From positions 62,001 through 126,000 of the forward strand of contig JAQGHU010000069.1 of assembly GCA_028291515.1 (NCBI GenBank): a stretch of DNA of 64,000 bases, given 5' to 3'. This document shows, in pieces, positions 1 to 64,000 of the stretch (position 1 is the first letter of the stretch; the number at the start of each line of letters is the position of its first letter). A model generated the notes under the pieces. It did no database searches and was not told where the DNA came from. It saw only the letters and a list, made by a program, of their open reading frames with translations. The position numbers and the translations under genes are program-made. Source of the DNA: Schlesneria sp. (GTDB lineage Bacteria; Planctomycetota; Planctomycetia; Planctomycetales; Planctomycetaceae).

Positions 1-320
1 ATCTTGCGCTCGATCTTTTTCACGGAGATCTGATAGCGGCCAGGTGGGACTCCGTCGCCCTCTTTGAAGGTGGTCAGTTTAAAGCGGCCAGTGCTGTCGG
101 TCTGGGCTGAGGCGCCAGGCTTGGCTGTTGATGTGCCGTCGCTCTCTGGTGAGAAAGAGACGATTGCTCCGCTGAGCGGTTTCTGATCGAGCGTCACCAC
201 GCCTGACACGGCGACGATTGCCGGGCGCTTGTCTGTCCAGCGATCATTCGCCGCTCCGGAACAGCCCACGAATAGACAAACAAGGATCAGCCGTAGGAAG
301 AGGAGTAAACATCGAGGCAC
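1..320 (-). CDS. Secreted lipoprotein with carboxypeptidase-regulatory-like fold, partial
   Basis: The gene runs off the left edge, so the C-terminus is missing. GTG start chosen because AGGAGAG lies 8 nt upstream; the only ATG nearby is in another frame. About 106 residues are visible: a short hydrophobic leader ending LFVGC (lipobox, so probably lipid-anchored), then a beta-rich segment with VSGVVTLDQKPLSGAIVSF and a later PPGRYQISV. That pattern is typical of the single Ig-like/CarboxypepD_reg-like domain of small planctomycete lipoproteins, which often sit directly downstream of a DUF1559 gene, as here (65 bp gap, same strand). Function unknown; a surface or periplasmic structural role is inference. 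Confidence 0.7.
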   Translation of the reverse strand, partial: MPRCLLLFLRLILVCLFVGCSGAANDRWTDKRPAIVAVSGVVTLDQKPLSGAIVSFSPESDGTSTAKPGASAQTDSTGRFKLTTFKEGDGVPPGRYQISVKKIERK

Positions 321-385
321 GAGCGGACTCTCCTGAACGTACTAATAGTAATTGTGCAGACTTTGCGCAGCGTCGCAGATGAGTC

Positions 386-1414
386 TTAGAAGTCACCGAG
401 GACTTCGCCGCCCTGCTTGGATCCCAAGGCACCCCAGACTCCGTAAGGGCTGGGGCCGCTGGTGACGGGTGGCGTTGTTTGAGTCCCTGCGTCGATGTTT
501 TCGCTGATGAATCGGACGGACCCGTCGGCCAGCAAAGCGTGGACCCCACCTGAATGGCGACTGGACGCAGTGTAGTAGCCGTCCCCCTCGTCCGATCCGC
601 CATAGCACTGGGCTTTATTTGGCGGCAGCATCGTGGAGAACGAACTGAACGACGAACCACCGTCATTCCATCGCAATCCCGTGTTTGTCACGGGTGAGGC
701 ACCATAGCCGGTCGCTGTTGAGTAGTAGGCCGCACAGTCGGCCGGGCTAGATCCGTATCCATTGTGCATGTTGTAGATATCTTTGTCCGAAGAGGGATAC
801 GCACGTTCTGAGACAGCGATTGTGTTCGAAGCGCCATCGACCATGTCGCGCATGCGAACGCTGGATTGGTACGAGAACATCCCGCGTGGATCGCGGATGT
901 TGGTATGGAACGAGTCGCCCGCACAGAAGGCGTAGTTCGACTGCCCGAATGAGTACTGGTTTGAAGACTGGTAATGAGGGGGTGAAGTGGGACATTGCAA
1001 TGCGGTCAGCCGCACCTTCCAACCCGCAAACCCTGAGTCCCATGGCGAGTAGTTGATGCCGACTGACTGGATATTGGCATACAGCGGAGCCTGATCAATG
1101 CCGGGAAGCAACGCGACGGCTGCGCTGATTCTCGCGTACTGCGGGCCGACACAGCCAAAGGAACAACCACTGCCGGCACCTGTCGATGCCGAAGGAAAGA
1201 CGTTGTAGGTGTCGTGATAATTGTGAAGTGCCAGGCCAAGTTGTTTCAAGTTGTTCTTGCACTGGGTTCGTCGCGCCGCCTCGCGTGCCTGTTGCACGGC
1301 CGGCAACAGTAAGGCGATCAAGACCGCAATGATTGCGATGACGACCAGCAGTTCAATCAGAGTGAATCCGCGCTTTCGCGTCGCCGCAGAATGATGTCGA
1401 CTAGACCCCAGCAT
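386..1414 (-). CDS. DUF1559 pseudopilin-like protein
   Basis: 342 residues. The N-terminus has a type IV prepilin / type II secretion leader: RKRG followed by [16 protein letters not shown], so cleavage between G and F and N-methylation are expected, then a hydrophobic helix and the [20 protein letters not shown] continuation seen in DUF1559 proteins. The C-terminus has the H-x9-DG motif ([17 protein letters not shown]). Planctomycetes carry dozens of paralogues; their function is not established, though a pilus-like or secretion pseudopilin role is usual inference. AAGGAAG lies upstream of the ATG with good spacing. Probably cotranscribed with the lipoprotein downstream. Confidence 0.9.
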
Positions 1415-1674
1415 GCGTGACTTCCTTCGAATTCAGACGGTCAGTTTGTCGAGCCCAAGTTGGCTGGTGGCAAAATGAAGCAACCGTTATGCCCACGTAC
1501 ACGGTCAAGGTGCCGAATCTCGCAAGTCGCAAAGAACTGCCAATTGAGCGCAAACGGCTGACAACTGTTATCATCCCGGCTTGTGGGATGCCGAAATGCC
1601 CGCGAGTTGGCGCGTGTCAGTCCGTGTTCAGTCGTGCCGCAATGCGCGACATCTTAAGAAGCGAGTCACCAGAG

Positions 1675-2559
1675 TTACTGAACTGAATTACCTACGGCAG
1701 CTCGATGAGCCTGTCGGTATTCGCGTGGCGACATCTCGCGTAACTGTCGAAACCGCCGGGCGAAGCTGGAAGGGCTGTTGAATCCAACGGCGTCAAAGAT
1801 TTCGGTCACAGGGGTCTCTGTCTGAATCAGCATTCGACACGCCAGGCTGATACGCAGTTCGGCCAGATAATCCATGACTGTTTTGCCGGTGGCCTGGCGA
1901 AAGAAGCGACTAAAGGCCGAGCCGTTCATGCCGGCGAGCTTCGCCAACTCCTGGTGGGTGAGGTTGGCGTTACGATAGCGTTCACCGATCAGCCCACAGA
2001 CTTTTTCGATGCGAGAACTGGAGAGATCTTCCGTGGCCAGACCATAGGATGCACTCGCCAGCGGTTGCGGATCGGGACATTCGGCGAGTTCGACGAGGCA
2101 TTCGAGCAGCGAGACGAGGCGGCGCGCGGGAGAACCTTTATTCAAGTCGCTTAAACTCTGGCCCAGGCGTTTCGCAAATTCAGGCGGGAACTGCAGACCA
2201 CGACGAGCGGCGTCGAACATCTCTCGCACATTCGCGAATTCCGGGGATGCGAACAGGTCGTTTCCCAGAAAGTCGTGGCGGAATTGAATGACGATCGCGG
2301 GATGTAGATCGAGTTTTCGTCCGCGAAAATCGTCGGATTGCCAGGTGTGCGGCAGGTCTTCGCCGACGAGAACCAGATCGTGATCACCGTAACTAGCGAT
2401 GCTGTCGCCAACGATCCGTGTTCCCGATCCGTGCTCGACATAAGTTAATTCGAGTTCCGGATGACGATGCCAGCGCGCGGCAACGCTGAGCGTTTGTCGA
2501 TCGAAACACCGAAACGACTGGCCGACCGGAGTCAGCAGCTTCTCAAAGGCAGGTTTCAT
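1675..2559 (-). CDS. AraC-family transcriptional regulator with cupin sensor domain
   Basis: 294 residues from the ATG at 2559; the frame is open further upstream but that extension has no protein-like character. Residues ~1-90 look like an AraC-type cupin sensor (WHRHPELELTYVEHGSGTR, then VLVGEDLPHTW). The C-terminal ~100 residues are two helix-turn-helix units typical of AraC/XylS (LTHQELAKLAGMNGSAFSRF, then VTEIFDAVGFNSPSSFARRF and MSPREYRQ). Such proteins usually sense a sugar or related small molecule and regulate a neighbouring catabolic operon, but no obvious target lies next to it; the adjacent gene is an RND exporter on the same strand. Confidence 0.9.
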   Translation of the reverse strand: MKPAFEKLLTPVGQSFRCFDRQTLSVAARWHRHPELELTYVEHGSGTRIVGDSIASYGDHDLVLVGEDLPHTWQSDDFRGRKLDLHPAIVIQFRHDFLGNDLFASPEFANVREMFDAARRGLQFPPEFAKRLGQSLSDLNKGSPARRLVSLLECLVELAECPDPQPLASASYGLATEDLSSSRIEKVCGLIGERYRNANLTHQELAKLAGMNGSAFSRFFRQATGKTVMDYLAELRISLACRMLIQTETPVTEIFDAVGFNSPSSFARRFRQLREMSPREYRQAHRAAVGNSVQ

Positions 2560-2912
2560 GAGTATCCGCCTACTGTTGTGACAGGGGGCGTCGCATGTGA
2601 GGTAGGAATGCGTAGCAGTGGGTTGCAGGCGTGAGCGGCTAGCAAAGACAATAACATTGTCGAGAGCGAGGATGCAAATCCTGCAGTTCGACTGGCATGG
2701 CGGCGGGTGGCAGTGGCGACAACTTTGTGATGCCAGTGTCTTACCGATGTAACAAAGCGCCAACCATGCGTGGTGACGACGATTGTTACAGAGACTTCTT
2801 ACGCAACCGGATCATTAGTAGCGACGCGAAGAGACTGGTAGCGCAGAACTGCCGCCAGTGCCACCAATACCGTGCTGGGCTTACGCCACCCCGCTCAGGA
2901 AACCCGTTGGGT

Positions 2913-5120
2913 TTACGCGCGTCGTCGCAATGGGGTCACGACTGGCGGGAATTGGTGAATCTGCAGTGCGGATTCAGATTCGGTGGGGGTGGATTGTTGA
3001 GCGGCGATCTCTTGAGCAGTCTTTTTGCGAGCGGGGCGGAGGCAGAGCATGGCGGGGAGTAGCACGAGTTCGCCGAGGAGCGAGGCGACCATTTGTGAGG
3101 CCATCAGCATGCCGAAGCGAGCTGTGGGGGTGAAGCTGCTCATACAGAGGGCGAGCATTCCCAGCGAGGAAATCAGCGTGGAATTCAGCATCGGTTCACC
3201 CGAGTGTTCCAAGGCGTCCTGACACGCTTCGGCGGAGGTCTTCCCCTGGCCATACGACTGCTGGTACTGGACCAGGAAGTGGAAGGTGCAGTCCACTGAA
3301 ATTCCCAGCGAGATGCTGCCGGTCATCATCATGCCGATATCGACGGGCGTTCCCAGGTAGCCGATGCCTCCGAAGACCAGCCAGATCGGGATGATGTTGG
3401 GGATCATGGCGATCGCGGCGGTAACGAAGGATCGCAACGAGATGATCATCACGAGTGAAATCGTGATCACGGCAGCCGTGAAGCTTTGCCAGAATCCATC
3501 GAAGATTTCGTGTTGAGCATTCTTCAGTAGTGGTGTCAGGCCGGTGAAGTGGACGGGATCCCCTTCGACGGCTTCCTGCAGGTCGGCCAGGGTCACGATG
3601 GGCGACTTTCCATTTTCGTACCCGATACGAGCGGAGATCTTCCACAGTCGCTGACGATCGGCAACCAAACCATCTTCGCTGCTGTACGATTGGGCGAGGC
3701 TCAGCATGCGGGCGGTTCCCAATGCGGAATCGGGCAATTCGATGGGGAAGAACGTCGCCAGCGAGAGTGTGTGGTGAACGTTGGGGTGGGCGGCGATCTT
3801 GGCTTCGATCTCGCGGACTCGCTGCAATTGATCGAGGAACGCGAGCTTCTCGCCATGGAAGTCGACGACCGCTTCGATCGAATCGATATTCGTCAGCCCT
3901 TCTTCGACGCGGACCAGATCGCGGAAGACTCGGCTGTTCTTGGGGAGAAACTCGGCGGGGTTGAGGTCCGGTTTCAGTTTCAGCAAGCCGAAGCCAGAGA
4001 CGACGATCAGCAGAGTGGCACAGGCGAGGATCGAGTGGCGATAGTGAGCGACACCGGCTCCCCAGCGTCGGAAATCGAACTGGAAGCTGACCACGTTTTG
4101 AGTTGTGCAAGGGATGACCGTCAGCAACGCGGGAGTGATTCCCAATCCGACGATCAATGCGACGATCGAACCCGCCGCTGCCGCATAGCCGAATTGGCTG
4201 ACGGGTAGAATCGTACTAACATTCAGTGATACCAGGCCAAGCAGCGTCGTGAGGGTTGATAGCATGCAGGGATTAAGTGACTCGCGGACGGCTTTCCCCA
4301 GGGGATCCGGATCGCCGTGTTTTACTGCGGTGGCGTAGTAGCTGACGACATGGACCGAGATCGACAGCGTGAAGATCATGACCAGAATGGCCAGTGAGCC
4401 GAGAATGAAATTCATCTCTCCGCCGCAGATGTACAGGACCGACTGATTGAGGAAGATACCCCAGAGCGTGGCACCAAGGAGTGCGAACGACAGACCCCAG
4501 TGGCCGACCGAGTAGTACAGTAATCCGAGCGAAATGGCACAGGTCAGCAAGAAGAAGCGACGGTTGGTCTTCTGGCTACCAAGACGGTCCAGTTCCGAAA
4601 CGATAACCGGTGCTCCGGTGAAGGCGACATGTTCTGGATCAAGCTGGCAATAGGTGATCGCCTCTTTCACGCAGTCCGTCGTACCGCCTCGGTCCTTAAC
4701 ACCAGCTTCGGACAGGACTGCGATCATTCCAAACATGTCTCCGGTGCGAGACTTCAATAATCCGGTGATTCGTCGATTCGCTTCGTCCTCGTCGACTCCG
4801 AAGTCTTTCATTCGGGTGACCATTCGGGCCGGCGTCCAGCAATGGCGAATGCCTGGCAGGCGATCAATGCGACCGGCCAGGGCTTCGATTTGCTTGGTAT
4901 CGATCTTGCTGGCGGACAGGCCGATGACGATCACTTCTTCCGCGCCAAAGTCGCGCTTGAAATCTTCGTACTCGCGCCGCACGGGGGTATCACGCGGCAG
5001 CCAGGTTTCGATGTCATTGTTGGACGGAATATGATCCGACACGTACCACAGCACGGGGAATGATAGACCGACAGCCCAGAGGATGAGGCGGCTGTATTGG
5101 CGGTAGAATTCGGAGATCAT
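2913..5120 (-). CDS. RND-superfamily exporter, MMPL/SSD type
   Basis: 735 residues. Two repeated halves, each a large extracytoplasmic loop region followed by a bundle of five or six membrane helices (first bundle about residues 185-360, second about 560-710), with a single N-terminal helix. This is the arrangement of the MMPL / hydrophobe-amphiphile RND group and of predicted RND exporters, which use the proton gradient to move lipids or hydrophobic compounds. The polar stretch VDIGMMMTGSISLGISVDC in the second bundle matches the conserved TM segment of the group. No adaptor or outer-membrane partner is adjacent. Substrate unknown. Confidence 0.88.
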   Translation of the reverse strand: MISEFYRQYSRLILWAVGLSFPVLWYVSDHIPSNNDIETWLPRDTPVRREYEDFKRDFGAEEVIVIGLSASKIDTKQIEALAGRIDRLPGIRHCWTPARMVTRMKDFGVDEDEANRRITGLLKSRTGDMFGMIAVLSEAGVKDRGGTTDCVKEAITYCQLDPEHVAFTGAPVIVSELDRLGSQKTNRRFFLLTCAISLGLLYYSVGHWGLSFALLGATLWGIFLNQSVLYICGGEMNFILGSLAILVMIFTLSISVHVVSYYATAVKHGDPDPLGKAVRESLNPCMLSTLTTLLGLVSLNVSTILPVSQFGYAAAAGSIVALIVGLGITPALLTVIPCTTQNVVSFQFDFRRWGAGVAHYRHSILACATLLIVVSGFGLLKLKPDLNPAEFLPKNSRVFRDLVRVEEGLTNIDSIEAVVDFHGEKLAFLDQLQRVREIEAKIAAHPNVHHTLSLATFFPIELPDSALGTARMLSLAQSYSSEDGLVADRQRLWKISARIGYENGKSPIVTLADLQEAVEGDPVHFTGLTPLLKNAQHEIFDGFWQSFTAAVITISLVMIISLRSFVTAAIAMIPNIIPIWLVFGGIGYLGTPVDIGMMMTGSISLGISVDCTFHFLVQYQQSYGQGKTSAEACQDALEHSGEPMLNSTLISSLGMLALCMSSFTPTARFGMLMASQMVASLLGELVLLPAMLCLRPARKKTAQEIAAQQSTPTESESALQIHQFPPVVTPLRRRA

Positions 5121-5938
5121 AGCGGCGTCTTGATAGCAATGCGGGCAAATCGTGATGCACGTCGACGGGTGTGTGAACAGTCAGCGGAGTTGCCGCTTGT
5201 GACCATTGCACAGTTTGGCTGCTGGCCGCAAAGGGTCGAGTGCTGAAAGCGTACTCGCAGATTTTGCCGCTCGGTCGCCCCACGCAACCAAACTTGGCCT
5301 ACTGCACTCGCACGCCCGCTTGCTCGAGACTTCAAGAATCAACCGCACCACACCATTAGAAAACGTCGACGAAAGACGTTGCGCATGATCATTACAAAGC
5401 TGTTGAGAAAGCAGGACCGGTACAGGAATGGTCTGGACAACACATTCAGGCAGACTTTACCGCGTGACTTGGAATTGGTGACGATCCTGTTGGCGCAATG
5501 TTTTGTTCATCCTGTTGGACATTGATATTACTTTGATCAGGGACTTCAGGTTCGGGGAGTCGACGGTTCTTGATCCCCGCGCAGGCGAGAATCCATCCGT
5601 ACCGCAGCTCCTGCATCAGTGCCGTTCCATGGCTCGCTGGATTCCCGCCTGCGCGGGAATGACGAGAGGAATTGTCCTGAGCGAGTCGGCGGAATTCGAG
5701 TACGATTAAGACAATCGTGACCTCTGGAATGCCGAGCCGGGAGCGATACCTTGAAGTTGAAGCGGAGCGAAATGCAACAAACTGGCTTTCGCAGGGAGGT
5801 CGACTTATAATCGCCGCTTAACGCCATTTGGTCCCCAAATCGGAGCGTGCGAAGCTTTTGGGGCTCGCAAACGTCGAGTCGTCGGTGAGGACCATCGCAG
5901 CTCTGGCGACGGCAAGATCAAGAGCTAACTATAGTAAG
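5121..5938. other. 818-bp intergenic region between divergent genes
   Basis: No convincing gene. It separates the minus-strand exporter from the plus-strand PIN/TRAM gene, so it should hold both promoters, but I could not pick a confident -35/-10 pair. A degenerate palindromic repeat is listed separately at 5570-5664. Short open frames on both strands have no family-like features. Confidence 0.5.
5570..5664. repeat. Palindromic intergenic repeat, copy 1
   Basis: Inverted repeat with right arm GGATTCCCGCCTGCGCGGGA (within 5639-5659) and a degenerate left arm (CCCCGCGCAGGCGAGAATCC, 5575-5594). The same arm sequence recurs at 34346-34480. Arms of this type are common as dispersed non-coding elements in many bacterial phyla; whether they are MITE-like or REP-like is not decided by the sequence. 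Confidence 0.65.
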
Positions 5939-6979
5939 ATGAGTGATTCCATGCTGATTATCGTGATTCGGGTGCTGTATGCCTTCATCTGCGCGGGTGC
6001 CATTGCCGCTGCGGTCCAGCCGGAAGAAGGGCTCCCTGCCTTCATCGCAGATCACAAATTTGCCACGTTCATTGGACTGTTTTTGTTAACGCAATCGCTG
6101 ACGTTTGGGGATCTGCTGTTCAAGCAAAAGCGGCTGGAAGTCATTTCGGCCGTCTATTTTGGGTTGCTGATCGGGTCGTTGCTGGCGTACCTGATGCTGC
6201 TCGGTCTGGGTCCTGTGATCCAGTTCCAGTTCCGGCCGATCGTCACCCTGCTGATGGGGATCATGCTTCCCTACATCTGTATCTCATTTCTGTTACAGAC
6301 GAAGGACGATTTCCGATTCGTGATTCCGTACGTCGAATTTGCGAGGGAAGTCAAAGGGGGGCGGCCGCTGATTATCGACACCAGCTCGCTGATCGACGGA
6401 CGGATCGCAGATGTGATGGATACGAATGTGCTTGATACCCAATTGATCGTCCCCAGCTTCGTGCTGGAAGAAATGCAGACAATTGCCGACAGCAGCGACA
6501 AGATGCGTCGGACTCGGGGTCGCCGAGGCTTGGATGTGCTTACGAAACTGCAACAAAACCCGAAGGTTGACGTGCGAATGCACGAAGTGAAGGACAAAGA
6601 TCTGGCCGAATTGACGGTGGATCAGCGGTTGGTCGCATTGGCGAAGCGTTTGGGTGGTCGGGTCGTCACCAATGACTTCAATCTGAACAAGGTGGCCAGC
6701 GTTCAGGGGGTGGAAGTCATCAATCTGAACGATGTGTCCAATGCGCTGAAGCCAAGATATTTGCCCGGGGAACAGCTTAGAATCAAGATTATGCGTGAAG
6801 GAGAATCGTTCGGTCAGGGTGTCGGATACCTGGACGACGGTACAATGGTCGTGTGTGAACAAGCCAGTGGTCTGGTCGGGAAAGATATTGAAGTTGTGGT
6901 CACCAGCATGCTGCAAAACAGCGCCGGCCGCATGATTTTTGGCAGGATGATGGGATCGCCGGTCACGGCGTCTCGATAG
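5939..6979 (+). CDS. PIN/TRAM-domain membrane protein (YacL-like)
   Basis: 346 residues from the ATG at 5939; the frame is open to a TTG at 5828 but the extra 37 residues are not family-like. Four membrane helices fill residues ~5-120. A PIN nuclease domain follows (~140-265): acidic residues in LIIDTSSLIDGRI, the internal EEMQTIADSSD, and VVTNDFNLNKVA. The end (~275-335) is a TRAM RNA-binding domain. The architecture matches Bacillus YacL and relatives. PIN domains are metal-dependent ribonucleases; the target RNA of this membrane-anchored group is unknown. A strong hairpin follows the stop codon. Confidence 0.9.
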   Translation: MSDSMLIIVIRVLYAFICAGAIAAAVQPEEGLPAFIADHKFATFIGLFLLTQSLTFGDLLFKQKRLEVISAVYFGLLIGSLLAYLMLLGLGPVIQFQFRPIVTLLMGIMLPYICISFLLQTKDDFRFVIPYVEFAREVKGGRPLIIDTSSLIDGRIADVMDTNVLDTQLIVPSFVLEEMQTIADSSDKMRRTRGRRGLDVLTKLQQNPKVDVRMHEVKDKDLAELTVDQRLVALAKRLGGRVVTNDFNLNKVASVQGVEVINLNDVSNALKPRYLPGEQLRIKIMREGESFGQGVGYLDDGTMVVCEQASGLVGKDIEVVVTSMLQNSAGRMIFGRMMGSPVTASR

Positions 6980-7336
6980 CCCGAAATTGATTGCTGCGGT
7001 TGAAGTTTTGTCCGGCAGTTTTCGCTGATGACCACCTATTGAGGGTGAGTACAGCGAAAAATGCTGGACAAACTCTTTTGAAGGAAAGCAGAATTTCGAT
7101 TCTTCGCGCTCCTCATTCCGAGCGAGGTCTGCTAAATTCGCGGGAGCGATCCGGCCAGTTTGGCGGACCTTTTCATTTTGGGGAATTGTAACGGAGACCA
7201 CATCTTTTCCCGAGATCGAAGAGCCGATGAATGGTCGACAATAATTAAATGGACGTTTCCTGCGGGGCCGGTTTGATGCCCAACTGTACCCGACAGCGTT
7301 GATGCCAGGATTTGGGATCAAAAGCAAACAAACACG
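6980..7336. other. 357-bp intergenic region upstream of sucA
   Basis: Holds the terminator-like hairpin listed at 7008-7071 and the presumed promoter and leader of the sucA operon. I saw no gene in it and could not define a riboswitch-like fold. Confidence 0.5.
7008..7071 (+). terminator. Stem-loop after the PIN/TRAM gene
   Basis: Arms 7008-7027 (TTGTCCGGCAGTTTTCGCTG) and 7052-7071 are complementary at 18 of 20 positions. It lies 28 bp past the stop codon, with CTCTTTTG following. The U-tract is weak, so it may be a processed or factor-assisted terminator. Confidence 0.5.
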
Positions 7337-10252
7337 ATGAGTCCTTCGAACACGGTTGTAGCTTCGCCTGCGGCGCGCGAGGTGGTGGCAACGGAATCGG
7401 CCCCTTCTAACGGATTCCACCACATGCAAGATGATGATCTGGGCTCGGTCGACAGTTCCAATCTGTCGTATCTGGAATCCCAGTATCTTCAGTTTCAGGA
7501 AGCGCCTGAAACGGTCTCTGCCGAATGGCGAGAATACTTTCAGCACATCGCTGACCATCAGGCCAAATACGGTGACGACGTCGACCTGTTCCGTGCTCCG
7601 CGCATGGGCAACAGCTCGATGGCCAGTCCCGTCGAACTGGAATACGCGATTCTGCAGGAACGCGTCGACCGCCTGATCCGCAACTATCGGGTGATGGGTC
7701 ACTATGCGGCCGACATCGATCCGCTCGGCCAACCCCGCATGAAGGTGCCGGAACTGGAACCGGCTAACTGCGGATTCTCGCCGGCGGACATGGAACGGCA
7801 GTTCTCAACGATGGCGGCCAGTGGTCCCAACTACCGGACGCTCGCCGAAATCGTGATCTGGTTGCGAAATACCTATTGCCGATCGATCGGCGTGCAGTTC
7901 ATGCATATCGACGACCTTCCGGTGCGCGAATGGTTGCAGCGCCGCATGGAAGCGACCGAAAACCGCATCGAACTGACTCGCGAGGAGCAACGTCGCATCT
8001 ACAAGCGGCTGAGCGACGCAGTCGTCTTCGAAGAGTTTATTCTGAAGAAGTTTGAAGGAGCGAAAAGTTTCTCACTGGAAGGTGCCGAGACACTGGTTCC
8101 GTTGCTGGAACTGGCGATCTATAAAGCAGCTGATCAGGGCTTCCAGGAAATCGTGCTGGGTATGGCCCACCGTGGTCGCTTGAACGTGCTGGCCAGTATT
8201 ATGGGTAAGGCTCCGCGAGCGATCTTCCGCGAGTTTGCCGACTTAGATCCAGAAATGAATTCCGGCCGCGGTGACGTGAAGTATCACCTGGGTTATAGCA
8301 ACGACTGGTATTCGGGTGACGGACGTAAGGTTCACTTGTCGCTCTGTTTCAATCCCAGCCATCTGGAATTCGTCAATCCGGTCGCGATGGGACGAGTGCG
8401 CGCGAAGCAGGATCGCCGCCAAGACTTGGACCGCAGTAAGGTCCTGTGCCTGTTGATCCACGGGGACGCAGCCTTCGCGGGCGAAGGGATTATCCAAGAA
8501 ACGCTGAACATGAATCAGCTCGAGTCGACTAAAATCGGCGGCACGATTCATGTGGTTGTGAATAACCAGATTGGATTCACGACGGGTCCGTTGCAGGCTC
8601 GATCGACCGCCTACGCGACCGACGTCGCCAAGATGCTGCAGATTCCGATCTTCCACGTGAACGGCGAAGATCCAGAAGCGGTGGCTCAGGTCGTTCGATT
8701 GGCGATGGATTTCCGACAGGAATTCCACCGCGACGTGGTCATCGATATGTACTGCTACCGGCTACGCGGTCACAACGAACAGGACGAACCCGCCTTCACT
8801 CAACCCCTGATGTACAAAAAGATTCGGGCTCGCAAGAAGGTTGGTCAAAGCTATCTCGATCAACTCGTGAAAATGGGCGGCATGGCGCAAGACGAGGCTG
8901 ATCGCGTCCAGTTCGTGCATCGCCAGCAGTTAGAATCGGAATACGAAGTCGCCCGCGGACCAGGTTACGAGCATCGCTGGGACATGTTGCAGGGGCTGTG
9001 GCGTGGCTACGTTGGCGGATCCGAGACTGGAATCGCGGAAGTCGATACTGGTGTCGATCCAACGAAGTTAACTGAGATTCTCGATAAATTGACCCAGTTC
9101 CCCGAAGACTTCCACCCTCATGAGAAGATCTTCAATCCCGATCCGAAACGAGTGAGCCTACTGCAAAACCGTCGCGCCATGGCACGTGGCGAACGGCCGT
9201 TGGATTGGGCTGCCGGAGAATCACTCGGCTTCGCCACCCTCTTGTTGGAAGGCTATCCTGTTCGGTTGCACGGACAGGATGTCGAGCGCGGGACGTTCGG
9301 GCATCGGCATGCGGTACTGCATGATTGCGAATCCGGCAAGATTTTTACACCGCTTGCCAATCTGTCGCCAACTCAGGCACCGTTGGGGATTTACAATAGC
9401 TGTCTGTGCGAAACTGGTGTGCTCGGTTTCGAATACGGCTACAGTCTTGATACACCAGATGGGTTGATCTGCTGGGAAGCCCAGTTCGGCGACTTTGCCA
9501 ACGTCGCACAAGTCATCATCGACCAGTTTGTCGTCAGTGCCGAAGACAAATGGAATCGGCTCAGCGGCCTCGTGATGCTGCTGCCGCACGGGTTTGAAGG
9601 TAACGGTCCCGAGCATTCCAGTGCTCGCCTGGAACGGTTCCTGACCATGTGCGCCGAAGACAACATTCAAGTGGTGTGTCCAACGACTCCAGCTCAGATC
9701 TTCCACGTCCTGCGACGTCAGGTGCTGCGAAAGTGGCGTAAGCCGCTGATCGTGATGACCCCGAAGTCGTTGCTCCGGTTGAAGGAAGCGGTCTCGACGT
9801 TTGATGACCTGGCGACGGGAACCTTTCAACGTGTGATTCCTGATTCGCCGGCGATCGATCCAAAGGGCGTGAAGAAGATCCTGCTCTGCTCGGGCAAGGT
9901 CTACTACGATCTGCTGGGGCGTCGCACGGAACTCGGTCGCACCGATGTTGCGATCTTGCGAATGGAGCAACTGTACCCGCTGCCTGATGACATCCTGAAA
10001 GAGAAGTTGGCGGCCTATGCCGAAGGGACTCCCGTCGTCTTCGTTCAGGAAGATCCTGAAAACATGGGCGCGTGGCGATTTCTGCGAGTGGTCTATGGCC
10101 AGTCGTTGTTTGGTCGTCATCCGTTTGACGGCATCAGCCGCCCGGCATCGGCCAGCCCGGCTACGGGATCCCATAGCAGCCATGATATTGAACAGGACGC
10201 AATCCTGACGAAGGCGATCGGTGCTTCACTGAAGCCGCGTGCCGCACACTAA
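7337..10252 (+). CDS. sucA: 2-oxoglutarate dehydrogenase E1 component
   Basis: 971 residues. E1 oxidatively decarboxylates 2-oxoglutarate with thiamine diphosphate and transfers the succinyl group to the lipoyl arm of E2 (TCA cycle). Visible marks: the short N-terminal E2-binding stretch ([20 protein letters not shown]), [16 protein letters not shown] near residue 275, [16 protein letters not shown], the ThDP/Mg site [16 protein letters not shown] near 374 with NNQIGFTTG about 35 residues later, and [17 protein letters not shown]. Length is normal for bacterial SucA. Followed at 64 bp by sucB. Start ATG fits the family N-terminus. Confidence 0.97.
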
Positions 10253-10316
10253 TCCGCTGTGACTGACAACAGGCGATGCCCGTCGAGGCTGAATACATAC
10301 TGGAACTGAGGACGTC

Positions 10317-11582
10317 ATGACTGTCGAAGTAAAAGTGCCGGGGTTCGGTGAATCGGTCACCAGCGTCGTGCTGGTGGAATGGCTGAAGCAGGAAGGCGAT
10401 GTCGTTGCCGTCGATGACGAACTCGTCGAAGTCGAGAGCGATAAGGCGACGCAAAAGATTGCTTCACCGAGTGCCGGCAAAATCACCAAAGTGATGAAGG
10501 CCGCTGGCGATGCCGCTGATGTGGGCGAAGTGATCGCATTGATCGACGAAACCGTGACCGCGGGATCTGCTCCGGCCGCCCCCGCTCCAGCGGCTCCCGC
10601 CGAGTCCAAGCCGGCTGCAGCTTCAACTCCATCACCTGCACCGAGCAACTCGAACGACGGTCCGCGAGTCATGCCAGCCGCAGCTCGTGCCCTCTCCGAA
10701 AATGGGATGACGGCGTCGCAAGTCACGCCGTCGGGGCCAGGTGGACGACTGTTGAAAGAAGACGTGCAGCGGCAAATCTCAGTCGTGGCCGGTGCTGTCA
10801 GCGCACCAGTGAAGCCACCTGAAGCGAAACAACCGGTTGTCGTCACGCCGCCGACTTTTAAAGCTGTTGTCAAAACTGGCGAGCGATCTGAGAAACGACA
10901 GGCGATGAGCCCCATTCGTAAGCGGATTGCCGCTCGACTGGTGGAAGCTCAAACGAATGCCGCGCTGCTGACGACTTTCAACGAAGTCGATATGTCGGGC
11001 ATCATGACGTTGCGCAAGCAGCATCAAGATGCGTTCACCGAACGCTACGGCATCAAGCTGGGCTTCATGTCGTTCTTCGTGAAGGCCGCCATCGATGCCT
11101 TGCAGGCGTTCCCGGCGATCAATGCCGAGATTCAGGGCAACGAAATCGTCTATCACAACTACTATGACATCGGCGTCGCGATCGGTGGCGGCAAGGGACT
11201 GGTCGTCCCCGTGCTACGTAACGCGGAACGAATGGGCTTTGCCGAGATCGAACTGGCGATTTCCGACTTCGCTAAGCGTGCTCAGAACGGAAAGCTGACT
11301 CCGGATGAGTTGACCGGTGGGACGTTTACAATCAGCAATGGCGGCGTCTACGGTTCGCTGCTGTCGACTCCGATCGTCAATCCGCCACAAAGCGGTGTCC
11401 TGGGAATGCATGCCATCCAGGATCGACCGGTCGCACGCGATGGGCAGATTGTCATCCGTCCGATGATGTACCTGGCGATGACCTATGACCACCGCATCGT
11501 TGACGGTCGCGAAGGGGTCAGCTTCCTGAAACGCATTAAGGATTGCATTGAAAACCCTGTTCGCCTGCTGCTGGATGTCTGA
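10317..11582 (+). CDS. sucB: Dihydrolipoyllysine-residue succinyltransferase (E2 of 2-oxoglutarate dehydrogenase)
   Basis: 421 residues. One lipoyl domain (1-76) with the modified lysine at Lys43 in [11 protein letters not shown]; an Ala/Pro-rich linker (~80-115); a peripheral-subunit binding domain (~117-150, [13 protein letters not shown]...[11 protein letters not shown]); and the catalytic acyltransferase core (~190-421) with the active-site [13 protein letters not shown] (His392, Asp396). One lipoyl domain and adjacency to sucA point to the succinyl rather than the acetyl enzyme. Confidence 0.97.
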
Positions 11583-11637
11583 TTCAGTCGCAATCGTTAC
11601 GATTCGAAATTCCGAGCGGGGGGAAACCTCCCGATTC

Positions 11638-11664
11638 AAGCCCGACTCGTTTGAGTTCGGGCTT
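11638..11664 (+). terminator. Stem-loop between sucB and lpdA
   Basis: AAGCCCGACTC, a short loop, then GAGTTCGGGCTT: an 11-bp stem with a single extra base, followed by TCGTCTT. It lies 55 bp after sucB and 27 bp before the lpdA start. A partial terminator here could set the ratio of E1/E2 to E3, since E3 is usually shared between complexes (inference). Confidence 0.55.
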
Positions 11665-11691
11665 TCGTCTTACCTGATGGAAATTTGACGC

Positions 11692-13074
11692 ATGACTCAA
11701 CACGATCTGGTCGTCATTGGAGCGGGCCCCGGGGGATACGTCGCCGCGATTCGCGCGGCTCAACTCGGAATGAATGTCGCCTGCATCGAAAAGGAAAATG
11801 CTCTGGGCGGGACTTGCCTGCGAGTGGGCTGCATTCCGAGCAAAGCGCTGCTCGAAGCCAGCGAACTGTATCGCATGGCGACGGGGCATCTGTCCGAGTT
11901 CGGTGTGAACGTCGATGGTGTCAAACTGGACCTGCCGAAGATGCTGCAGCGGAAGGATCAGATCGTCGCTTCGCTCTGCAAGGGGGTCGAAGGTCTGTTC
12001 CGGAAGAATAAAATCACGCGTTATACGGGCCATGGACGAATCGTGGCGCCGGGCCGAGTTGCAATCGAAGGCGCGCAGGCTCAGGAAGTGTCAGCGAAAA
12101 ACATCTTAATCGCCACCGGCAGCATTTCTGCTCCGCTTAAGGGAGTGGAAGTCGACGGCAATCTGATTGGGACCAGCACGGAAGCGTTGACGTATCCGGA
12201 AGTACCGAAGCATCTGGTCGTCATCGGGGCCGGCGTGATCGGGCTCGAACTGGGCTGCGTGTGGGCTCGTCTGGGTGCGAAGGTGACCGTGCTGGAGTAT
12301 CTGAATCGCATCCTGCCTGGCATGGATACCGAACTCGCCACGGAAGCTCAAAAGACGTTCCAGAAGCAAGGCTTGGAGTTCCGCCTGGGGATGCGAGTGA
12401 CTGGGGCTCGTGTGAAAGACGGACGTTGCGTCGTCGAGTGCGAAGGTCAGGAGCCGATCGATTGTGATCGTGTGCTCTTGGCTGTCGGCCGTTTGCCAAA
12501 TACCGGCGACCTGGGATTAGACAACTTGAACGTCGCCCGAACCAATCGCGGCTTCATTCAAGTCGATCGACACTTCCAGACATCGATTCCCGGGATCTTT
12601 GCCATCGGCGATGCGATTCCGGGTGCGATGTTGGCTCATAAGGCCGAGGAGGAAGGGGTTGCCTGCGCGGAAGGGTTGGCGGGCAAGTATTGCCACGTCA
12701 ACTACGACGCGATTCCCGGCGTGGTCTACACCGATCCTGAAATTGCCAGCGTCGGCAAGACAGAGGAACAATTGAAGGATGCGGGGATTCCCTATCGCAA
12801 AGGGTCGTTCCCGTTCATGGCCAACGGCCGCGCGAAGGCATTGGGCCAGACAGAAGGCCGCGTGAAGATGCTGGCGCACGCCGAAACGGACCGCATTCTA
12901 GGAGTTCATATTCTTGGTCCCCGCGCCGGTGACTTGATCGCCGAAGCCGCGGTCGCCATCGAGTTCGGCGCGAGCAGTGAGGACATCGCCCGCAGTTCGC
13001 ATGCGCATCCAACGCTGGCAGAGGTCGTTAAAGAAGCGGCCTTCGCGGTCGATGGTCGAGCGATTCATATTTGA
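11692..13074 (+). CDS. lpdA: Dihydrolipoyl dehydrogenase (E3)
   Basis: 460 residues. FAD/NAD(P)-dependent flavoprotein that reoxidises the dihydrolipoyl arm of E2. FAD-binding GAGPGGYVAAIRAAQLG at the N-terminus; redox-active disulfide Cys42/Cys47 in GGTCLRVGCIPSKALL; NAD-binding GAGVIGLELGCVWARLGAKVTVLE; FAD motif IFAIGDAIPGAMLAHKAEEEG; C-terminal dimer interface with the catalytic His439-Glu444 pair in HAHPTLAE. No missing key residue. Third gene of the 2-oxoglutarate dehydrogenase cluster. Confidence 0.97.
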   Translation: MTQHDLVVIGAGPGGYVAAIRAAQLGMNVACIEKENALGGTCLRVGCIPSKALLEASELYRMATGHLSEFGVNVDGVKLDLPKMLQRKDQIVASLCKGVEGLFRKNKITRYTGHGRIVAPGRVAIEGAQAQEVSAKNILIATGSISAPLKGVEVDGNLIGTSTEALTYPEVPKHLVVIGAGVIGLELGCVWARLGAKVTVLEYLNRILPGMDTELATEAQKTFQKQGLEFRLGMRVTGARVKDGRCVVECEGQEPIDCDRVLLAVGRLPNTGDLGLDNLNVARTNRGFIQVDRHFQTSIPGIFAIGDAIPGAMLAHKAEEEGVACAEGLAGKYCHVNYDAIPGVVYTDPEIASVGKTEEQLKDAGIPYRKGSFPFMANGRAKALGQTEGRVKMLAHAETDRILGVHILGPRAGDLIAEAAVAIEFGASSEDIARSSHAHPTLAEVVKEAAFAVDGRAIHI

Positions 13075-13170
13075 TGTTGTAGGTAGTAGGCAGCACACTT
13101 CGTCTACTGCGTTCGGCACACGGAGTGTGCCGTCTACTTTGAAGAAAGGGCGGCGAGCGCCGCGCTGAAA

Positions 13171-13929
13171 GTGATGCCGCCCTCCCCTGTCGAACTATGG
13201 CCTGCGAGTGTCGACTGGTGTGATATCACGTTGCCGACGCCTGCTGAGAACCTGGCACTCGACGAAGTCCTGCTTCACGAAGTGGACGCGAATCCGCAGC
13301 GGGCGTTTCTGCGAACCTGGGAGCCAACCAGCGACTTCGTGGTACTTGGGCGTTCCAACCAGGTTGAGACTGAAGTCAATCAACCTCAGTGTCAGATCGA
13401 AGGGGTGCCGATCTATCGGCGATCCAGCGGTGGCGGGGCCGTCTTGGTCGGGCCCGGTTGCCTGGGGTTTGCGGTGGTATTGCCGCTCACGGACGCGGTT
13501 CGCACTGGTGGCGTCACCGCTGTGACTCGATTGGTGATGCAGACGATCGCGTCACAATTGGAAGTGGTGGTCCCCGGTATCGAAGTTTGCGGGACCAGCG
13601 ATCTGGTGCTGAAGGATCGTAAGTTCTCCGGCAATTCTCAGCGGTGGTTGAAGCAGGCGTTCCTGCATCACGGCACGATCCTGTATGACTACGATCTGGA
13701 TAAAGTCCAGCGGTTGTTGAAATCACCCTCGCGACAACCGGACTATCGATCGCAACGAATTCACACGGACTTCATCACCAATCTCGCCGCTCCGCGTGAC
13801 GAAATCCTGCGCTGCCTAGTTACCGCCTGGAACGGCCAGCGCGAGGAATGCCCCGCGGCCGTCATCGAGCAAGCCAGATTGCTGGCGTCATCTCGTTATG
13901 AACGAGATGACTGGAACCTGGAACGCTGA
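13171..13929 (+). CDS. Lipoate-protein ligase A family protein
   Basis: 252 residues with an ATG also at 13174. BPL/LplA/LipB fold: N-terminal NLALDEVLLHEV, then LRTWEPTSDFVVLGRSNQVE, YRRSSGGGAVLVGPGCLGFA (the RRxSGGGxV lipoyl-binding loop) and the lysine-containing KDRKFSGNSQRWLKQAFLHH. LplA-type enzymes attach lipoate to, or transfer octanoyl/lipoyl groups between, E2 and GcvH lysines. Location 97 bp after lpdA suggests it serves SucB Lys43, but a LipM-like octanoyltransferase activity cannot be excluded. Confidence 0.85.
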   Translation: MMPPSPVELWPASVDWCDITLPTPAENLALDEVLLHEVDANPQRAFLRTWEPTSDFVVLGRSNQVETEVNQPQCQIEGVPIYRRSSGGGAVLVGPGCLGFAVVLPLTDAVRTGGVTAVTRLVMQTIASQLEVVVPGIEVCGTSDLVLKDRKFSGNSQRWLKQAFLHHGTILYDYDLDKVQRLLKSPSRQPDYRSQRIHTDFITNLAAPRDEILRCLVTAWNGQREECPAAVIEQARLLASSRYERDDWNLER

Positions 13930-13933
13930 TCGC

Positions 13934-14230
13934 TCAGGCCACTTCGACGTAGTCGTCGCCGTGCTTGGCGAGTTGCACCAAGGCGAGCAGCCGATCGAGC
14001 TCATTGGTCTGGCGAATGATATCGATCATCAGGACGTCGACATCTTCACTCTTGTCTTTGGCCAGTGCCTTCAGGCGATTGCGGCCGTAGACTAGGAAGA
14101 CCTCTTGCGTCGGAATATCACGTCCCAGGATGACTTCGACTTCCGACAGCAAGTCAATCGCATTGCAGGTCGTCGGCCAGTTCATTTCGTCGCCGAGCAC
14201 TTCGTTCAGAGTCATCGAAGGAATGTGCAT
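13934..14230 (-). CDS. Hypothetical protein, 98 residues
   Basis: Not recognised. From the ATG at 14230 it is a small acidic soluble protein with no signal peptide or membrane helix (start MHIPSMTLNEVLGDEMNW, end VQLAKHGDDYVEVA). The body is rich in Leu/Ile/Asp and looks alpha-helical. It converges on the lipoate ligase gene with 4 bp between stops. A further 13 codons upstream remain open but look less protein-like. Confidence 0.6.
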   Translation of the reverse strand: MHIPSMTLNEVLGDEMNWPTTCNAIDLLSEVEVILGRDIPTQEVFLVYGRNRLKALAKDKSEDVDVLMIDIIRQTNELDRLLALVQLAKHGDDYVEVA

Positions 14231-15012
14231 GTCGTGGCTTTCGGTTCTTAGAGAGTGAGGACGGAACAAGGATAGATGAATGAAGTCGAGGTCCCAGCCC
14301 TCGTGAGGTTAGCTAAAGGAAGGCCCCTGGTTGCCCAGGAGCCCCTTGGAACTCACCAGAACTCGGTTGGCGATTCCCACAACAGGCGTTCACCCCTGCG
14401 AGGGCCGTGATCTGGCGAGCATTCAGGACAACATTGAATTGCGGTTGGCTGACTGAGGTTGGCTGGTTGCAGCGTCTCAGTCACGATGTTGCATGAAAGC
14501 ATCACGCGTGCCGCAATGTTGCGGGAAGTCGACATTCGCCAAACGGCGTGAGAAGAAACGCGCGGAGCATTGAAGCAACTTCTGATGCCGCTTCACTCTT
14601 AGACGACCGCGTTCAGCGAGTCGAATATTTAATCGGCATGCCACCTCGATCGGCTCGGCGGTGGCGATGTTGCCGAACGTCAACAGACTGTCAATGACAG
14701 GCATTCAGTTCATTGAACGTATCGCCCCTGCTCGAACTGGCCTGGTTGACCAATTCGAGGCCTTTCCTTCGTGTATCCTATTACGATTCTGCCGGTTAGT
14801 GCGATCGTCGACAAAGCATTGTGACGATCAGTCCGAACAGGCAAATCCACCATGACGCAACGTCTATGCCGAAGAATCCGGCTGTGCGAGAAATGCGGAG
14901 TCGGCGGCCAGCAATAGTGGCGACGCTCGCACGGTGTCCACATCCGTCGAACGCTGCTATTGTCGTGCGGACTGATCGGAATTGGCTGCTGTTTACTGAT
15001 GGAGCTGTGACT
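14231..15012. other. 782-bp intergenic region between divergent genes
   Basis: No convincing gene on either strand. A GC-rich hairpin (AAGGCCCCTGG with CCAGGAGCCCCTT, 14320-14347) lies within the 5' leader region of the minus-strand gene. The plus-strand frame of the next gene is open back to 14821, but the part before 15013 is not protein-like and lacks a ribosome binding site. Confidence 0.45.
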
Positions 15013-18000
15013 GTGCGTTCTCGAACATTGATCCTGATTTGTGTGGCCAGCTTCATCGCGATGATTGGGTTGGCTATGGCAACCCCGCCCGTTCTGCCAG
15101 ACGGAACGGATGCGGCCGCTAAGCGACTGGCGACCTTCAAAGTCCCCGAAGGGATGAAGGTCGAACTGTTTGCCGCCGAGCCGAAGCTGGCCTCTCCCGT
15201 CGCGATCGGGCTCGACGAACGGAACCGCGTCTACGTTGCCGAAGAATATCGCTTCAATCTGGGGACCGAAGAGAACCGAACTCGCCCCTTCCTGCTGGAC
15301 GACGATCTGCAGATTCAGACGCTCGACGATCGCCTGAAGATGTATGAGAAGTTTGCCTCGAAGTTTGAAGGGGGAATGGATTGGTTTCGAAAGGTCGCAG
15401 ATCAGGTCCGGTTGCTGGAAGACACCGACGGCGATGGCAAAGCGGATCGATCGACGATCTTCGCGCCCGACTTCAATGGCACTCTGGATGGGCTGGCAGC
15501 GGGCGTGATGGCGATGGATGGGGATGTCTATTTCACATGCATCCCGAATCTTTGGCGGCTCCGTGACACCAATGGAGATGGCATTGCCGACGAGCGGCAG
15601 ATCATCCATACCGGATTCGGTGTGAACGCCGGCTTCCTCGGGCACGACCTGCATGGCTTGTGCTGGGGGCCCGATGGCAAACTGTACTTTTCGATCGGAG
15701 ATCGAGGCTTTCACGTGACGACGCCAGACGGGAAGGTGTTTCACGGCCCGCGTAACGGTGCTGTCTTTCGCTGCTTCCCGGATGGCAGTGAATTTGAAGT
15801 TGTCTGTCGCGGATTGCGGAACCCACAGGAACTCGCGTTCGATCAGTTCGGCAATTTGTTTGCCGCTGACAACAACTGCGACAAGGGAGATCACTCGCGC
15901 CTGGTCTATTGCCTGGAGGGAAGCGAGAGCGGCTGGAACATGGCGTACCAGTCGATCGCCGAGCCCTACCTGACCGGTCCCTGGCATGCCGAGAAGATGT
16001 GGCACCTGTGGGGTGGTGACATGACTGGGGCGAATGGGAAGCCGACGCCAGATCCTGCTGCAGTCTCAGGAGAACGGCCCTCATGGGCTCTTCCGCCGGT
16101 TGGCAAACTGGGGGCGGGGCCATCGGGCTTCACCTACTATCCCGGAACAGGATTGCCTGCGAAATACGACCATCACTTCTTCATGTGCAACTACACCGGC
16201 AATGGTGGCGTCGATTCGTTCAGTATCAAGCCGCGAGGTGCCGGGTTTGAGACAATCGACGAACACGATTTCATGAAGCCCATTTCTGCGACCGACTGCG
16301 AATTTGGTTACGACGGCAAGCTGTATGTCAGCGATTTTGTGAGCTTGATCTGGAACGGCGGCAGCGCGGGAGGCCGAATCTATACGGTGTTCGATCCGCG
16401 CATTGTGAGTGAGCCGAATGTCATTCAAACGGCCGAGATCGTACGAACAGGATTTAAGCAGCGAACTTCGACTGAATTGATCGGCTTGCTAAGTCATCCC
16501 GATCAACGAGTCCGACAGCGATCCCAGTTTGAGTTGGCCAATCGCGGCGCTGAATCGTTGCCCTTGTTGAAGGAACTGCTGGCATCGTCGAAGCACCGAC
16601 TTGCTCGCTTGCACGCCCTGTGGGGAATGGGCCAACTGGCGGCATCAAAGACGCACCGAAATCAGAATGCTGCTGATCTTCGGACGAGTGCGAATGCGAC
16701 GATCGCAACTTACTTGTCAGACGATGATATAGAGATTCGAGCCTGGTCGGCGAGACTTCTGTCGGATCAGAAATATCAGCCAGCGGCCGTTGCGATTACG
16801 AAACTGTTGTCCGACCAGAATCCAAGAGTGAAGCTGTTCGCCGCTCTCGCCATGCGAGCATTTCCCACGGAGCCGGTCTCAAACGAATTACTCACGCTGA
16901 TTCGCGACAACAATGATGCAGATCCATGGCTGCGGCACGCCGGTGTGATGGCTCTTTCGTCGAAGGTGCAGAACAGCGAGCAACTCGCCGTGTTGCTGAA
17001 CGACAAGAGTCCTGCGATTCGCATGTCGGCCCTGTTGGCCGTGCGACATTCGTTTAAACGCGACAGCGAATGGGCCGGAAGAGATGCCGCGACGGTGGAC
17101 GTTCAAGCCATCAATGCCACAATGCAAACCCTGCTGCGTGACGAGCAACTCAATATCGTCAGCGAAGCGGCACGCATGATTAACGATCTTCCGTTGGAAG
17201 ATAGTTTCCCCGCACTGGCAGCGCTTGCTGCGGCACTAAAAGGGCCGACTGCTGCGGCAGTCCCCGAGGCGCTGGCCCGCCGAATCATCAATGCGAATTA
17301 CCGATTGGGTCATGTCGAAAACGCGCAACGGGTCTTGGCCATGGTGACCGAGGCTTCATTGAGTCTACCGATTCGCAGTGAGGCGTTGCGAACGCTGATC
17401 GACTGGGAACAAGTCGGTCCGCGCGATCGCGTGACCGGATTCTGGAGATTGCCGTCACCATCTGGATTCGCCAAGCCCCTGACGGCGCGTGATCCACAAG
17501 AGACAGCCAGATTGAAGACCTTTTTGACGGAAAACGTCGCGGTTCTGCTGAGCGGTGCCGGAAGCGAATTGCAGCCAGATGTCCTGAAGCTGATCAGCCG
17601 CTACGAACTCCCGACCGATGACACGGTCTTCGCGAGTTGGGTGGCTGACAAGTCTCGAAGCGTCGCCACACAGGCCGCGGCTCTGCAATTGCTGGCATCT
17701 CGGCGATCCCCTCTGGCTGCTGAGACGATCAAGACGGCGTTACAAAGTGATCGACCTCTGGTGCGTGCCGAAGCGCGAGATGCCTTGGGCGCGATCGACC
17801 CGAACGCCGCGGTCGGCACCTTGCGAGAAGTGTTGAATCACGAATCGTCCGCAATCGTGGAACGGCAACGTGCTTTGGCAACGCTCGCAAAACTGAAGAC
17901 CGACGCTGCGGACGCGATTTTGAGCGAGTGGGTGGCACGATTGAATGGCGAGCAAGTGGCTGACTCGCTGCAACTCGATGTGCTCGATGCAGCCGAGGCT

Positions 18001-18516
18001 CGTGGACTTCCTGATTTGAAGGCGGGTGCAAATCGATATGCAGCCAAGTTGGCTGAGGGTGATCTGCTGTCGCGTCATCGGGTTTCGTTACACGGTGGCG
18101 AAGCAGATCGTGGACGCGAAATCTTCCTGGGACATCGCCTGGCCCAGTGCGTTCGTTGTCACAAAGTGGGAGTTAGCCTGGCCGGTGGCAACGCAGGCCC
18201 CGATCTCAACCAAGTGGCGACGCGGCACGATCGACTCTCGCTGCTGCAGTCGCTGGTCGATCCCAGCGCGAAGATTGCCAAGGGGTTCGAGGCCGTGACG
18301 CTGGTCATGTCAAACGGTCAGGTCTACGGCGGCGTGATTCGCAGTGAAGCTGATGGCGAGATCGTACTGGAGAAGCCGGACGGCATGAAGGTGACATTGA
18401 AGGTCGCCGATGTCGAAGAGCGTTCACAGCCGAAGTCAGCGATGCCCGAGATGAATCGAAGCCTTTCCCCACGGGAACTGCGGGATCTTGTCGAGTTCCT
18501 CGCAAATCTGAAATAG
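15013..18516 (+). CDS. PVC-type heme-binding CxxCH protein with beta-propeller and HEAT repeats
   Basis: 1167 residues from GTG 15013, chosen because GGAG lies 8 nt upstream and a signal peptide follows at once (LILICVASFIAMIGLAMA). Residues ~35-480: six-bladed propeller-like N-terminal domain of the Pirellula/Verrucomicrobium type, with Asp-rich calcium-like loops (DTDGDGKADRS, DTNGDGIADE). Residues ~480-1010: HEAT-like repeats. C-terminal ~1030-1167: cytochrome-c-like domain with CVRCHKVG. Exported, probably one c-type heme. These families are numerous in planctomycetes and are presumed extracellular dehydrogenase/electron-transfer or binding proteins; the substrate is not known. Confidence 0.9.
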   Translation: MRSRTLILICVASFIAMIGLAMATPPVLPDGTDAAAKRLATFKVPEGMKVELFAAEPKLASPVAIGLDERNRVYVAEEYRFNLGTEENRTRPFLLDDDLQIQTLDDRLKMYEKFASKFEGGMDWFRKVADQVRLLEDTDGDGKADRSTIFAPDFNGTLDGLAAGVMAMDGDVYFTCIPNLWRLRDTNGDGIADERQIIHTGFGVNAGFLGHDLHGLCWGPDGKLYFSIGDRGFHVTTPDGKVFHGPRNGAVFRCFPDGSEFEVVCRGLRNPQELAFDQFGNLFAADNNCDKGDHSRLVYCLEGSESGWNMAYQSIAEPYLTGPWHAEKMWHLWGGDMTGANGKPTPDPAAVSGERPSWALPPVGKLGAGPSGFTYYPGTGLPAKYDHHFFMCNYTGNGGVDSFSIKPRGAGFETIDEHDFMKPISATDCEFGYDGKLYVSDFVSLIWNGGSAGGRIYTVFDPRIVSEPNVIQTAEIVRTGFKQRTSTELIGLLSHPDQRVRQRSQFELANRGAESLPLLKELLASSKHRLARLHALWGMGQLAASKTHRNQNAADLRTSANATIATYLSDDDIEIRAWSARLLSDQKYQPAAVAITKLLSDQNPRVKLFAALAMRAFPTEPVSNELLTLIRDNNDADPWLRHAGVMALSSKVQNSEQLAVLLNDKSPAIRMSALLAVRHSFKRDSEWAGRDAATVDVQAINATMQTLLRDEQLNIVSEAARMINDLPLEDSFPALAALAAALKGPTAAAVPEALARRIINANYRLGHVENAQRVLAMVTEASLSLPIRSEALRTLIDWEQVGPRDRVTGFWRLPSPSGFAKPLTARDPQETARLKTFLTENVAVLLSGAGSELQPDVLKLISRYELPTDDTVFASWVADKSRSVATQAAALQLLASRRSPLAAETIKTALQSDRPLVRAEARDALGAIDPNAAVGTLREVLNHESSAIVERQRALATLAKLKTDAADAILSEWVARLNGEQVADSLQLDVLDAAEARGLPDLKAGANRYAAKLAEGDLLSRHRVSLHGGEADRGREIFLGHRLAQCVRCHKVGVSLAGGNAGPDLNQVATRHDRLSLLQSLVDPSAKIAKGFEAVTLVMSNGQVYGGVIRSEADGEIVLEKPDGMKVTLKVADVEERSQPKSAMPEMNRSLSPRELRDLVEFLANLK

Positions 18517-18565
18517 CGGACGGCCAAAGGGGCCCTCGCTGAGTTAGGTCGCATAAGGACTGGCT

Positions 18566-18934
18566 GTGGAAGAGATCCTGTTCTTTCTGTTGCAGATTGT
18601 CATCGAAATCGCCATCGAAGGAGTCGCCTATCTGCTGACAAGCAAGTCCATCGCGAAGCGGCAAAGCCAAACTGGCGCCGGAGTTGGTGCCACAGTCGCG
18701 TATGCCGTTATTGGCGGCATTCTGGGTGGGGTGTCGGCGTTGATTTATTCGCACGTGCTGCTGCCACAGGCTTGGATGCGAATTGCAAACCTCTTGATCA
18801 CGCCTGTTCTGTTTGGTGGGCTCGCGATGTGCCTGCCTGGGCCTACAGCATCAACGAACACCCGGCGATTCTGGAATGCTTATTTCCTGGCGGTCTTTTT
18901 TGCCGCCAGCAGGCTGATGTTTGCCGCGAGCTAA
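18566..18934 (+). CDS. Small integral membrane protein
   Basis: 122 residues starting at GTG. Three or four hydrophobic helices (ILFFLLQIVIEIAIEGVAYL; AVIGGILGGVSALIYSHVLL; LLITPVLFGGLAMCL; FLAVFFAASRLMFAAS) separated by short charged loops. No family recognised. Follows the CxxCH protein by 49 bp on the same strand and converges on hemA with 7 bp between stops. Confidence 0.7.
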   Translation: MEEILFFLLQIVIEIAIEGVAYLLTSKSIAKRQSQTGAGVGATVAYAVIGGILGGVSALIYSHVLLPQAWMRIANLLITPVLFGGLAMCLPGPTASTNTRRFWNAYFLAVFFAASRLMFAAS

Positions 18935-18941
18935 GACGCAA

Positions 18942-20219
18942 TCAGCCATCCAACCGGAACAACCTCTTCAGTGCGTTGATCAAACCGTGTGGCGTGCCCT
19001 CGCGGGCTTCGTCCTTCAAGACGGTAAGCGGCGGATGCAGCAGTTTGTTGACGATTCGTTCCACAGTCCGCTCGATCGCTTCGCGATCTTTCGGCGTGGT
19101 ATGGGGTAGCTTATTGAAGAGGCGACTGAGCTCTTCTTTGCTGATGGCATGCCAGTCGTCCATCAGTCGCGTCAGCACGTCGCCGCTGGCCCGGTGGTGG
19201 TATTCGGACATGAACCGTTGCAGCTCTTCAGAGACGATCTGACGGGCGTGATCGATTTCGCGAACACGTGCGCGACGGTTGTCTTCACAGGTGCGGCTGA
19301 GGCTGTCGATGTCGTAGAGGAAAACCTCGGACATTTTGCCAACTGCAGGTTCGAAATCGCGTGGCGCTCCGAGGTCGAGGATGAACGCTGGCCGTCCACC
19401 GGCCGAGGCCCTGGCCTTGCGAAATCGAACCACATCGACAATCGGTTTTTCAGCGCCGGTCGTACTGACGATCACATCGGCATATCCCATCCAACGGTCG
19501 AGTGTCTCCCACGGTTCAGCTCGACCACCCCACTCGCGCGCCAGACGTTCGGCCCGTTCGAGGCTGCGGTTGACGACGACAATGTCGCGGACGCCTTCGT
19601 CCTTCAGGTAACGCAGCGTCTCTTCGGCCATCTCACCAGCACCGACGATCAGGACCAGCTTGTCGGCGAAGTTATCGAAAATGCCCTTCGCGAAGTCGCC
19701 GACTGCGACGCTGGCGATCGAAACGCGGCCTTCCGCCAATCGTGTTTCAGATCGAACACGTCCAGAGACACGAATCGCACTTTGAAACAACGAATGCATC
19801 ATCGCCCCGCAGGCGCCGAATTCTTCGGCCTCGCGATAGGCCTGTCGCACCTGATTCACAATCTGCGGCTCACCCAGCACCATGCTGTTCAATGACGAGA
19901 TGACATCGAACAGGTGCCAGACAGCTTCGGAACCCGATGCGGCCTGCAGCTTGTCGACGAATTCGTCGAGTGGAACTTGATGGAACTCAGCCAGGAAGTG
20001 GACGAGTTGATCTCGTACGAGTTCGGGGTCGTCCTCTGGACTGGAAAGATAGATTTCGACTCGATTGCAGGTCGAGAGGATGACACATTCGCACTCAGGA
20101 ATCCGGCGCTTAAGTTCTGCATACGCCTGCTGGATCCGATCGCGCGACGCAAACGCTAACTTCTCGCGGATGGCGAGCTGCGTGTTTTCGTGCGTGCAGT
20201 AGAGCGCGAGCAAATTCAC
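18942..20219 (-). CDS. hemA: Glutamyl-tRNA reductase
   Basis: 425 residues. First committed step of C5-pathway tetrapyrrole synthesis: reduces Glu-tRNA(Glu) to glutamate-1-semialdehyde with NADPH. Catalytic Cys51 in LSTCNRVEIY; substrate-binding ISSLNSMVLGEPQIVNQVR; NADPH-binding LIVGAGEMAEETLRYL; then VNRSLERAERLA; C-terminal dimerisation helix. Length is normal. It sits 51 bp downstream of a HemX/CcsA-like gene, as in many heme operons. Confidence 0.96.
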   Translation of the reverse strand: MNLLALYCTHENTQLAIREKLAFASRDRIQQAYAELKRRIPECECVILSTCNRVEIYLSSPEDDPELVRDQLVHFLAEFHQVPLDEFVDKLQAASGSEAVWHLFDVISSLNSMVLGEPQIVNQVRQAYREAEEFGACGAMMHSLFQSAIRVSGRVRSETRLAEGRVSIASVAVGDFAKGIFDNFADKLVLIVGAGEMAEETLRYLKDEGVRDIVVVNRSLERAERLAREWGGRAEPWETLDRWMGYADVIVSTTGAEKPIVDVVRFRKARASAGGRPAFILDLGAPRDFEPAVGKMSEVFLYDIDSLSRTCEDNRRARVREIDHARQIVSEELQRFMSEYHHRASGDVLTRLMDDWHAISKEELSRLFNKLPHTTPKDREAIERTVERIVNKLLHPPLTVLKDEAREGTPHGLINALKRLFRLDG

Positions 20220-20270
20220 CGGCGGGTCTCAATCTCAAGTGGATAGTAAGTCGGGGGCATTGTGGGCGGG

Positions 20271-21155
20271 CTAGTTGTTGTCGGGCGTGGTCTTCTCAGG
20301 CTGGATCTGGCGAGTCATCTGGTGCCCATGCACTGATGGCATTCGGATGGCCGCTGTCAGTGCCTGCAGGCCGACAATCATGAACAGCAGAAATCCGCAG
20401 GACCAGGCCGTCAGCCAAGCGACCTGGCGTCCGGGAGGACGCTTGCCAACCAGTAACCAGGCAAACAGTCCGCACATCAGCAACCACATGATGGCTCCGC
20501 CCAAAACGACGGGATCGCTCCAGGTGGGAACGGCGTCCTGGTTGGCAACGACGGACAAGCCAATCCCGCTGGCGACTCCAAATGTCAGCAATGGAACAGA
20601 GACCAGCACGGAGACTCGATTGAATCGTTCGAGACGTTCCAGGCTGGGTAGCGTCGACCCGCTGGTCAGCATCTGGCGATGCTTCAAGCGACGATGCTGC
20701 CACAGGTACAGCAGGCTGAGTACGAAGCCACAAAGAATCGCGCCGGTCCCCAGGACCAGCATCGAAGCGTGCAGCATCTTCCAGTTTCGATAGTAGTCGA
20801 GCGATTGATTCGGCAATGTTCCGACGAACAGTGACCCGACGACTAACGACAGGACCACTGGCCAGACGACGATGCCACTGACGATAGTCGAATCCAACAG
20901 CGAGACGAACAGGTGCGTCAGAACGGCCAGCCAGGCTAGGACCAACAGCCAATCGTGGGCAGAACTAAGCAATGGTGGAAGGTGTGAAGTGCCAGATCGC
21001 TGCAGCAGATAGAGTGTCAGGGCGAGCAGTCCGGCGGCACCGAACCCCAATGACAGGAAGCGACCCCAGCCAGTTCGCGCACGCAAGCGCCAGACGTCAA
21101 ACCCGAAAGCGACGCTGAAGCTGGCGAGAAAACAAACGACGTTGACGTTGGGCAT
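20271..21155 (-). CDS. HemX/CcsA-family cytochrome c assembly membrane protein
   Basis: 294 residues with about eight membrane helices. The stretch NWKMLHASMLVLGTGAILCG followed by LSLLYLWQHRRLKHRQ matches the conserved His-containing helix and loop of CcsA/HemX proteins. CcsA proteins handle heme for cytochrome c maturation; HemX affects GluTR levels in Bacillus. Location immediately upstream of hemA favours HemX, but the family includes both and the sequence alone does not decide. Likely cotranscribed with hemA. Confidence 0.82.
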   Translation of the reverse strand: MPNVNVVCFLASFSVAFGFDVWRLRARTGWGRFLSLGFGAAGLLALTLYLLQRSGTSHLPPLLSSAHDWLLVLAWLAVLTHLFVSLLDSTIVSGIVVWPVVLSLVVGSLFVGTLPNQSLDYYRNWKMLHASMLVLGTGAILCGFVLSLLYLWQHRRLKHRQMLTSGSTLPSLERLERFNRVSVLVSVPLLTFGVASGIGLSVVANQDAVPTWSDPVVLGGAIMWLLMCGLFAWLLVGKRPPGRQVAWLTAWSCGFLLFMIVGLQALTAAIRMPSVHGHQMTRQIQPEKTTPDNN

Positions 21156-21248
21156 CCACCAAATCCCGAAACCGACGGTACCTGCTCTAAAAGCGGACCA
21201 GCTAGTTTACAGGAATGACCAAGGGAATCGTAGTGGGGGACGCAATGC

Positions 21249-21378
21249 GGGAGATTGCAAATTGACAATTGCAAAATGAAAATTGGAAGACCGAAAGCGA
21301 GAAGCGGCAGCTCGAGTTCGCCGCCATTCTTCATCAATTTGAAATTTGCATTTTGCAATTGTCAATTTGCAATCTCCC
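21249..21378. repeat. Long palindromic intergenic repeat
   Basis: Arms 21249-21278 and 21349-21378 are exact 30-bp reverse complements (left arm begins GGGAGATTGCAAATTGACAA). The inner 70 bp carry weaker complementarity. AT-rich compared with the flanking genes. It lies between the sigma-54 activator stop (21388) and the hemX start, so it may act as a terminator, but the arms look like a dispersed element. Confidence 0.85.
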
Positions 21379-21387
21379 TTCCTTCTC

Positions 21388-22455
21388 CTACCGGGCTTCG
21401 GATTCCAACCCGTAATCGCTGATCTTCTTATGCAGCGTGTTGCGGTTGATCCCCAGACGCGTCGCGGCTTTGGTTTGCGTTCCCTGGCAGGTTTTCAGGA
21501 CTTGCAGGATCAGTTCGCGTTCGACCAGGGACACCACGCGTTCGTGGACATCTGCTGCTTCTTCCCCGGCCTCAAGCAGACCCAGCGTGACCAACTCGCT
21601 GCACATCGACTTAATCCCGCCGGAACGTGACCGGCTGAGTCGAATCGGGGCCAGGCCGCGCACGTGTGATGGGAATAGGGTGAGAGAAAGAGTGTCGCTC
21701 GTACTGAGCACTGTCGCTCGCTCGATGTAGTTTTGGAGTTCACGCACATTTCCAGGCCAGGCATACGTGCGGAGCATCGAGATCACATCGTCCGCGATTT
21801 TCGGAGAGGGTCGGTTGTTCGCGAGTGCGTATTTCCTCGCGAAGAATTGGACCAGGGGCCCAATGTCTTCGGGGCGCTCGCGTAGTGGCGGCAAGTAGAT
21901 CGGCACCACGTTCAGGCGGTAGTACAAGTCCTCACGGAAGCGGCCAGAGTCGATTTCATCCAAGAGGTCGCGATTGGTCGCGGCGACGATTCGACAGTCG
22001 ACGCGAATCGTCTTCGTGTCCCCGACGCGTTCGAACTCTTGCTCCTGCAGGACACGCAGCAGTTTGACCTGCAGCGTGTAGCTCATCGAATTGATTTCAT
22101 CCAGGAAAATGGTGCCCCCGTGCGCGGCTTCGAAGCGGCCGGTGCGGTTTTCGTGAGCACTGGTAAACGCACCCTTCACGTGTCCGAATAGCTCACTTTC
22201 CAGCAAGCTTTCGCTGAGGGCTCCGCAGTTCACACGAATGAATGGACCGGAAGCGCGAGGGCTGAGTTCGTGAATGCCTCGGGCAACCAGCTCTTTTCCG
22301 GTCCCCGTTTCTCCCAGCAACAGCACAGTGGCAGTGGTGGCAGCGACCTGCTGCGTCAGGCGGTAGACCTCACGCATCGCAGGTCCATCGCCAATCATCC
22401 CGTTTAGAACAGGCATCTCATGCCGGCCTAATGTCGTCACATCCCGCTCTGCCAT
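21388..22455 (-). CDS. Sigma-54-dependent transcriptional activator lacking a receiver domain
   Basis: 355 residues from ATG 22455 (GAGGG upstream); the frame extends to another ATG at 22503. The N-terminus is only ~20 residues, so no receiver or PAS sensor. AAA+ domain: Walker [22 protein letters not shown], Walker [18 protein letters not shown], and the [15 protein letters not shown] helix. C-terminus: Fis-type helix-turn-helix ([20 protein letters not shown]). The sigma-54 contact loop reads GAFTSA rather than GAFTGA. Likely controlled by a partner protein or by its own expression. Confidence 0.9.
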
Positions 22456-22726
22456 TCCGTCGTCCCTCGCAGCTTTACGCTGAAGTGTCGCGCTGTCATG
22501 CACGCAATAGGGGCATTTTAGGCGAGTTTGGAAGGCGTCGGCAATGCTCTGAGCTGCCGTAAATGAAAATTAACACAGAAATAGTCGTTGTTTAGCGTGT
22601 TTAGGGGGCATTTTGCTTATCAAGTGAGCGTATTGTAGGCAATTGGAGACTTGGTTGGATCGACTTAATGTCTTCGGGTAACCGAAATGTTCGGTGGGCC
22701 GATGAGATAGCACGGTTCTTGGGCAT

Positions 22727-23428
22727 CTACAGCGTCCAGCGGACGAACTGTACGCCGGTTTGTGTTCTGATCTGTTCGATAAATGAGGGTGTCGACGAGA
22801 CATCTTCGCGAGCGCGCCATCGCACTTCGCATCGCAAAAATAGGGCTCGTTCGCCCTCGACTCCTTTGTACGCGATATCCCAAGTCCCAAACTTGTAGCC
22901 GGCCGCAAGCAGCTTCTCGCGGATCTGCTGTTCAGTAGGACCGTTGGCTGTCGTCCGAATCGTGAACAAGGCTCGATGATCTTGCGGGATTTCGGGTTCG
23001 ATCTTCTTCAAAGCCCACAGGACCAGCATCGCCAAGACCAACGTAGTCAGGCCCAATCCAATTTGGCCGCCCCCCAGGCAAAGGCCGATGATGGTCACTA
23101 ACCACAGCGTCGCCGCCGTGGTAACTCCCTGGATCATCCTGGGACGCCTGATAATGGCTCCCGCTCCAATGAAGCCCATGCCGGTCAAGATGCCCAAGGG
23201 GAGTCGCATCAAATCGAGCATGATGAACGAATTCGACGAGCGACCGGCGGTGGCCAGCAGCAGATTCACTTGGATCATCGAGACCGACGCCGCCAGGCAG
23301 ACCAGGATCGTTGTCCGCAGCCCGGCCGACCGGCCGCGTTCTGCTCGGTTGATGCCGATCACGGCACCGGCGATGACGGTCAAAAACAGTCGCCATCCGA
23401 TGTCGTACCATTCCAATGTCGTGGGCAT
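22727..23428 (-). CDS. MgtC/SapB family membrane protein
   Basis: 233 residues. Five hydrophobic helices over residues ~10-140, with the family signatures GAVIGINRAERGRSAGLRTT and GILTGMGFIGAGAI, and a soluble C-terminal ACT-like domain (~150-233). MgtC proteins inhibit F-type ATP synthase and help with low-magnesium growth and intracellular survival in pathogens; many environmental relatives have an uncharacterised role. No magnesium-responsive leader was recognisable upstream. Confidence 0.9.
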   Translation of the reverse strand: MPTTLEWYDIGWRLFLTVIAGAVIGINRAERGRSAGLRTTILVCLAASVSMIQVNLLLATAGRSSNSFIMLDLMRLPLGILTGMGFIGAGAIIRRPRMIQGVTTAATLWLVTIIGLCLGGGQIGLGLTTLVLAMLVLWALKKIEPEIPQDHRALFTIRTTANGPTEQQIREKLLAAGYKFGTWDIAYKGVEGERALFLRCEVRWRAREDVSSTPSFIEQIRTQTGVQFVRWTL

Positions 23429-23756
23429 GCTGATCTCCAGTTGCAGGCTTTTCCGGTCATACTGGCGTCGCGGGCACCATTGTCAAGACGCGCCAAGGTG
23501 GGTTTTGTCTTCAAGTCGCACGCCGTGTGGTCTGCTTCTCCAAACTCACAATATGTCACTCTAGGCGCTGATCAACCAGACGCAGCGACAATCAGAAGGC
23601 AATAACTGCCGAAGCGTAAGATCCCGGCTTGATGAAGGGGACTTTCCAGGCACTGCAACGGCGATCCGTTCGAAGGTCCGGTTGACCGAAACAGGGGTCA
23701 CAACTAATTTGCAAGCTCACATCTGTTCACTCCATTTTCTCTGCGCGGAGACCATT
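23429..23756. other. 328-bp intergenic region between divergent genes
   Basis: Separates the MgtC-like gene from the next plus-strand gene. It should contain both promoters. No gene, RNA fold or repeat was recognised. The next gene's frame is open back to a TTG at 23682 inside this region. Confidence 0.4.
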
Positions 23757-25085
23757 GTGCGCGTTGGCTTGACCTTCAAATCGGGACTCGTCCTGGCTGG
23801 CTTTGCCTGCCTGTCGATCGCCGTATTGATCGTGAAATCAGCACTGGCAGATGATACGGAAGCGCGCGAGCGAGTGATTCTGATGACCAATGGTCGGGTA
23901 CTGACGGGGTTTGCTTCGCGCAATGCCGGTGGCTGGTTGGTTGAACAGTCGAACGGCCGCGTTCAGGTTCCCATCGAACAGGTGAACGTGGTCGCCAATA
24001 ATCTGGCCGACGCCTATCGCAAGCAGCGAGACGCCGTGGTTGAGCCAACACCGGCCACACACATGGCTCTCGCGCAGTGGTGCATCTCGTACCGACTGCA
24101 CAACGAGGCGCGCGATGAACTTCGCAAGTGCATGAAACTCGATCCAGAACACACGTCCGCTCGCAAGCTGTTGCGCAGACTGGATGACATGCTGGATCCA
24201 CCTGAAATCAAGACCACACTCAAAGATCAAATAGTGTTGAAGTCGGGAGACGGATTTGTCGTTCCCGATGCCGAGTCACTGGGAGGCCTCTCGAACGAAG
24301 CGGCTGCCGGCTATACGCTGCGAATCCAACCGCTCCTGATCAACAAATGCGGCAATGCGTCTTGCCATGGAAGTACGACCCCGGCCGAAAAACCGGAAGG
24401 GTTTCATCTGATTCCCGTTCGCCCCGGCACCAACGGTCATCGAATGTATACCGAGCGAAATCTCGCCGAAGTTTTGCGGTATATAGACGTTCAAGAACCG
24501 TCACTCAGCCCGCTGGTCGCGATTCCGCAGGGTACTCACGGTGGCACTGCGGGTGTGTTCCACGGAGTGGCCGGAAATACCCAGATCAAGATGCTGCGAG
24601 CCTGGATCAAGACGGTTGCTGAGGAAAAGAAAACCGAGGAAGAAGAACTACAAAATCGTCCCAGCATTGCAGCCAAGAAGCGTCGACCAACTGCCGAAGG
24701 GCGAGGAACTCGCCCCGATCCACTCGATGATCCAGACCAGCCGACGGCCATCGCGGCCGGAGTAGGTGCCCCTGGCGGCCACGTTCCGAATGAGGCTCGT
24801 CGAGCCGCGATGTCGACTAAGCCAGAACAAGTTGCGAGCGAAGCGGAATTGGTACCGACCTCGAAAATCGGACGCCCATCGAAGCTTGGCAGCCGTCCGC
24901 AGACGTTGCTTCACGGCGAAGCATCGTTGTTGTCCGGTCAGAATGAGATTGGCACGGCCACCGAGCGCAAGCCGACGAACGACTTGAAAGCGAGATCATC
25001 GGAACGAGCCGAAGATCAGCTTAGCGACGATCCCTTCGATCCCGACATTTTCAACCGACGCTTTCACAGTCGCCCGCGACGCTGA
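23757..25085 (+). CDS. Secreted protein with CX4CH motif
   Basis: 442 residues from GTG 23757 (GGAG 6 nt upstream), giving a clean signal peptide (LVLAGFACLSIAVLIVKSALA). Residues ~35-85 resemble a small beta domain (VILMTNGRVLTGFASRNAGG), ~100-140 a TPR-like helical pair (MALAQWCISYRLHNEARDEL). Residues ~195-300 hold KCGNASCHGS, a C-x4-C-H motif, in the context of planctomycete cytochrome-c-like domains, and a downstream AVLRYIDVQEPSLSPLV-type segment. The last ~130 residues are charged, Pro-rich and probably disordered. Heme attachment through CX4CH is possible but unproven. Followed by a small lipoprotein gene. Confidence 0.8.
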   Translation: MRVGLTFKSGLVLAGFACLSIAVLIVKSALADDTEARERVILMTNGRVLTGFASRNAGGWLVEQSNGRVQVPIEQVNVVANNLADAYRKQRDAVVEPTPATHMALAQWCISYRLHNEARDELRKCMKLDPEHTSARKLLRRLDDMLDPPEIKTTLKDQIVLKSGDGFVVPDAESLGGLSNEAAAGYTLRIQPLLINKCGNASCHGSTTPAEKPEGFHLIPVRPGTNGHRMYTERNLAEVLRYIDVQEPSLSPLVAIPQGTHGGTAGVFHGVAGNTQIKMLRAWIKTVAEEKKTEEEELQNRPSIAAKKRRPTAEGRGTRPDPLDDPDQPTAIAAGVGAPGGHVPNEARRAAMSTKPEQVASEAELVPTSKIGRPSKLGSRPQTLLHGEASLLSGQNEIGTATERKPTNDLKARSSERAEDQLSDDPFDPDIFNRRFHSRPRR

Positions 25086-25114
25086 ATGAAACGGATTTCA
25101 GGCGTAGAGGAAAG

Positions 25115-25342
25115 ATGATTATGCACAGTGTTTCCAATCACCGAGCATCGCCCACAAAAATGGGTGCCAAGTGGCTGCTGCTCTGCCTGGCTTTCGTGTG
25201 GCTCGTTGGTTGCATGGGCTTGGGCAAGACTAAGTCGGCGCGCGATCCGTTCGCGTCCACGAAGTTCTCATGCGGCGAAGAGATCCCTGCCAGCAGAACT
25301 CCGTCTCCGCCGCAAAGCGCTCGCGCCGTGAAGGATATGTGA
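25115..25342 (+). CDS. Small lipoprotein
   Basis: 75 residues from ATG 25115, or 73 from ATG 25121; GAGG at 25107-25110 could serve either. Hydrophobic leader LLLCLAFVWLVGC with the lipobox LVGC, then ~40 residues that are polar and basic. Probably lipid-anchored. No family recognised. Lies 29 bp after the CX4CH protein and is likely in the same transcript. Confidence 0.65.
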   Translation: MIMHSVSNHRASPTKMGAKWLLLCLAFVWLVGCMGLGKTKSARDPFASTKFSCGEEIPASRTPSPPQSARAVKDM

Positions 25343-25382
25343 CCCTCTCAACGTGGAAGTGCCATTGGTCGGCCTCTTCGAG

Positions 25383-25757
25383 CTATGCCCTGATCGCCAG
25401 TCGCGTCGTGCACCAGATCGTCATGACCGTGTGAAGAACCACCGCTGCCCATAAGAGCGGTTGAGACAGGCCGTGGGTAATGCCGGCGTAACCCAGGACA
25501 CTCGCGGCCCCGATGTTGTAAGCCAACATCGCAGTGATCACAGATCGCGCAGCGCGAAGTTCTTTGTCAAGCTGCGACGTCCAGCAGGCAACGCCCAGTG
25601 AGAACAGCCCCGCCCCGCCAAGCCGGACAGCGACCAGGGCTGCCGGCGGTCCAATCGATTCGCCCGTCAATAGGGTGACCACCAGCACCGGGAAACAGAG
25701 CAGGCCCAGCCCTGCCCCCAGTTCGATGACTGCTGACGCGATAAGAAGTGACTTCAT
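25383..25757 (-). CDS. Small four-helix membrane protein
   Basis: 124 residues. Four hydrophobic segments: SAVIELGAGLGLLCFPVLVV, LVAVRLGGAGLFSLGVACW, VITAMLAYNIGAASVLGYAG and LLWAAVVLHTVMTIWC. Resembles small uncharacterised DoxX-like or DUF4345-like membrane proteins in layout, but I do not recognise it with confidence. Last gene of the minus-strand run starting with the sulfatase; 7 bp after the Ala-rich gene. Confidence 0.72.
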   Translation of the reverse strand: MKSLLIASAVIELGAGLGLLCFPVLVVTLLTGESIGPPAALVAVRLGGAGLFSLGVACWTSQLDKELRAARSVITAMLAYNIGAASVLGYAGITHGLSQPLLWAAVVLHTVMTIWCTTRLAIRA

Positions 25758-25764
25758 AGGTTGA

Positions 25765-27060
25765 TTACTGTTGAACTTCAGGTTGCGACAGCCGCACCAG
25801 TAACCAGCGTTCGGTGCGGCCCGACTTGTGAATTAATGTCGGTGCTTCGCCGGTGGTGAGATTACTGAGACCCGCTTCCATGAAGAAGTTCTTGTTGTTG
25901 TCCACGGTCCAGGCGGCTCGTTGCGTCTCTTTATCGACCGCGCCATGAACCGGCAGCACATGATCGATTACCACGTCATTGTAGTTGCCTCGCAAAATCC
26001 CTTGCTTGTTGACCGCCAACTGGAGAGTCAATTGAGCGTGCTGATCTTCGTCGCGGACCAACGCAAAAACACCCAGTGGAAGCCAATCTTGAGTATCGGA
26101 GATGTCGGCGTTCTGACCGACGAGCGCCAGGTCGGCTGCCTGTTGGCTGAAGTGCTCAGCGGTCCCGACGCTTTGTCCGTCGACTAGGACATTGCCTTCC
26201 TGGTAAACCACGTTCGAGCCATAGCCGTACGAGACAGGTGTGTTGTTCGAATAGCCCAAGTAACCGGAAGCACCTGCCATGGTTGTCGGAGCCCAGATGG
26301 AACCCGCTGCCCAGTTGTTGGCGGCCCAGGCACCTTGGTGTTGGCCGTACCATTGCTGACTGTAAACGTCAGGATGGTTGAATGAATTTCTGACGGCGGC
26401 ATAACCAGCAGCAGCAGGGACAGCTCCGGCTGCCAGCGGCTGATTTCGTTCAGCGACAGCCGCGCCGGCTGCAGCACCTTGTGCACCAGAGACTGCTGGG
26501 CTATTGCGATTGACGGCCGCGGCTCCCACAGCAGCACCTTGAGCACCCGTTGCAGCGGGATTGTTTCGGTTCGCAGCAGCAGCGCCTGCGGCAGCACCCT
26601 GTGCACCAGAGACTGCCGGGTTATTGCGATTGGCAGCAGCGGCTCCGGCGGCGGCTCCCGTCGCACCGGAGGTCGCTGGCTTGTCGCGATTGGCGGCAGC
26701 AGCCCCGGCCGCGGCTCCTTGTGCGCCAGTAGCCTGAGGTGATTTGTTCTTGGCAGCGCGTTCTGCGGCGGTCTCTGCGCCTTCGTTCGAATTGGGTGAC
26801 TTGGGCTTATTTTCTGGCTCGTGCTCGCGAGATGGGTTACTGGCAGGCTTCTTGTTTTCTGACCAGGCTCCGCCCGGTGGCTTCGAGCCGCCGCGTGATT
26901 CACCGCCCGGTTTTTCTTCCGCGCCAGGCTTCTTACCTTGAGGCTCTGATTTACCCTTTTCCCCGCCGGGTTTTTCACCCTTACCGCGTTGTGCGTGAGC
27001 AGCTGCGCCTGTGAGGCACAGTGCCAATACCAATGTCAAACTGAGAGATCGACGTAACAT
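25765..27060 (-). CDS. Secreted Ala-rich protein with 20-residue tandem repeats
   Basis: 431 residues from ATG 27060 (GGAAAAGAG upstream), giving a signal peptide SLSLTLVLALCLTGAAAHA. Residues ~22-95 are Gly/Lys/Pro-rich and probably disordered. Residues ~108-207 are about five copies of a 20-residue unit close to PATSGATGAAAGAAAANRNN. The C-terminal ~190 residues look globular, beginning near SFNHPDVYSQQWYGQHQGAW, with aromatic-rich blocks and a beta-rich end. No catalytic motif recognised. It starts 42 bp after the sulfatase stop, so is likely cotranscribed; a surface-associated structural role is inference. Confidence 0.75.
   Translation of the reverse strand: MLRRSLSLTLVLALCLTGAAAHAQRGKGEKPGGEKGKSEPQGKKPGAEEKPGGESRGGSKPPGGAWSENKKPASNPSREHEPENKPKSPNSNEGAETAAERAAKNKSPQATGAQGAAAGAAAANRDKPATSGATGAAAGAAAANRNNPAVSGAQGAAAGAAAANRNNPAATGAQGAAVGAAAVNRNSPAVSGAQGAAAGAAVAERNQPLAAGAVPAAAGYAAVRNSFNHPDVYSQQWYGQHQGAWAANNWAAGSIWAPTTMAGASGYLGYSNNTPVSYGYGSNVVYQEGNVLVDGQSVGTAEHFSQQAADLALVGQNADISDTQDWLPLGVFALVRDEDQHAQLTLQLAVNKQGILRGNYNDVVIDHVLPVHGAVDKETQRAAWTVDNNKNFFMEAGLSNLTTGEAPTLIHKSGRTERWLLVRLSQPEVQQ
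26440..26738 (-). repeat. 60-bp tandem repeats within the Ala-rich gene
   Basis: About five imperfect in-frame 60-bp units encoding the Ala-rich 20-mer. The unit boundary recurs as an RNxxPA/P motif. Such arrays change copy number by slippage, so length may vary between strains. Confidence 0.7.
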
Positions 27061-27101
27061 GATGACTCTTTTCCAGTGGAGTGAAAGATGGCAAAGCGGA
27101 C

Positions 27102-28877
27102 TCATTTTCCGGCAGCATGTCCGGCGATCGCTTTGTCGATCTGTTCTTTAACGGCATCCAGATTGAAGCTGGCACCCTTTTGCATCGGCGGGAATTCGAT
27201 CGCCGTCTTGGCGAGCTGAGCGACCCTCTCTTGAACATAAACGAATCGCCAGAACTGAAACTTGAACCATTCGAAGTACTCGACGGAACCGGTGAACCCG
27301 GTGCGCTCGAATGGATCCAGACGCAGGTTTGTCAGAATCGGAATGTCGGGTTTGACCGTGCCACCGAACCAGCCGTTTGGCTGATCAAGGAAGCGATATT
27401 TGAAATCGTCGATGCGCACGGCACCGAGAGTCCCCTCGGCGAAGTAGAAGATTTCGTGGCGGGCTGATGGTCCCTTGCCGGTGATCAGATCCAGTTGGTT
27501 GTAGCCGTCGAGATGAACGTTGTAGTTGGTTCCGTCCAGCTTCTGGCCCTTTTTCAACTGATCGACGATATCCGGGTTACCGGCGGCCGCAACCAAGGTG
27601 GGGAACCAATCCAGCCCCGAAATGATCCCGTTTTCAATCTTTCCGGCGGGGACATGTCCGGGCCAACGGACCATTGCGGGGACACGGAAGCCCCCTTCCA
27701 TCACGGTCCCTTTGCCACCGGCAAACGGGGTCTGTCCGCCGTCCGGCCAGGTGAAGTTTTCGGTGCCGTTGTCGGTGGTAAACACCACGATCGTGTCGTC
27801 GTCCAGGCCCTCATCTTTGAGCTTCTTCATGACTGAACCGACGATATCGTCGAGTTGCGCCATGCCGGCTTCGACTGTGGCCCAGCCGTTCTTGGAAGTC
27901 CGCATCTTTTCGTATTTCTCGGAAAGATGAGTCACGACGTGGATGCGCGTGGGGTTGAGCCACACGAAGAACGGCTTGTCGTCGGCCTTGGACTTGTCGA
28001 TGAACTTCAGTGTCTGTTCCAGGATCTCGTCGTCGACCGTTTCCATTCGCTTGGGCGGAAGTGTGCCGGCATCTTCGATTTTTTGTTTGCCAATTTTTCC
28101 CCAGCGTGGTTGCTCGGTCGAATCGTCCTTATCCGTGGCCCAGCAGTGAAGCATGTTGCGCGGGCCGACTTTGTCCTTCAGTTCTTCTGGGTAGTTCGGA
28201 TGGAACGGATCTTCCATGGCGTCCAGGTGATACAGGTAGCCGAAGAACTCGTCGAATCCGTGCACGGTGGGCAGGAATTCGTTGCGATCACCGAGATGAT
28301 TTTTGCCGAATTGACCAGTCGCGTAGCCCATCGACTTGAGGGCTTTCGCGATTGTGGGAGCTTGTGCCGGCAGTCCGATGGTGGCTCCGGCCTGGCCGAC
28401 AGTGGTCATGCCGGTGCGCTTAGGAATCTGTCCGGTGATGAAGTTCGCACGGCCGGCCGTGCAACTGGCTTCGGCGTAGTAATCGGTGAACAGCATCCCT
28501 TCGGCGGCCAGCTTATCGAGGTGAGGAGTTCGTCCCGCCATCATCCCTCGGTGATAGGCACCGATGTTCCAGATGCCGACATCGTCACCCATGATGACGA
28601 GGATATTCGGCTTCTTGCCCGTCGCCTTTTCTTTGGCTTGTGCCTGCAGGTTGGCCGTCGCCAGCAGGCGTCCCTCGGTTAGTTTCTGGGGGCTGCAGGT
28701 GAGGTCCGCTGGTTCTGTTTGCCGCGCATCGATCGCAGGCTGCGATGAAGCGGCAACTTGGTTTGGACTCGTCGCCGCAGTGACCTGTGGCATCCCCGGA
28801 AGCGGGACCGACGCGGCTGCGTAGCCCAATAGCCCCCCCACCAGCAGGATGGTGAAGGCGTTTTGCTTGAACTGCAT
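27102..28877 (-). CDS. Sulfatase (arylsulfatase family)
   Basis: 591 residues from ATG 28877, which gives a signal peptide (FTILLVGGLLGYAAASVPLPG). Metal-binding NILVIMGDDVGIWN at the start of the mature domain; the active-site cysteine lies in ASCTAGRANFITGQ, a C-x-A-x-R type formylglycine motif; later FTTDNGTEN holds the Asp/Asn metal ligands and GKGTVMEGGFRVPAMVRWPG the conserved basic segment. It hydrolyses a sulfate ester, probably periplasmic or extracellular, after maturation by a formylglycine-generating enzyme. Not distinguished further: substrate may be a sulfated glycan, as for many planctomycete sulfatases. Confidence 0.93.
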   Translation of the reverse strand: MQFKQNAFTILLVGGLLGYAAASVPLPGMPQVTAATSPNQVAASSQPAIDARQTEPADLTCSPQKLTEGRLLATANLQAQAKEKATGKKPNILVIMGDDVGIWNIGAYHRGMMAGRTPHLDKLAAEGMLFTDYYAEASCTAGRANFITGQIPKRTGMTTVGQAGATIGLPAQAPTIAKALKSMGYATGQFGKNHLGDRNEFLPTVHGFDEFFGYLYHLDAMEDPFHPNYPEELKDKVGPRNMLHCWATDKDDSTEQPRWGKIGKQKIEDAGTLPPKRMETVDDEILEQTLKFIDKSKADDKPFFVWLNPTRIHVVTHLSEKYEKMRTSKNGWATVEAGMAQLDDIVGSVMKKLKDEGLDDDTIVVFTTDNGTENFTWPDGGQTPFAGGKGTVMEGGFRVPAMVRWPGHVPAGKIENGIISGLDWFPTLVAAAGNPDIVDQLKKGQKLDGTNYNVHLDGYNQLDLITGKGPSARHEIFYFAEGTLGAVRIDDFKYRFLDQPNGWFGGTVKPDIPILTNLRLDPFERTGFTGSVEYFEWFKFQFWRFVYVQERVAQLAKTAIEFPPMQKGASFNLDAVKEQIDKAIAGHAAGK

Positions 28878-29162
28878 CGTCGTCTTTCTAAAAGAACTGA
28901 GTTCGTTCTGCGGACTGGAAGTCGTCCGGCATATCTTCACGCCACTAACAAACAGAGAAACACCGCGTACAGAGCTCGCTTTAAACGTAGCTGTGATTGC
29001 CACGAACCGCGGTGCTAAGGCAGATCGGAAGAAGAGAATTGGTGAACTGATCGCGCGCATGCTACTCAGCATTGCAGCGGGTGACTATCAGGCAACGGGG
29101 AATTAACCAATTTTTCAGCGGGTCTAAGATCGCCGGATATCATTGATGCTCAATTGCAACAT

Positions 29163-29282
29163 TCAGCGGAGTTTCACAAAACCAATGACGCATGCCACAA
29201 TCAGTAACAGTACGATGGCCACCACAGCAACGGTCGTATTCGAAATTTCGAAATACGTATCGTGGATGTAAATATCCATCAT
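29163..29282 (-). CDS. 39-residue membrane peptide with a COX1-like HDTYF motif
   Basis: A 40-codon frame that begins ATGATG with GGAG 5 nt upstream and ends TGA at 29163. Product: MMDIYIHDTYFEISNTTV followed by one strongly hydrophobic helix (AVVAIVLLLIVACVIGFV) and a basic tail KLR. The segment DIYIHDTYF resembles the conserved heme-copper oxidase subunit I motif HDTYFVVAHFHY around the K-channel region, but the second half of that motif is absent. Sits between the sulfatase and DUF1501 genes on the same strand. Coding status rests on the start signal and membrane helix; no homologue is claimed. Confidence 0.55.
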   Translation of the reverse strand: MMDIYIHDTYFEISNTTVAVVAIVLLLIVACVIGFVKLR

Positions 29283-29356
29283 GTTCACTCCGCGTGGTCC
29301 AGACCTGTCCAACGGCCATCAAACGTATCGTGGCCGAACCAATAAACCTCGGTCTC

Positions 29357-30823
29357 TCAGGCCAGCACTCGTTTCACAATCTCGCCGTGAATATCCGTCA
29401 GCCGGAAGTCGCGTCCTTGATAGCGGTACGTGAGCCGAGTGTGGTCGATACCGAGCAAGTGCAGAATTGTTGCGTTCAAGTCGTGGACGTGGACCGGATC
29501 ACTGACAATGTTGTAGCAGTAGTCGTCGGTTGCACCGAGCGTCGTGCCGGCTTTGATGCCGGCACCTGCCAGTAGCGTTGTGAAGCAGCGCGGGTGGTGG
29601 TCGCGGCCGTAATCGGTGGCGGTTAGCCCCCCTTGTGAATAGATCGTGCGACCGAATTCGCCGCCCCAGACGATCAGTGTGTCCTTTAGCAAGTCTCGCT
29701 GATTGAGGTCCTTGATCAGAGCGGCAGTCGGTTGGTCGGTGTCTTTGCACTGGCCGCGGATGGCATTCGGCAAGCCGCCGTGATGATCCCATCCCATGTG
29801 GAACAGTTGCACGAACCTGACCTCGCGTTCGGCCAGACGGCGGGCCAGCAGACAATTTGCAGCATAGCTACCGGGACGGCTGACATCAGGGCCATAAGAA
29901 TCGAGGATGTGCTGCGGCTCTTTGGAGGTATCGAGCAGATCAGGCACACTCGTCTGCATGCGAAACGCCATTTCGTACTGGGCAATTCGAGTCTGGATTT
30001 CAGGATCGCCGACTTGGTCAAAGTGTTGTTGATTCAATGCCGAGAGTCGGTCGAGCGTCCCGCGACGAGTTGCCTGGTCGACGCCGGGCGGGTTGGACAG
30101 GAACAGCACCGCATCGCCTTTATTGCGAAACTTCACTCCCTGATGCACGGATGGAAGAAAACCGGAACCCCACAAGCGATCGTAGAGCGGCTGATCATCC
30201 GGTCGACCGCTGCCAAATGAAGTGAGTACCACGTAGGCTGGCAGATCCTGGTTTTCGCTTCCCAAGCCGTAGCTCAGCCACGACCCGATGCTGGGGCGGC
30301 CTGCCAGTTGATGGCCGGTCTGGCAAAAGGTGATCGCCGGATCGTGATTGATCGCCTCGGTGTTCATCGAACGAATCATGCACAGGTCGTCGGCGATCTT
30401 GGACATGTGCGGCAGCAGTTCGCTCATCCACATGCCGCTCTGGCCGTGTTTGGCGAATCGGAAGATCGACGGGGCCACGGGAAACTTCGATTGTCCCGAA
30501 GTCATCGTTGTCAGCCGCTGACCCTGGCGAATGGATTGGGGCAGATCTTCGCCGTGGCGATCTTTCAAATCGGGCTTGGGATCAAACAGATCCATCTGCG
30601 AAGGGGCACCCGATTGAAACAGGTAAATGATCCGCTTGGCCTTCGGCGCGAAATTTGGAAAGCCAGCCAAAGCGAGATGCGCTTTCTGACTGTCGCCTGT
30701 AGCAGCCATGACCTGCTGTCCCAGCAGCGATCCCAGTGCCGCAGCACCGACACCGGTGCCGGTATGCCTCAAAAAAGCACGGCGATTCAGTGCGTCTTGA
30801 AACGCGAACGGTCGATTCATCAT
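29357..30823 (-). CDS. DUF1501 domain protein
   Basis: 488 residues. Tat-type leader NRRAFLRHTGTGVGAAALG at the N-terminus, so probably exported folded. The core matches the DUF1501 family, which has an alkaline-phosphatase-like fold: IIYLFQSGAPSQMDLFDPKP, HDPAITFCQTGHQLAGRPSI, ETGVxLxH-like LFHMGWDHHGG, and LIVWGGEFGRT...GRDHHPRCFTTLLAG. Function unknown; almost always paired with a DUF1549/DUF1553 protein in planctomycetes, as here with a 4-bp gap. Confidence 0.92.
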   Translation of the reverse strand: MMNRPFAFQDALNRRAFLRHTGTGVGAAALGSLLGQQVMAATGDSQKAHLALAGFPNFAPKAKRIIYLFQSGAPSQMDLFDPKPDLKDRHGEDLPQSIRQGQRLTTMTSGQSKFPVAPSIFRFAKHGQSGMWMSELLPHMSKIADDLCMIRSMNTEAINHDPAITFCQTGHQLAGRPSIGSWLSYGLGSENQDLPAYVVLTSFGSGRPDDQPLYDRLWGSGFLPSVHQGVKFRNKGDAVLFLSNPPGVDQATRRGTLDRLSALNQQHFDQVGDPEIQTRIAQYEMAFRMQTSVPDLLDTSKEPQHILDSYGPDVSRPGSYAANCLLARRLAEREVRFVQLFHMGWDHHGGLPNAIRGQCKDTDQPTAALIKDLNQRDLLKDTLIVWGGEFGRTIYSQGGLTATDYGRDHHPRCFTTLLAGAGIKAGTTLGATDDYCYNIVSDPVHVHDLNATILHLLGIDHTRLTYRYQGRDFRLTDIHGEIVKRVLA

Positions 30824-30827
30824 GGCA

Positions 30828-33800
30828 TTATTCTCGCGTAATCACTTCATCGAGGTTCAGCAAGACATTCGCAGTCAGGGTGTAAGCAGCTAAGTCGACA
30901 GCATCTAGAGTTGCTGCCGACTTTGCATCGCCAAATTTCAAGAGCTTCTGTGTCGCCTCGGGTTCTTGTTTCAGTCGCGCCAAATCCGCCGTCAGGCCTT
31001 CGTTCAGGACTTTCAATTCGTTGGCTGTCGGCTGTCGCGATGTCGTGAGTTGGAAACCATACGCCAGCCGATCGGCGGTGGTGGTGCCCCCTTCAGTCAG
31101 CATTCGTTCGGCGAGCTTGCGTGCGGCCTCGACGTAGGTGATCTCGTTGAGCAACGACAACGCTTGCAGCGGTGTGTTGGTGCGCGATCGTTTGACCGTG
31201 CAGACTTCGCGATTCGGCGCGTCGAACAGCAGCATCGTGGGTGGAGCGGCGGTCCGCTTCCAGATCGTGTACATCGTGCGACGATACAGTCCTTCGCCTG
31301 CATCATGCTTGTAACCACGCAGATCGCCGTACCGGCTGGTTTCGTCCCAGACCCCTTCGGGCATATACGGCCGAACGCTCGGCCCGCCAATCTTGTCGAC
31401 CAACAGGCCGCTGGCTGCCAGGGCCTGGTCGCGTAGTGTCTCGCCAGATAATCTGAATCGCGGGCCTCGTGCCAATAGCCGGTTTTCGACATCACGCTCG
31501 ATGAGTTCTTTCGTGACATGCGACGATTGACGATACGTGGCACTCATGACCATCAGTTTCTGGATCGCCTTCATATCCCAGGGTTTCGCCAATTGGTTTG
31601 CCGTCGCTGGATCGACTGATGTGGCCACTGTCGGCTGCATGAATTCAGCGGCCAGCCAATCGAGCAACTCGGGATGCGAGGGGAAGTCGGCCTGGGAGCC
31701 AAAGTTCTCGGATGTTTTCACCAAGCCTGTTCCGAAGAACCGTTCCCAGGCTCGATTCACCCACACGCGCGACGTGAGCGGGTGCGATGGATCGACGAGC
31801 CATTGAGCTAAGCCGAGGCGATTTGGTACTGCTCCGGCGGGAAGCGGCGGAAACGCCTTGGGAAGCCCCGCTGTGACTTTGTCGCCAGGCTTATCGTATT
31901 CACCTCGAATGAGAATGAAGGCATCGCGGGGATTTGGGAGTTCGCGCATGACCATCACGTTCGGGGCGGCTGCGGCGAGCTTGTTCTTCTGTTCTTTGAG
32001 TCCCGCAACGACTGCTTCGGCCTGCTTCCAGGGGCTGTCGATATTCGCTTTGAAGAACTTTTCCAGTTCTGCCTTCTGATCGGGCGATCGTTTGTCGGCA
32101 TTGATGGCCAGGATCTGCTTGAGAGATTCCGGAAACTTGGCACCGTCAAGTTTCACCGTGCTTGGCGGCAGGGATGTCATCGACAGGCGGAACCGACCGA
32201 TGTTGTGTTGATTCAACGCGGCGTGCTTCAGGCGAATAGTCAGAGTGGAGTTTGCTGGAATGGTCACCGGTGATTCGGCGAGGAACATGGCATTGGTCTG
32301 ATCGCGTCGAGTCGGTCCGTCGACAGCCCAGCCATTGTTTGGATTGCCATCGAGAATCAAACCGATTTCCCAGCCACGCTGTGAGTAAGTGGCTTCCGCA
32401 CGGTTGAATTTGAGTTGCAGCGCGGCAGGCAATTCTGGTGAAGAAATCTCGGCCTCGATCGCCGACAGCACAAAGTTGCCGTTCGAGTAACGACCCAGAC
32501 TTTGCATCGGCAGGCTTGGGTCGGGCAGGCATTCCAGCAGCAGTCCACTCAATTGACCGGGCGAGACCTCGCTTGTCAGGGTGTAAACATCGTTCTGCGG
32601 GTTCTTGCCGCCAGCGAGGTAAGAGCCGTCGTCCTGTCTGGTGAGCGTGGCACCTCCGTCGGACGCGACTTGTTTCGGATGCAGGATCTGCCAAACAGTC
32701 CCATTCCCGGCAGACAGTTTGGCTTTGAAGTCGGGTTCCCAAGCCGCGATGAGCGCCGGGATTTGTTTCGCGATCTCTAAGGCCTGCTTCTCGCTTTGGT
32801 CGATTTCACCATCTAGCCGCTTCAGTTCAGTAAGTTGTTCTTCTGTCGGAACAGTGATCAGAGGATCGGTGTTCTTCGAGTCTCCTTGCAACGTTCCACT
32901 CTCGGCCACGTTGTTGAAGAACGAGAAGAACTGATAGAACTCGCGCTGCGCGATCGGATCGTATTTGTGATCGTGGCAGCGACAGCAATTCAGTGTCAGT
33001 GCCATCCAGGTCATCCCGGTCGTTTCCACGCGATCGATGACGGTTTCGACTCGCCATTCTTCGGCGATGATCCCCCCTTCTCCGTTCAACCGGTGATTGC
33101 GGTTGAATCCCGTCGCGACAATTTGTGCTTCGGTGGGGTTGGGCAGCAGGTCGCCCGCCAGTTGCTCGATGGTGAACTGATCGAACGGCTGGTTCTGATT
33201 GAACGCTTTGATGACCCAGTCTCGCCAGGGCCATTGATAGCGACTGCCATCAGTCTGATAGCCATTGCTGTCCGCATAGCGCGCGAAATCGAGCCATTGC
33301 AGTGCCATCCGTTCGCCGTAGCGCGGCGACAACAGCAGTCGATCGACGACTTTTTCATAGGCGTCTGGCGATTTGTCGGCGAGGAATGCAGCCACCTCTG
33401 CCGGGGTGGGCGGCAAGCCGATCAGGTCGAGTGACACACGTCGGATCAGTGTTTCGCGGCTGGCTTCCGGCGATGGCTTCAGACTCTCGTGCTCCAACTT
33501 GGCCAGCACAAACCGATCGATGGGGTTCCGGACCCAGGCGTCATTCTTCGTTGCGGGTGGGGCCGGACGGTCGACGGCGAGAAATGCCCAGTGTCCCTGA
33601 TACTCCGCACCTTGATCGATCCAGCGTTTCAAAAGATCGATCTGGGCTGCCGTCAGTTTTTTGTTGGCACCGGCCGGAGGCATCTGCAGATCTGGATCAG
33701 CGGTGAGGGTCCGCTTGACCAGTTCGCTGGCGTCTGATTTTCCCGGCACGATCGCGATCTGGCCGGATTCCGCGGTCTTTGTCGCGGGCTCTTTCAAATC

Positions 33801-33986
33801 CAGTCGCAACCCCGCCTGCCGCTTGTGTTCATCGGGGCCGTGACATTGAAAGCAGTAGTCCGACAGGATCGGCCGGATGTCGCGATTAAATGAAATCTTG
33901 CCGTCATCAGCGAAGCTCTGGCTGACTGGTATCAGGACCAGGCCAAAACTGAGGATCATGCAACAGCGAGTAATGCGAAAAGTCAT
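30828..33986 (-). CDS. PSD1 and planctomycete cytochrome C domain protein (DUF1549/DUF1553)
   Basis: 1052 residues from ATG 33986; the frame also opens with TTG five codons earlier. Signal peptide, then a cytochrome-C-like motif CFQCHGPDEHKRQAGLRLD, DUF1549 (IDRFVLAKLEHE...LIRRVSLDLIGLPPT), the conserved CCRCHDHKYDPI, a central lectin-like beta region, and DUF1553 (LAQWLVDPSHPLTSRVWVNR...SHPELLDWLA...LMVMSATYRQSS...RYRL-type repeats). Exported, potential heme or metal binding. Function unknown; genomic pairing with DUF1501 and sulfatases suggests a role in polysaccharide breakdown or surface electron transfer (inference). Confidence 0.92.
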   Translation of the reverse strand: MTFRITRCCMILSFGLVLIPVSQSFADDGKISFNRDIRPILSDYCFQCHGPDEHKRQAGLRLDLKEPATKTAESGQIAIVPGKSDASELVKRTLTADPDLQMPPAGANKKLTAAQIDLLKRWIDQGAEYQGHWAFLAVDRPAPPATKNDAWVRNPIDRFVLAKLEHESLKPSPEASRETLIRRVSLDLIGLPPTPAEVAAFLADKSPDAYEKVVDRLLLSPRYGERMALQWLDFARYADSNGYQTDGSRYQWPWRDWVIKAFNQNQPFDQFTIEQLAGDLLPNPTEAQIVATGFNRNHRLNGEGGIIAEEWRVETVIDRVETTGMTWMALTLNCCRCHDHKYDPIAQREFYQFFSFFNNVAESGTLQGDSKNTDPLITVPTEEQLTELKRLDGEIDQSEKQALEIAKQIPALIAAWEPDFKAKLSAGNGTVWQILHPKQVASDGGATLTRQDDGSYLAGGKNPQNDVYTLTSEVSPGQLSGLLLECLPDPSLPMQSLGRYSNGNFVLSAIEAEISSPELPAALQLKFNRAEATYSQRGWEIGLILDGNPNNGWAVDGPTRRDQTNAMFLAESPVTIPANSTLTIRLKHAALNQHNIGRFRLSMTSLPPSTVKLDGAKFPESLKQILAINADKRSPDQKAELEKFFKANIDSPWKQAEAVVAGLKEQKNKLAAAAPNVMVMRELPNPRDAFILIRGEYDKPGDKVTAGLPKAFPPLPAGAVPNRLGLAQWLVDPSHPLTSRVWVNRAWERFFGTGLVKTSENFGSQADFPSHPELLDWLAAEFMQPTVATSVDPATANQLAKPWDMKAIQKLMVMSATYRQSSHVTKELIERDVENRLLARGPRFRLSGETLRDQALAASGLLVDKIGGPSVRPYMPEGVWDETSRYGDLRGYKHDAGEGLYRRTMYTIWKRTAAPPTMLLFDAPNREVCTVKRSRTNTPLQALSLLNEITYVEAARKLAERMLTEGGTTTADRLAYGFQLTTSRQPTANELKVLNEGLTADLARLKQEPEATQKLLKFGDAKSAATLDAVDLAAYTLTANVLLNLDEVITRE

Positions 33987-34136
33987 ACGAGCGATTTCCA
34001 AAGTCTCAAGCAGCAGTTGGCTTGATCATGACAACAGCGTCGCAACCAGGATGCCTAGGATACTCGGGCAATACCAAATGAGATACCACAGCACGACGTC
34101 TCTCGTTCGCAGGCTTCTCAAGGCGAGACCGGGTCC

Positions 34137-34508
34137 GCATGACACAACCTTGTTTTTGTAGCCATGGTCGCCAAGACCTTTGGGTGTTGTCCGTTTGGAT
34201 TTGTTGGCACATGGACTTCGCCCAATCTCTTGGCGAGATTGGCTACGTTGAGCGAGACGATACAACCGACGGAATGAAAAGACTGAGGGCTAAGGGCTGA
34301 GAGCCAAGGGACAGACAGCGCATGACACAACCTTGTCTGATGTTCGTCATTCCCGCGAAGGCGGGAATCCAGCGATCTGTCACAACGCAATTCCCTGCTC
34401 TGTCGTCCGATGGTATGTACGGGGATTGAATAGGGAAGTCCAATGTCCATCTTCTGGATTCCCGCCTGCGCGGGAATGACGACAGAGTGGTCGCGCATGA
34501 CACAACCT
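34137..34508. repeat. Three direct repeats of GCATGACACAACCT
   Basis: Copies at 34137-34152 and 34320-34335 share GCATGACACAACCTTG; the third at 34495-34508 matches 14 bases. Spacing is 183 and 175 bp. The palindromic element lies between copies two and three. Confidence 0.8.
34346..34480. repeat. Palindromic intergenic repeat, copy 2
   Basis: Left arm 34346-34372 (GTCATTCCCGCGAAGGCGGG...) and right arm 34454-34480 are inverted, matching at 26 of 27 positions by eye. The same arm sequence occurs at 5570-5664. Confidence 0.8.
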
Positions 34509-34673
34509 CCTTGACAGTCCGATTTCGGCAGTGGGTTGGGCTCGAACCTTACGAAATGGCAGAATTTGTCAGTCCATGGCAGGTTTTTGGGGGGGTGGTC
34601 GATTTTGGCAGCGGGATGTATAGGCAAAATCTGAGTATTGCGGTGTTGAAACTGACACATCGATCTGCCTCCC

Positions 34674-34726
34674 AAAAAAAACGGCCACACGTGTTGACGC
34701 TTATTGGCCGTCAACAGGTGTGGCCG
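34674..34726 (-). terminator. Rho-independent terminator, minus strand, without an obvious gene
   Basis: Stem 34682-34699 with 34709-34726, 17 of 18 paired (CGGCCACACGTGTTGACG), 9-base loop, and eight A at 34674-34681, which is a U8 tail for a minus-strand transcript. One of the best terminator structures in the window, but no protein gene on the minus strand feeds into it. Confidence 0.8.
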
Positions 34727-34998
34727 TTGGCTACGGTCCACGGGAATCGGGGTTCTTTGCACTGATGCGTTATGCCATTCCCTGGTGCGCGAAGCTAGAT
34801 GGCATTTCGGAGATTTTGTCTCTTTGTGGAGGAAATCCTGTTTGATCGACTGACAGATTTTGACACCCACGGACAGTTTTTGACATTGGGGGACAAAACG
34901 GCCCTGTTTTTGGCGGTTTTCCTCAAAAAAGTGGATGTTTTGTGACAGATCGCGATCTTGAGTCACGCAGTCGCTGAATGCACGCCGTGACCCACGAC

Positions 34999-35103
34999 GG
35001 GTGGCCGGTGCCGGAGCGTTTCGCGAAGCCCCGGTTTGTTCACGCGGCACCTGCTATCAAAGTCGATCGACCATCGACCGGGGCTTCCCGTTGGTCCAGC
35101 CTG
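34999..35103 (-). repeat. Inverted flanking repeat, left copy
   Basis: About 105 bp. Its reverse complement matches 40524-40627 with roughly 10 mismatches over 104 bases, counted by eye. Lies just outside the cassette array. Contains the GCTTCGCGAAGC-type core that recurs around 39520-40140. Confidence 0.8.
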
Positions 35104-35239
35104 CCGCGCAATTCTCAGATGGAGAATGCAGATTCTGTATTGAAGCCAGACTTCTGGCGGTTTAGCCTAGCGACGATGTCGCGCGGCTAAGCACTGCGCA
35201 GAAAGTCCATTTATACAGAAACAATTCTGTCTAATTACA

Positions 35240-35246
35240 GTTCGGC
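35240..35246 (+). other. Left-end GTTCGGC core site of the cassette array
   Basis: Exact copy of the 3' terminal heptamer of the 108-bp repeats, 12 bp before the first cassette ORF start. No full attC is visible upstream, so it could be an attI-type site or the remnant of a lost repeat. Confidence 0.5.
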
Positions 35247-35257
35247 GGACATAGATT

Positions 35258-35629
35258 ATGGCTAACTTTAGAGCAGAACGCCTCTTCATCCGTATCGCTG
35301 GCGAGTTAGACTTCGATCCCAACGAAGGGATCAACGCGGAAGAGTTTGCTTTCGCGATGGTTTGTGATGGCGGTGCTTACGATCGCCCCTCTTTGCAAGA
35401 CTACACGTTCGCGCCTTATGACTCTCCGCGGTGGTTTCGAGCATCGAAAGGACTGGCCACAATTCGAGCGGTGATCGCCGAAGAAGAGGCCAAGCTCACG
35501 TCTGCCACTCCAGAACAGAGAACTCACATTGAAAACAAGATTGAGGTCCTCCGAGTGGTTGAGGACAAGCTCGATTCCATAGATCTCAAAGATTACAAGT
35601 TCCATTTTCTGGCTCGCGACCTCGGATAG
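35258..35629 (+). CDS. Cassette ORF 0, hypothetical
   Basis: 123 residues, acidic, soluble, no signal peptide (start MANFRAERLFIRIAGELDF). A long helix with EEEAKLTSATPEQRTHIENK is likely. No family recognised. Starts 11 bp after GTTCGGC, ends 29 bp before the interrupted repeat whose left part begins at 35659, which is the layout of an integron cassette. Confidence 0.7.
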   Translation: MANFRAERLFIRIAGELDFDPNEGINAEEFAFAMVCDGGAYDRPSLQDYTFAPYDSPRWFRASKGLATIRAVIAEEEAKLTSATPEQRTHIENKIEVLRVVEDKLDSIDLKDYKFHFLARDLG

Positions 35630-35683
35630 GGGATGTCACGGTCCAGAAGGTCAACAAGGCCGAACGAGACGGTCAACTTGACC

Positions 35684-36369
35684 TGAACTGCCCACCAAAC
35701 AAGGATGATTCTGTAACGAAACTAGGACAAAATCAGTAGCGAAAAGCTCGTTTTGTCCTAGTTGTTTGTCCTATTCCGTATGAAAAATACTTCTTGGATT
35801 CACTTCCAATGGGCTTTTACTACCGCCCATCTTTCTGTGTTCGTGCACCCGTGACGAGGCTGGCTCAAAGCTCACGCTCGATTTGTTGAACGGCTGCAAT
35901 CCATTCTGGACGACTGATCTGCAGGCGGGCTTGCTTCTCCCATTTTGCGGGGCTACGACGGCACCATTTATATCCGCCTGCATCAGTCATCCAGAGATAT
36001 TCGTGCCATTTGAGTGCGTCAAATCCGAAGTCCTGCTTAGTAATATCAACAAGAAACGCTCTGCCGGAACGGATGCGGTCAATAAGCCCCTGTTCTGGCA
36101 AAACAGGAACCCATCCGCCGAGCAATTGATGCATGCCGAGTTGTGCTGGGGTCATCCTCATTTTCCGCTCCGTAAACGAACAAACCCCAGCTTCTCGCTG
36201 ATCGCCCCGAGTCATTTCGTCGCCAATTGCCATCCTTCCATGTTGCTGAATCAAGATTGTCCTAGTGCAATTGTCTTTCGTCAATTGTCCTAGCCAAGCC
36301 TTGACGTAAATGTTGAAATGATAGGCAATTGTGTCCGCCGAAGTCGTCTTGGGTGGAATGGCGGGATGA
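35684..36369. mobile_element. 686-bp insertion within an attC-like site
   Basis: Flanked by the 10-bp duplication CAACTTGACC (35674-35683 and 36370-36379). Carries one reversed ORF (35865-36161), a 13-bp perfect inverted repeat AACTAGGACAAAA / TTTTGTCCTAGTT (35720-35732 and 35751-35763) and two direct ATTGTCCTAG copies (36256, 36284). Terminal inverted repeats are not convincing and no transposase is encoded, so it would be a non-autonomous element or a rearranged cassette. Confidence 0.6.
35865..36161 (-). CDS. Hypothetical protein inside the insertion
   Basis: 98 residues from ATG 36161, chosen because GGAG lies 6 nt upstream; the frame is open to 36284. Start MRMTPAQLGMHQLLGGW; end WIAAVQQIEREL. 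Soluble, Trp-rich (WHEYLWMTDAGGYKWCRR). No family recognised. It is the only gene in the array region on the minus strand, and its 3' side faces the AACTAGGACAAAA hairpin, which could terminate it. Confidence 0.6.
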   Translation of the reverse strand: MRMTPAQLGMHQLLGGWVPVLPEQGLIDRIRSGRAFLVDITKQDFGFDALKWHEYLWMTDAGGYKWCRRSPAKWEKQARLQISRPEWIAAVQQIEREL

Positions 36370-36466
36370 CAACTTGACCCGCAGTCGCTGGCGGCTCAAA
36401 GTATTGGCGTGTTGATCGGAAGCCCGTCGTTTATCGCGGGCAAGTTACCTTTGACGTTCGGCGGCA

Positions 36467-36847
36467 ATGTTACAAGTAATTCTGAACGTGCCGCAGTTAT
36501 CACAGATGCAGTTGGCATCGCGTGCCATCGCCCTGATTTCAGTACCGTGGTCACCGTGGCCACAGAAGTCGCGAGAGGTGTTGGTTTCGTTAGAGACCTC
36601 GCAAGAACAATGGTCTCCTCAATGTCCCGTGGAATTCTTCGATGTTTGGCCGGAACGTGACGCGGAACTGAACCGTTGGTATGAGATGCAATGTGTCGAT
36701 GCGGAGCCAAAGTTCGAGTTGCATGGTCACGGTTATGGCCCGCTGTGGTGGCTGGCGAATGGCAAGGTTCTGGAATGCCTTGCCAAGCCGTATGATCTTC
36801 CGCTGAAGGAAATTCAGCGGCGTTCGGCAGCGATCTTCCAACGGTGA
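36467..36847 (+). CDS. Cassette ORF 1, hypothetical
   Basis: 126 residues from ATG 36467, four bases after the preceding GTTCGGC; an in-frame GTG at 36488 is an alternative. The first half is low in features; the second half (FFDVWPERDAELNRWYEMQC, then GYGPLWWLANGKVLECL) looks globular. No family recognised. Ends 36 bp before the next attC-like site. Confidence 0.6.
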   Translation: MLQVILNVPQLSQMQLASRAIALISVPWSPWPQKSREVLVSLETSQEQWSPQCPVEFFDVWPERDAELNRWYEMQCVDAEPKFELHGHGYGPLWWLANGKVLECLAKPYDLPLKEIQRRSAAIFQR

Positions 36848-36883
36848 TTGCAGCCAAACCGTAGAGACCGCGTTAGCATTATG

Positions 36884-36991
36884 GCCGAACGAGGCGGTCA
36901 ACTTGACCCGCAGTCGTTGGCGGTTCAAAGTATTGGCGCGCTGATTGGAAGCCCGTCTTCAATCGCGGGCAAGTTACCTTGAACGTTCGGC
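36884..36991 (+). repeat. attC-like site 2, 108 bp
   Basis: Begins GCCGAAC (R''-like), ends GTTCGGC (R'-like), perfectly complementary. Inside, GGTCAACTTGACCCGC pairs with GCGGGCAAGTTACC, leaving one C and one A unpaired on the same arm, the bulge pattern of attC L''/L' boxes (G and T on the bottom strand). Confidence 0.8.
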
Positions 36992-37009
36992 AGGAAAGAA
37001 AACAGCGAC

Positions 37010-37348
37010 ATGACCGCTGCTGACCTTCATCGTTGGATTGAGTCGTACAACTGGGACGACGGTTTGGCTCCGATGTGGCCCATCGTCGACAGCCCACAGA
37101 CTGAGTACGCTACAGCACTGTTGATCTATTGGCGACTTGACGGCCCATGGTTGACGTCAGAACCTGGGGACGTGAATAGCGAGGCGAAGACACTTCAAGA
37201 CCGACTTCGAAGTCGGCTATTGAGTGGCCAGTACACCGTCGGTTCATGCCATTTCGACCCAACGGAGGAATTATCACAAGTCCAGATAATCAAACTGCGC
37301 AAGGCAGGATTGCCCGAGGTCTTGTTGGGATCGGTTAGTCACCGTTAA
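37010..37348 (+). CDS. Cassette ORF 2, DUF4274-like hypothetical
   Basis: 112 residues; AGGAAAG precedes the ATG. The N-terminal part (LHRWIESYNWDDGLAPMWPI, then TALLIYWRLDGPW) resembles DUF4274, a small domain of unknown function seen in many bacteria; this is recognition by eye. Soluble, no signal. Starts 18 bp after the previous site and ends 35 bp before the next. Confidence 0.65.
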   Translation: MTAADLHRWIESYNWDDGLAPMWPIVDSPQTEYATALLIYWRLDGPWLTSEPGDVNSEAKTLQDRLRSRLLSGQYTVGSCHFDPTEELSQVQIIKLRKAGLPEVLLGSVSHR

Positions 37349-37383
37349 TGTCGCTATTTCAGTGGCGCTCCAGTTAAAACAGA

Positions 37384-37491
37384 GCCGAACCATTCGGTCA
37401 ACTTGACCCGCAGTCGCTGGCGGTTCAAAGTGTTGGCGTGTTGATTGGAAGCCCGTTATTGATCGCGGGCAAGTTACCTTTGGCGTTCGGC
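37384..37491 (+). repeat. attC-like site 3, 108 bp
   Basis: GCCGAACCATTCGGT start, CTTTGGCGTTCGGC end. Internal boxes as in site 2; differs at several positions in the outer spacer, which is expected of independently acquired cassettes. Confidence 0.8.
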
Positions 37492-37507
37492 TGCGGAAGG
37501 TTATTTG

Positions 37508-37759
37508 ATGTCGGATCGCCGAATCATCAACCGGAACTATACTTGCCGATTCTGCGGCACAATCCGACGTGCTCCCGCTGATTACGTGCCGGGTGCGCCG
37601 CCGACACCGAGGTGCTGCGGGCAGCCTATGCAGTTACTATCGTACGAACAGACGGTCGCGGCTACGCAACTCTCGGAAGTCGCTAGGAAGGCTTGGCTTG
37701 ACGCTGGCGGCGATGTCGCGAAACGTGGTGGGAAACACCATTGGAAAGCTGTTTGGTAA
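37508..37759 (+). CDS. Cassette ORF 3, small zinc-ribbon-like protein
   Basis: 83 residues from ATG 37508 (GGAAGG upstream). CRFCGTIRRAP followed about 20 residues later by CCGQPM gives a CxxC...CC arrangement like a rubredoxin/zinc ribbon, then a basic helix-rich C-terminus (GGDVAKRGGKHHWKAVW). Metal binding is inference. No wider family recognised. Confidence 0.65.
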   Translation: MSDRRIINRNYTCRFCGTIRRAPADYVPGAPPTPRCCGQPMQLLSYEQTVAATQLSEVARKAWLDAGGDVAKRGGKHHWKAVW

Positions 37760-37824
37760 TCTCGCCAAGATTTCTATTGAATTAAAAGATCAGCTTGGTG
37801 ACTGGAGTCGGATAGTGAGCAATC

Positions 37825-37932
37825 GCCGAACGAGTCGGTCAACTTGACCCGCAGTCGCTGGTGGTTCACAGTGTTGGCTTGTTGATTGGAAGCTCGTCGT
37901 CAATCGCGGGCAAGATACCTTGGTCGTTCGGC
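37825..37932 (+). repeat. attC-like site 4, 108 bp
   Basis: Same ends and length. It differs from the others in the inner region (GGTTCACAGTGTTGGCTTG, AAGATACC instead of AAGTTACC), so the L'' pairing loses one base pair. Confidence 0.8.
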
Positions 37933-37956
37933 AGAGTTCGCAGTCGTAAGGAAAGC

Positions 37957-38379
37957 ATGACATATCGAACCGTCATCCTTTCCAGTTTCGAGGCGTTTCT
38001 CGCATCCGAGTACCCTGGTGAAGCATATTCGCAAGCCGACTTCGAGCCTCGCAATGAAATGCTCTCCCGCTTTCCATACTCAGTGATGCTGGAACTCTCG
38101 TTCGCAGAACTCGATTATGCCAATCGGTGGTGCTGGCACCAGTTCGGTTCACCTCGTGGTGAATGTTATGATACGCAATCTGACTATCTTACCTGTGACA
38201 TCCAGACGCCTCACTGCCATCCCGGAACATGGGCTTGGGAATGGTTCGTGAAAACTGAGTACAACTTTGGCTTCAACGAATGGTATTTTTCCTCAAGCTC
38301 TCAAATGGAACAATTTCTCGGTTTTGTCCCACTGATAAACTGGGGCGATAAGTACCCGGTGGTCTATCCAGTTTATTAA
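37957..38379 (+). CDS. Cassette ORF 4, hypothetical
   Basis: 140 residues; AAGGAAAG lies just upstream of the ATG. Acidic and aromatic-rich (ELDYANRWCWHQFGSPRGEC; TEYNFGFNEWYFSSSS). No signal peptide or membrane helix. Several scattered Cys/His (CDIQTPHCHPGTW) but no recognised motif. Reads like a cytoplasmic effector or immunity-type protein of unknown role; that is inference. Confidence 0.65.
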   Translation: MTYRTVILSSFEAFLASEYPGEAYSQADFEPRNEMLSRFPYSVMLELSFAELDYANRWCWHQFGSPRGECYDTQSDYLTCDIQTPHCHPGTWAWEWFVKTEYNFGFNEWYFSSSSQMEQFLGFVPLINWGDKYPVVYPVY

Positions 38380-38394
38380 AAACAAACGACAACG

Positions 38395-38502
38395 GCCGAA
38401 CGAGGCGGTCAACTTGACCCGCAGTCGCTGGCGGTTCAAAGTGTTGGCGTGTTGATTGAAAGCCCGGCTTCAGTCGCTGGCAAGTTACCTTGAACGTTCG
38501 GC
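38395..38502 (+). repeat. attC-like site 5, 108 bp
   Basis: Starts 15 bp after the ORF 4 stop. GCCGAACGAGGCGGT start and TTGAACGTTCGGC end; the GCGGG of L' reads GCTGG here, one mismatch. Confidence 0.8.
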
Positions 38503-38508
38503 AGCAGC

Positions 38509-38763
38509 ATGCACCGGCTTGTCCTTCCAACACTTGTTTTTACGTTGGGGCATCTCTTCGTTTGGATGTCGGCCTTTGGCGTCTTCGTGGGACTTTTCTT
38601 GTGGCGCATGGACGTTCCCGGAGCAACGATTTGGGACAACAGTATCGCAACCTGCACGCTGGCAGTCCTATCCTTTCCAGTTGGTCTCGTGGCGTGGTTC
38701 ACAATTCGACCCCATCTACACGCTTTCGACTGGGCAGTTGTTTTGGCTAATAGCGCACTTTGA
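38509..38763 (+). CDS. Cassette ORF 5, small membrane protein
   Basis: 84 residues; three hydrophobic helices (LPTLVFTLGHLFVWMSAFGV, then VFVGLFLWRM; TCTLAVLSFPVGLVAWF; AFDWAVVLANSAL). Starts six bases after GTTCGGC with no obvious ribosome binding site, so translation may depend on upstream transcription. No family recognised. Confidence 0.6.
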   Translation: MHRLVLPTLVFTLGHLFVWMSAFGVFVGLFLWRMDVPGATIWDNSIATCTLAVLSFPVGLVAWFTIRPHLHAFDWAVVLANSAL

Positions 38764-38845
38764 GGATATTGTCTGGCCTCGACGTGGACGTCGTCGAAAT
38801 GCCGAAAAAGCATGGCTTCGCGTTTGCGATCGCATTACCCCAAGG

Positions 38846-38953
38846 GCCGAACAACACGCTCAACTTGACCCGCAGTCGCTGGTGGCTCAAAGTGTTGGAG
38901 TGTTGATTGAAAGCCCGTCATTGATCGCGGGCAAGTTACCTTGAACGTTCGGC
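38846..38953 (+). repeat. attC-like site 6, 108 bp
   Basis: GCCGAACAACACGCT start, TTGAACGTTCGGC end. The last intact copy; the following cassette has only a broken site after it. Confidence 0.8.
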
Positions 38954-38977
38954 GAGCAAAAGACTTGAGATAACTTC

Positions 38978-39445
38978 GTGGGAAAAACGTACCTCCTCGT
39001 CAATCCAATTAAACGTGAGTTTGTCGACCCGATGCGCCTCAACGGAGGTTTTCAATGGGATGACGTTCTTACAGATCCGTTTTGTGTGCTTGTCCTAAAA
39101 CGCCTGATCGCTGACCCACCCAGAGGGACGACAGAAATTGATGGTCGTTGGACCGGTGACGCGGTCATCCTTCCTGCAGGATGGGGCGGAGAAGATAATT
39201 TACATGATCGCGCCAGCTTGGAGTTCACCGACATCAGTTATCTTGCACTCGCACGACTCTGTGACAAGGATAAAGTCTTCAATAATATCTTGAATCAGGC
39301 AATGGAAACGGATTCATTCTTTGTCGAGCTCTGCAATGCGCTACGAGAGTTTGCACCGGGGCTCCTGTTAGATAAGCCGTTCACCACTGTGTTGGGAGTA
39401 GATTGGAGCAGACGGTATAAGAAAGTGTGCGCGCAACGATATTGA
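38978..39445 (+). CDS. Cassette ORF 6, hypothetical
   Basis: 155 residues starting GTG, 24 bp after the last complete site. Soluble (LVNPIKREFVDPMRLNGGFQ; GRWTGDAVILPAGWGGED; SRRYKKVCAQRY). The layout loosely recalls small proteins that place a GRW/GDxVxxAG segment mid-sequence, but I do not name a family. A GCCGAAA heptamer at 39454 is probably the remnant of its own attC. Confidence 0.65.
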   Translation: MGKTYLLVNPIKREFVDPMRLNGGFQWDDVLTDPFCVLVLKRLIADPPRGTTEIDGRWTGDAVILPAGWGGEDNLHDRASLEFTDISYLALARLCDKDKVFNNILNQAMETDSFFVELCNALREFAPGLLLDKPFTTVLGVDWSRRYKKVCAQRY

Positions 39446-39543
39446 AAGCATGAGGCCGAAATCGGGTAAGGGCGGCCATTGCTGACCGCCCTCCCCACAC
39501 CACCTAGCATGCGGCAGGGTGGCCGGGTCTGGAGCGTCTTCGC

Positions 39544-39726
39544 GAAGGCCCGGTGGAGGTTCAAGCGGCGTTGTCGGTGAATAACCGTGACCTGCCAGGC
39601 TCTGTTGAGGGCATGGACTGCCGAGATGTGGCCGGGGGTCGACTGCTTCAATGTGCATGAAACTTGGATGCGTGGTGCCAGACCGGGTCTTCGCGAAGAC
39701 GCTCCAGACCCGGCCACCCTGCCGCA
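39544..39726 (+). repeat. Direct repeat R1
   Basis: Starts GAAGGCCCGGTGGAGGTTCA and ends in the GGTCTTCGCGAAGACGCTCC core and CCCGGCCACCCTGCCGC. Matches R2 over nearly its whole length. Confidence 0.8.
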
Positions 39727-39956
39727 AAATGTTCCCTCGCACAATGTGCAGTGGATGCCAAGCCAGGGTTGGGCCGTCGATCAGAATTGAACTGGCCCCA
39801 GTCTGATTGTCTCCCGTCTGTCGTCCAACGATCATCGGGACCGCATCGGCACTGGCGATCCAAAGCCATCGCCAGTGGCACCCAAACCCAGTCTCTTGAC
39901 GTCGAAGCGTTTCTGTTCATCGTCCTCATCAACCGTGCGGCCAGTGCCACCCCGCC

Positions 39957-40147
39957 GAAGGCCCGGCGGAGGTTCAAGACGTGTTGTCGGTGAATAACCG
40001 TGACCTGCCAGGCTCTGTTGAGGCATGGACTGCCGAGATGTGGCCGGGAGTCGACTGCTTCAATGTGCGTGAAACTTGGATGAGTGGTGACAGACCGGGT
40101 CTTCGCGAAGACGCTCCAGACCGCTCCAGACCCGGCCACCCTTCCGC
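39957..40147 (+). repeat. Direct repeat R2
   Basis: Second copy of R1, with one 9-base duplication (CGCTCCAGACCGCTCCAGAC) near the end and scattered substitutions. About 230 bp of unrelated sequence lies between the two. Confidence 0.8.
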
Positions 40148-40523
40148 CAATACGTTCGAATCGATCGCTGTCGCAGCGAAAAACAAGACGGTAAAGGCAT
40201 TACGACAGGTGCCATAGACTAGCGTAAAGCTCATTTCGCAGTCCCGTCATCTTTGAGCCGTATTTCAGCAGCAGAAACCGCCGATCAGTTCATCGAGCAG
40301 CTGATCCCAATAGAAAACGACCTGTTGAAACCTGTTGATCTTGTCACGAACGGCGTACGTAGGCACCTCGATACGGCGTTGTCGGGGCTGGACTAGTGCA
40401 TTGTCACAGATAAGAATGGGGGGTTGGGTTTCTCCGTCCAACAATCCAAGCTCCTAAGATTCTGGGGGTTCGGGCAAGGCCCTCAACCCCAGCCACCCTA
40501 AAATTAAGCGGTGACAAAGCACT

Positions 40524-40627
40524 AGGCTGGACCAACGGGAAGCGCCGGTCGATGGTCGATCGGCTTTGATCGCAAGTGGCGCGTGGACACACCGGGGCTT
40601 CGCGAAGCGCTCCAGCCCCGGCCACCC
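40524..40627 (+). repeat. Inverted flanking repeat, right copy
   Basis: Reverse-complement match to 34999-35103 at about nine in ten positions by eye. The two copies point in opposite directions and enclose the cassette array and its downstream repeats. Confidence 0.8.
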
Positions 40628-41028
40628 TGACGTTGCTGAACCGGTGAGCGTCGGCGGATACTGCGAGTTGCCGAGCCATCATGCTTGTGTCGCGAGTTTT
40701 TCTCGCCGTCAGGATCGGTGCAACCGGTATGGGTGGCACTGGACGCAGGATCTGAATGACCGGAGCGATCCTTACGTTCCTAATGCCGTGCCCGAGTGAG
40801 CGTTCGGACGGTCGCATTGCACCGACTTTGCTGAATAGCAGTCCATCATCGGTCGATTCGACTTCGGACGAGTGCGATGAAATTCGTGCTGGGTCCTGCT
40901 TTGTCGTTGTTTCGCCCCCGAGAGCGTTCGTACTATCAGTGGCTATTCCTCAAAGCGACCAATACGCCGAAGAAACGCCGTCTCTGCGTCAGAGGACGGA
41001 ATTCAACGGCGGGCAGTGGAGTCAGCGA

Positions 41029-43275
41029 ATGCCCCGGCTTCGAGAAATACTGGTTGTCGGTGCTGCGTATGCGGCCTGCCTGCTGGTGTATTCCTCATCG
41101 ATTCAAGCTCAACCCGCACCACCCGCTCCCTTACCGGGTAAGGTGGTGGGTATTGAACCATCGCCATTGCTCGTGGAGCCGAAGACTCCTGAAGAATCGT
41201 TCGCGGCTGCCTTGTTGATGGTCGACCTCGCCCGCGTCGATCTCGCTCGCAAGTATCTCGAGCAGTTTGATTCCTCGACACCCGATGACGCGATGCTGAT
41301 GGCGTTGCGCGATAAGCATGGCACCGGTGAATTCCTGAAGCTGGCGCGGATCAAAGAGTTGCAACCGCTGTCGTCTGACCTGCTCGATCGTCTGAACGCC
41401 GCATCACGAAAGCAGTCGGAAGATCCCGCTTTTGTCGATGCCTTGCTCGCTCGACTCAGCCAGGGATCCGCTCAACGCGAATTGGCCATCACAGAATTGC
41501 GAAATGCCGGACCGCGAGCGGTTCCGCAGGTGATTCGACAGATGAGCCAACCCAATATGGAGGGCCAGCAGGACCAGTTGGTTTACGCCCTGATCCGCAT
41601 GGGCCGGCAAATTGTCCCGCCGCTGCTGGGGGCCCTCGATACGCCGCAAGAACGTGTCCGAGCGGCCATCATTGGAATTCTGGCAACACTCGAAGCCAAA
41701 GAAGCGATTCCGTATTTGTGGTTCCCTGCGTTTGCCGAAGAGCAGCCGTTGGGAATACGGATGGCGGCTCATCAGGCGTTGAACAAACTGGTTGGCACGA
41801 GCCGTATCGAACGACTCTCCTCCGTCGAAGCGTCAGTTGAATTGCGTCGCTTGTCGCGAATGCTCTATGAGAATTCAGCGTTGCTGCCACGTGACGAGGC
41901 CGGCACCGTGACAATCTGGGGTTGGGATACCGAGCAACAGACAGTTGTTGCCAAGACGTACTCACCGCAAATCGCTTCGATCCTGCTGTCGACTCGTTTC
42001 GCCAGCCAGTCTCTGGCCATGTCGCCAGATCAATCAGAACCACAGCAACAATACCTGGCTTCGTTGCTGGGTTTAGAAGTCTTGCAACAAGGTTGGGACA
42101 AACCGCGCGAGCCACTGCCTGGGACGGCGATGTATCTGGCGGTGACCGCGGGCGAATCGACTGTCGCCAACGTCCTGGCTGACGCGCTGTCTGCCGATCA
42201 ACGGGCCACGGCGGTGGCGGCCCTGGAAGTTCTCGGCCAGATTGGGACTCGCGAACAGTTGCTTGGTCAAAAAGGATTGAAGTCGCCAGTTCTGGCGGCA
42301 CTCAATTCACCAGATACCCGCGTGCAGTTTGCCGCCGCAGTGGCCATTCTAAGAATGGAACCCCGCGTGGCGTTCCCGAATGCCAGTCGAGTTGTTTCGA
42401 TCCTGTCGCGAGCACTGTCTGATCCCGGTCAAGCCACGGCGATCATTATTGATGCGGATACGTCTCGCGCCACCGAGGCGGGATCTTATCTGGCGGAATT
42501 GGGATACGAACCGGTGACGGCCTCGACGGGACGCGACGGATTTGAACGGGCTGCGACTACCGCCGGCGTCGAAATCGTGGTGGTCCATGCCAACTGTATC
42601 CGCTGGGATCTGACGCAAACGCTGTCGAACCTGCGAGCTGATTCCAGAACCGCGGCGATCCCGATTGTCGTTTATGGCGCCGAAGACGTTCGCAACAGCG
42701 TGGCCCGACTGGTTGCCCGCAGCAAGCCTGCGATGTTCATCGCCGAATCCAGCACGTCATCGGATTTCGCTCGACAGTTCGCTCCACTGACACGGGAAGC
42801 CAAATCCCCGCCGATTTCGCCACAGGAACGTAGTCAGCAAAAGATCGCCAGCGCCTACTGGCTGTCTCTAATCGCCACCAATCGCAATTCACAAATCTTC
42901 GATGTCGCCACTGCGGAAAAAGAGATCGCACTTGTCGCCGAAGATCAGGATGTCGGTGGGAATGCCCTGGCCGCTCTTAGCAGTATTGGCACCGGTTCGG
43001 CACAACGCCGGTTGGCCGAAGTCGCATCAAATCCACAACTGGATCCGCCGCTTCGACAAGCCGCCGGACTGCAATTGGGCTTTCACATTCAGCGCTTTGG
43101 GTTGCTGCTGACGAAGGACGAAGTCGGAGCGGTTCACGAAGCCTGGGTTTCGACAGACAACCCAACCGTGAAGGCGGCGCTGGCCAGCGTGATCGGAACG
43201 CTTCGCCCCAACCAGGCACTCGTTGGTGAACGGCTGCGGCAATTCCCATTGCCAACGATTAAGACGCCGAACTGA
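41029..43275 (+). CDS. Secreted HEAT-repeat protein with an inserted receiver-like domain
   Basis: 748 residues from ATG 41029 (GGAG 7 nt upstream); the frame is open to 40756 but only this start gives a signal peptide (ILVVGAAYAACLLVYSSSIQA). Residues ~40-480 are HEAT-like helical pairs (ELAITELRNAGPRAVPQVIR; RAAIIGILATLEAKEAIPYL). Residues ~475-575 look like a CheY-type receiver fold (TAIIIDADTSRATEAGSYLA; IPIVVYGAED) but the phospho-acceptor Asp position reads HAN. HEAT-like helices resume to the end. Function unknown. Exported location makes phosphorelay unlikely, fitting the lost Asp. Confidence 0.78.
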   Translation: MPRLREILVVGAAYAACLLVYSSSIQAQPAPPAPLPGKVVGIEPSPLLVEPKTPEESFAAALLMVDLARVDLARKYLEQFDSSTPDDAMLMALRDKHGTGEFLKLARIKELQPLSSDLLDRLNAASRKQSEDPAFVDALLARLSQGSAQRELAITELRNAGPRAVPQVIRQMSQPNMEGQQDQLVYALIRMGRQIVPPLLGALDTPQERVRAAIIGILATLEAKEAIPYLWFPAFAEEQPLGIRMAAHQALNKLVGTSRIERLSSVEASVELRRLSRMLYENSALLPRDEAGTVTIWGWDTEQQTVVAKTYSPQIASILLSTRFASQSLAMSPDQSEPQQQYLASLLGLEVLQQGWDKPREPLPGTAMYLAVTAGESTVANVLADALSADQRATAVAALEVLGQIGTREQLLGQKGLKSPVLAALNSPDTRVQFAAAVAILRMEPRVAFPNASRVVSILSRALSDPGQATAIIIDADTSRATEAGSYLAELGYEPVTASTGRDGFERAATTAGVEIVVVHANCIRWDLTQTLSNLRADSRTAAIPIVVYGAEDVRNSVARLVARSKPAMFIAESSTSSDFARQFAPLTREAKSPPISPQERSQQKIASAYWLSLIATNRNSQIFDVATAEKEIALVAEDQDVGGNALAALSSIGTGSAQRRLAEVASNPQLDPPLRQAAGLQLGFHIQRFGLLLTKDEVGAVHEAWVSTDNPTVKAALASVIGTLRPNQALVGERLRQFPLPTIKTPN

Positions 43276-43285
43276 GTTGCCCATT

Positions 43286-43309
43286 CGAACTCGCGAACGA
43301 ATGAGTTCG
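43286..43309. terminator. Short stem-loop between convergent genes
   Basis: CGAACTC (43286-43292) pairs with GAGTTCG (43303-43309), loop of 10. Lies between the HEAT protein stop and the GATase-like stop. Stem is short and no U-run follows, so termination is a guess. Confidence 0.3.
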
Positions 43310-43311
43310 GT

Positions 43312-44022
43312 TCACTGACAGTGCTCGGCGACCGCTGTGACGAAGCCGGAAACCAGCGGGTGCGGCTGTTCAATTGTCGATTGGGTCTGAGGAACGAAGA
43401 GTGTCCCCACAAAGAACGGGTGACCGGGAAGTTCGATCACGCGGACTTCCCCTTCCGCATCGTGTCCAGAGATGCGAAGCGGCCCCTGTCGAAGCAGATC
43501 GACGGACTCCGGATTCACGCCAAAGTTGCAGTAATACTGCTCATGCGCGGTAATGGCTCCATAGCACTGAGCGACCTGTGAATCAGGCGTGAACTTCAAC
43601 TGCATTTCTCTTCCGACCAGCGAACAGGCCAGTCGCGTCAAAAAGAGTCGCGAGGCATACGGATCGTACTCGGCGTGATGAGCGTCATCGAATCCCAGGA
43701 CATTCCGTGCATACTCCAGGATCATGTGCTGAAATCCGCCGCAGGTGCCCAAGCATGGTATGCCTTGCTCGCGAGCGATGCGAATCGCCTGAAGTGTCGC
43801 CTCTAGGTTTTTGTAGGGACTACCGGGAGCGACCCACAAGCCGTCGATGTTTCGCAAATCGGTTGATTCGATGTCCACGGTCGAGACCCAGCGATAGTCA
43901 ATCGCAATCGATTTCAGGGAACAAGAATGCTCGATGGCCGCACTCGTCGCGGCGTGAAGCGATCGCGTAGGGTCGTACTCACCGAGCAGAATCAGTTTTG
44001 GCGTAGGGATCATGCTTTGCAT
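43312..44022 (-). CDS. Class I glutamine-amidotransferase-like protein (CTP synthase C-terminal-like)
   Basis: 236 residues. Resembles the C-terminal glutaminase domain of CTP synthase without the synthetase part: DGLWVAPGSPYKNLEATLQA, the nucleophile elbow GIPCLGTCGGFQHMILEYARN (Cys in TCGG), and a His near RVIELPGHPFFVGTLFVPQ. Stand-alone proteins of this kind are known; some have selenocysteine at the nucleophile, but here the codon is normal Cys. Ammonia acceptor or substrate unknown. Ends convergent with the HEAT gene. Confidence 0.82.
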   Translation of the reverse strand: MQSMIPTPKLILLGEYDPTRSLHAATSAAIEHSCSLKSIAIDYRWVSTVDIESTDLRNIDGLWVAPGSPYKNLEATLQAIRIAREQGIPCLGTCGGFQHMILEYARNVLGFDDAHHAEYDPYASRLFLTRLACSLVGREMQLKFTPDSQVAQCYGAITAHEQYYCNFGVNPESVDLLRQGPLRISGHDAEGEVRVIELPGHPFFVGTLFVPQTQSTIEQPHPLVSGFVTAVAEHCQ

Positions 44023-44051
44023 TGAACCGTGGCGGATACCAGATTTGGTTT

Positions 44052-44137
44052 GGGTGCCACGGACTCACCGTCTTCGGAGTGGCCGTGTCCTCAATCAAAG
44101 ACACGGCCATGTCGAAGACTCCAAGTCCGTGGCACCC
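44052..44137. repeat. Palindromic repeat GGGTGCCACGGACT, copy 1
   Basis: Outer arms 44052-44065 and 44124-44137 are exact 14-bp inverted repeats; the interior has CACCGTCTTCGGAGTGGCCG and its near complement. Same family as 56051-56172. Confidence 0.8.
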
Positions 44138-44149
44138 GACTCTTAATCG

Positions 44150-44866
44150 CTACTTGAGTTCGCGGATGCGGATCTCTTTAAACTCGGCCCACATCGGGGA
44201 ACCTGCATGAAGCTGCAGGGCGAGGATTCCGTCTTTCAGAGCCAATTCTGGATTGTTGTCAGTAAAATCCAGGGTCAGTTGACCGTTCATGAAGTGCTGA
44301 ATGTGGTTCCCCTGAGCCTTGATCGTGACTTCGTTCCATTCGTTTAGCTTGAACAGCTTTTCCCAGCTGGCTTGGTCGATTAGGTCTGACTTCACGACTT
44401 TCTTGCCGTCGACTTCCCAAGTGGCTTGCTCGCCGACCAGGCAAATGCGGTTTCGCTTGCCCCCCTCGTCGTAGATAAATCCAGAGACGTTGGGCAGTTT
44501 CATTTCATTGCGAAGTTCGTGTTGGTATCCGCGAACGACCCACTTGTTGGAGACCTTCTCAGCGATGTGCTTGGAGCGATACTGAATGCCGGAATTATTG
44601 GCGGCGTTGCAACGGTACAACAGACGCAGTTCAAAGTCCTTTGTCGTTCCATCCTTCCAGATCAGGAACGTATTCCCCTTCGCGGCATTTTCGGCGGTTG
44701 TTTCTCCGTGAATGGCGCCGTCCTTGACGCTCCACAGGCGCGGATCGCCATCCCAGCCGGTGAGGTCTTTTCCGTTGAAAATCACTTGGGAACCATCGGG
44801 GGTCTCTGCCCCGAAGGCACACAAGGAAGTGAAGACAACTGTCAGGGCGAACATGCTGCGAATCAT
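44150..44866 (-). CDS. DUF1080 protein (3-keto-disaccharide hydrolase family)
   Basis: 238 residues. GGAGAGACTA precedes the ATG; signal peptide FALTVVFTSLCAFGAE. The mature part is one beta-sandwich DUF1080 domain: VIFNGKDLTGWDGD, WSVKDGAIHGE, ELRLLYRCNAANNSGIQYRS, WNEVTIKAQGNHIQHFMNGQ, and the end GILALQLHAGSPMWAEFKEI. Characterised members hydrolyse 3-keto-sugars; most planctomycete members are uncharacterised, and some act as carbohydrate-binding modules. No oxidoreductase partner lies beside it. Confidence 0.92.
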   Translation of the reverse strand: MIRSMFALTVVFTSLCAFGAETPDGSQVIFNGKDLTGWDGDPRLWSVKDGAIHGETTAENAAKGNTFLIWKDGTTKDFELRLLYRCNAANNSGIQYRSKHIAEKVSNKWVVRGYQHELRNEMKLPNVSGFIYDEGGKRNRICLVGEQATWEVDGKKVVKSDLIDQASWEKLFKLNEWNEVTIKAQGNHIQHFMNGQLTLDFTDNNPELALKDGILALQLHAGSPMWAEFKEIRIRELK

Positions 44867-45234
44867 TAGTCTCTCCAGGGAACAGGCTCGACGATTGCCA
44901 TTTACTGATCAATGTGACGCTGACCGTGCAAAAATGCGTTTCCGGGCTACAGCGTCCACGTTTTGTCGTTGATGTCAACCGATCCCGGTCAACCTTTTGC
45001 GCACTACATCCGGAACCGATACGGCACCGTTAAGCTAATGTAAGTGACACTCACCTCGCCATGCTGAGTGCAGGAGATGGCGGCGACGATCGGGCACATC
45101 TTCCGACTGGCTTGGCGCTTGTGAAGATGAGCTGCATGCAGTCGTGGCTTCGTTGATCCTTTAGAAAAGGGTATTCCAGTCCCTGTGCTCAGATTGACCT
45201 ACTTTGTACAGTTCATTGTCAGCCGATATGAAAC
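44867..45234. other. 368-bp intergenic region between divergent genes
   Basis: Between the DUF1080 gene and the RND adaptor gene. I saw no gene, clear promoter pair or regulatory fold. Confidence 0.4.
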
Positions 45235-46473
45235 ATGTCTGATTTGCAATCACTCAAGGGATGGCGAATGGCCAGCGCAGCCCAGGTTCTTCCCCCAAGT
45301 GGCGATGTCTCGCGCCTGACAAAGGTCTGGCGCGGGACGTGGATGTTTGCGGCGATGGTTGTCACCGTTATCGTCGTCGCCGTGTTATTGAAACCGCATC
45401 AACCTGCCAACCCGGGTGCTTCGAAAGAACCACGCCCTGCGCCTCCGATCGAACCGATTCGGATTGTTTCGCAAGGGGTGATTGCAATCGCGCCCGATAC
45501 ACCCCTGCAAAAGGAGTTGGCGACCACGAAGGTCGTGACGGAACGATCCTCGGCGCCGCTGGTCTCTGTCAGCGGCACGATCCTGGCGCAGGTACGCGAA
45601 GGGACGGGGTCGTTTGAAGACCGATGGCAGTTCAGCACGTCAGAGCTGTCGAGCCTCTATGCAGATTGGTTGCGAACCCTGACCGAAATCGAGTTCGCTC
45701 AAAGTCAGTTGACGAAGACTAAGGAATTGGCCGTCGCCGACACCACCTTTTTGGAAGCCAACGTCAAACGGCTGAATTCTGTGCCTAGTGGTACAGTTCC
45801 TGAAAAGGAAATCCTGCAGGCCAAAGCGACGCTTTTGCAGGCTCAGTTACAGCGTGAAAAGGATGTATTCAGCGCCGAATCAACCCTGCGAACTGCTGTG
45901 AAACAAAAATCGGCTATTGAACGCAATCTGTCGCGCGCGGGAATTGAAACCATAGTCTTTGGCCAGGCTGCCGAGCACATGGTCCTCGTGGCGGCCAACG
46001 TTCCTGAGACGCAAGTTTCACAAATCCATATGGGTCAAGCTTGCGAAGTTCGGTTCTACGGATATCCCGAGGTCGTCTTCCCGGCACATGTGGAAGCCAT
46101 CAGTTCCACGCTGACTCCGGAACGACGGACACTGCGAGTGCTTTTCGATGTTACCGACGACAAGGGGATGCTGAAGCCAGGCATGTTTGCGGAAGTGGGG
46201 TTGGGGACTGATGAACGAGATTCGATTCAGATTCCGTCGACTTCGCTGCTGCATATTGGCCGTTCCGACTATGTGCTGGCGGATATCGGGAACGATCAAT
46301 GGCGTGTCACGGAAGTGCGCGTGGGCGAAGTCCGGAAAGATCGTTGTGAGATTCAGGCGGGGCTGAAGGATGGTGACCGCATCATCTCTCGCGGTGCGAT
46401 CCTGCTGAAGACTCTGGCGGGTCAGTCACTGACGATGCCCAGTCGGAGCGCGAACAACGCGGAAACGCCATGA
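45235..46473 (+). CDS. RND efflux periplasmic adaptor subunit
   Basis: 412 residues from ATG 45235; an in-frame ATG at 45268 has GGGA upstream and is an equally good start. One N-terminal helix (TWMFAAMVVTVIVVAVLL), a hairpin of coiled-coil helices (~135-235, QSQLTKTKELAVADTTFLEA), barrel-sandwich halves and the beta-barrel/MPD end (ILPSTSLLHIGRSDYV-like, here QIPSTSLLHIGRSDYVLAD). Stop codon overlaps the start of the pump gene by 4 bp, so one transcript. Links an inner-membrane pump to an outer-membrane channel that is not in the window. Confidence 0.88.
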   Translation: MSDLQSLKGWRMASAAQVLPPSGDVSRLTKVWRGTWMFAAMVVTVIVVAVLLKPHQPANPGASKEPRPAPPIEPIRIVSQGVIAIAPDTPLQKELATTKVVTERSSAPLVSVSGTILAQVREGTGSFEDRWQFSTSELSSLYADWLRTLTEIEFAQSQLTKTKELAVADTTFLEANVKRLNSVPSGTVPEKEILQAKATLLQAQLQREKDVFSAESTLRTAVKQKSAIERNLSRAGIETIVFGQAAEHMVLVAANVPETQVSQIHMGQACEVRFYGYPEVVFPAHVEAISSTLTPERRTLRVLFDVTDDKGMLKPGMFAEVGLGTDERDSIQIPSTSLLHIGRSDYVLADIGNDQWRVTEVRVGEVRKDRCEIQAGLKDGDRIISRGAILLKTLAGQSLTMPSRSANNAETP

Positions 46474-49400
46474 TTGCACGTCTGATCCGACTGGCGACAG
46501 AGCATCGACTGCTCGTGACTGTGCTGGTGTTGCTGGTCTGCGTGGGGGGCGTCTGGTCGTTCACGCAACAGCCAATTGACGCCTATCCCGATATTTCGGC
46601 CCAGCAAGTCCTGATCATCGCGTCCTACTCCGGCCGTGCTCCCGAAGAGATCGAGCGTCAGGTCACGATTCCCATTGAACTCGGCATGGGTAGCGTTCCA
46701 AATGTGCAGGTCATTCGTTCGCGTACGATCTTCGGTCTGGCGGTCATCTCGCTCGTGTTCGAGGAGGGAACGGACAAATATTTCGCTCGGCAGCGCGTTC
46801 AAGAGAAGCTGTCTGCGGTCACGCTACCACCGGGTGTGACACCGGAGATCGGACCACTGGCAACCGCGTATGGTGAAATCTATCGCTACGAATTGCAGAG
46901 TGACCGCGGTCACAGCTTGATGGACTTACGCACGCTGAACGATTGGGTGGTGACACCCAGATTGCAGCGAACCCCGGGTGTTGCCGAAGTCGCCAACTTT
47001 GGCGGATTGGAAAAGCAGTACACGCTAAAGCTGGACCCTCATCAGTTGGAACGTTACGGCATGACGTTGGGTGACATCGTCGATGCCGTCAAAACTAACA
47101 ACGCGAATGCGGGCGGCAGCGTGTTGAAACGCGGCGACATGTCGTTCGTGATCCGCGGGCGTGGTTCATTGCAGGACGAGCACGATCTGGAGCAAACCGT
47201 CGTCAATACGGTGGATGGAACGCCGGTCTATTTGCGAGATGTGGCGACGATTGAGTTTGGTTCACGCATGCCCGCCGGGATCTTTGGCCGCGATGCTCGC
47301 AACGAATCGGTCGAAGGGATCGTGCTGATGCGACGCGGAGAGAACCCATCGCGAACGCTGGATCGCGTGAAAAAAGAAGTGGAAGTGCTGAACGAGTCGG
47401 TTCTGCCCAAGGGAGTGAAAGTCGTCCCGTTCTACGATCGTCAGTACCTGGTTGATAGTACGCTCCATACCGTCGGTCACAGCGTCTTCACCGGCATCGG
47501 ACTGGTACTGCTGGTGCTGCTGGCGTTTCTTGGCACCCCGAGGCTGGCGATCCTTGTCGTCTTGACGATCCCGTTTTCATTGATGTTCGCGCTCGTGCTG
47601 ATGTACCTGTCAAACATCCCGATCGGCTTACTATCGATTGGGGCCATCGACTTTGGAATTCTGGTCGATGGGACAGTAATCATGGTGGACAACATTGCCC
47701 ACCATTTGACGCAGCAGCACCGTTCCAAGATGCAAGTGCCGGTCAGAGCCACGATTCTGACATCCGCCTTCGAGGTCGAGCGACCGATCTTCTTCTCGAC
47801 GATGATGATTATTTGCGCCTACTTGCCACTGCTGTCGTTGACCAGCATCGAAGGCCTGTTGTTTCGTCCGATGGCCCTGACCGTCGTCTATGCATTGCTG
47901 GGAGCTGTGCTGTTTTCGCTGTTTGCGATCCCCAGTCTGGCTGGTTTTCTGCTGCGGAAAGGATACAGCGATTGGGAGAATCCGTTGCTCCAGTGGGCAC
48001 GACCGGTTTACGCATCGCTGCTGCGAGTATTGATTCGAGTAAGATGGGCCGTGGCGGTCGCGGTGGTGGCTTGCTTCGTCTGGGTTTGCGTTCAAATCGT
48101 TCCGAAACTAGGATTCGACTTTTTACCATACCTGGATGAAGGGGTGATTTGGGTCCGCGCGAACTTTCCCGAGGGAACGTCACTCGATCAGACGGCAAAC
48201 TATGCCAATCGAATGCGCGGGTTGATTGATGAATGTCCCGATGTGACGTTTGTGACTTCGCAAGCGGGCCGCAACGACAGTGGCACTGATCCCTTCGTTC
48301 CGAGCCGCGTCGAAATGATGGTTGGCCTCAAGCCGATGGAGGAATGGACCGAGCCGTCCAAACAATCGCTGATTGCGAAAATCGGGTCGAAATTACGCTC
48401 CGAGTTTCCGACGACGCGGTTCAACTTCACACAACCGATTATCGACAGCGTGACCGAGGATACGAACGGAACGTCCGCGAATCTGGCCGTTGAATTCTCG
48501 GGGGCAGACTCTGATCGATTGCTCGAATTGGCACACAAAACCGTGACGCTGCTGCGAAAGGTTCGCGGCGCGGTCGACGTGAATATCGAACAAGAAGGTC
48601 CGCAACCGCAGATGGTTGTGCAGGCCGATCGAACTCGCTGTGCACGCTATGACGTTCACATCGAAGACGTCAACGAACTGATCAACACCGCCCTCGGTGG
48701 CGAACCGATCAGCACGCTCTATGAAGGTGAACGCCGGTTTGACATCACGGCCAAGTTTGATCGAGAATTGGTGACGCCGGACTCGCTCCGACAGTTACCT
48801 GTTTACAACAAGTCGAACGTTCCCATCCCATTGGGATTGGTGGCGAATTTCTCGCTGGTCGATGGCCAAACGATGATTGCTCGCGAAAGCAATCGCCGAC
48901 GTATCACCGTCCGTAGCGATATCGTGGGACGCGATCAGGGCGGCTTTGTTGCCGATGCAAAGAAGCTGTTTGCACACGAGATTTCTGTACCCGAAGGGAC
49001 CACAGTCCGATGGATCGGTATGTTCGAGAATCTTGAGCGAGCCAGTCGTCACTTTCTAATTGTCATTCCTGTGACCATTGCCATTATTTACGGACTGCTG
49101 GTTCTGACATTTGGCTCGCAGCGTGAATCGATTCTCGTGCTCCTGTCGGTGCCATTCGCATTTGTCGGCGGTGCGATTGCCCTGTATGTCAGAGGAATGA
49201 CGCTGAATGTTTCCAGTGGCGTTGGATTCACAGCGCTGTTCGGCGTGGCGATTATGGACGGCGTCCTGATGGTTGAATGGATCACCGCTCTCCGAGAACG
49301 AGGCCGCCCTCTGGACGAAGCGATCATCGAAGGGGCGCAAGGTCGGTTGAGACCAATCTTGATGACTTCTTCGGTTGCGATCCTGGGACTGCTGCCGGCG

Positions 49401-49586
49401 TCGATCGCTCGCGGTCTGGGGTCCGACGTTCAGCGGCCGTTAGCGACAGTGATTGTCTGGGGCTTGGTCAGCGCCGTCTCGTTGACGCTGTTTGTCGTGC
49501 CGATTTTCTATCGGATTTGCTTCGCCCACACGGCCGTCGATACTCACAAGCATCTGACTCCCGAGGAAACACAAGCAATTTCCTAG
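46470..49586 (+). CDS. CzcA/CusA-type heavy-metal RND efflux pump
   Basis: 1038 residues, full length for the family. Two repeats of six helices with large periplasmic loops. TM4 has the heavy-metal signature DFGILVDGTVIMVDN, including the acidic residue used in proton/metal coupling; YPDISAQQVLIIASYSGRAP and the AEVANFGGLEKQYTLKLDP segment are also typical. Exports divalent or monovalent metal cations (Co/Zn/Cd or Cu/Ag); the ion is not determined. No CzcC/CusC channel or regulator is adjacent. Confidence 0.94.
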   Translation: MIARLIRLATEHRLLVTVLVLLVCVGGVWSFTQQPIDAYPDISAQQVLIIASYSGRAPEEIERQVTIPIELGMGSVPNVQVIRSRTIFGLAVISLVFEEGTDKYFARQRVQEKLSAVTLPPGVTPEIGPLATAYGEIYRYELQSDRGHSLMDLRTLNDWVVTPRLQRTPGVAEVANFGGLEKQYTLKLDPHQLERYGMTLGDIVDAVKTNNANAGGSVLKRGDMSFVIRGRGSLQDEHDLEQTVVNTVDGTPVYLRDVATIEFGSRMPAGIFGRDARNESVEGIVLMRRGENPSRTLDRVKKEVEVLNESVLPKGVKVVPFYDRQYLVDSTLHTVGHSVFTGIGLVLLVLLAFLGTPRLAILVVLTIPFSLMFALVLMYLSNIPIGLLSIGAIDFGILVDGTVIMVDNIAHHLTQQHRSKMQVPVRATILTSAFEVERPIFFSTMMIICAYLPLLSLTSIEGLLFRPMALTVVYALLGAVLFSLFAIPSLAGFLLRKGYSDWENPLLQWARPVYASLLRVLIRVRWAVAVAVVACFVWVCVQIVPKLGFDFLPYLDEGVIWVRANFPEGTSLDQTANYANRMRGLIDECPDVTFVTSQAGRNDSGTDPFVPSRVEMMVGLKPMEEWTEPSKQSLIAKIGSKLRSEFPTTRFNFTQPIIDSVTEDTNGTSANLAVEFSGADSDRLLELAHKTVTLLRKVRGAVDVNIEQEGPQPQMVVQADRTRCARYDVHIEDVNELINTALGGEPISTLYEGERRFDITAKFDRELVTPDSLRQLPVYNKSNVPIPLGLVANFSLVDGQTMIARESNRRRITVRSDIVGRDQGGFVADAKKLFAHEISVPEGTTVRWIGMFENLERASRHFLIVIPVTIAIIYGLLVLTFGSQRESILVLLSVPFAFVGGAIALYVRGMTLNVSSGVGFTALFGVAIMDGVLMVEWITALRERGRPLDEAIIEGAQGRLRPILMTSSVAILGLLPASIARGLGSDVQRPLATVIVWGLVSAVSLTLFVVPIFYRICFAHTAVDTHKHLTPEETQAIS

Positions 49587-49589
49587 GGG

Positions 49590-50873
49590 CTATCCACCCA
49601 GAAACGCTCGCTTCAGCTCATCGATCGCCTCTTCACCCATCGGAGTGATCGCTCCAACAAGACGGCTGTTGATGATGGCTTCCGAGGTCGTTTCTAAAAC
49701 CTCCAACCGGTCAAAAGCGTCCAGAATATTCGTCCCGAGGACGACCACACCATCGTTTTCCAACAATGCCGCGGGCGAACGCGACGAGACGAATTCAGCA
49801 ATCTGGCCGTCCGTCTGATATTGCACGCCATAAGGGACACGTTGCACGTCCCGCAGGAAGATGTAACTTTCGGGGATGGTCCGTGCATCTAACGGCGCAC
49901 TCGTGACGCTGAACGCGGTCGCATTCACGGGATGAGCGAACACGATGGCGTGGACATCGGGATGTCGCTGATAGATGGCCTGATGAGCGAGCGCGGCGCG
50001 ACTCGGCTTGCCGGCCGAACAGGTGTCCCCTTTCACTCGCACCAGATCGCCCACATCCAGCGTGTATCGATCCATCTGCGACGGCGTGATCAGAAATGAA
50101 TTCGCATCCAAGCGAGCGGAAAAACTTCCTTCCGTGCTGATCAACAATCGTTGTCGGCAACCGCGACGGACGAACTCGCAAAGTTGTCGTCGTAGCTCGC
50201 GTTCTTCACTGCCGATTGCCGAAGGCGGTGCGCTTCGAAAGTTGATTTCGCGACGTTCGGCGACAGCCAGTTGGGCATCCGACAAATAGCGGACATCTCC
50301 CAGCAGCCGTGCTTTGATAATCGTTTTGGCGGCGAATTCCAGGGCCTCAAATCGCTGATAAGCCTGCGAGAGCGATTCACCTCCCACGACAACACCGTGG
50401 TTCTCAAGGATGACGCAGTTCAGGCCACTCTTGAAGGCATCCGCAATGTTCTGTGCCAACTGCTCACTGCCTGGGAGCGCATAAGGGGCGAACCCTGTCT
50501 CTCCGCACACGAAATGGGCTTGATGAAACAAGCGGGTATTCGGCAATGCGCGACAGATACTGAAGGCAACCAGCGCGACCGGATGGGCATGCACAATCCC
50601 CCGCAGCTCCGGACGGCAAGCATAGATCGCCCGATGAAACGGGAACTCGGACGAGGGGCGGTGCAAGCCGTCGACGGAACCATCGGCCCGAACTCGTACG
50701 ATGTCGTTGCGAGTCAGATTGCCCTTGTCGATCCGCGCTGGCGAGATCCAGGTGTCGCCGTCGTTCTCGCGGATTGAAAGATTTCCACCCGAGGTCGTGG
50801 TCATGCGATAGCGATAGATTCGTTCCATCGTCTGCATGATTTCATCGCGGGGATGAAGCATGTCACGTGTCAT
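49590..50873 (-). CDS. Two-domain class II aldolase/adducin-like protein
   Basis: 427 residues from ATG 50873. The frame continues upstream only through a repeat. Domain 1 (~5-205) has all the zinc-enzyme marks: GGNLSIRE, the acidic [15 protein letters not shown] (HxH), and NHGVVVGGE. Domain 2 (~235-427) copies the fold, but its equivalents read [14 protein letters not shown] and NDGVVVLG, so two His ligands and the acidic residue are replaced. Domain 1 could be a fuculose/ribulose phosphate aldolase or epimerase; domain 2 is probably structural or regulatory. Stop faces the CzcA stop with a 3-bp gap. Confidence 0.88.
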
Positions 50874-50910
50874 AGTTGTGCAGTCATTGGTGAATGAGTG
50901 GCAGAAGTAT

Positions 50911-50996
50911 TTGGGAGGGCGAGGCTCCTGCCGAGCCGCGCATGTCATTGTGAGACCAGCGACATGCGCGGCTCGGCAGGAGCCTCGCCCTCCCAA
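50911..50996. repeat. Perfect 36-bp hairpin repeat
   Basis: Arms 50911-50946 and 50961-50996 are exact reverse complements (left arm begins TTGGGAGGGCGAGGCTCCTG), with a 14-base loop. GC-rich. Lies just upstream of the aldolase-like gene and, if read as protein, makes a spurious [11 protein letters not shown] extension of it. Confidence 0.9.
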
Positions 50997-51040
50997 TCAA
51001 GAACATCAACTATTTCGCGAGCCGAATTGCGCCTGGTGAT

Positions 51041-52060
51041 TTAGCTCAGGCGCGAGCCGTACTGCTGTTCGTAGTAGGAACGATAGACTCCAGACTTGAT
51101 TCGTTCGATCCAGTCCGAGTTGGACAGGTACCAGTCGATCGTCTGCCGCAACCCTTTCTGGAAGACTGTTCGCGGTTCCCAACCCAGTTCTCGTTTCGCT
51201 TTCGTCGCATCGATTGCATACCGATGATCGTGTCCAGGACGATCACTGACGTAGCGAATCAAAGTGCGCGGTTTACCGAGCGCCTCCAGAAGTGCGTAGG
51301 TCAGGTCCAGGTTCGTCAGCTCTGAATTGCCGCCGAAGTTGTAGACCTCGCCCACCTTCCCCTGCCGGAGGGCCGCTCCAATGCCACGGCAATGGTCTTC
51401 CACGTGAATCCAGTCGCGGATATTCAACCCCGTCCCATAGACTGGCAGCGACTGGCCTTGCAAGGCGTTCGAGATAAACAGAGGAATCAGTTTTTCTGGA
51501 AACTGGTATGGCCCGTAGTTGTTCGAGCAGCGAGTCGTCACCGCCGGGAAATTGAACGTGTGGACATACGCCCGCACCAGTAAATCGGCGGCGGCTTTGG
51601 AGGCTGAATAGGGGCTGTTCGGTGCCAAGGGCGTTTCTTCGGTGAACTTTCCGTCGTCACCCAGGCTGCCATAGACTTCGTCGGTGGAGACCTGCAGGTA
51701 TCGCTTGATCTGGTGCTGGCGGCTGCAATCCAACAGGTTCTGCGTGCCGACAATATTTGTCTGCACGAACGGTGACGAATCCAGAATGCTACGATCGACG
51801 TGGCTTTCGGCAGCGAAGTTCACGACGGCATCGACGTTGCCGTCCTTAAGCAGCGAGTTGATAAACTCTTTATCGCAGATGTCGCCGCGAGCGAACTGAT
51901 ATCGCGAGTCGTTCTGAAAATCGGCCAGGTTCTCAAGATTGCCGGCATAGGTCAGGTTGTCGACATTGATGATCGACAAATTCGGGTTCGTTTGGAGTTC
52001 CAGCCGAATGAAATTGGAACCGATGAATCCACACCCGCCTGTCACAAGCATCCGTTGCAT
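51041..52060 (-). CDS. rfbB: dTDP-glucose 4,6-dehydratase
   Basis: 339 residues. NAD-binding TGGCGFIGSNFIRLELQTNP; NVDNLTYAGNLENL; the ESHVDRSI segment; catalytic Thr/Asp-Glu in VSTDEVYGSL and the Tyr-x3-Lys in YSASKAAAD. Converts dTDP-glucose to dTDP-4-keto-6-deoxyglucose for rhamnose-type sugars. No rfbA, C or D is adjacent, so the pathway genes lie elsewhere. Normal length. Confidence 0.96.
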   Translation of the reverse strand: MQRMLVTGGCGFIGSNFIRLELQTNPNLSIINVDNLTYAGNLENLADFQNDSRYQFARGDICDKEFINSLLKDGNVDAVVNFAAESHVDRSILDSSPFVQTNIVGTQNLLDCSRQHQIKRYLQVSTDEVYGSLGDDGKFTEETPLAPNSPYSASKAAADLLVRAYVHTFNFPAVTTRCSNNYGPYQFPEKLIPLFISNALQGQSLPVYGTGLNIRDWIHVEDHCRGIGAALRQGKVGEVYNFGGNSELTNLDLTYALLEALGKPRTLIRYVSDRPGHDHRYAIDATKAKRELGWEPRTVFQKGLRQTIDWYLSNSDWIERIKSGVYRSYYEQQYGSRLS

Positions 52061-52092
52061 GAAAGCAGTCCTTTTCGTCGCGCATTAGTAAC

Positions 52093-53820
52093 TTACAACC
52101 GCCCACTGCGGAAGATACCAAAGATCAGCCAAATCGCCAGCAGACTTGAGCAGATGTACATCGGCACGCTGATCCAGGGCGAACTCACCTTGCCCGCCAC
52201 GATCAATGCCGATGCCATGATCAGAGCCGCCACGACCATTCCCACGACCAGCCGATTGCTGGAACGCTCCATTTCCAGGATGAAATGGTCCAGATTTCGA
52301 TGTTCGAGCTGAATGCGAAGGTCGTTCTCGCTGAACTTTTTCATCGTGGCATTGATATAAACTGGCATTTCATGAGCCAGTTCCAGCATTTTCTGCGTCT
52401 CGGCATACAGCCGCTCTGCGATATGAGACGGATGAAATCGCTGCCGCACCATGCGCTCGACAAACGGTTGCAGGTGCTTGGCCAGGTTGAAGTCCGGGTC
52501 GAGCTCACGGCCAATCCCCTCCAGCGTCACCAGTGCTCGGATCAGCAGCATCAGGCTACCGGGACAGCGAATGCCGTGATTGGACATAATGCCGACAAAG
52601 TCCGACAGCAGCCGTCCCACGTTCATGCGTTCGAGCGGTAAGCCATAGTAGTTGGCAATGAAGTCGCGCATGTCGACCTGCAGCAATGTGCGGTCGACCT
52701 CGCGATACGGCTCGCCAATCTGCAGCACCAGCTTGAGCGCTCCATCGACATTCTGTTTGCTGATGGCGACCAGCAAATCGATCAACTGCTCGCGAGTCTT
52801 GTCGTCAAGCATTCCGATCATGCCATAGTCGAGCAGACAGATCGTCCCATCATGGCGGATGCGGATATTGCCGGGGTGCGGATCTCCATGAAACACGCCG
52901 TATTCGAACGCCTGCTTCATGAAAATCCGTGCGCCATTCACCGCCACCTGCGCCGGATTGATCGCTTGCGAAACGGGAATGTCGACGCGATCGGCATACA
53001 CGTCGATCGATCGTGTTTCCACAGTCACACCCGCCAGGCCCACGAGTTCATTGATGCTGTAGGCATCGATGTACTCCATCGTCAGCACCGCTTCTGTTGT
53101 CAGTTCCCAGAAGACATTCGGCACGTACAGCGTGGCATCTTCGCGAAACACGCGACGGAATTCGTCCATCGTCCGGCCTTCGCGAGCAAAATTGAGTTCA
53201 CGACGGATGGTACGGGCGAAGTGATTGACCAGGCCGACTGGATCAAAGATTCTGGCTTCGGCGATGTTACGATCAATCAGCGTCGCGATTTCCAGCATCA
53301 GGCTGACATCGCGCTCCACATTCCTGACGGCGCCAGGTCGTCGAATCTTGACCGCCAGCGGCGTTCCATTGAAGTGAATCGCGCGATGAACCTGACCGAG
53401 CGAACCCGCAGCCAGCGGGGTCGTGTCAAAACTGGCGAACAACTCGACGATGGGTTTCCCCAATTCCTCTTCCAGACGTTCGACTGCGGCTGCGGACGGA
53501 AATGGCGGCACCCGCTCTTGAAGCTTCTTCAGTTCGACCAGCATTTCGGGGGGGACCAGATCCGGGCGGGTGCTCATGACCTGCCCGAACTTGATGTAGG
53601 TCGGTCCCAGGCTTTCGAGGGTCAGGCGAATCCGTTCCACCATTCTCAATTGTCGAGCGGGTTCGGCCGGCTTGCGTGAGAAGATTCGGCGCGAACGGTG
53701 CCAGGCCGAACGCAAGCCGAGTCGATCGGCCAGATCGCTAAAGCCGTGATTGAGCAATACGGTCGCGATTTCGCGGCTACGCCCCAGATTGCGAAGCAAA
53801 CGAAAGGGATGACTATCCAA
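52093..53820 (-). CDS. ABC1/UbiB-family atypical kinase
   Basis: 575 residues. KxGQ-type motif YIKFGQVMSTRPDLVP (the conserved ExD/KxGQ helix), Ala-rich ATP loop AAGSLGQVHRA, catalytic loop HGDPHPGN and the metal Asp in LLDYGMIG. Two membrane helices at the end (VVGMVVAALIMASALIVAG; ISVPMYICSSLLAIWLIFGI). Members are needed for isoprenoid-quinone synthesis; in menaquinone or other contexts the role is unclear. The gene lies 32 bp after rfbB on the same strand but the two need not be related. Confidence 0.92.
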   Translation of the reverse strand: MDSHPFRLLRNLGRSREIATVLLNHGFSDLADRLGLRSAWHRSRRIFSRKPAEPARQLRMVERIRLTLESLGPTYIKFGQVMSTRPDLVPPEMLVELKKLQERVPPFPSAAAVERLEEELGKPIVELFASFDTTPLAAGSLGQVHRAIHFNGTPLAVKIRRPGAVRNVERDVSLMLEIATLIDRNIAEARIFDPVGLVNHFARTIRRELNFAREGRTMDEFRRVFREDATLYVPNVFWELTTEAVLTMEYIDAYSINELVGLAGVTVETRSIDVYADRVDIPVSQAINPAQVAVNGARIFMKQAFEYGVFHGDPHPGNIRIRHDGTICLLDYGMIGMLDDKTREQLIDLLVAISKQNVDGALKLVLQIGEPYREVDRTLLQVDMRDFIANYYGLPLERMNVGRLLSDFVGIMSNHGIRCPGSLMLLIRALVTLEGIGRELDPDFNLAKHLQPFVERMVRQRFHPSHIAERLYAETQKMLELAHEMPVYINATMKKFSENDLRIQLEHRNLDHFILEMERSSNRLVVGMVVAALIMASALIVAGKVSSPWISVPMYICSSLLAIWLIFGIFRSGRL

Positions 53821-54257
53821 GTGGGAACTCCGCGGTCACGCCGGATTCTTCGCGACCTGTCGACGCTGATCATGACAACCTGGCGGGCAACTCATGCCGT
53901 CTGACAGCATCGCAAAGTCGTCCGCGAACCCTGATTGTAAGCACCGGCGGCACTTCAGGGAACATGAAGCGATTGACAGATACGAAGATTGGGCAGAGTC
54001 GTTGAATGCCGGTGATATAGGGCGAGGAGCAGGAATTCCAGAATCCCTCAAGCCTGAATACCGAGGGGCAGCAGAAGAGTTAGAAACACAGAGGCACAGA
54101 GATAACAGAGGAAGGCAAGTTCAACGGAACAAGGCTTCTTGATCGGAGAGATTTTTCCAATCTCTGTTTCCTCTGTGCCTCTGTGTTTCTAACTCTTCTC
54201 ATTTCTTCGCCTTGGCACTTCGACGACACCCAAGAAGATTTCGATTGCGATGAATGA
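53821..54257. other. 437-bp intergenic region with an inverted repeat
   Basis: No supported gene; a 71-codon minus-strand frame at 53836-54051 has no features. Holds the inverted repeat at 54075-54197. Confidence 0.45.
54075..54197. repeat. Inverted repeat with CACAGAGGCACAGAG arms
   Basis: Arms 54075-54101 (AAGAGTTAGAAACACAGAGG...) and 54171-54197 are exact 27-bp reverse complements. Sits right after the AAA ATPase stop. Confidence 0.85.
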
Positions 54258-55805
54258 TTAAAGCACCGAGAAATATGTCGAGACGGCGAAGTCAAACGAG
54301 GCTGGAGTCATCGTACGCTGTTGCTGTTTGTAAGTGCAGTAGTTCCGGACTTGCTGCAACAGGTCGCGAGGTTGGCACGATCGGAACGGGCGCCCGACGG
54401 CCTGGTAGTGCTTTTGCACCAGGTGATCGACCGCCGCATCGTCGTATTGGAATCCCATTCGTGGTGAAAGTCGGCGAATGATCTCGCGGAACTCGGCTTC
54501 GGTGGGGTCAGGGACTTGGATCTTGTAGGGAATTCGTCGCAAGAACGCCCCGTCCACCAAGTCACGCGGTTCCAGATTCGTGGAAAAAATAATCAACTGA
54601 TCAAATGGAACCTGGATCTTCTTGCCACTCGGCAGGCTCAAGAAGTCGTATCGTTTTTCCAGGGGAACGATCCACCGATTCAGCAAGTCGCAAACCGGCA
54701 TGCGCTGACGGCCGAAGTCGTCGATCACCAGCGTGCCGCAGTTGCTCTTCAGTTGCAGGGGTGCTTCGCACACTTTGGTCTGCTGATTCTGGCAGACTTC
54801 CAACTCTTCCATCGTCAATTCACCCCCCGCGATGACGGTGGGACGGACGATGCGAATCCAGCGCGGATCGACTCCCGACAAGTCGAACAAGCCCTCGCCG
54901 GTTTCGATCGGGACCTCTTCGTGAACACCCGGGTCATACAGACGAATAAAATCGCCATCGATCCCCAACGCACGCGGAATCCAGATTGTCGATCCGAAGC
55001 ATTTCGTGATTCGTTCGGCAATACTGGTCTTGCCATTACCAGGCTCGCCGAACAGGAACATCCCTCGACCGGAGTTAATTGCCGGTCCCAGACGTTCGAG
55101 CAGATCGGGGCTAATCAGCAGGTCCGAGAACGCTTCGCGAAGGTCGCGCTCGGTCACCTGTTGTTGACCGATGCTCTGAACTTCCATCGCCTTCAAATAA
55201 TCACGCAGGCCGACGGGAGCGGCACCGTAGTAGGTGCATTCCTCCACATACCGGCGAGCTCGTTCGCGGCCCATCTCCGTGATGGTGTATTCGTAGTCAC
55301 CCATTTCGGCGGTGCCAACGAATGCCACCAGTTGATCGTATTTCAGCGCCCGCAGAATGGGGTCGATGATTCCAAACGTGAGTCGAACTTGTTGCGAGAT
55401 CGCGCGCCCCGTGGCGGAACCGCGTGCCAGCAGGTACTTCAAGATCAGACGTTCGATGTCATTCGAGGTGAGCCCTGTTTCTTCCAGTCGCTCAGGACTG
55501 CGAGGAAACCATTCTTCTTCTGATCCGGCCGCGGAAGGTCCGAGCAACGCCTCGACCCGGTCGAACAGCGCTACCAGTTGCGAGTCGCCACGCACGGCGT
55601 CCGGTACATGGCGCTTCGGTAGCCACGACGTAATTCCCGGCGTCGAACTTTGCGGTGCTGCTGGTTCTGAGCGACTTTCCGTCGTTGGCACCTGGTCATT
55701 TTTCGCAGCGCTGCTCGACTGAATTCCAAACTCCGCCAGCAACTGGCTGAGGTCTCGCAAGGGAGGATTGGCAGCGTCGGCAGATCCGTTGGTCTGATTG
55801 GTCAT
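54258..55805 (-). CDS. AAA-family ATPase with winged-helix-like N-terminus
   Basis: 515 residues from ATG 55805; the frame is open to 55910. Residues ~1-90 are polar and probably flexible. Residues ~100-200 include helical segments with [17 protein letters not shown], resembling a winged helix. AAA core: Walker [16 protein letters not shown] near 250, [24 protein letters not shown] (Walker B), and [20 protein letters not shown] (sensor 1/arginine region). A common planctomycete family whose client is unknown; a MoxR-like chaperone role is conjecture. Confidence 0.85.
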
Positions 55806-56205
55806 TTCGGACGTAAATCCTGAGATTCGACAGCGCAAGTCGAGTGGCCCGACTTTCCTGCGGTGGTGTTTCGACGAGGAATCTGGTTTCCCGCCCCATG
55901 AATACAACACGCTGCAAACCTACGCCGACCTGGCGCAAAGGCAAATCACAATCGCTCGATAGCGAAGGTTGGATGAATCCGGTTATTCCGCAGAATCGGT
56001 TTTGCGGTGCTGTCTGTGTGGCCTTGCGCGATGCTGGTTGTCTGGATTTCTGGTGCCACGGACTCACCGGACTCACCGTCTTCGGGGTGGCCGTGCCGAT
56101 GAAGAGAAAGACACGCAGCGAGAGAAAAACGAAGACACGGCGACGTCGAGGACTCCGACACCGTGGCACCCCGAACATGATTTCGATGTGCAGAATCGCG
56201 GACGG
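55806..56205. other. 400-bp intergenic region with a palindromic repeat
   Basis: No supported gene. Holds the second GGTGCCACGGACT repeat (56051-56172). Confidence 0.45.
56051..56172. repeat. Palindromic repeat GGTGCCACGGACT, copy 2
   Basis: Left end TGGTGCCACGGACTCACCGG; right end reads the reverse complement as GGGGTGCCACGGTGTCGGAG. It shares the CACCGTCTTCGG interior with the copy at 44052-44137 but is longer. Confidence 0.75.
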
Positions 56206-57006
56206 TCATTCTGGCGACGGCGTCCCGGAATCGTGTTGGAGTCGGTCTAGGAAATCTGGTGTCATCCCTGCCGCCAACCTGGGTTCGGCGTGAAAGATGT
56301 CACCGATCGATTTGTTGGGCCGCAGTGGATATTGCAGGTTCTGAACGTAGGCATCCCATTCGGATTGCCCTTCTGGCTTCAGTCGCCGCAGCCATTCCAT
56401 GCCGAACGCAACGTGAGCGATCTCGTCCCGATGGATCGTCTTCATGATGGCGGCACTCTTTGGGTCGCCGGCCTTCAGAAAGTAATCTTCGAATTCGAGC
56501 GTATGGTCAAGGTTTCGCCCTTCGAAAGTGAGTGGCAACCCGGCGAGATATTGCAGAACAGTCTCGAAGCCCAAGGCCTTCTTCCAGATGTAGCAGTTCA
56601 CTGGAAGGTCACCGAATTTCACCCCGAGGGCCGACGATCGCTCCATATGCATCAGAGTGTGTCGCTGTTCATCTTGCATCACGCGAGCGATTCCCATGCG
56701 AAATTCGGCAGGTGCATTGGGGAAAGCGACCAGAACCCAGGCCATCACCTCCAGAGCCTGCAGTTCATGATTCGCCATGATGTGATGTGCAATCGCGCGC
56801 CGCTTGGGATCGGTGAACGTGCTGGGATGCGGCATCGCCGGAGCAGCCCGTCGTGGCGCGAACTGCAGGTTCGCCGGTCGAATTGGCTCGGTGACACGTC
56901 GCTCGGCTCCCGGAGAACTATCCGTAAAGCTCTCTCGGACACGTTCCAGCTTCAGATCCAGAGAATCGGATAACAACACCCGCTCGGCAAAGGCACGCAG
57001 TTCCAT
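56206..57006 (-). CDS. DUF455-family ferritin-like protein
   Basis: 266 residues. Ferritin-like four-helix segments with metal-type ligands: ANHELQALEVMAW, DEQRHTLMHMERS and HRDEIAHVAFGMEWL, plus ARVMQ preceding the middle set. Resembles DUF455, some of whose members act as tRNA hydroxylase-like (MiaE-type) diiron proteins. Function in this group is not established. Normal length; Glu/His spacing intact. Confidence 0.88.
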   Translation of the reverse strand: MELRAFAERVLLSDSLDLKLERVRESFTDSSPGAERRVTEPIRPANLQFAPRRAAPAMPHPSTFTDPKRRAIAHHIMANHELQALEVMAWVLVAFPNAPAEFRMGIARVMQDEQRHTLMHMERSSALGVKFGDLPVNCYIWKKALGFETVLQYLAGLPLTFEGRNLDHTLEFEDYFLKAGDPKSAAIMKTIHRDEIAHVAFGMEWLRRLKPEGQSEWDAYVQNLQYPLRPNKSIGDIFHAEPRLAAGMTPDFLDRLQHDSGTPSPE

Positions 57007-57048
57007 GGCAGTCCGGACTTGGTATCGATCGCAACGACTGCGAAGCGA

Positions 57049-57240
57049 TTATCCGCGTCCGCCTTCACAACAGGTCTCGCAAATCGTATGGCATCGGCTG
57101 CAAACCAGTTTGTGCCGGATGTCCTGAAGAGTACCATCGCAAACGGGACAGACTGGTGTTGTTGAGCACTGCCCATTTGTTTGCTCGGACGGCTTCGCTT
57201 CAGGGGCCGAGCGTTCTGTTTTCTTGGCCGGTGTCGTCAT
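57049..57240 (-). CDS. Small zinc-ribbon protein
   Basis: 63 residues from ATG 57240; the frame is open to 57303. A charged, Ala/Pro/Lys-rich N-terminus is followed by two knuckles, CPVC and CSRC, then a CETCC end: QCSTTPVCPVCDGTLQDIRH...LVCSRCHTICETCCEGG. Typical of small zinc ribbons; partner unknown. Starts 42 bp after the DUF455 start on the same strand, so possibly cotranscribed. Confidence 0.7.
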   Translation of the reverse strand: MTTPAKKTERSAPEAKPSEQTNGQCSTTPVCPVCDGTLQDIRHKLVCSRCHTICETCCEGGRG

Positions 57241-57385
57241 CGGATCTTCAGTTCGCAACATCGCACATACAATCGCTGGCAAGAAAATAGTGTCATACGG
57301 CACTTATACCGCCCACGCAGAACTCATGCACGCCTCTCGGGATTTGTCGAACAGTCGCTTTACGCTATCGCAGAGATTCCCGGGA

Positions 57386-58480
57386 TCAGCGGGCATCACA
57401 AATTCGGCGCAAGCACCATTCCAGGGGTCCGTGCCGGAAGAAGTATTTCCAGGCACACGACAATGCGATCGCGATCAGAAAGAATCCGACGCCGCACGCA
57501 ACGGCGATTGACAGCGGCTGCGACGAGACCAGATCCAATGCCTCTATCGCTCCCAGCCCAAAGACGATATGAACGACATACCAAGTCAGTGCCATCTGGC
57601 CAGTCGCGCAAAGCGGCCAGCAAATCCAAGCGGGAACAGAACTGGCAAGCGTGATGCTCAGAATAATGACCGCCACCTCTGCTCCACCGCTGGCGGCGAC
57701 AAACAGCGGCAACGCGGGCATCGATTCGGTACCGAAGAGCGCCTTGATGCTGGCCGCGTCCAATCCCATTGCAGTTGGCGGTAGACAGGACGTACATAAC
57801 CAAGAGAGCATTTCGGCACTCGCTGCCGTCGCCCAGGCCGCCCGCAACACACGGCGATTAGTTTTGGGTTCAAGAAGATTCAGGCGGCCCAGCCACATGC
57901 CGAACAGCAGAAATCCGGTCCACGGAAAAACGCTGCGAAATCCGTCATAGAACAGGTTTCGAAAAACGCCTGCTGGTGTCCACAGGCCGTGATAAGTCAT
58001 CGTGCCCCAGTCCCAGTGACTCTCAAAGTTCACTGAGAGGAACAGCAAGACAAACACAACTTCGAAGGCCATTGCGCACAGCAACAGTTGCCGACTCGAC
58101 GCTGCGATCAGCATCGATGCCAGCATCAACGCCACACCATAGACGCGCAGGATGTCGCCCGGCCAGATGTACAGGTTCAGGAAACCGATCCCCAGCAGCA
58201 ACATCCCCCGGCGAATCAGAGTTCGTCGAACTGCAGCGATTGCTGGTGGATCGCCCCTCGAAACCGCACGGCGCGACATCAGGGTCACACCGATTCCGGC
58301 CAGGATCACAAATGTCGCTGTCGCTCGGCCATCGAGCAGCCCGAGCAGACAATTGAACCACGGCGAACTGTCGCGCCCGGTTCCCATCACCAGCGAAAAG
58401 TGGACGACCACCATCCCCAGAATGGCGAAGGCGCGAGCGATATCGAAGCCCAGAACTCGATCGCTGTCGCCCTTGTTCAT
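57386..58480 (-). CDS. DUF1624/DUF418-like membrane acyltransferase-family protein
   Basis: 364 residues, about ten membrane helices. N-terminal VLGFDIARAFAILGMVVVHF is the signature of the heparan-alpha-glucosaminide N-acetyltransferase catalytic-like domain and of YeiB-type DUF418 proteins (loop with ITMGVxHxx). The C-terminal part (AWICWPLCATGQMALTWYVVH, then YFFRHGPLEWCLRR) matches the DUF418 tail. Likely transfers acyl groups to a sugar or lipid in the membrane, substrate unknown. Confidence 0.82.
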   Translation of the reverse strand: MNKGDSDRVLGFDIARAFAILGMVVVHFSLVMGTGRDSSPWFNCLLGLLDGRATATFVILAGIGVTLMSRRAVSRGDPPAIAAVRRTLIRRGMLLLGIGFLNLYIWPGDILRVYGVALMLASMLIAASSRQLLLCAMAFEVVFVLLFLSVNFESHWDWGTMTYHGLWTPAGVFRNLFYDGFRSVFPWTGFLLFGMWLGRLNLLEPKTNRRVLRAAWATAASAEMLSWLCTSCLPPTAMGLDAASIKALFGTESMPALPLFVAASGGAEVAVIILSITLASSVPAWICWPLCATGQMALTWYVVHIVFGLGAIEALDLVSSQPLSIAVACGVGFFLIAIALSCAWKYFFRHGPLEWCLRRICDAR

Positions 58481-58493
58481 AGTTGTCGCTCGA

Positions 58494-58967
58494 TTAGCAT
58501 TCCGGGCTTTGTTTCATCATCTGCGCGAGTCGCTCTTTAACCTGCTCCATCGTGACATCTTCAACGTGTGTCGCCAGCGACCAGACATGCCCGAACGGAT
58601 CCACCAGCGTTCCACTGCGATCTCCGTAGAACTGGTCCTGCACTTCTCGCTGAACTTTAGCTCCCGCGGCCACGGCCTGCTTGAAACGAGCATCGACATC
58701 TTCGACGTAGATCATCAGGCTGACCGGAGTTCCCTTTAGCGTCTGCGGGCTGATGGCGTCCATTTCTGGAAACTCATCGGCCAGCATCACAGGCGAATCG
58801 CCAATCTTCACTTCGGCATGCATGATTTTCCCGTTGGGACCATCCAGACGCATCAGTTCCACGGCCCCGAACGCCTGCTGGTAGAACTCCACTGCACGAG
58901 CTGCGTCAGAGACGATCAGATAAGGTGTAACGGAGTGATATCCAGCGGGAATCGGTTTAACGCTCAT
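58494..58967 (-). CDS. VOC-superfamily (PhnB/glyoxalase-like) protein
   Basis: 157 residues from ATG 58967 (AAGGA 6 nt upstream). VTPYLIVSDAARAVEFYQQAF, then GPNGKIMHAEVKIGDSPVML, YVEDVDARFKQAVAAGAKV and YGDRSGTLVDPFGHVWSLATH: two beta-alpha-beta-beta-beta modules. The H and E positions (HAEV; DPFGH) match PhnB-type members. Metal-binding; substrate unknown. Starts 14 bp from the membrane protein's start on the same strand. Confidence 0.9.
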   Translation of the reverse strand: MSVKPIPAGYHSVTPYLIVSDAARAVEFYQQAFGAVELMRLDGPNGKIMHAEVKIGDSPVMLADEFPEMDAISPQTLKGTPVSLMIYVEDVDARFKQAVAAGAKVQREVQDQFYGDRSGTLVDPFGHVWSLATHVEDVTMEQVKERLAQMMKQSPEC

Positions 58968-59281
58968 GACAATCCTTTTTAGTATACGAGAGAGTAAGCA
59001 TCGTTCGCTGGAGATGAGAGACACCAGCGCGGGCGACGATAATCGGAGCGGTGCTTGGTGGGAAGAGTCAAGTTCAGCAAAATGACATGACGGTCGCCAG
59101 TTCGACCATTCAGATCATTGATCACCCCGGTCTTGGCAATGCATTGTTAGTATTCCATCACTAAGATTAATGGAAAATGCTCTGATCGGCTGATCAATGT
59201 TTGCATGGCACCCCGCTCGGCAGGTTAGAAGATTTCGAGCAGCCGCGCTTTCCCGCGAACCAATAGCTTACTGAACGTTCG
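58968..59281. other. 314-bp intergenic region
   Basis: Upstream of the VOC gene and downstream of the LRR gene. No feature recognised beyond a short AT-rich patch (59140-59180). Confidence 0.4.
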
Positions 59282-60385
59282 CTATTTGCCGGACTTGGGG
59301 GCGTCTCCTTTATTGCCAGTCCATGTGCGTCCCAGTACGGCTCGTTGCCCGATGGTTTCCCAGATTCTGTCTTGCAACTCGATTTCGGTCTTGGTTTTGG
59401 CGTCGAGTCGAAGTCCGCTGAGAGTCTTGCACTCCTTGAGCAGATGAAGATATTCGAGCCTGATTTGCGACGCCTTGATGTTTTCCAGCGGCAATGTCGC
59501 CAAGACTTTGAAGCACGCTCCGTTTACTTCCGTATTCGTCACATCCAGTTGCTTCAGTTTGTGACAATTCTTCAACCCCATCGCCAAGTCGTCGTTGAAC
59601 CACTTTTCGGTACAAGTAAAGGAGTTCAAATCCGTCAACGCCGCAAAACCTTCTGGAGTAAACTTGCCGGAGATTAAAGTTAGACTTTGCAGAGTCGTCA
59701 GTGTGCCGATTTCTCGCAAGGCGACATCGGTTAGCCCTTCACCACCAATTACCAATGCTTCCAGTTTTGCACACGCTTTCAAATTGGTTAGACCTTGACC
59801 ATCCCAAGGTGATTTCAGCAGCCGCAATGTCAACTCTTCGAGCTCGGTGAGCTGGTGGAACTGGTCAACATTCAATCGCTCCAGATTACTGGCACTGATA
59901 CTGACGGTCATTACCTTCGGGAATCGATCAAGCATTTGAATTCCACCGGCAGCGTGATCGGAGATGCGCAGTTTGGTGACTTGTCTCAATACTGGCAGCG
60001 ACTTCCAGTCGGCGGCGGTATGGTGTTTGGCGATTCCCAAATCCAGCTCGCGAAGGCTTCCGCACTGCCCCAACGGTTGCATTATCACAGGTGAGTGATC
60101 ACGGGATTCAGCATCCCGCACAGGGACAGCTAATTGTGAAAGTGACGGTAATCTTGGTAGCAGAGCAATTGCTTCAGTAGTCGCTGCCGATCGACTGAAG
60201 CTGACATACGTCACTCGTTCTTTTGAACTGCGGCTCCATTGGAGTTTTGGATCGATGGCGAGCAACTTTTGGATTACGGCGCGATCAATCGGATTCAGCT
60301 TCTCCAGTTCGGGATCGGCGGCTTTTGTTGATTGAACGCAGATCACGCACAGCACACAGGCGAGCATTATCATCAGGCGGTTCAT
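59282..60385 (-). CDS. Secreted leucine-rich-repeat-like protein
   Basis: 367 residues. Signal peptide (MIMLACVLCVICVQSTKA). Body of irregular LRR-like units (LGQCGSLRELDLGIAKHH; LPVLRQVTKLRISDHAAGG; LTELEELTLRLL; LTTLQSLTLISGKFTPEG; CHKLKQLDVTNTEVNGACF), about seven. LRRs usually bind protein; target unknown. Starts 9 bp after the cyanophycinase-like gene on the same strand, so probably cotranscribed. Confidence 0.8.
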   Translation of the reverse strand: MNRLMIMLACVLCVICVQSTKAADPELEKLNPIDRAVIQKLLAIDPKLQWSRSSKERVTYVSFSRSAATTEAIALLPRLPSLSQLAVPVRDAESRDHSPVIMQPLGQCGSLRELDLGIAKHHTAADWKSLPVLRQVTKLRISDHAAGGIQMLDRFPKVMTVSISASNLERLNVDQFHQLTELEELTLRLLKSPWDGQGLTNLKACAKLEALVIGGEGLTDVALREIGTLTTLQSLTLISGKFTPEGFAALTDLNSFTCTEKWFNDDLAMGLKNCHKLKQLDVTNTEVNGACFKVLATLPLENIKASQIRLEYLHLLKECKTLSGLRLDAKTKTEIELQDRIWETIGQRAVLGRTWTGNKGDAPKSGK

Positions 60386-60394
60386 GATGTCACC

Positions 60395-62515
60395 TCATGG
60401 GTTACCGTAGTAGGGACCGTAGGGATCGGCGGGAATGATTATCCCTTGATTGACCCGCACAGTATAGGAGATTGGCGCGGTCGCCCACCCTTGGACATCG
60501 AAACCACCCTCGCCTGCTCGCAGGCGCAGCACTTCCGAAGGTGGCACTGTCAACGGATTTGGTGACGCGATTGTCGGACCGCCTGGGGCAGTAAAATACA
60601 CAGCGCCTCCACCGGCGACTTTGCCGACAGTGCCATCAATCATCAGCGCCGTCGCTTCATCAGCCATGATTGATCGAGATGCGGAAGATCCGAATGCACC
60701 AGACTGGACCACGAGGGCCAGGCTGCGCGCCATACGATCCCGTTCGCGGAAATGTGTATCGGTGACTAATCCGTCCAGCATCGGGATGTTGAGGAACGCC
60801 GGTCGAAACGATCGCATGAGCGGCGAATTAGGATTAGAGAGCGCCTCGGGCGACGTGATTCCATCGCCATCCAGTTGAGGCGTGTAAACAACACCTCCCA
60901 GCAGGTGCATTCCCGCGCTCCCCCCGCTAATCGGAATGCTACCCACCTTGGCCTGTAAAGCCGTCTGGACACCAGTACCTGCCCAGTTTGTGTAATAGAT
61001 CGTCTGGTCGCCTCCCTGGATGAAAATCGCCGCGGCTTCGTTGATCGCCTGCACGACGGACGGCTCCCCTGCGACCCCTGGAGAATTGAGGACCAGGGCC
61101 GTGACGCAACTCCAAGAATTACTATTCGATTCGGACGAAAACAGATCGTCGGCAGCGCTGCCGGAACCGCTCAGGATTACCAGTTTGCCTCCATTTCCGT
61201 GAGTGCGCAACCAAGTGATTCCCTCGTCTGGAATACTTCCACTCCCAACCAACATGATCCCTGGCATCGGCATCCCCGGTGCCGGAGGATCATCCTTGCA
61301 TTTCGAAGCCCGAGCGGAACGGATCGTGACAGTGGCTTGCGAGGTGAGCCCGAGCGCCGTGTTTTGGATCTTGTACGTGAATGTATCGGAGAGACCATCT
61401 TGCTGCTGGTTCCAATATGTGTCATCGTCGAGTTTCTTGTACGTGAAAGCGCCGTCACTAAGAATGGTGGCGTTTCCGTGCGTTCCGTCTTTGATCAAAC
61501 TCAACGTCACATCCATATCATTCGGTCTGATGTAATCATTTCGTCGCAAACCGTATGTGGATGTAACGACGAGATCTGCCGGCGGTAGAAAATTGTAGTC
61601 GTCATCGACCGCGATCAAGGCTTGGTCGCCGACAGTGTTGATATCCTCCTGGCGGCTCTTCGTTCGGCCAAGACTGTCGGTAGCCGTTACTTTCAGGGTG
61701 AGGTAACCGGCCGCTGCTGGAGTGATCTGCAATCGGGCCGATTGTCCGCCGCTGGGATAGGTCCCTTTCAGAAACTTGTTGCCTGGCAGCGCGACCCAGT
61801 TGTTTGATCCGTCTAGAACCTGCAGGGTGACCGTCGCCCCAACTGCGGGTGTCATGTTCTCCGTTGGCAGGATTTCAAACGAGATCGTGGTGTCCTGGGT
61901 ATCCATTTCGGACTTGTTGCCCGGTCCCCCGGGAAAGATTTCGCGCAGATTGGCAATGGCGGCCACACCGACTTTCATCCGCGTGGGGGCAGTCAGAGTC
62001 AGATACGGGTCTTCGTTGGCTGTCGCCGTGCCGCCGATACCCAGCATGACGACCCCGTCAACATCCCCTTCCCCCGTGTACAGAGTATTTTTGTATTTGA
62101 TGGTGACGGTATAGCTCTTGCCCGCCTCCAGAACTCCGTCGCATTTCTGGAATGATTGGGCCAGGTTCGGCAATGCTTGACCTTGACCGTATCGGCTCAG
62201 TGCCGTCCGAGGCGTTCCTGTCGCCATATCCGTGATCGTTACGGTGACCCCATCGTCGCTGAAGGCGTACAGGGTGATCGGAGCACTGACGTCCGAAATC
62301 ACGAATGAAAAAGTGCGGTCATCGAAGTTCGTCTGACCAGCACTGCCGACGCTATGAAATCCCAGTTTCGATGGATCATCGATGAACATCTGGCATTGGC
62401 TGCGAAGTTGCTCCTCTGTCATATTGCCCAAAAACTGGAACATCTCGCCGGCGCTGGCCGCAGACCCAAAACCAGCGAACACCAGCAATAAAACTGTCGC
62501 CAAGGGAAAACGCAC
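60395..62515 (-). CDS. Secreted cyanophycinase-like (S51) protein
   Basis: 706 residues. Signal peptide (LATVLLLVFAGFGSAASA). N-terminal ~30-385 is beta-rich, with Ig-like/cadherin-like modules (ARLQITPAAAGYLTLKVTAT; LTSQATVTIRSA). C-terminal ~395-690 is the peptidase-S51/cyanophycinase-type core: GIMLVGSGSIPDEGITWLR, AAAIFIQGGDQTIYYTNW (near residue 500), the nucleophile GGSAGMHLLGG (Ser near 528) and TDTHFRERDRMARSLALV. Likely a serine hydrolase acting on an external Asp- or other peptide polymer; the substrate is not shown. Followed by an LRR-like protein. Confidence 0.86.
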   Translation of the reverse strand: MRFPLATVLLLVFAGFGSAASAGEMFQFLGNMTEEQLRSQCQMFIDDPSKLGFHSVGSAGQTNFDDRTFSFVISDVSAPITLYAFSDDGVTVTITDMATGTPRTALSRYGQGQALPNLAQSFQKCDGVLEAGKSYTVTIKYKNTLYTGEGDVDGVVMLGIGGTATANEDPYLTLTAPTRMKVGVAAIANLREIFPGGPGNKSEMDTQDTTISFEILPTENMTPAVGATVTLQVLDGSNNWVALPGNKFLKGTYPSGGQSARLQITPAAAGYLTLKVTATDSLGRTKSRQEDINTVGDQALIAVDDDYNFLPPADLVVTSTYGLRRNDYIRPNDMDVTLSLIKDGTHGNATILSDGAFTYKKLDDDTYWNQQQDGLSDTFTYKIQNTALGLTSQATVTIRSARASKCKDDPPAPGMPMPGIMLVGSGSIPDEGITWLRTHGNGGKLVILSGSGSAADDLFSSESNSNSWSCVTALVLNSPGVAGEPSVVQAINEAAAIFIQGGDQTIYYTNWAGTGVQTALQAKVGSIPISGGSAGMHLLGGVVYTPQLDGDGITSPEALSNPNSPLMRSFRPAFLNIPMLDGLVTDTHFRERDRMARSLALVVQSGAFGSSASRSIMADEATALMIDGTVGKVAGGGAVYFTAPGGPTIASPNPLTVPPSEVLRLRAGEGGFDVQGWATAPISYTVRVNQGIIIPADPYGPYYGNP

Positions 62516-62578
62516 TTTGAGGTTCCTCTCTCAAATGAATCGAGTGATCGATGTTTCGCGAGTGTGATTTTCAAGCGG

Positions 62579-63415
62579 TCACTTTTTTTTAACCCCCTTC
62601 GCTGCCTGTTCCTTTTCGTAGGCTTCCTTTTGAGCAGCCAGCGATCTCGCATACTCGTGGGCACCGTTTCTCATATTGATATTGAAATCGCTGATTCTTC
62701 CCAATTCCTCGATCGCCTCGTCGTATCTCCGTTGCTTGCTGAGGCACTTAGCGAGGGCGATGCGGGTGGCGTCTTCGCCGCTCTGCTCCGAAGGCGTCTC
62801 CAAGGCCATGCGCAAGACGGCCTCCTGCTTGACGTACTGTTGCGCTTTCCCATAAATGGCGATGGCCGATTGCTGCATTCCATCGCGATTCGAGGCTCGT
62901 CCTGGCAGAGGATTAGCGAGTGCGAAGTTCACCATCTGGTAAGCATCGCAAACGCTGACCGCCAGAGGGTAATCTTGCAGCACATAGATATTGACCAGGA
63001 TCCAATGAACGACCAGCACGGCACTGCGCCGAACTTCGAGATCTTTGTGAATGAGCAGTCGGTCGACCAAGGCGAGGTCGCGGCCAAACAACAGATAAAG
63101 TTTTGGTCGGTCATTTTTGGCTGCGCTGTAATCCTGCGTGAGCGGGCCGGGGTCGATCGGTCCGGTGATTTCCTGCAGCGAGCGGGGGATCGGTCGCTTG
63201 GCTTGCTTCGCGAGATATTCGCGAATCTGCTTCCGCAGTTTTACGACCTCGGGCGTGGGCCGCGGGATTTCGCTCAAGTTCGGCTTTTCTTCCGCCTTGA
63301 CCTGCCTGGTGACCGAGACCTTCGGTTCTTCCGAAAACACTGTAGGCAAGCAGAAGATCGCCAGGAAGCTTGATGTGATGAATGATTTAAGTGTTTGTGT
63401 GTCAGGGTGGATCAT
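62579..63415 (-). CDS. Secreted hypothetical protein, helical
   Basis: 278 residues. Signal peptide (FITSSFLAIFCLPTVFSEE). Mature part is mostly helical, with TPR-like pairs near the end (TRIALAKCLSKQRRYDEAIE; ELGRISDF) and a basic Lys-rich tail. No family recognised. The 64-bp gap before the cyanophycinase-like gene on the same strand suggests one transcript of three genes. Confidence 0.75.
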   Translation of the reverse strand: MIHPDTQTLKSFITSSFLAIFCLPTVFSEEPKVSVTRQVKAEEKPNLSEIPRPTPEVVKLRKQIREYLAKQAKRPIPRSLQEITGPIDPGPLTQDYSAAKNDRPKLYLLFGRDLALVDRLLIHKDLEVRRSAVLVVHWILVNIYVLQDYPLAVSVCDAYQMVNFALANPLPGRASNRDGMQQSAIAIYGKAQQYVKQEAVLRMALETPSEQSGEDATRIALAKCLSKQRRYDEAIEELGRISDFNINMRNGAHEYARSLAAQKEAYEKEQAAKGVKKK

Positions 63416-63628
63416 GATGCGTCTCTGTGTGGACGATTTTGTGGTTTATACCTGATTGTCTTGTGTCGATCTGCTTTAGTCAAACGAGCCGGGTGTGACA
63501 AATCGTTGCTGATTTTCATTCGTAAGCTGTTACCCCGATGGATTTGGGAGAGTCATTCCCGCCGGTCTTGAGATAGAATCTTTCCCGCTCATCTCCCGAC
63601 GTTTCGCACTCCATTCGCAGGATGCATC

Positions 63629-64000
63629 ATGGGATTCACCGTCTATTACCGGTCGACCGAACCGCTGGAATCCGACAAGGCGGCGCAGATTCGGTTTGCC
63701 CTGCGAGCAGCGAATGAGGGCCGGACGTGGCTCAGTTGCGAACCAGCGCATTTGTTCCTCGATCAAGAGGACGGTCATCTGCTGGGAGGAAGCAAGCCTA
63801 ATTTCACGCCTCATCCCGACGATGTTGCTTCCGCCGAGGCCGAAGGGTTGCCCGATGGAACCCTCATGGATGTGCTGCGAATTCTGTGTGACATCTCTGA
63901 GGAACACGGCGTCGATTGGGAATTCAGCCACGACCACGATCCGGGCGCGATCGGCTCGATCCGACAGGGGACGCCCGATTCTCGATTGGTCGGCGAGTTA
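63629..64000 (+). CDS. Hypothetical protein, partial
   Basis: Truncated by the right edge; 124 residues visible. ATG 63629 with AGGA 6 nt upstream. Begins MGFTVYYRSTEPLESDKAAQ; later LFLDQEDGHLLGGSKPNFTP and ISEEHGVDWEFSHDHDPG. Acidic, soluble, no signal. No family recognised. Confidence 0.6.
   Translation, partial: MGFTVYYRSTEPLESDKAAQIRFALRAANEGRTWLSCEPAHLFLDQEDGHLLGGSKPNFTPHPDDVASAEAEGLPDGTLMDVLRILCDISEEHGVDWEFSHDHDPGAIGSIRQGTPDSRLVGEL

What the first reader, a model, noticed from the sequence alone, without database searches (positions are those of the whole stretch)
35659..36462. attC-like site split by a 686-bp insertion with a 10-bp target duplication
Left piece ends at CAACTTGACC (35674-35683) and right piece starts with the same CAACTTGACC (36370-36379). 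Excising 35684-36379 rejoins a site of exactly 108 bp with correct ends and pairing. The insert carries one reversed ORF. An element inserting into an attC would freeze that site and block cassette excision.
Basis: seen in the sequence. Interest (0 to 1): 0.78.

Follow-up and report, generated by a model that had tools for sequence, protein, structure and literature searches.

The report
Gene-carrying mobile element inside integron attC
In three related planctomycete bacteria a small piece of DNA with matching ends but a different passenger gene each time sits at exactly the same point inside an integron recombination site (attC), so it looks like an undescribed kind of small mobile element that uses integron sites as landing pads.

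Summary
An attC (35659-36462) is split by 686 bp (35684-36369) flanked by CAACTTGACC; removing 696 bp leaves a normal 108-bp site. The 10-mer is the attC L'' box, present in every attC of the array, so alone it is weak evidence.

Their ends are homologous to this one (left ~99 bp, right ~120 bp), but the passenger gene differs in all three and lies in either orientation. The ends carry TTGTCCTA/TAGGACAA boxes at fixed distances from the duplicated 10-mer and are imperfect subterminal inverted repeats. No further copy was found in 170 family genomes or 398 class genomes, and no copy lies outside attC. None encodes a recombinase.

Best reading: a non-autonomous, gene-carrying element family integrated site-specifically into the attC L'' box by an unidentified recombinase acting in trans. 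The insertion is well supported. The claim that it 'freezes' the site is untested; a fold prediction keeps the outer attC stem. New variant of a known kind (attC-targeting elements).

The parts
35659..35683 (+). Left piece of the split attC (R''-L'')
   Evidence: Sequence; alignment to left pieces in G011 and G013
35674..35683 (+). CAACTTGACC, left copy of the duplicated 10-mer (L'' box)
35684..36369 (.). 686-bp inserted element
   Evidence: Single copy in own genome; homologous ends in G011 and G013
35684..35782 (+). Conserved left end
   Evidence: 84% mean column identity in three genomes; model R1 finds only these three in family and class
35720..35763 (+). Hairpin AACTAGGACAAAA...TTTTGTCCTAGTT; inner stem differs in each copy but still pairs
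35723..35730 (+). TAGGACAA box, position 40 from left edge
35753..35760 (-). TAGGACAA box, position 70 from left edge
35766..35773 (-). TAGGACAA box, position 83 from left edge
35694..35730 (+). Bipartite motif ACCAA-N23-CTAGGACAA, the subterminal inverted repeat (left)
35865..36161 (-). Passenger gene, 98 aa, no Pfam or NCBIfam model
   Evidence: Homologues in 13 other genomes of the class, outside such elements where checked
36250..36369 (+). Conserved right end
   Evidence: 79% mean column identity in three genomes
36257..36264 (-). TAGGACAA box, 113 bp from right edge
36285..36292 (-). TAGGACAA box, 85 bp from right edge
36285..36323 (-). Subterminal inverted repeat (right), imperfect here, perfect motif in G011
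36256..36284 (-). Possible promoter TTGACG-17-GACAAT for the reversed passenger gene (consensus match only)
36370..36379 (+). CAACTTGACC, right copy of the duplicated 10-mer
36370..36462 (+). Right piece of the split attC (L''-loop-L'-R')
   Evidence: 89% identical to a neighbouring attC
35258..35629 (+). Cassette gene upstream of the split attC, 123 aa
   Evidence: 88% identical copy on another contig of the genome
36884..38958 (+). Rest of the array: five intact attC; no integrase gene on this contig

Best explanation
The 686-bp insert is one copy of a small family of non-autonomous, gene-carrying mobile elements that integrate site-specifically into the L'' box of integron attC sites. A copy has a left end of about 99 bp and a right end of about 120 bp, with repeated TTGTCCTA/TAGGACAA boxes at fixed distances from the exchange point, and a variable passenger gene between them. 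Shown: the same ends at the same attC position in three genomes, in different arrays, with different cargo, and a direct repeat of the L'' box each time. Inferred: a recombinase supplied in trans binds the boxes and joins the ends to CAACTTGACC. The layout (short core shared by target and both junctions, arm-like boxes on both sides) resembles attL/attR of tyrosine-recombinase elements more than the termini of a DDE transposon. How cargo is exchanged is not known.
For: Homologous ends, same attC position and 10-bp repeat in three separately assembled genomes; different cargo in either orientation; boxes at the same distance from the junctions within 1 bp; five of the window's six TAGGACAA boxes lie in this element, 0.64 expected in the whole window; subterminal inverted repeats (0.15% of column shuffles; 0 of 150 profile shuffles; genus-wide pattern hits only at element ends); all copies in attC; split sites do not cluster on an attC tree and their neighbours differ.
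Against: Only three copies are known, one per genome. No recombinase or autonomous copy was found, no circle or true empty orthologous site was seen, and movement was not observed. The attC tree is weakly resolved. Sequence next to the junctions varies between copies. The right edge is less conserved than the rest.
Confidence: 0.66

Rival explanations
1. One ancestral insertion: a single attC was split long ago, and the composite (split attC plus element) has since been moved among arrays by IntI or homologous recombination while cassette and cargo genes were replaced. The element itself need not be mobile now.
For: All copies sit at the identical attC position and orientation, one per genome, in one genus. 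The occupied site is predicted to keep its outer stem, so IntI might still move it.
Against: The three joined sites are no closer to each other (90%) than to ordinary attC (up to 92-93%) and are united in 0% of bootstrap trees. The upstream cassette gene and the cargo both differ in each copy, which would need repeated replacements on both sides of short ends.
Confidence: 0.2
2. Non-autonomous transposon (MITE-like) of a DDE transposase with 10-bp target duplication and a target preference for the palindromic GGTCAACTTGACC.
For: 10-bp direct repeat; inverted-repeat ends; the target box is palindromic.
Against: No terminal inverted repeats: the terminal bases differ between copies (TGAACT, CCAACC on the left; GATGA, CGAAA, CAGCT on the right), and the inverted motif starts about 10 bp from one edge and about 46 bp from the other. 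A single exact target in three of three is unusual for such elements.
Confidence: 0.1
3. No mobile element: fusion of two cassettes by deletions that removed the end of one attC and the start of the next, or an assembly chimera.
For: CAACTTGACC is present in every attC of the array, so a 10-bp overlap could arise without target duplication.
Against: The same breakpoints with homologous inner ends recur in three separately assembled genomes. Deletions would not give the same two junctions three times, nor boxes at fixed distances from them.
Confidence: 0.03

Closest known systems
IS1111-attC insertion sequences (ISKpn4, ISPst6; DEDD transposase with seekRNA)
   Same: Target attC sites at a fixed position; subterminal rather than terminal inverted repeats with unequal extensions; a non-coding region next to the ends
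   Different: Those encode a DEDD transposase, have near-perfect 11-13 bp repeats 7 and 3 bp from the ends and no target duplication (PMC11187229). Here there is no transposase, the repeats are imperfect and about 10 and 46 bp from the edges, a 10-mer is repeated and the cargo varies
Group IIC-attC introns
   Same: Insert in attC sites and CALIN arrays (PMC7923331)
   Different: No ribozyme or reverse transcriptase here; no Rfam match; variable cargo
Tyrosine-recombinase integrative elements (lambda-type attL/attR)
   Same: Short core shared by target and both junctions; arm-like boxes on both sides at fixed distances (comparison from general knowledge)
   Different: No integrase gene in any copy; insertion and excision not shown; elements only 497-882 bp
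MITEs associated with integrons (e.g. 439-bp MITE in Acinetobacter johnsonii)
   Same: Small, no transposase, linked to integrons
   Different: By its abstract that MITE truncates the integron at both ends (PMC3934969); here the element lies inside an attC, lacks terminal inverted repeats and carries a different gene in each copy

Membership tests
IS1111-attC group | DEDD transposase gene | tested here: not met
   Only a 98-aa passenger gene without Pfam or NCBIfam match; cargo of other copies DUF4265 and an unassigned 89-aa protein
IS1111-attC group | Near-perfect subterminal inverted repeats 7 and 3 bp from the ends | tested here: not met
   Imperfect repeats about 10 and 46 bp from the edges
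IS1111-attC group | Fixed target position in attC | tested here: met
   Three of three copies in the L'' box
Group IIC-attC intron | Group II ribozyme | tested here: not met
   No Rfam match at E up to 1 in 35200-37000
DDE transposon or MITE | Terminal inverted repeats | tested here: not met
   Terminal bases differ and do not pair
DDE transposon or MITE | Target duplication of fixed length | tested here: met
   10-mer repeated in all three copies; could also be a shared recombination core
Tyrosine-recombinase integrative element | Core identical in target, left and right junction | tested here: met
   CAACTTGACC at both junctions and in intact attC
Tyrosine-recombinase integrative element | Arm-type binding sites on both sides of the core | tested here: inconclusive
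   Boxes at fixed distances; binding not testable here
Tyrosine-recombinase integrative element | Integrase gene in the element | tested here: not met
   No copy encodes one
Integron gene-cassette array (host site) | Tandem attC of one type, mostly with one small ORF each | tested here: met
   Split attC plus five intact attC at 35659-38958

The most novel reading that the evidence does not exclude
An undescribed family of gene-bearing mobile units that use the integron attC L'' box as their dedicated landing site and exchange the passenger gene between fixed ends: a second, independent cassette system nested inside integrons, moved by a recombinase not yet known.
Probability: 0.4. Interest if true: 0.75.

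Novelty: new variant of a known kind. Interest (0 to 1): 0.55.

Why it matters
Elements that land in attC are known from only a few families, which carry their own transposase or ribozyme. A transposase-free unit with constant ends, an exact attC target and a different gene in each copy would be another route by which genes enter integron arrays, and it would change how split or 'degenerate' attC sites are read. It also offers a natural test of whether an attC with a very long loop is dead or still recombines.

Tried and rejected
Right end as a decayed attC: single pairwise alignments looked suggestive, but a profile of attC gave no score; rejected. Known RNA or intron: no Rfam match. Copies in phages, plasmids or viral contigs: none; the one IMG/VR pattern hit (L050) is an unrelated phage intergenic repeat. 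Of six GTDB pattern hits, two are G011 and G013; the other four (Ligilactobacillus, Enterococcus, a Clostridia MAG, Metamycoplasma) are expected chance or terminator-like hits and were not examined. Two G013 loci matched only a leader or terminator-like sequence shared with the cargo's 5' region. IS91-like and tyrosine-recombinase genes near the G011 copy were considered as drivers, but nothing ties them to the element. The cargo search in named genomes found nothing; the class search did. The empty-site search with joined flanks found only the own locus, a decayed copy of the upstream cassette and single attC elsewhere. The pattern and model searches are limited to held genomes; metagenomes could not be searched.

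Full report
What was checked. The split site is as described: GCCGAACGAGACGGTCAACTTGACC at 35659-35683, a 686-bp insert, then CAACTTGACC at 36370-36379 and the rest of an attC up to 36462. Removing 696 bp leaves 108 bp, the usual length here (17 of 19 well-formed sites). The 10-mer occurs seven times in the window, once in each of five intact attC and at both edges of the insert. It is the attC L'' box, so on its own the repeat would have been weak evidence.

What settles the insertion. A search of 59 related genomes with the insert gave partial matches in two genomes of the same genus; apart from two short matches to a leader-like stretch of the cargo, they covered only its ends. One contig is titled uncultured Schlesneria sp. 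Umea1_bin-0540 (G013), the other Planctomycetota bacterium SZAS-6 (G011). Both hold an attC split at the same point. The inserts are 882 bp (G011) and 497 bp (G013); excision leaves 104 bp (measured to ...CGTTCG) and 108 bp. The left 99 bp and right 120 bp align across the three copies with 84% and 79% mean column identity. The passenger gene differs in each: here a 98-aa protein of a planctomycete family without a Pfam model, reversed; in G011 a DUF4265 protein, reversed; in G013 an 89-aa protein, forward.

Architecture of the ends. TAGGACAA/TTGTCCTA boxes stand at positions 39-40, 69-70 and 82-83 from the left edge, and 113-114 and 85-86 from the right edge, in all copies; some boxes have one or two mismatches in G011 or G013. 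The window holds six such 8-mers against 0.64 expected, five of them in this element. The first two left boxes form a hairpin whose inner stem has changed sequence in each copy but still pairs. The two ends are imperfect inverted repeats: the summed alignment score of left end against reverse-complemented right end is reached by 0.15% of column shuffles, and the profile score by 0 of 150. The pattern ACCAA-N22..26-CTAGGACAA is found three times in the 15 genomes of the genus, always at an end of one of these elements, and in inverted orientation at the two ends in G011; the reversed control pattern gave scattered chance hits. On the reverse strand the right end holds TTGACG-17-GACAAT, a possible promoter for the cargo, in the two copies whose cargo is reversed and not in the third. 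This is a consensus match only.

Distribution. The hairpin pattern and a covariance model of the left end find three copies only, in 170 genomes of the family and 398 drawn from the class. Scans of the genus for other attC broken at the L'' box gave no further copy. There is one copy per carrier genome and none outside attC. The insert was not found in phage or plasmid records, nor the attC-left-end junction in IMG/VR. In a tree of 79 sites the three joined sites are never united (0% of bootstrap trees). The tree is weakly resolved, but with the different neighbours it favours independent insertions.

Mechanism. The layout (short core shared by target and both junctions, boxes at set distances on both sides, variable contents, no enzyme) fits best with site-specific integration by an unidentified recombinase acting in trans. 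A transposon with 10-bp staggered cuts is the main alternative on mechanism, but terminal inverted repeats are missing. Movement, excision and cargo exchange are inferred, not shown. I put about two in three on the general claim of a non-autonomous, attC-specific, gene-carrying element, and less on the type of enzyme.

Does it freeze the attC? Not shown. The bottom strand of the whole 804-bp site is predicted to keep the outer stem (about 10.9 expected pairs between the outer 30-nt arms, against 8.9 for the joined site), because the left piece keeps R'' and L''. The loop would be several hundred bases, far beyond a normal attC, so reduced function is likely but untested.

Comparison with known kinds. 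IS1111-attC elements also land in attC and have subterminal repeats, but they carry a DEDD transposase and do not duplicate the target; that paper warns that apparent duplications can be misassigned ends (PMC11187229), a caution that applies here too, since one 10-mer may belong to the element. Group IIC introns also use attC (PMC7923331), but no ribozyme is present. In the open literature searched I found no description of a transposase-free, cargo-varying element at the attC L'' box; that library is partial. I therefore rate it a new variant of a known kind.

Noticed in passing
L037 (G011:C55), minus strand 3622-3586: A second broken attC in G011: the site stops after CGCAGTCGC and runs into an IS91-like (Y2_Tnp) transposase fragment; IS91-like and tyrosine-recombinase genes flank the array.
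   Followed up: partly
L144 (G000:C59) 1467-1841: An 88% identical, apparently frameshifted copy of the cassette gene upstream of the split attC, on another contig, with an attC half before it and only a decayed attC remnant after it and no insert.
   Followed up: partly
G000:C32:27754-28422: The only over-cut-off integron integrase match in this genome covers positions 9-231 of 315, next to another attC array; it may be truncated or frameshifted.
   Followed up: no
L063 (G011:C49:2589-2602 and flanks): An attC-like fragment ends in a near-perfect palindrome GCCGTACACTGCGGTCAACTTGACCGCAGTGTACGGC centred on the L'' box.
   Followed up: no
36158-36205: The 5' region of the passenger gene shares GAAGCTGGGGTTTGTTCGTTTAC with a terminator-like leader found before two unrelated genes in G013.
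   Followed up: partly
37010-37348: A neighbouring cassette encodes a DUF4274 protein.
   Followed up: no
L050 6880-7130: A phage intergenic region packed with TTGTCCTA-type repeats; judged unrelated to the element.
   Followed up: partly
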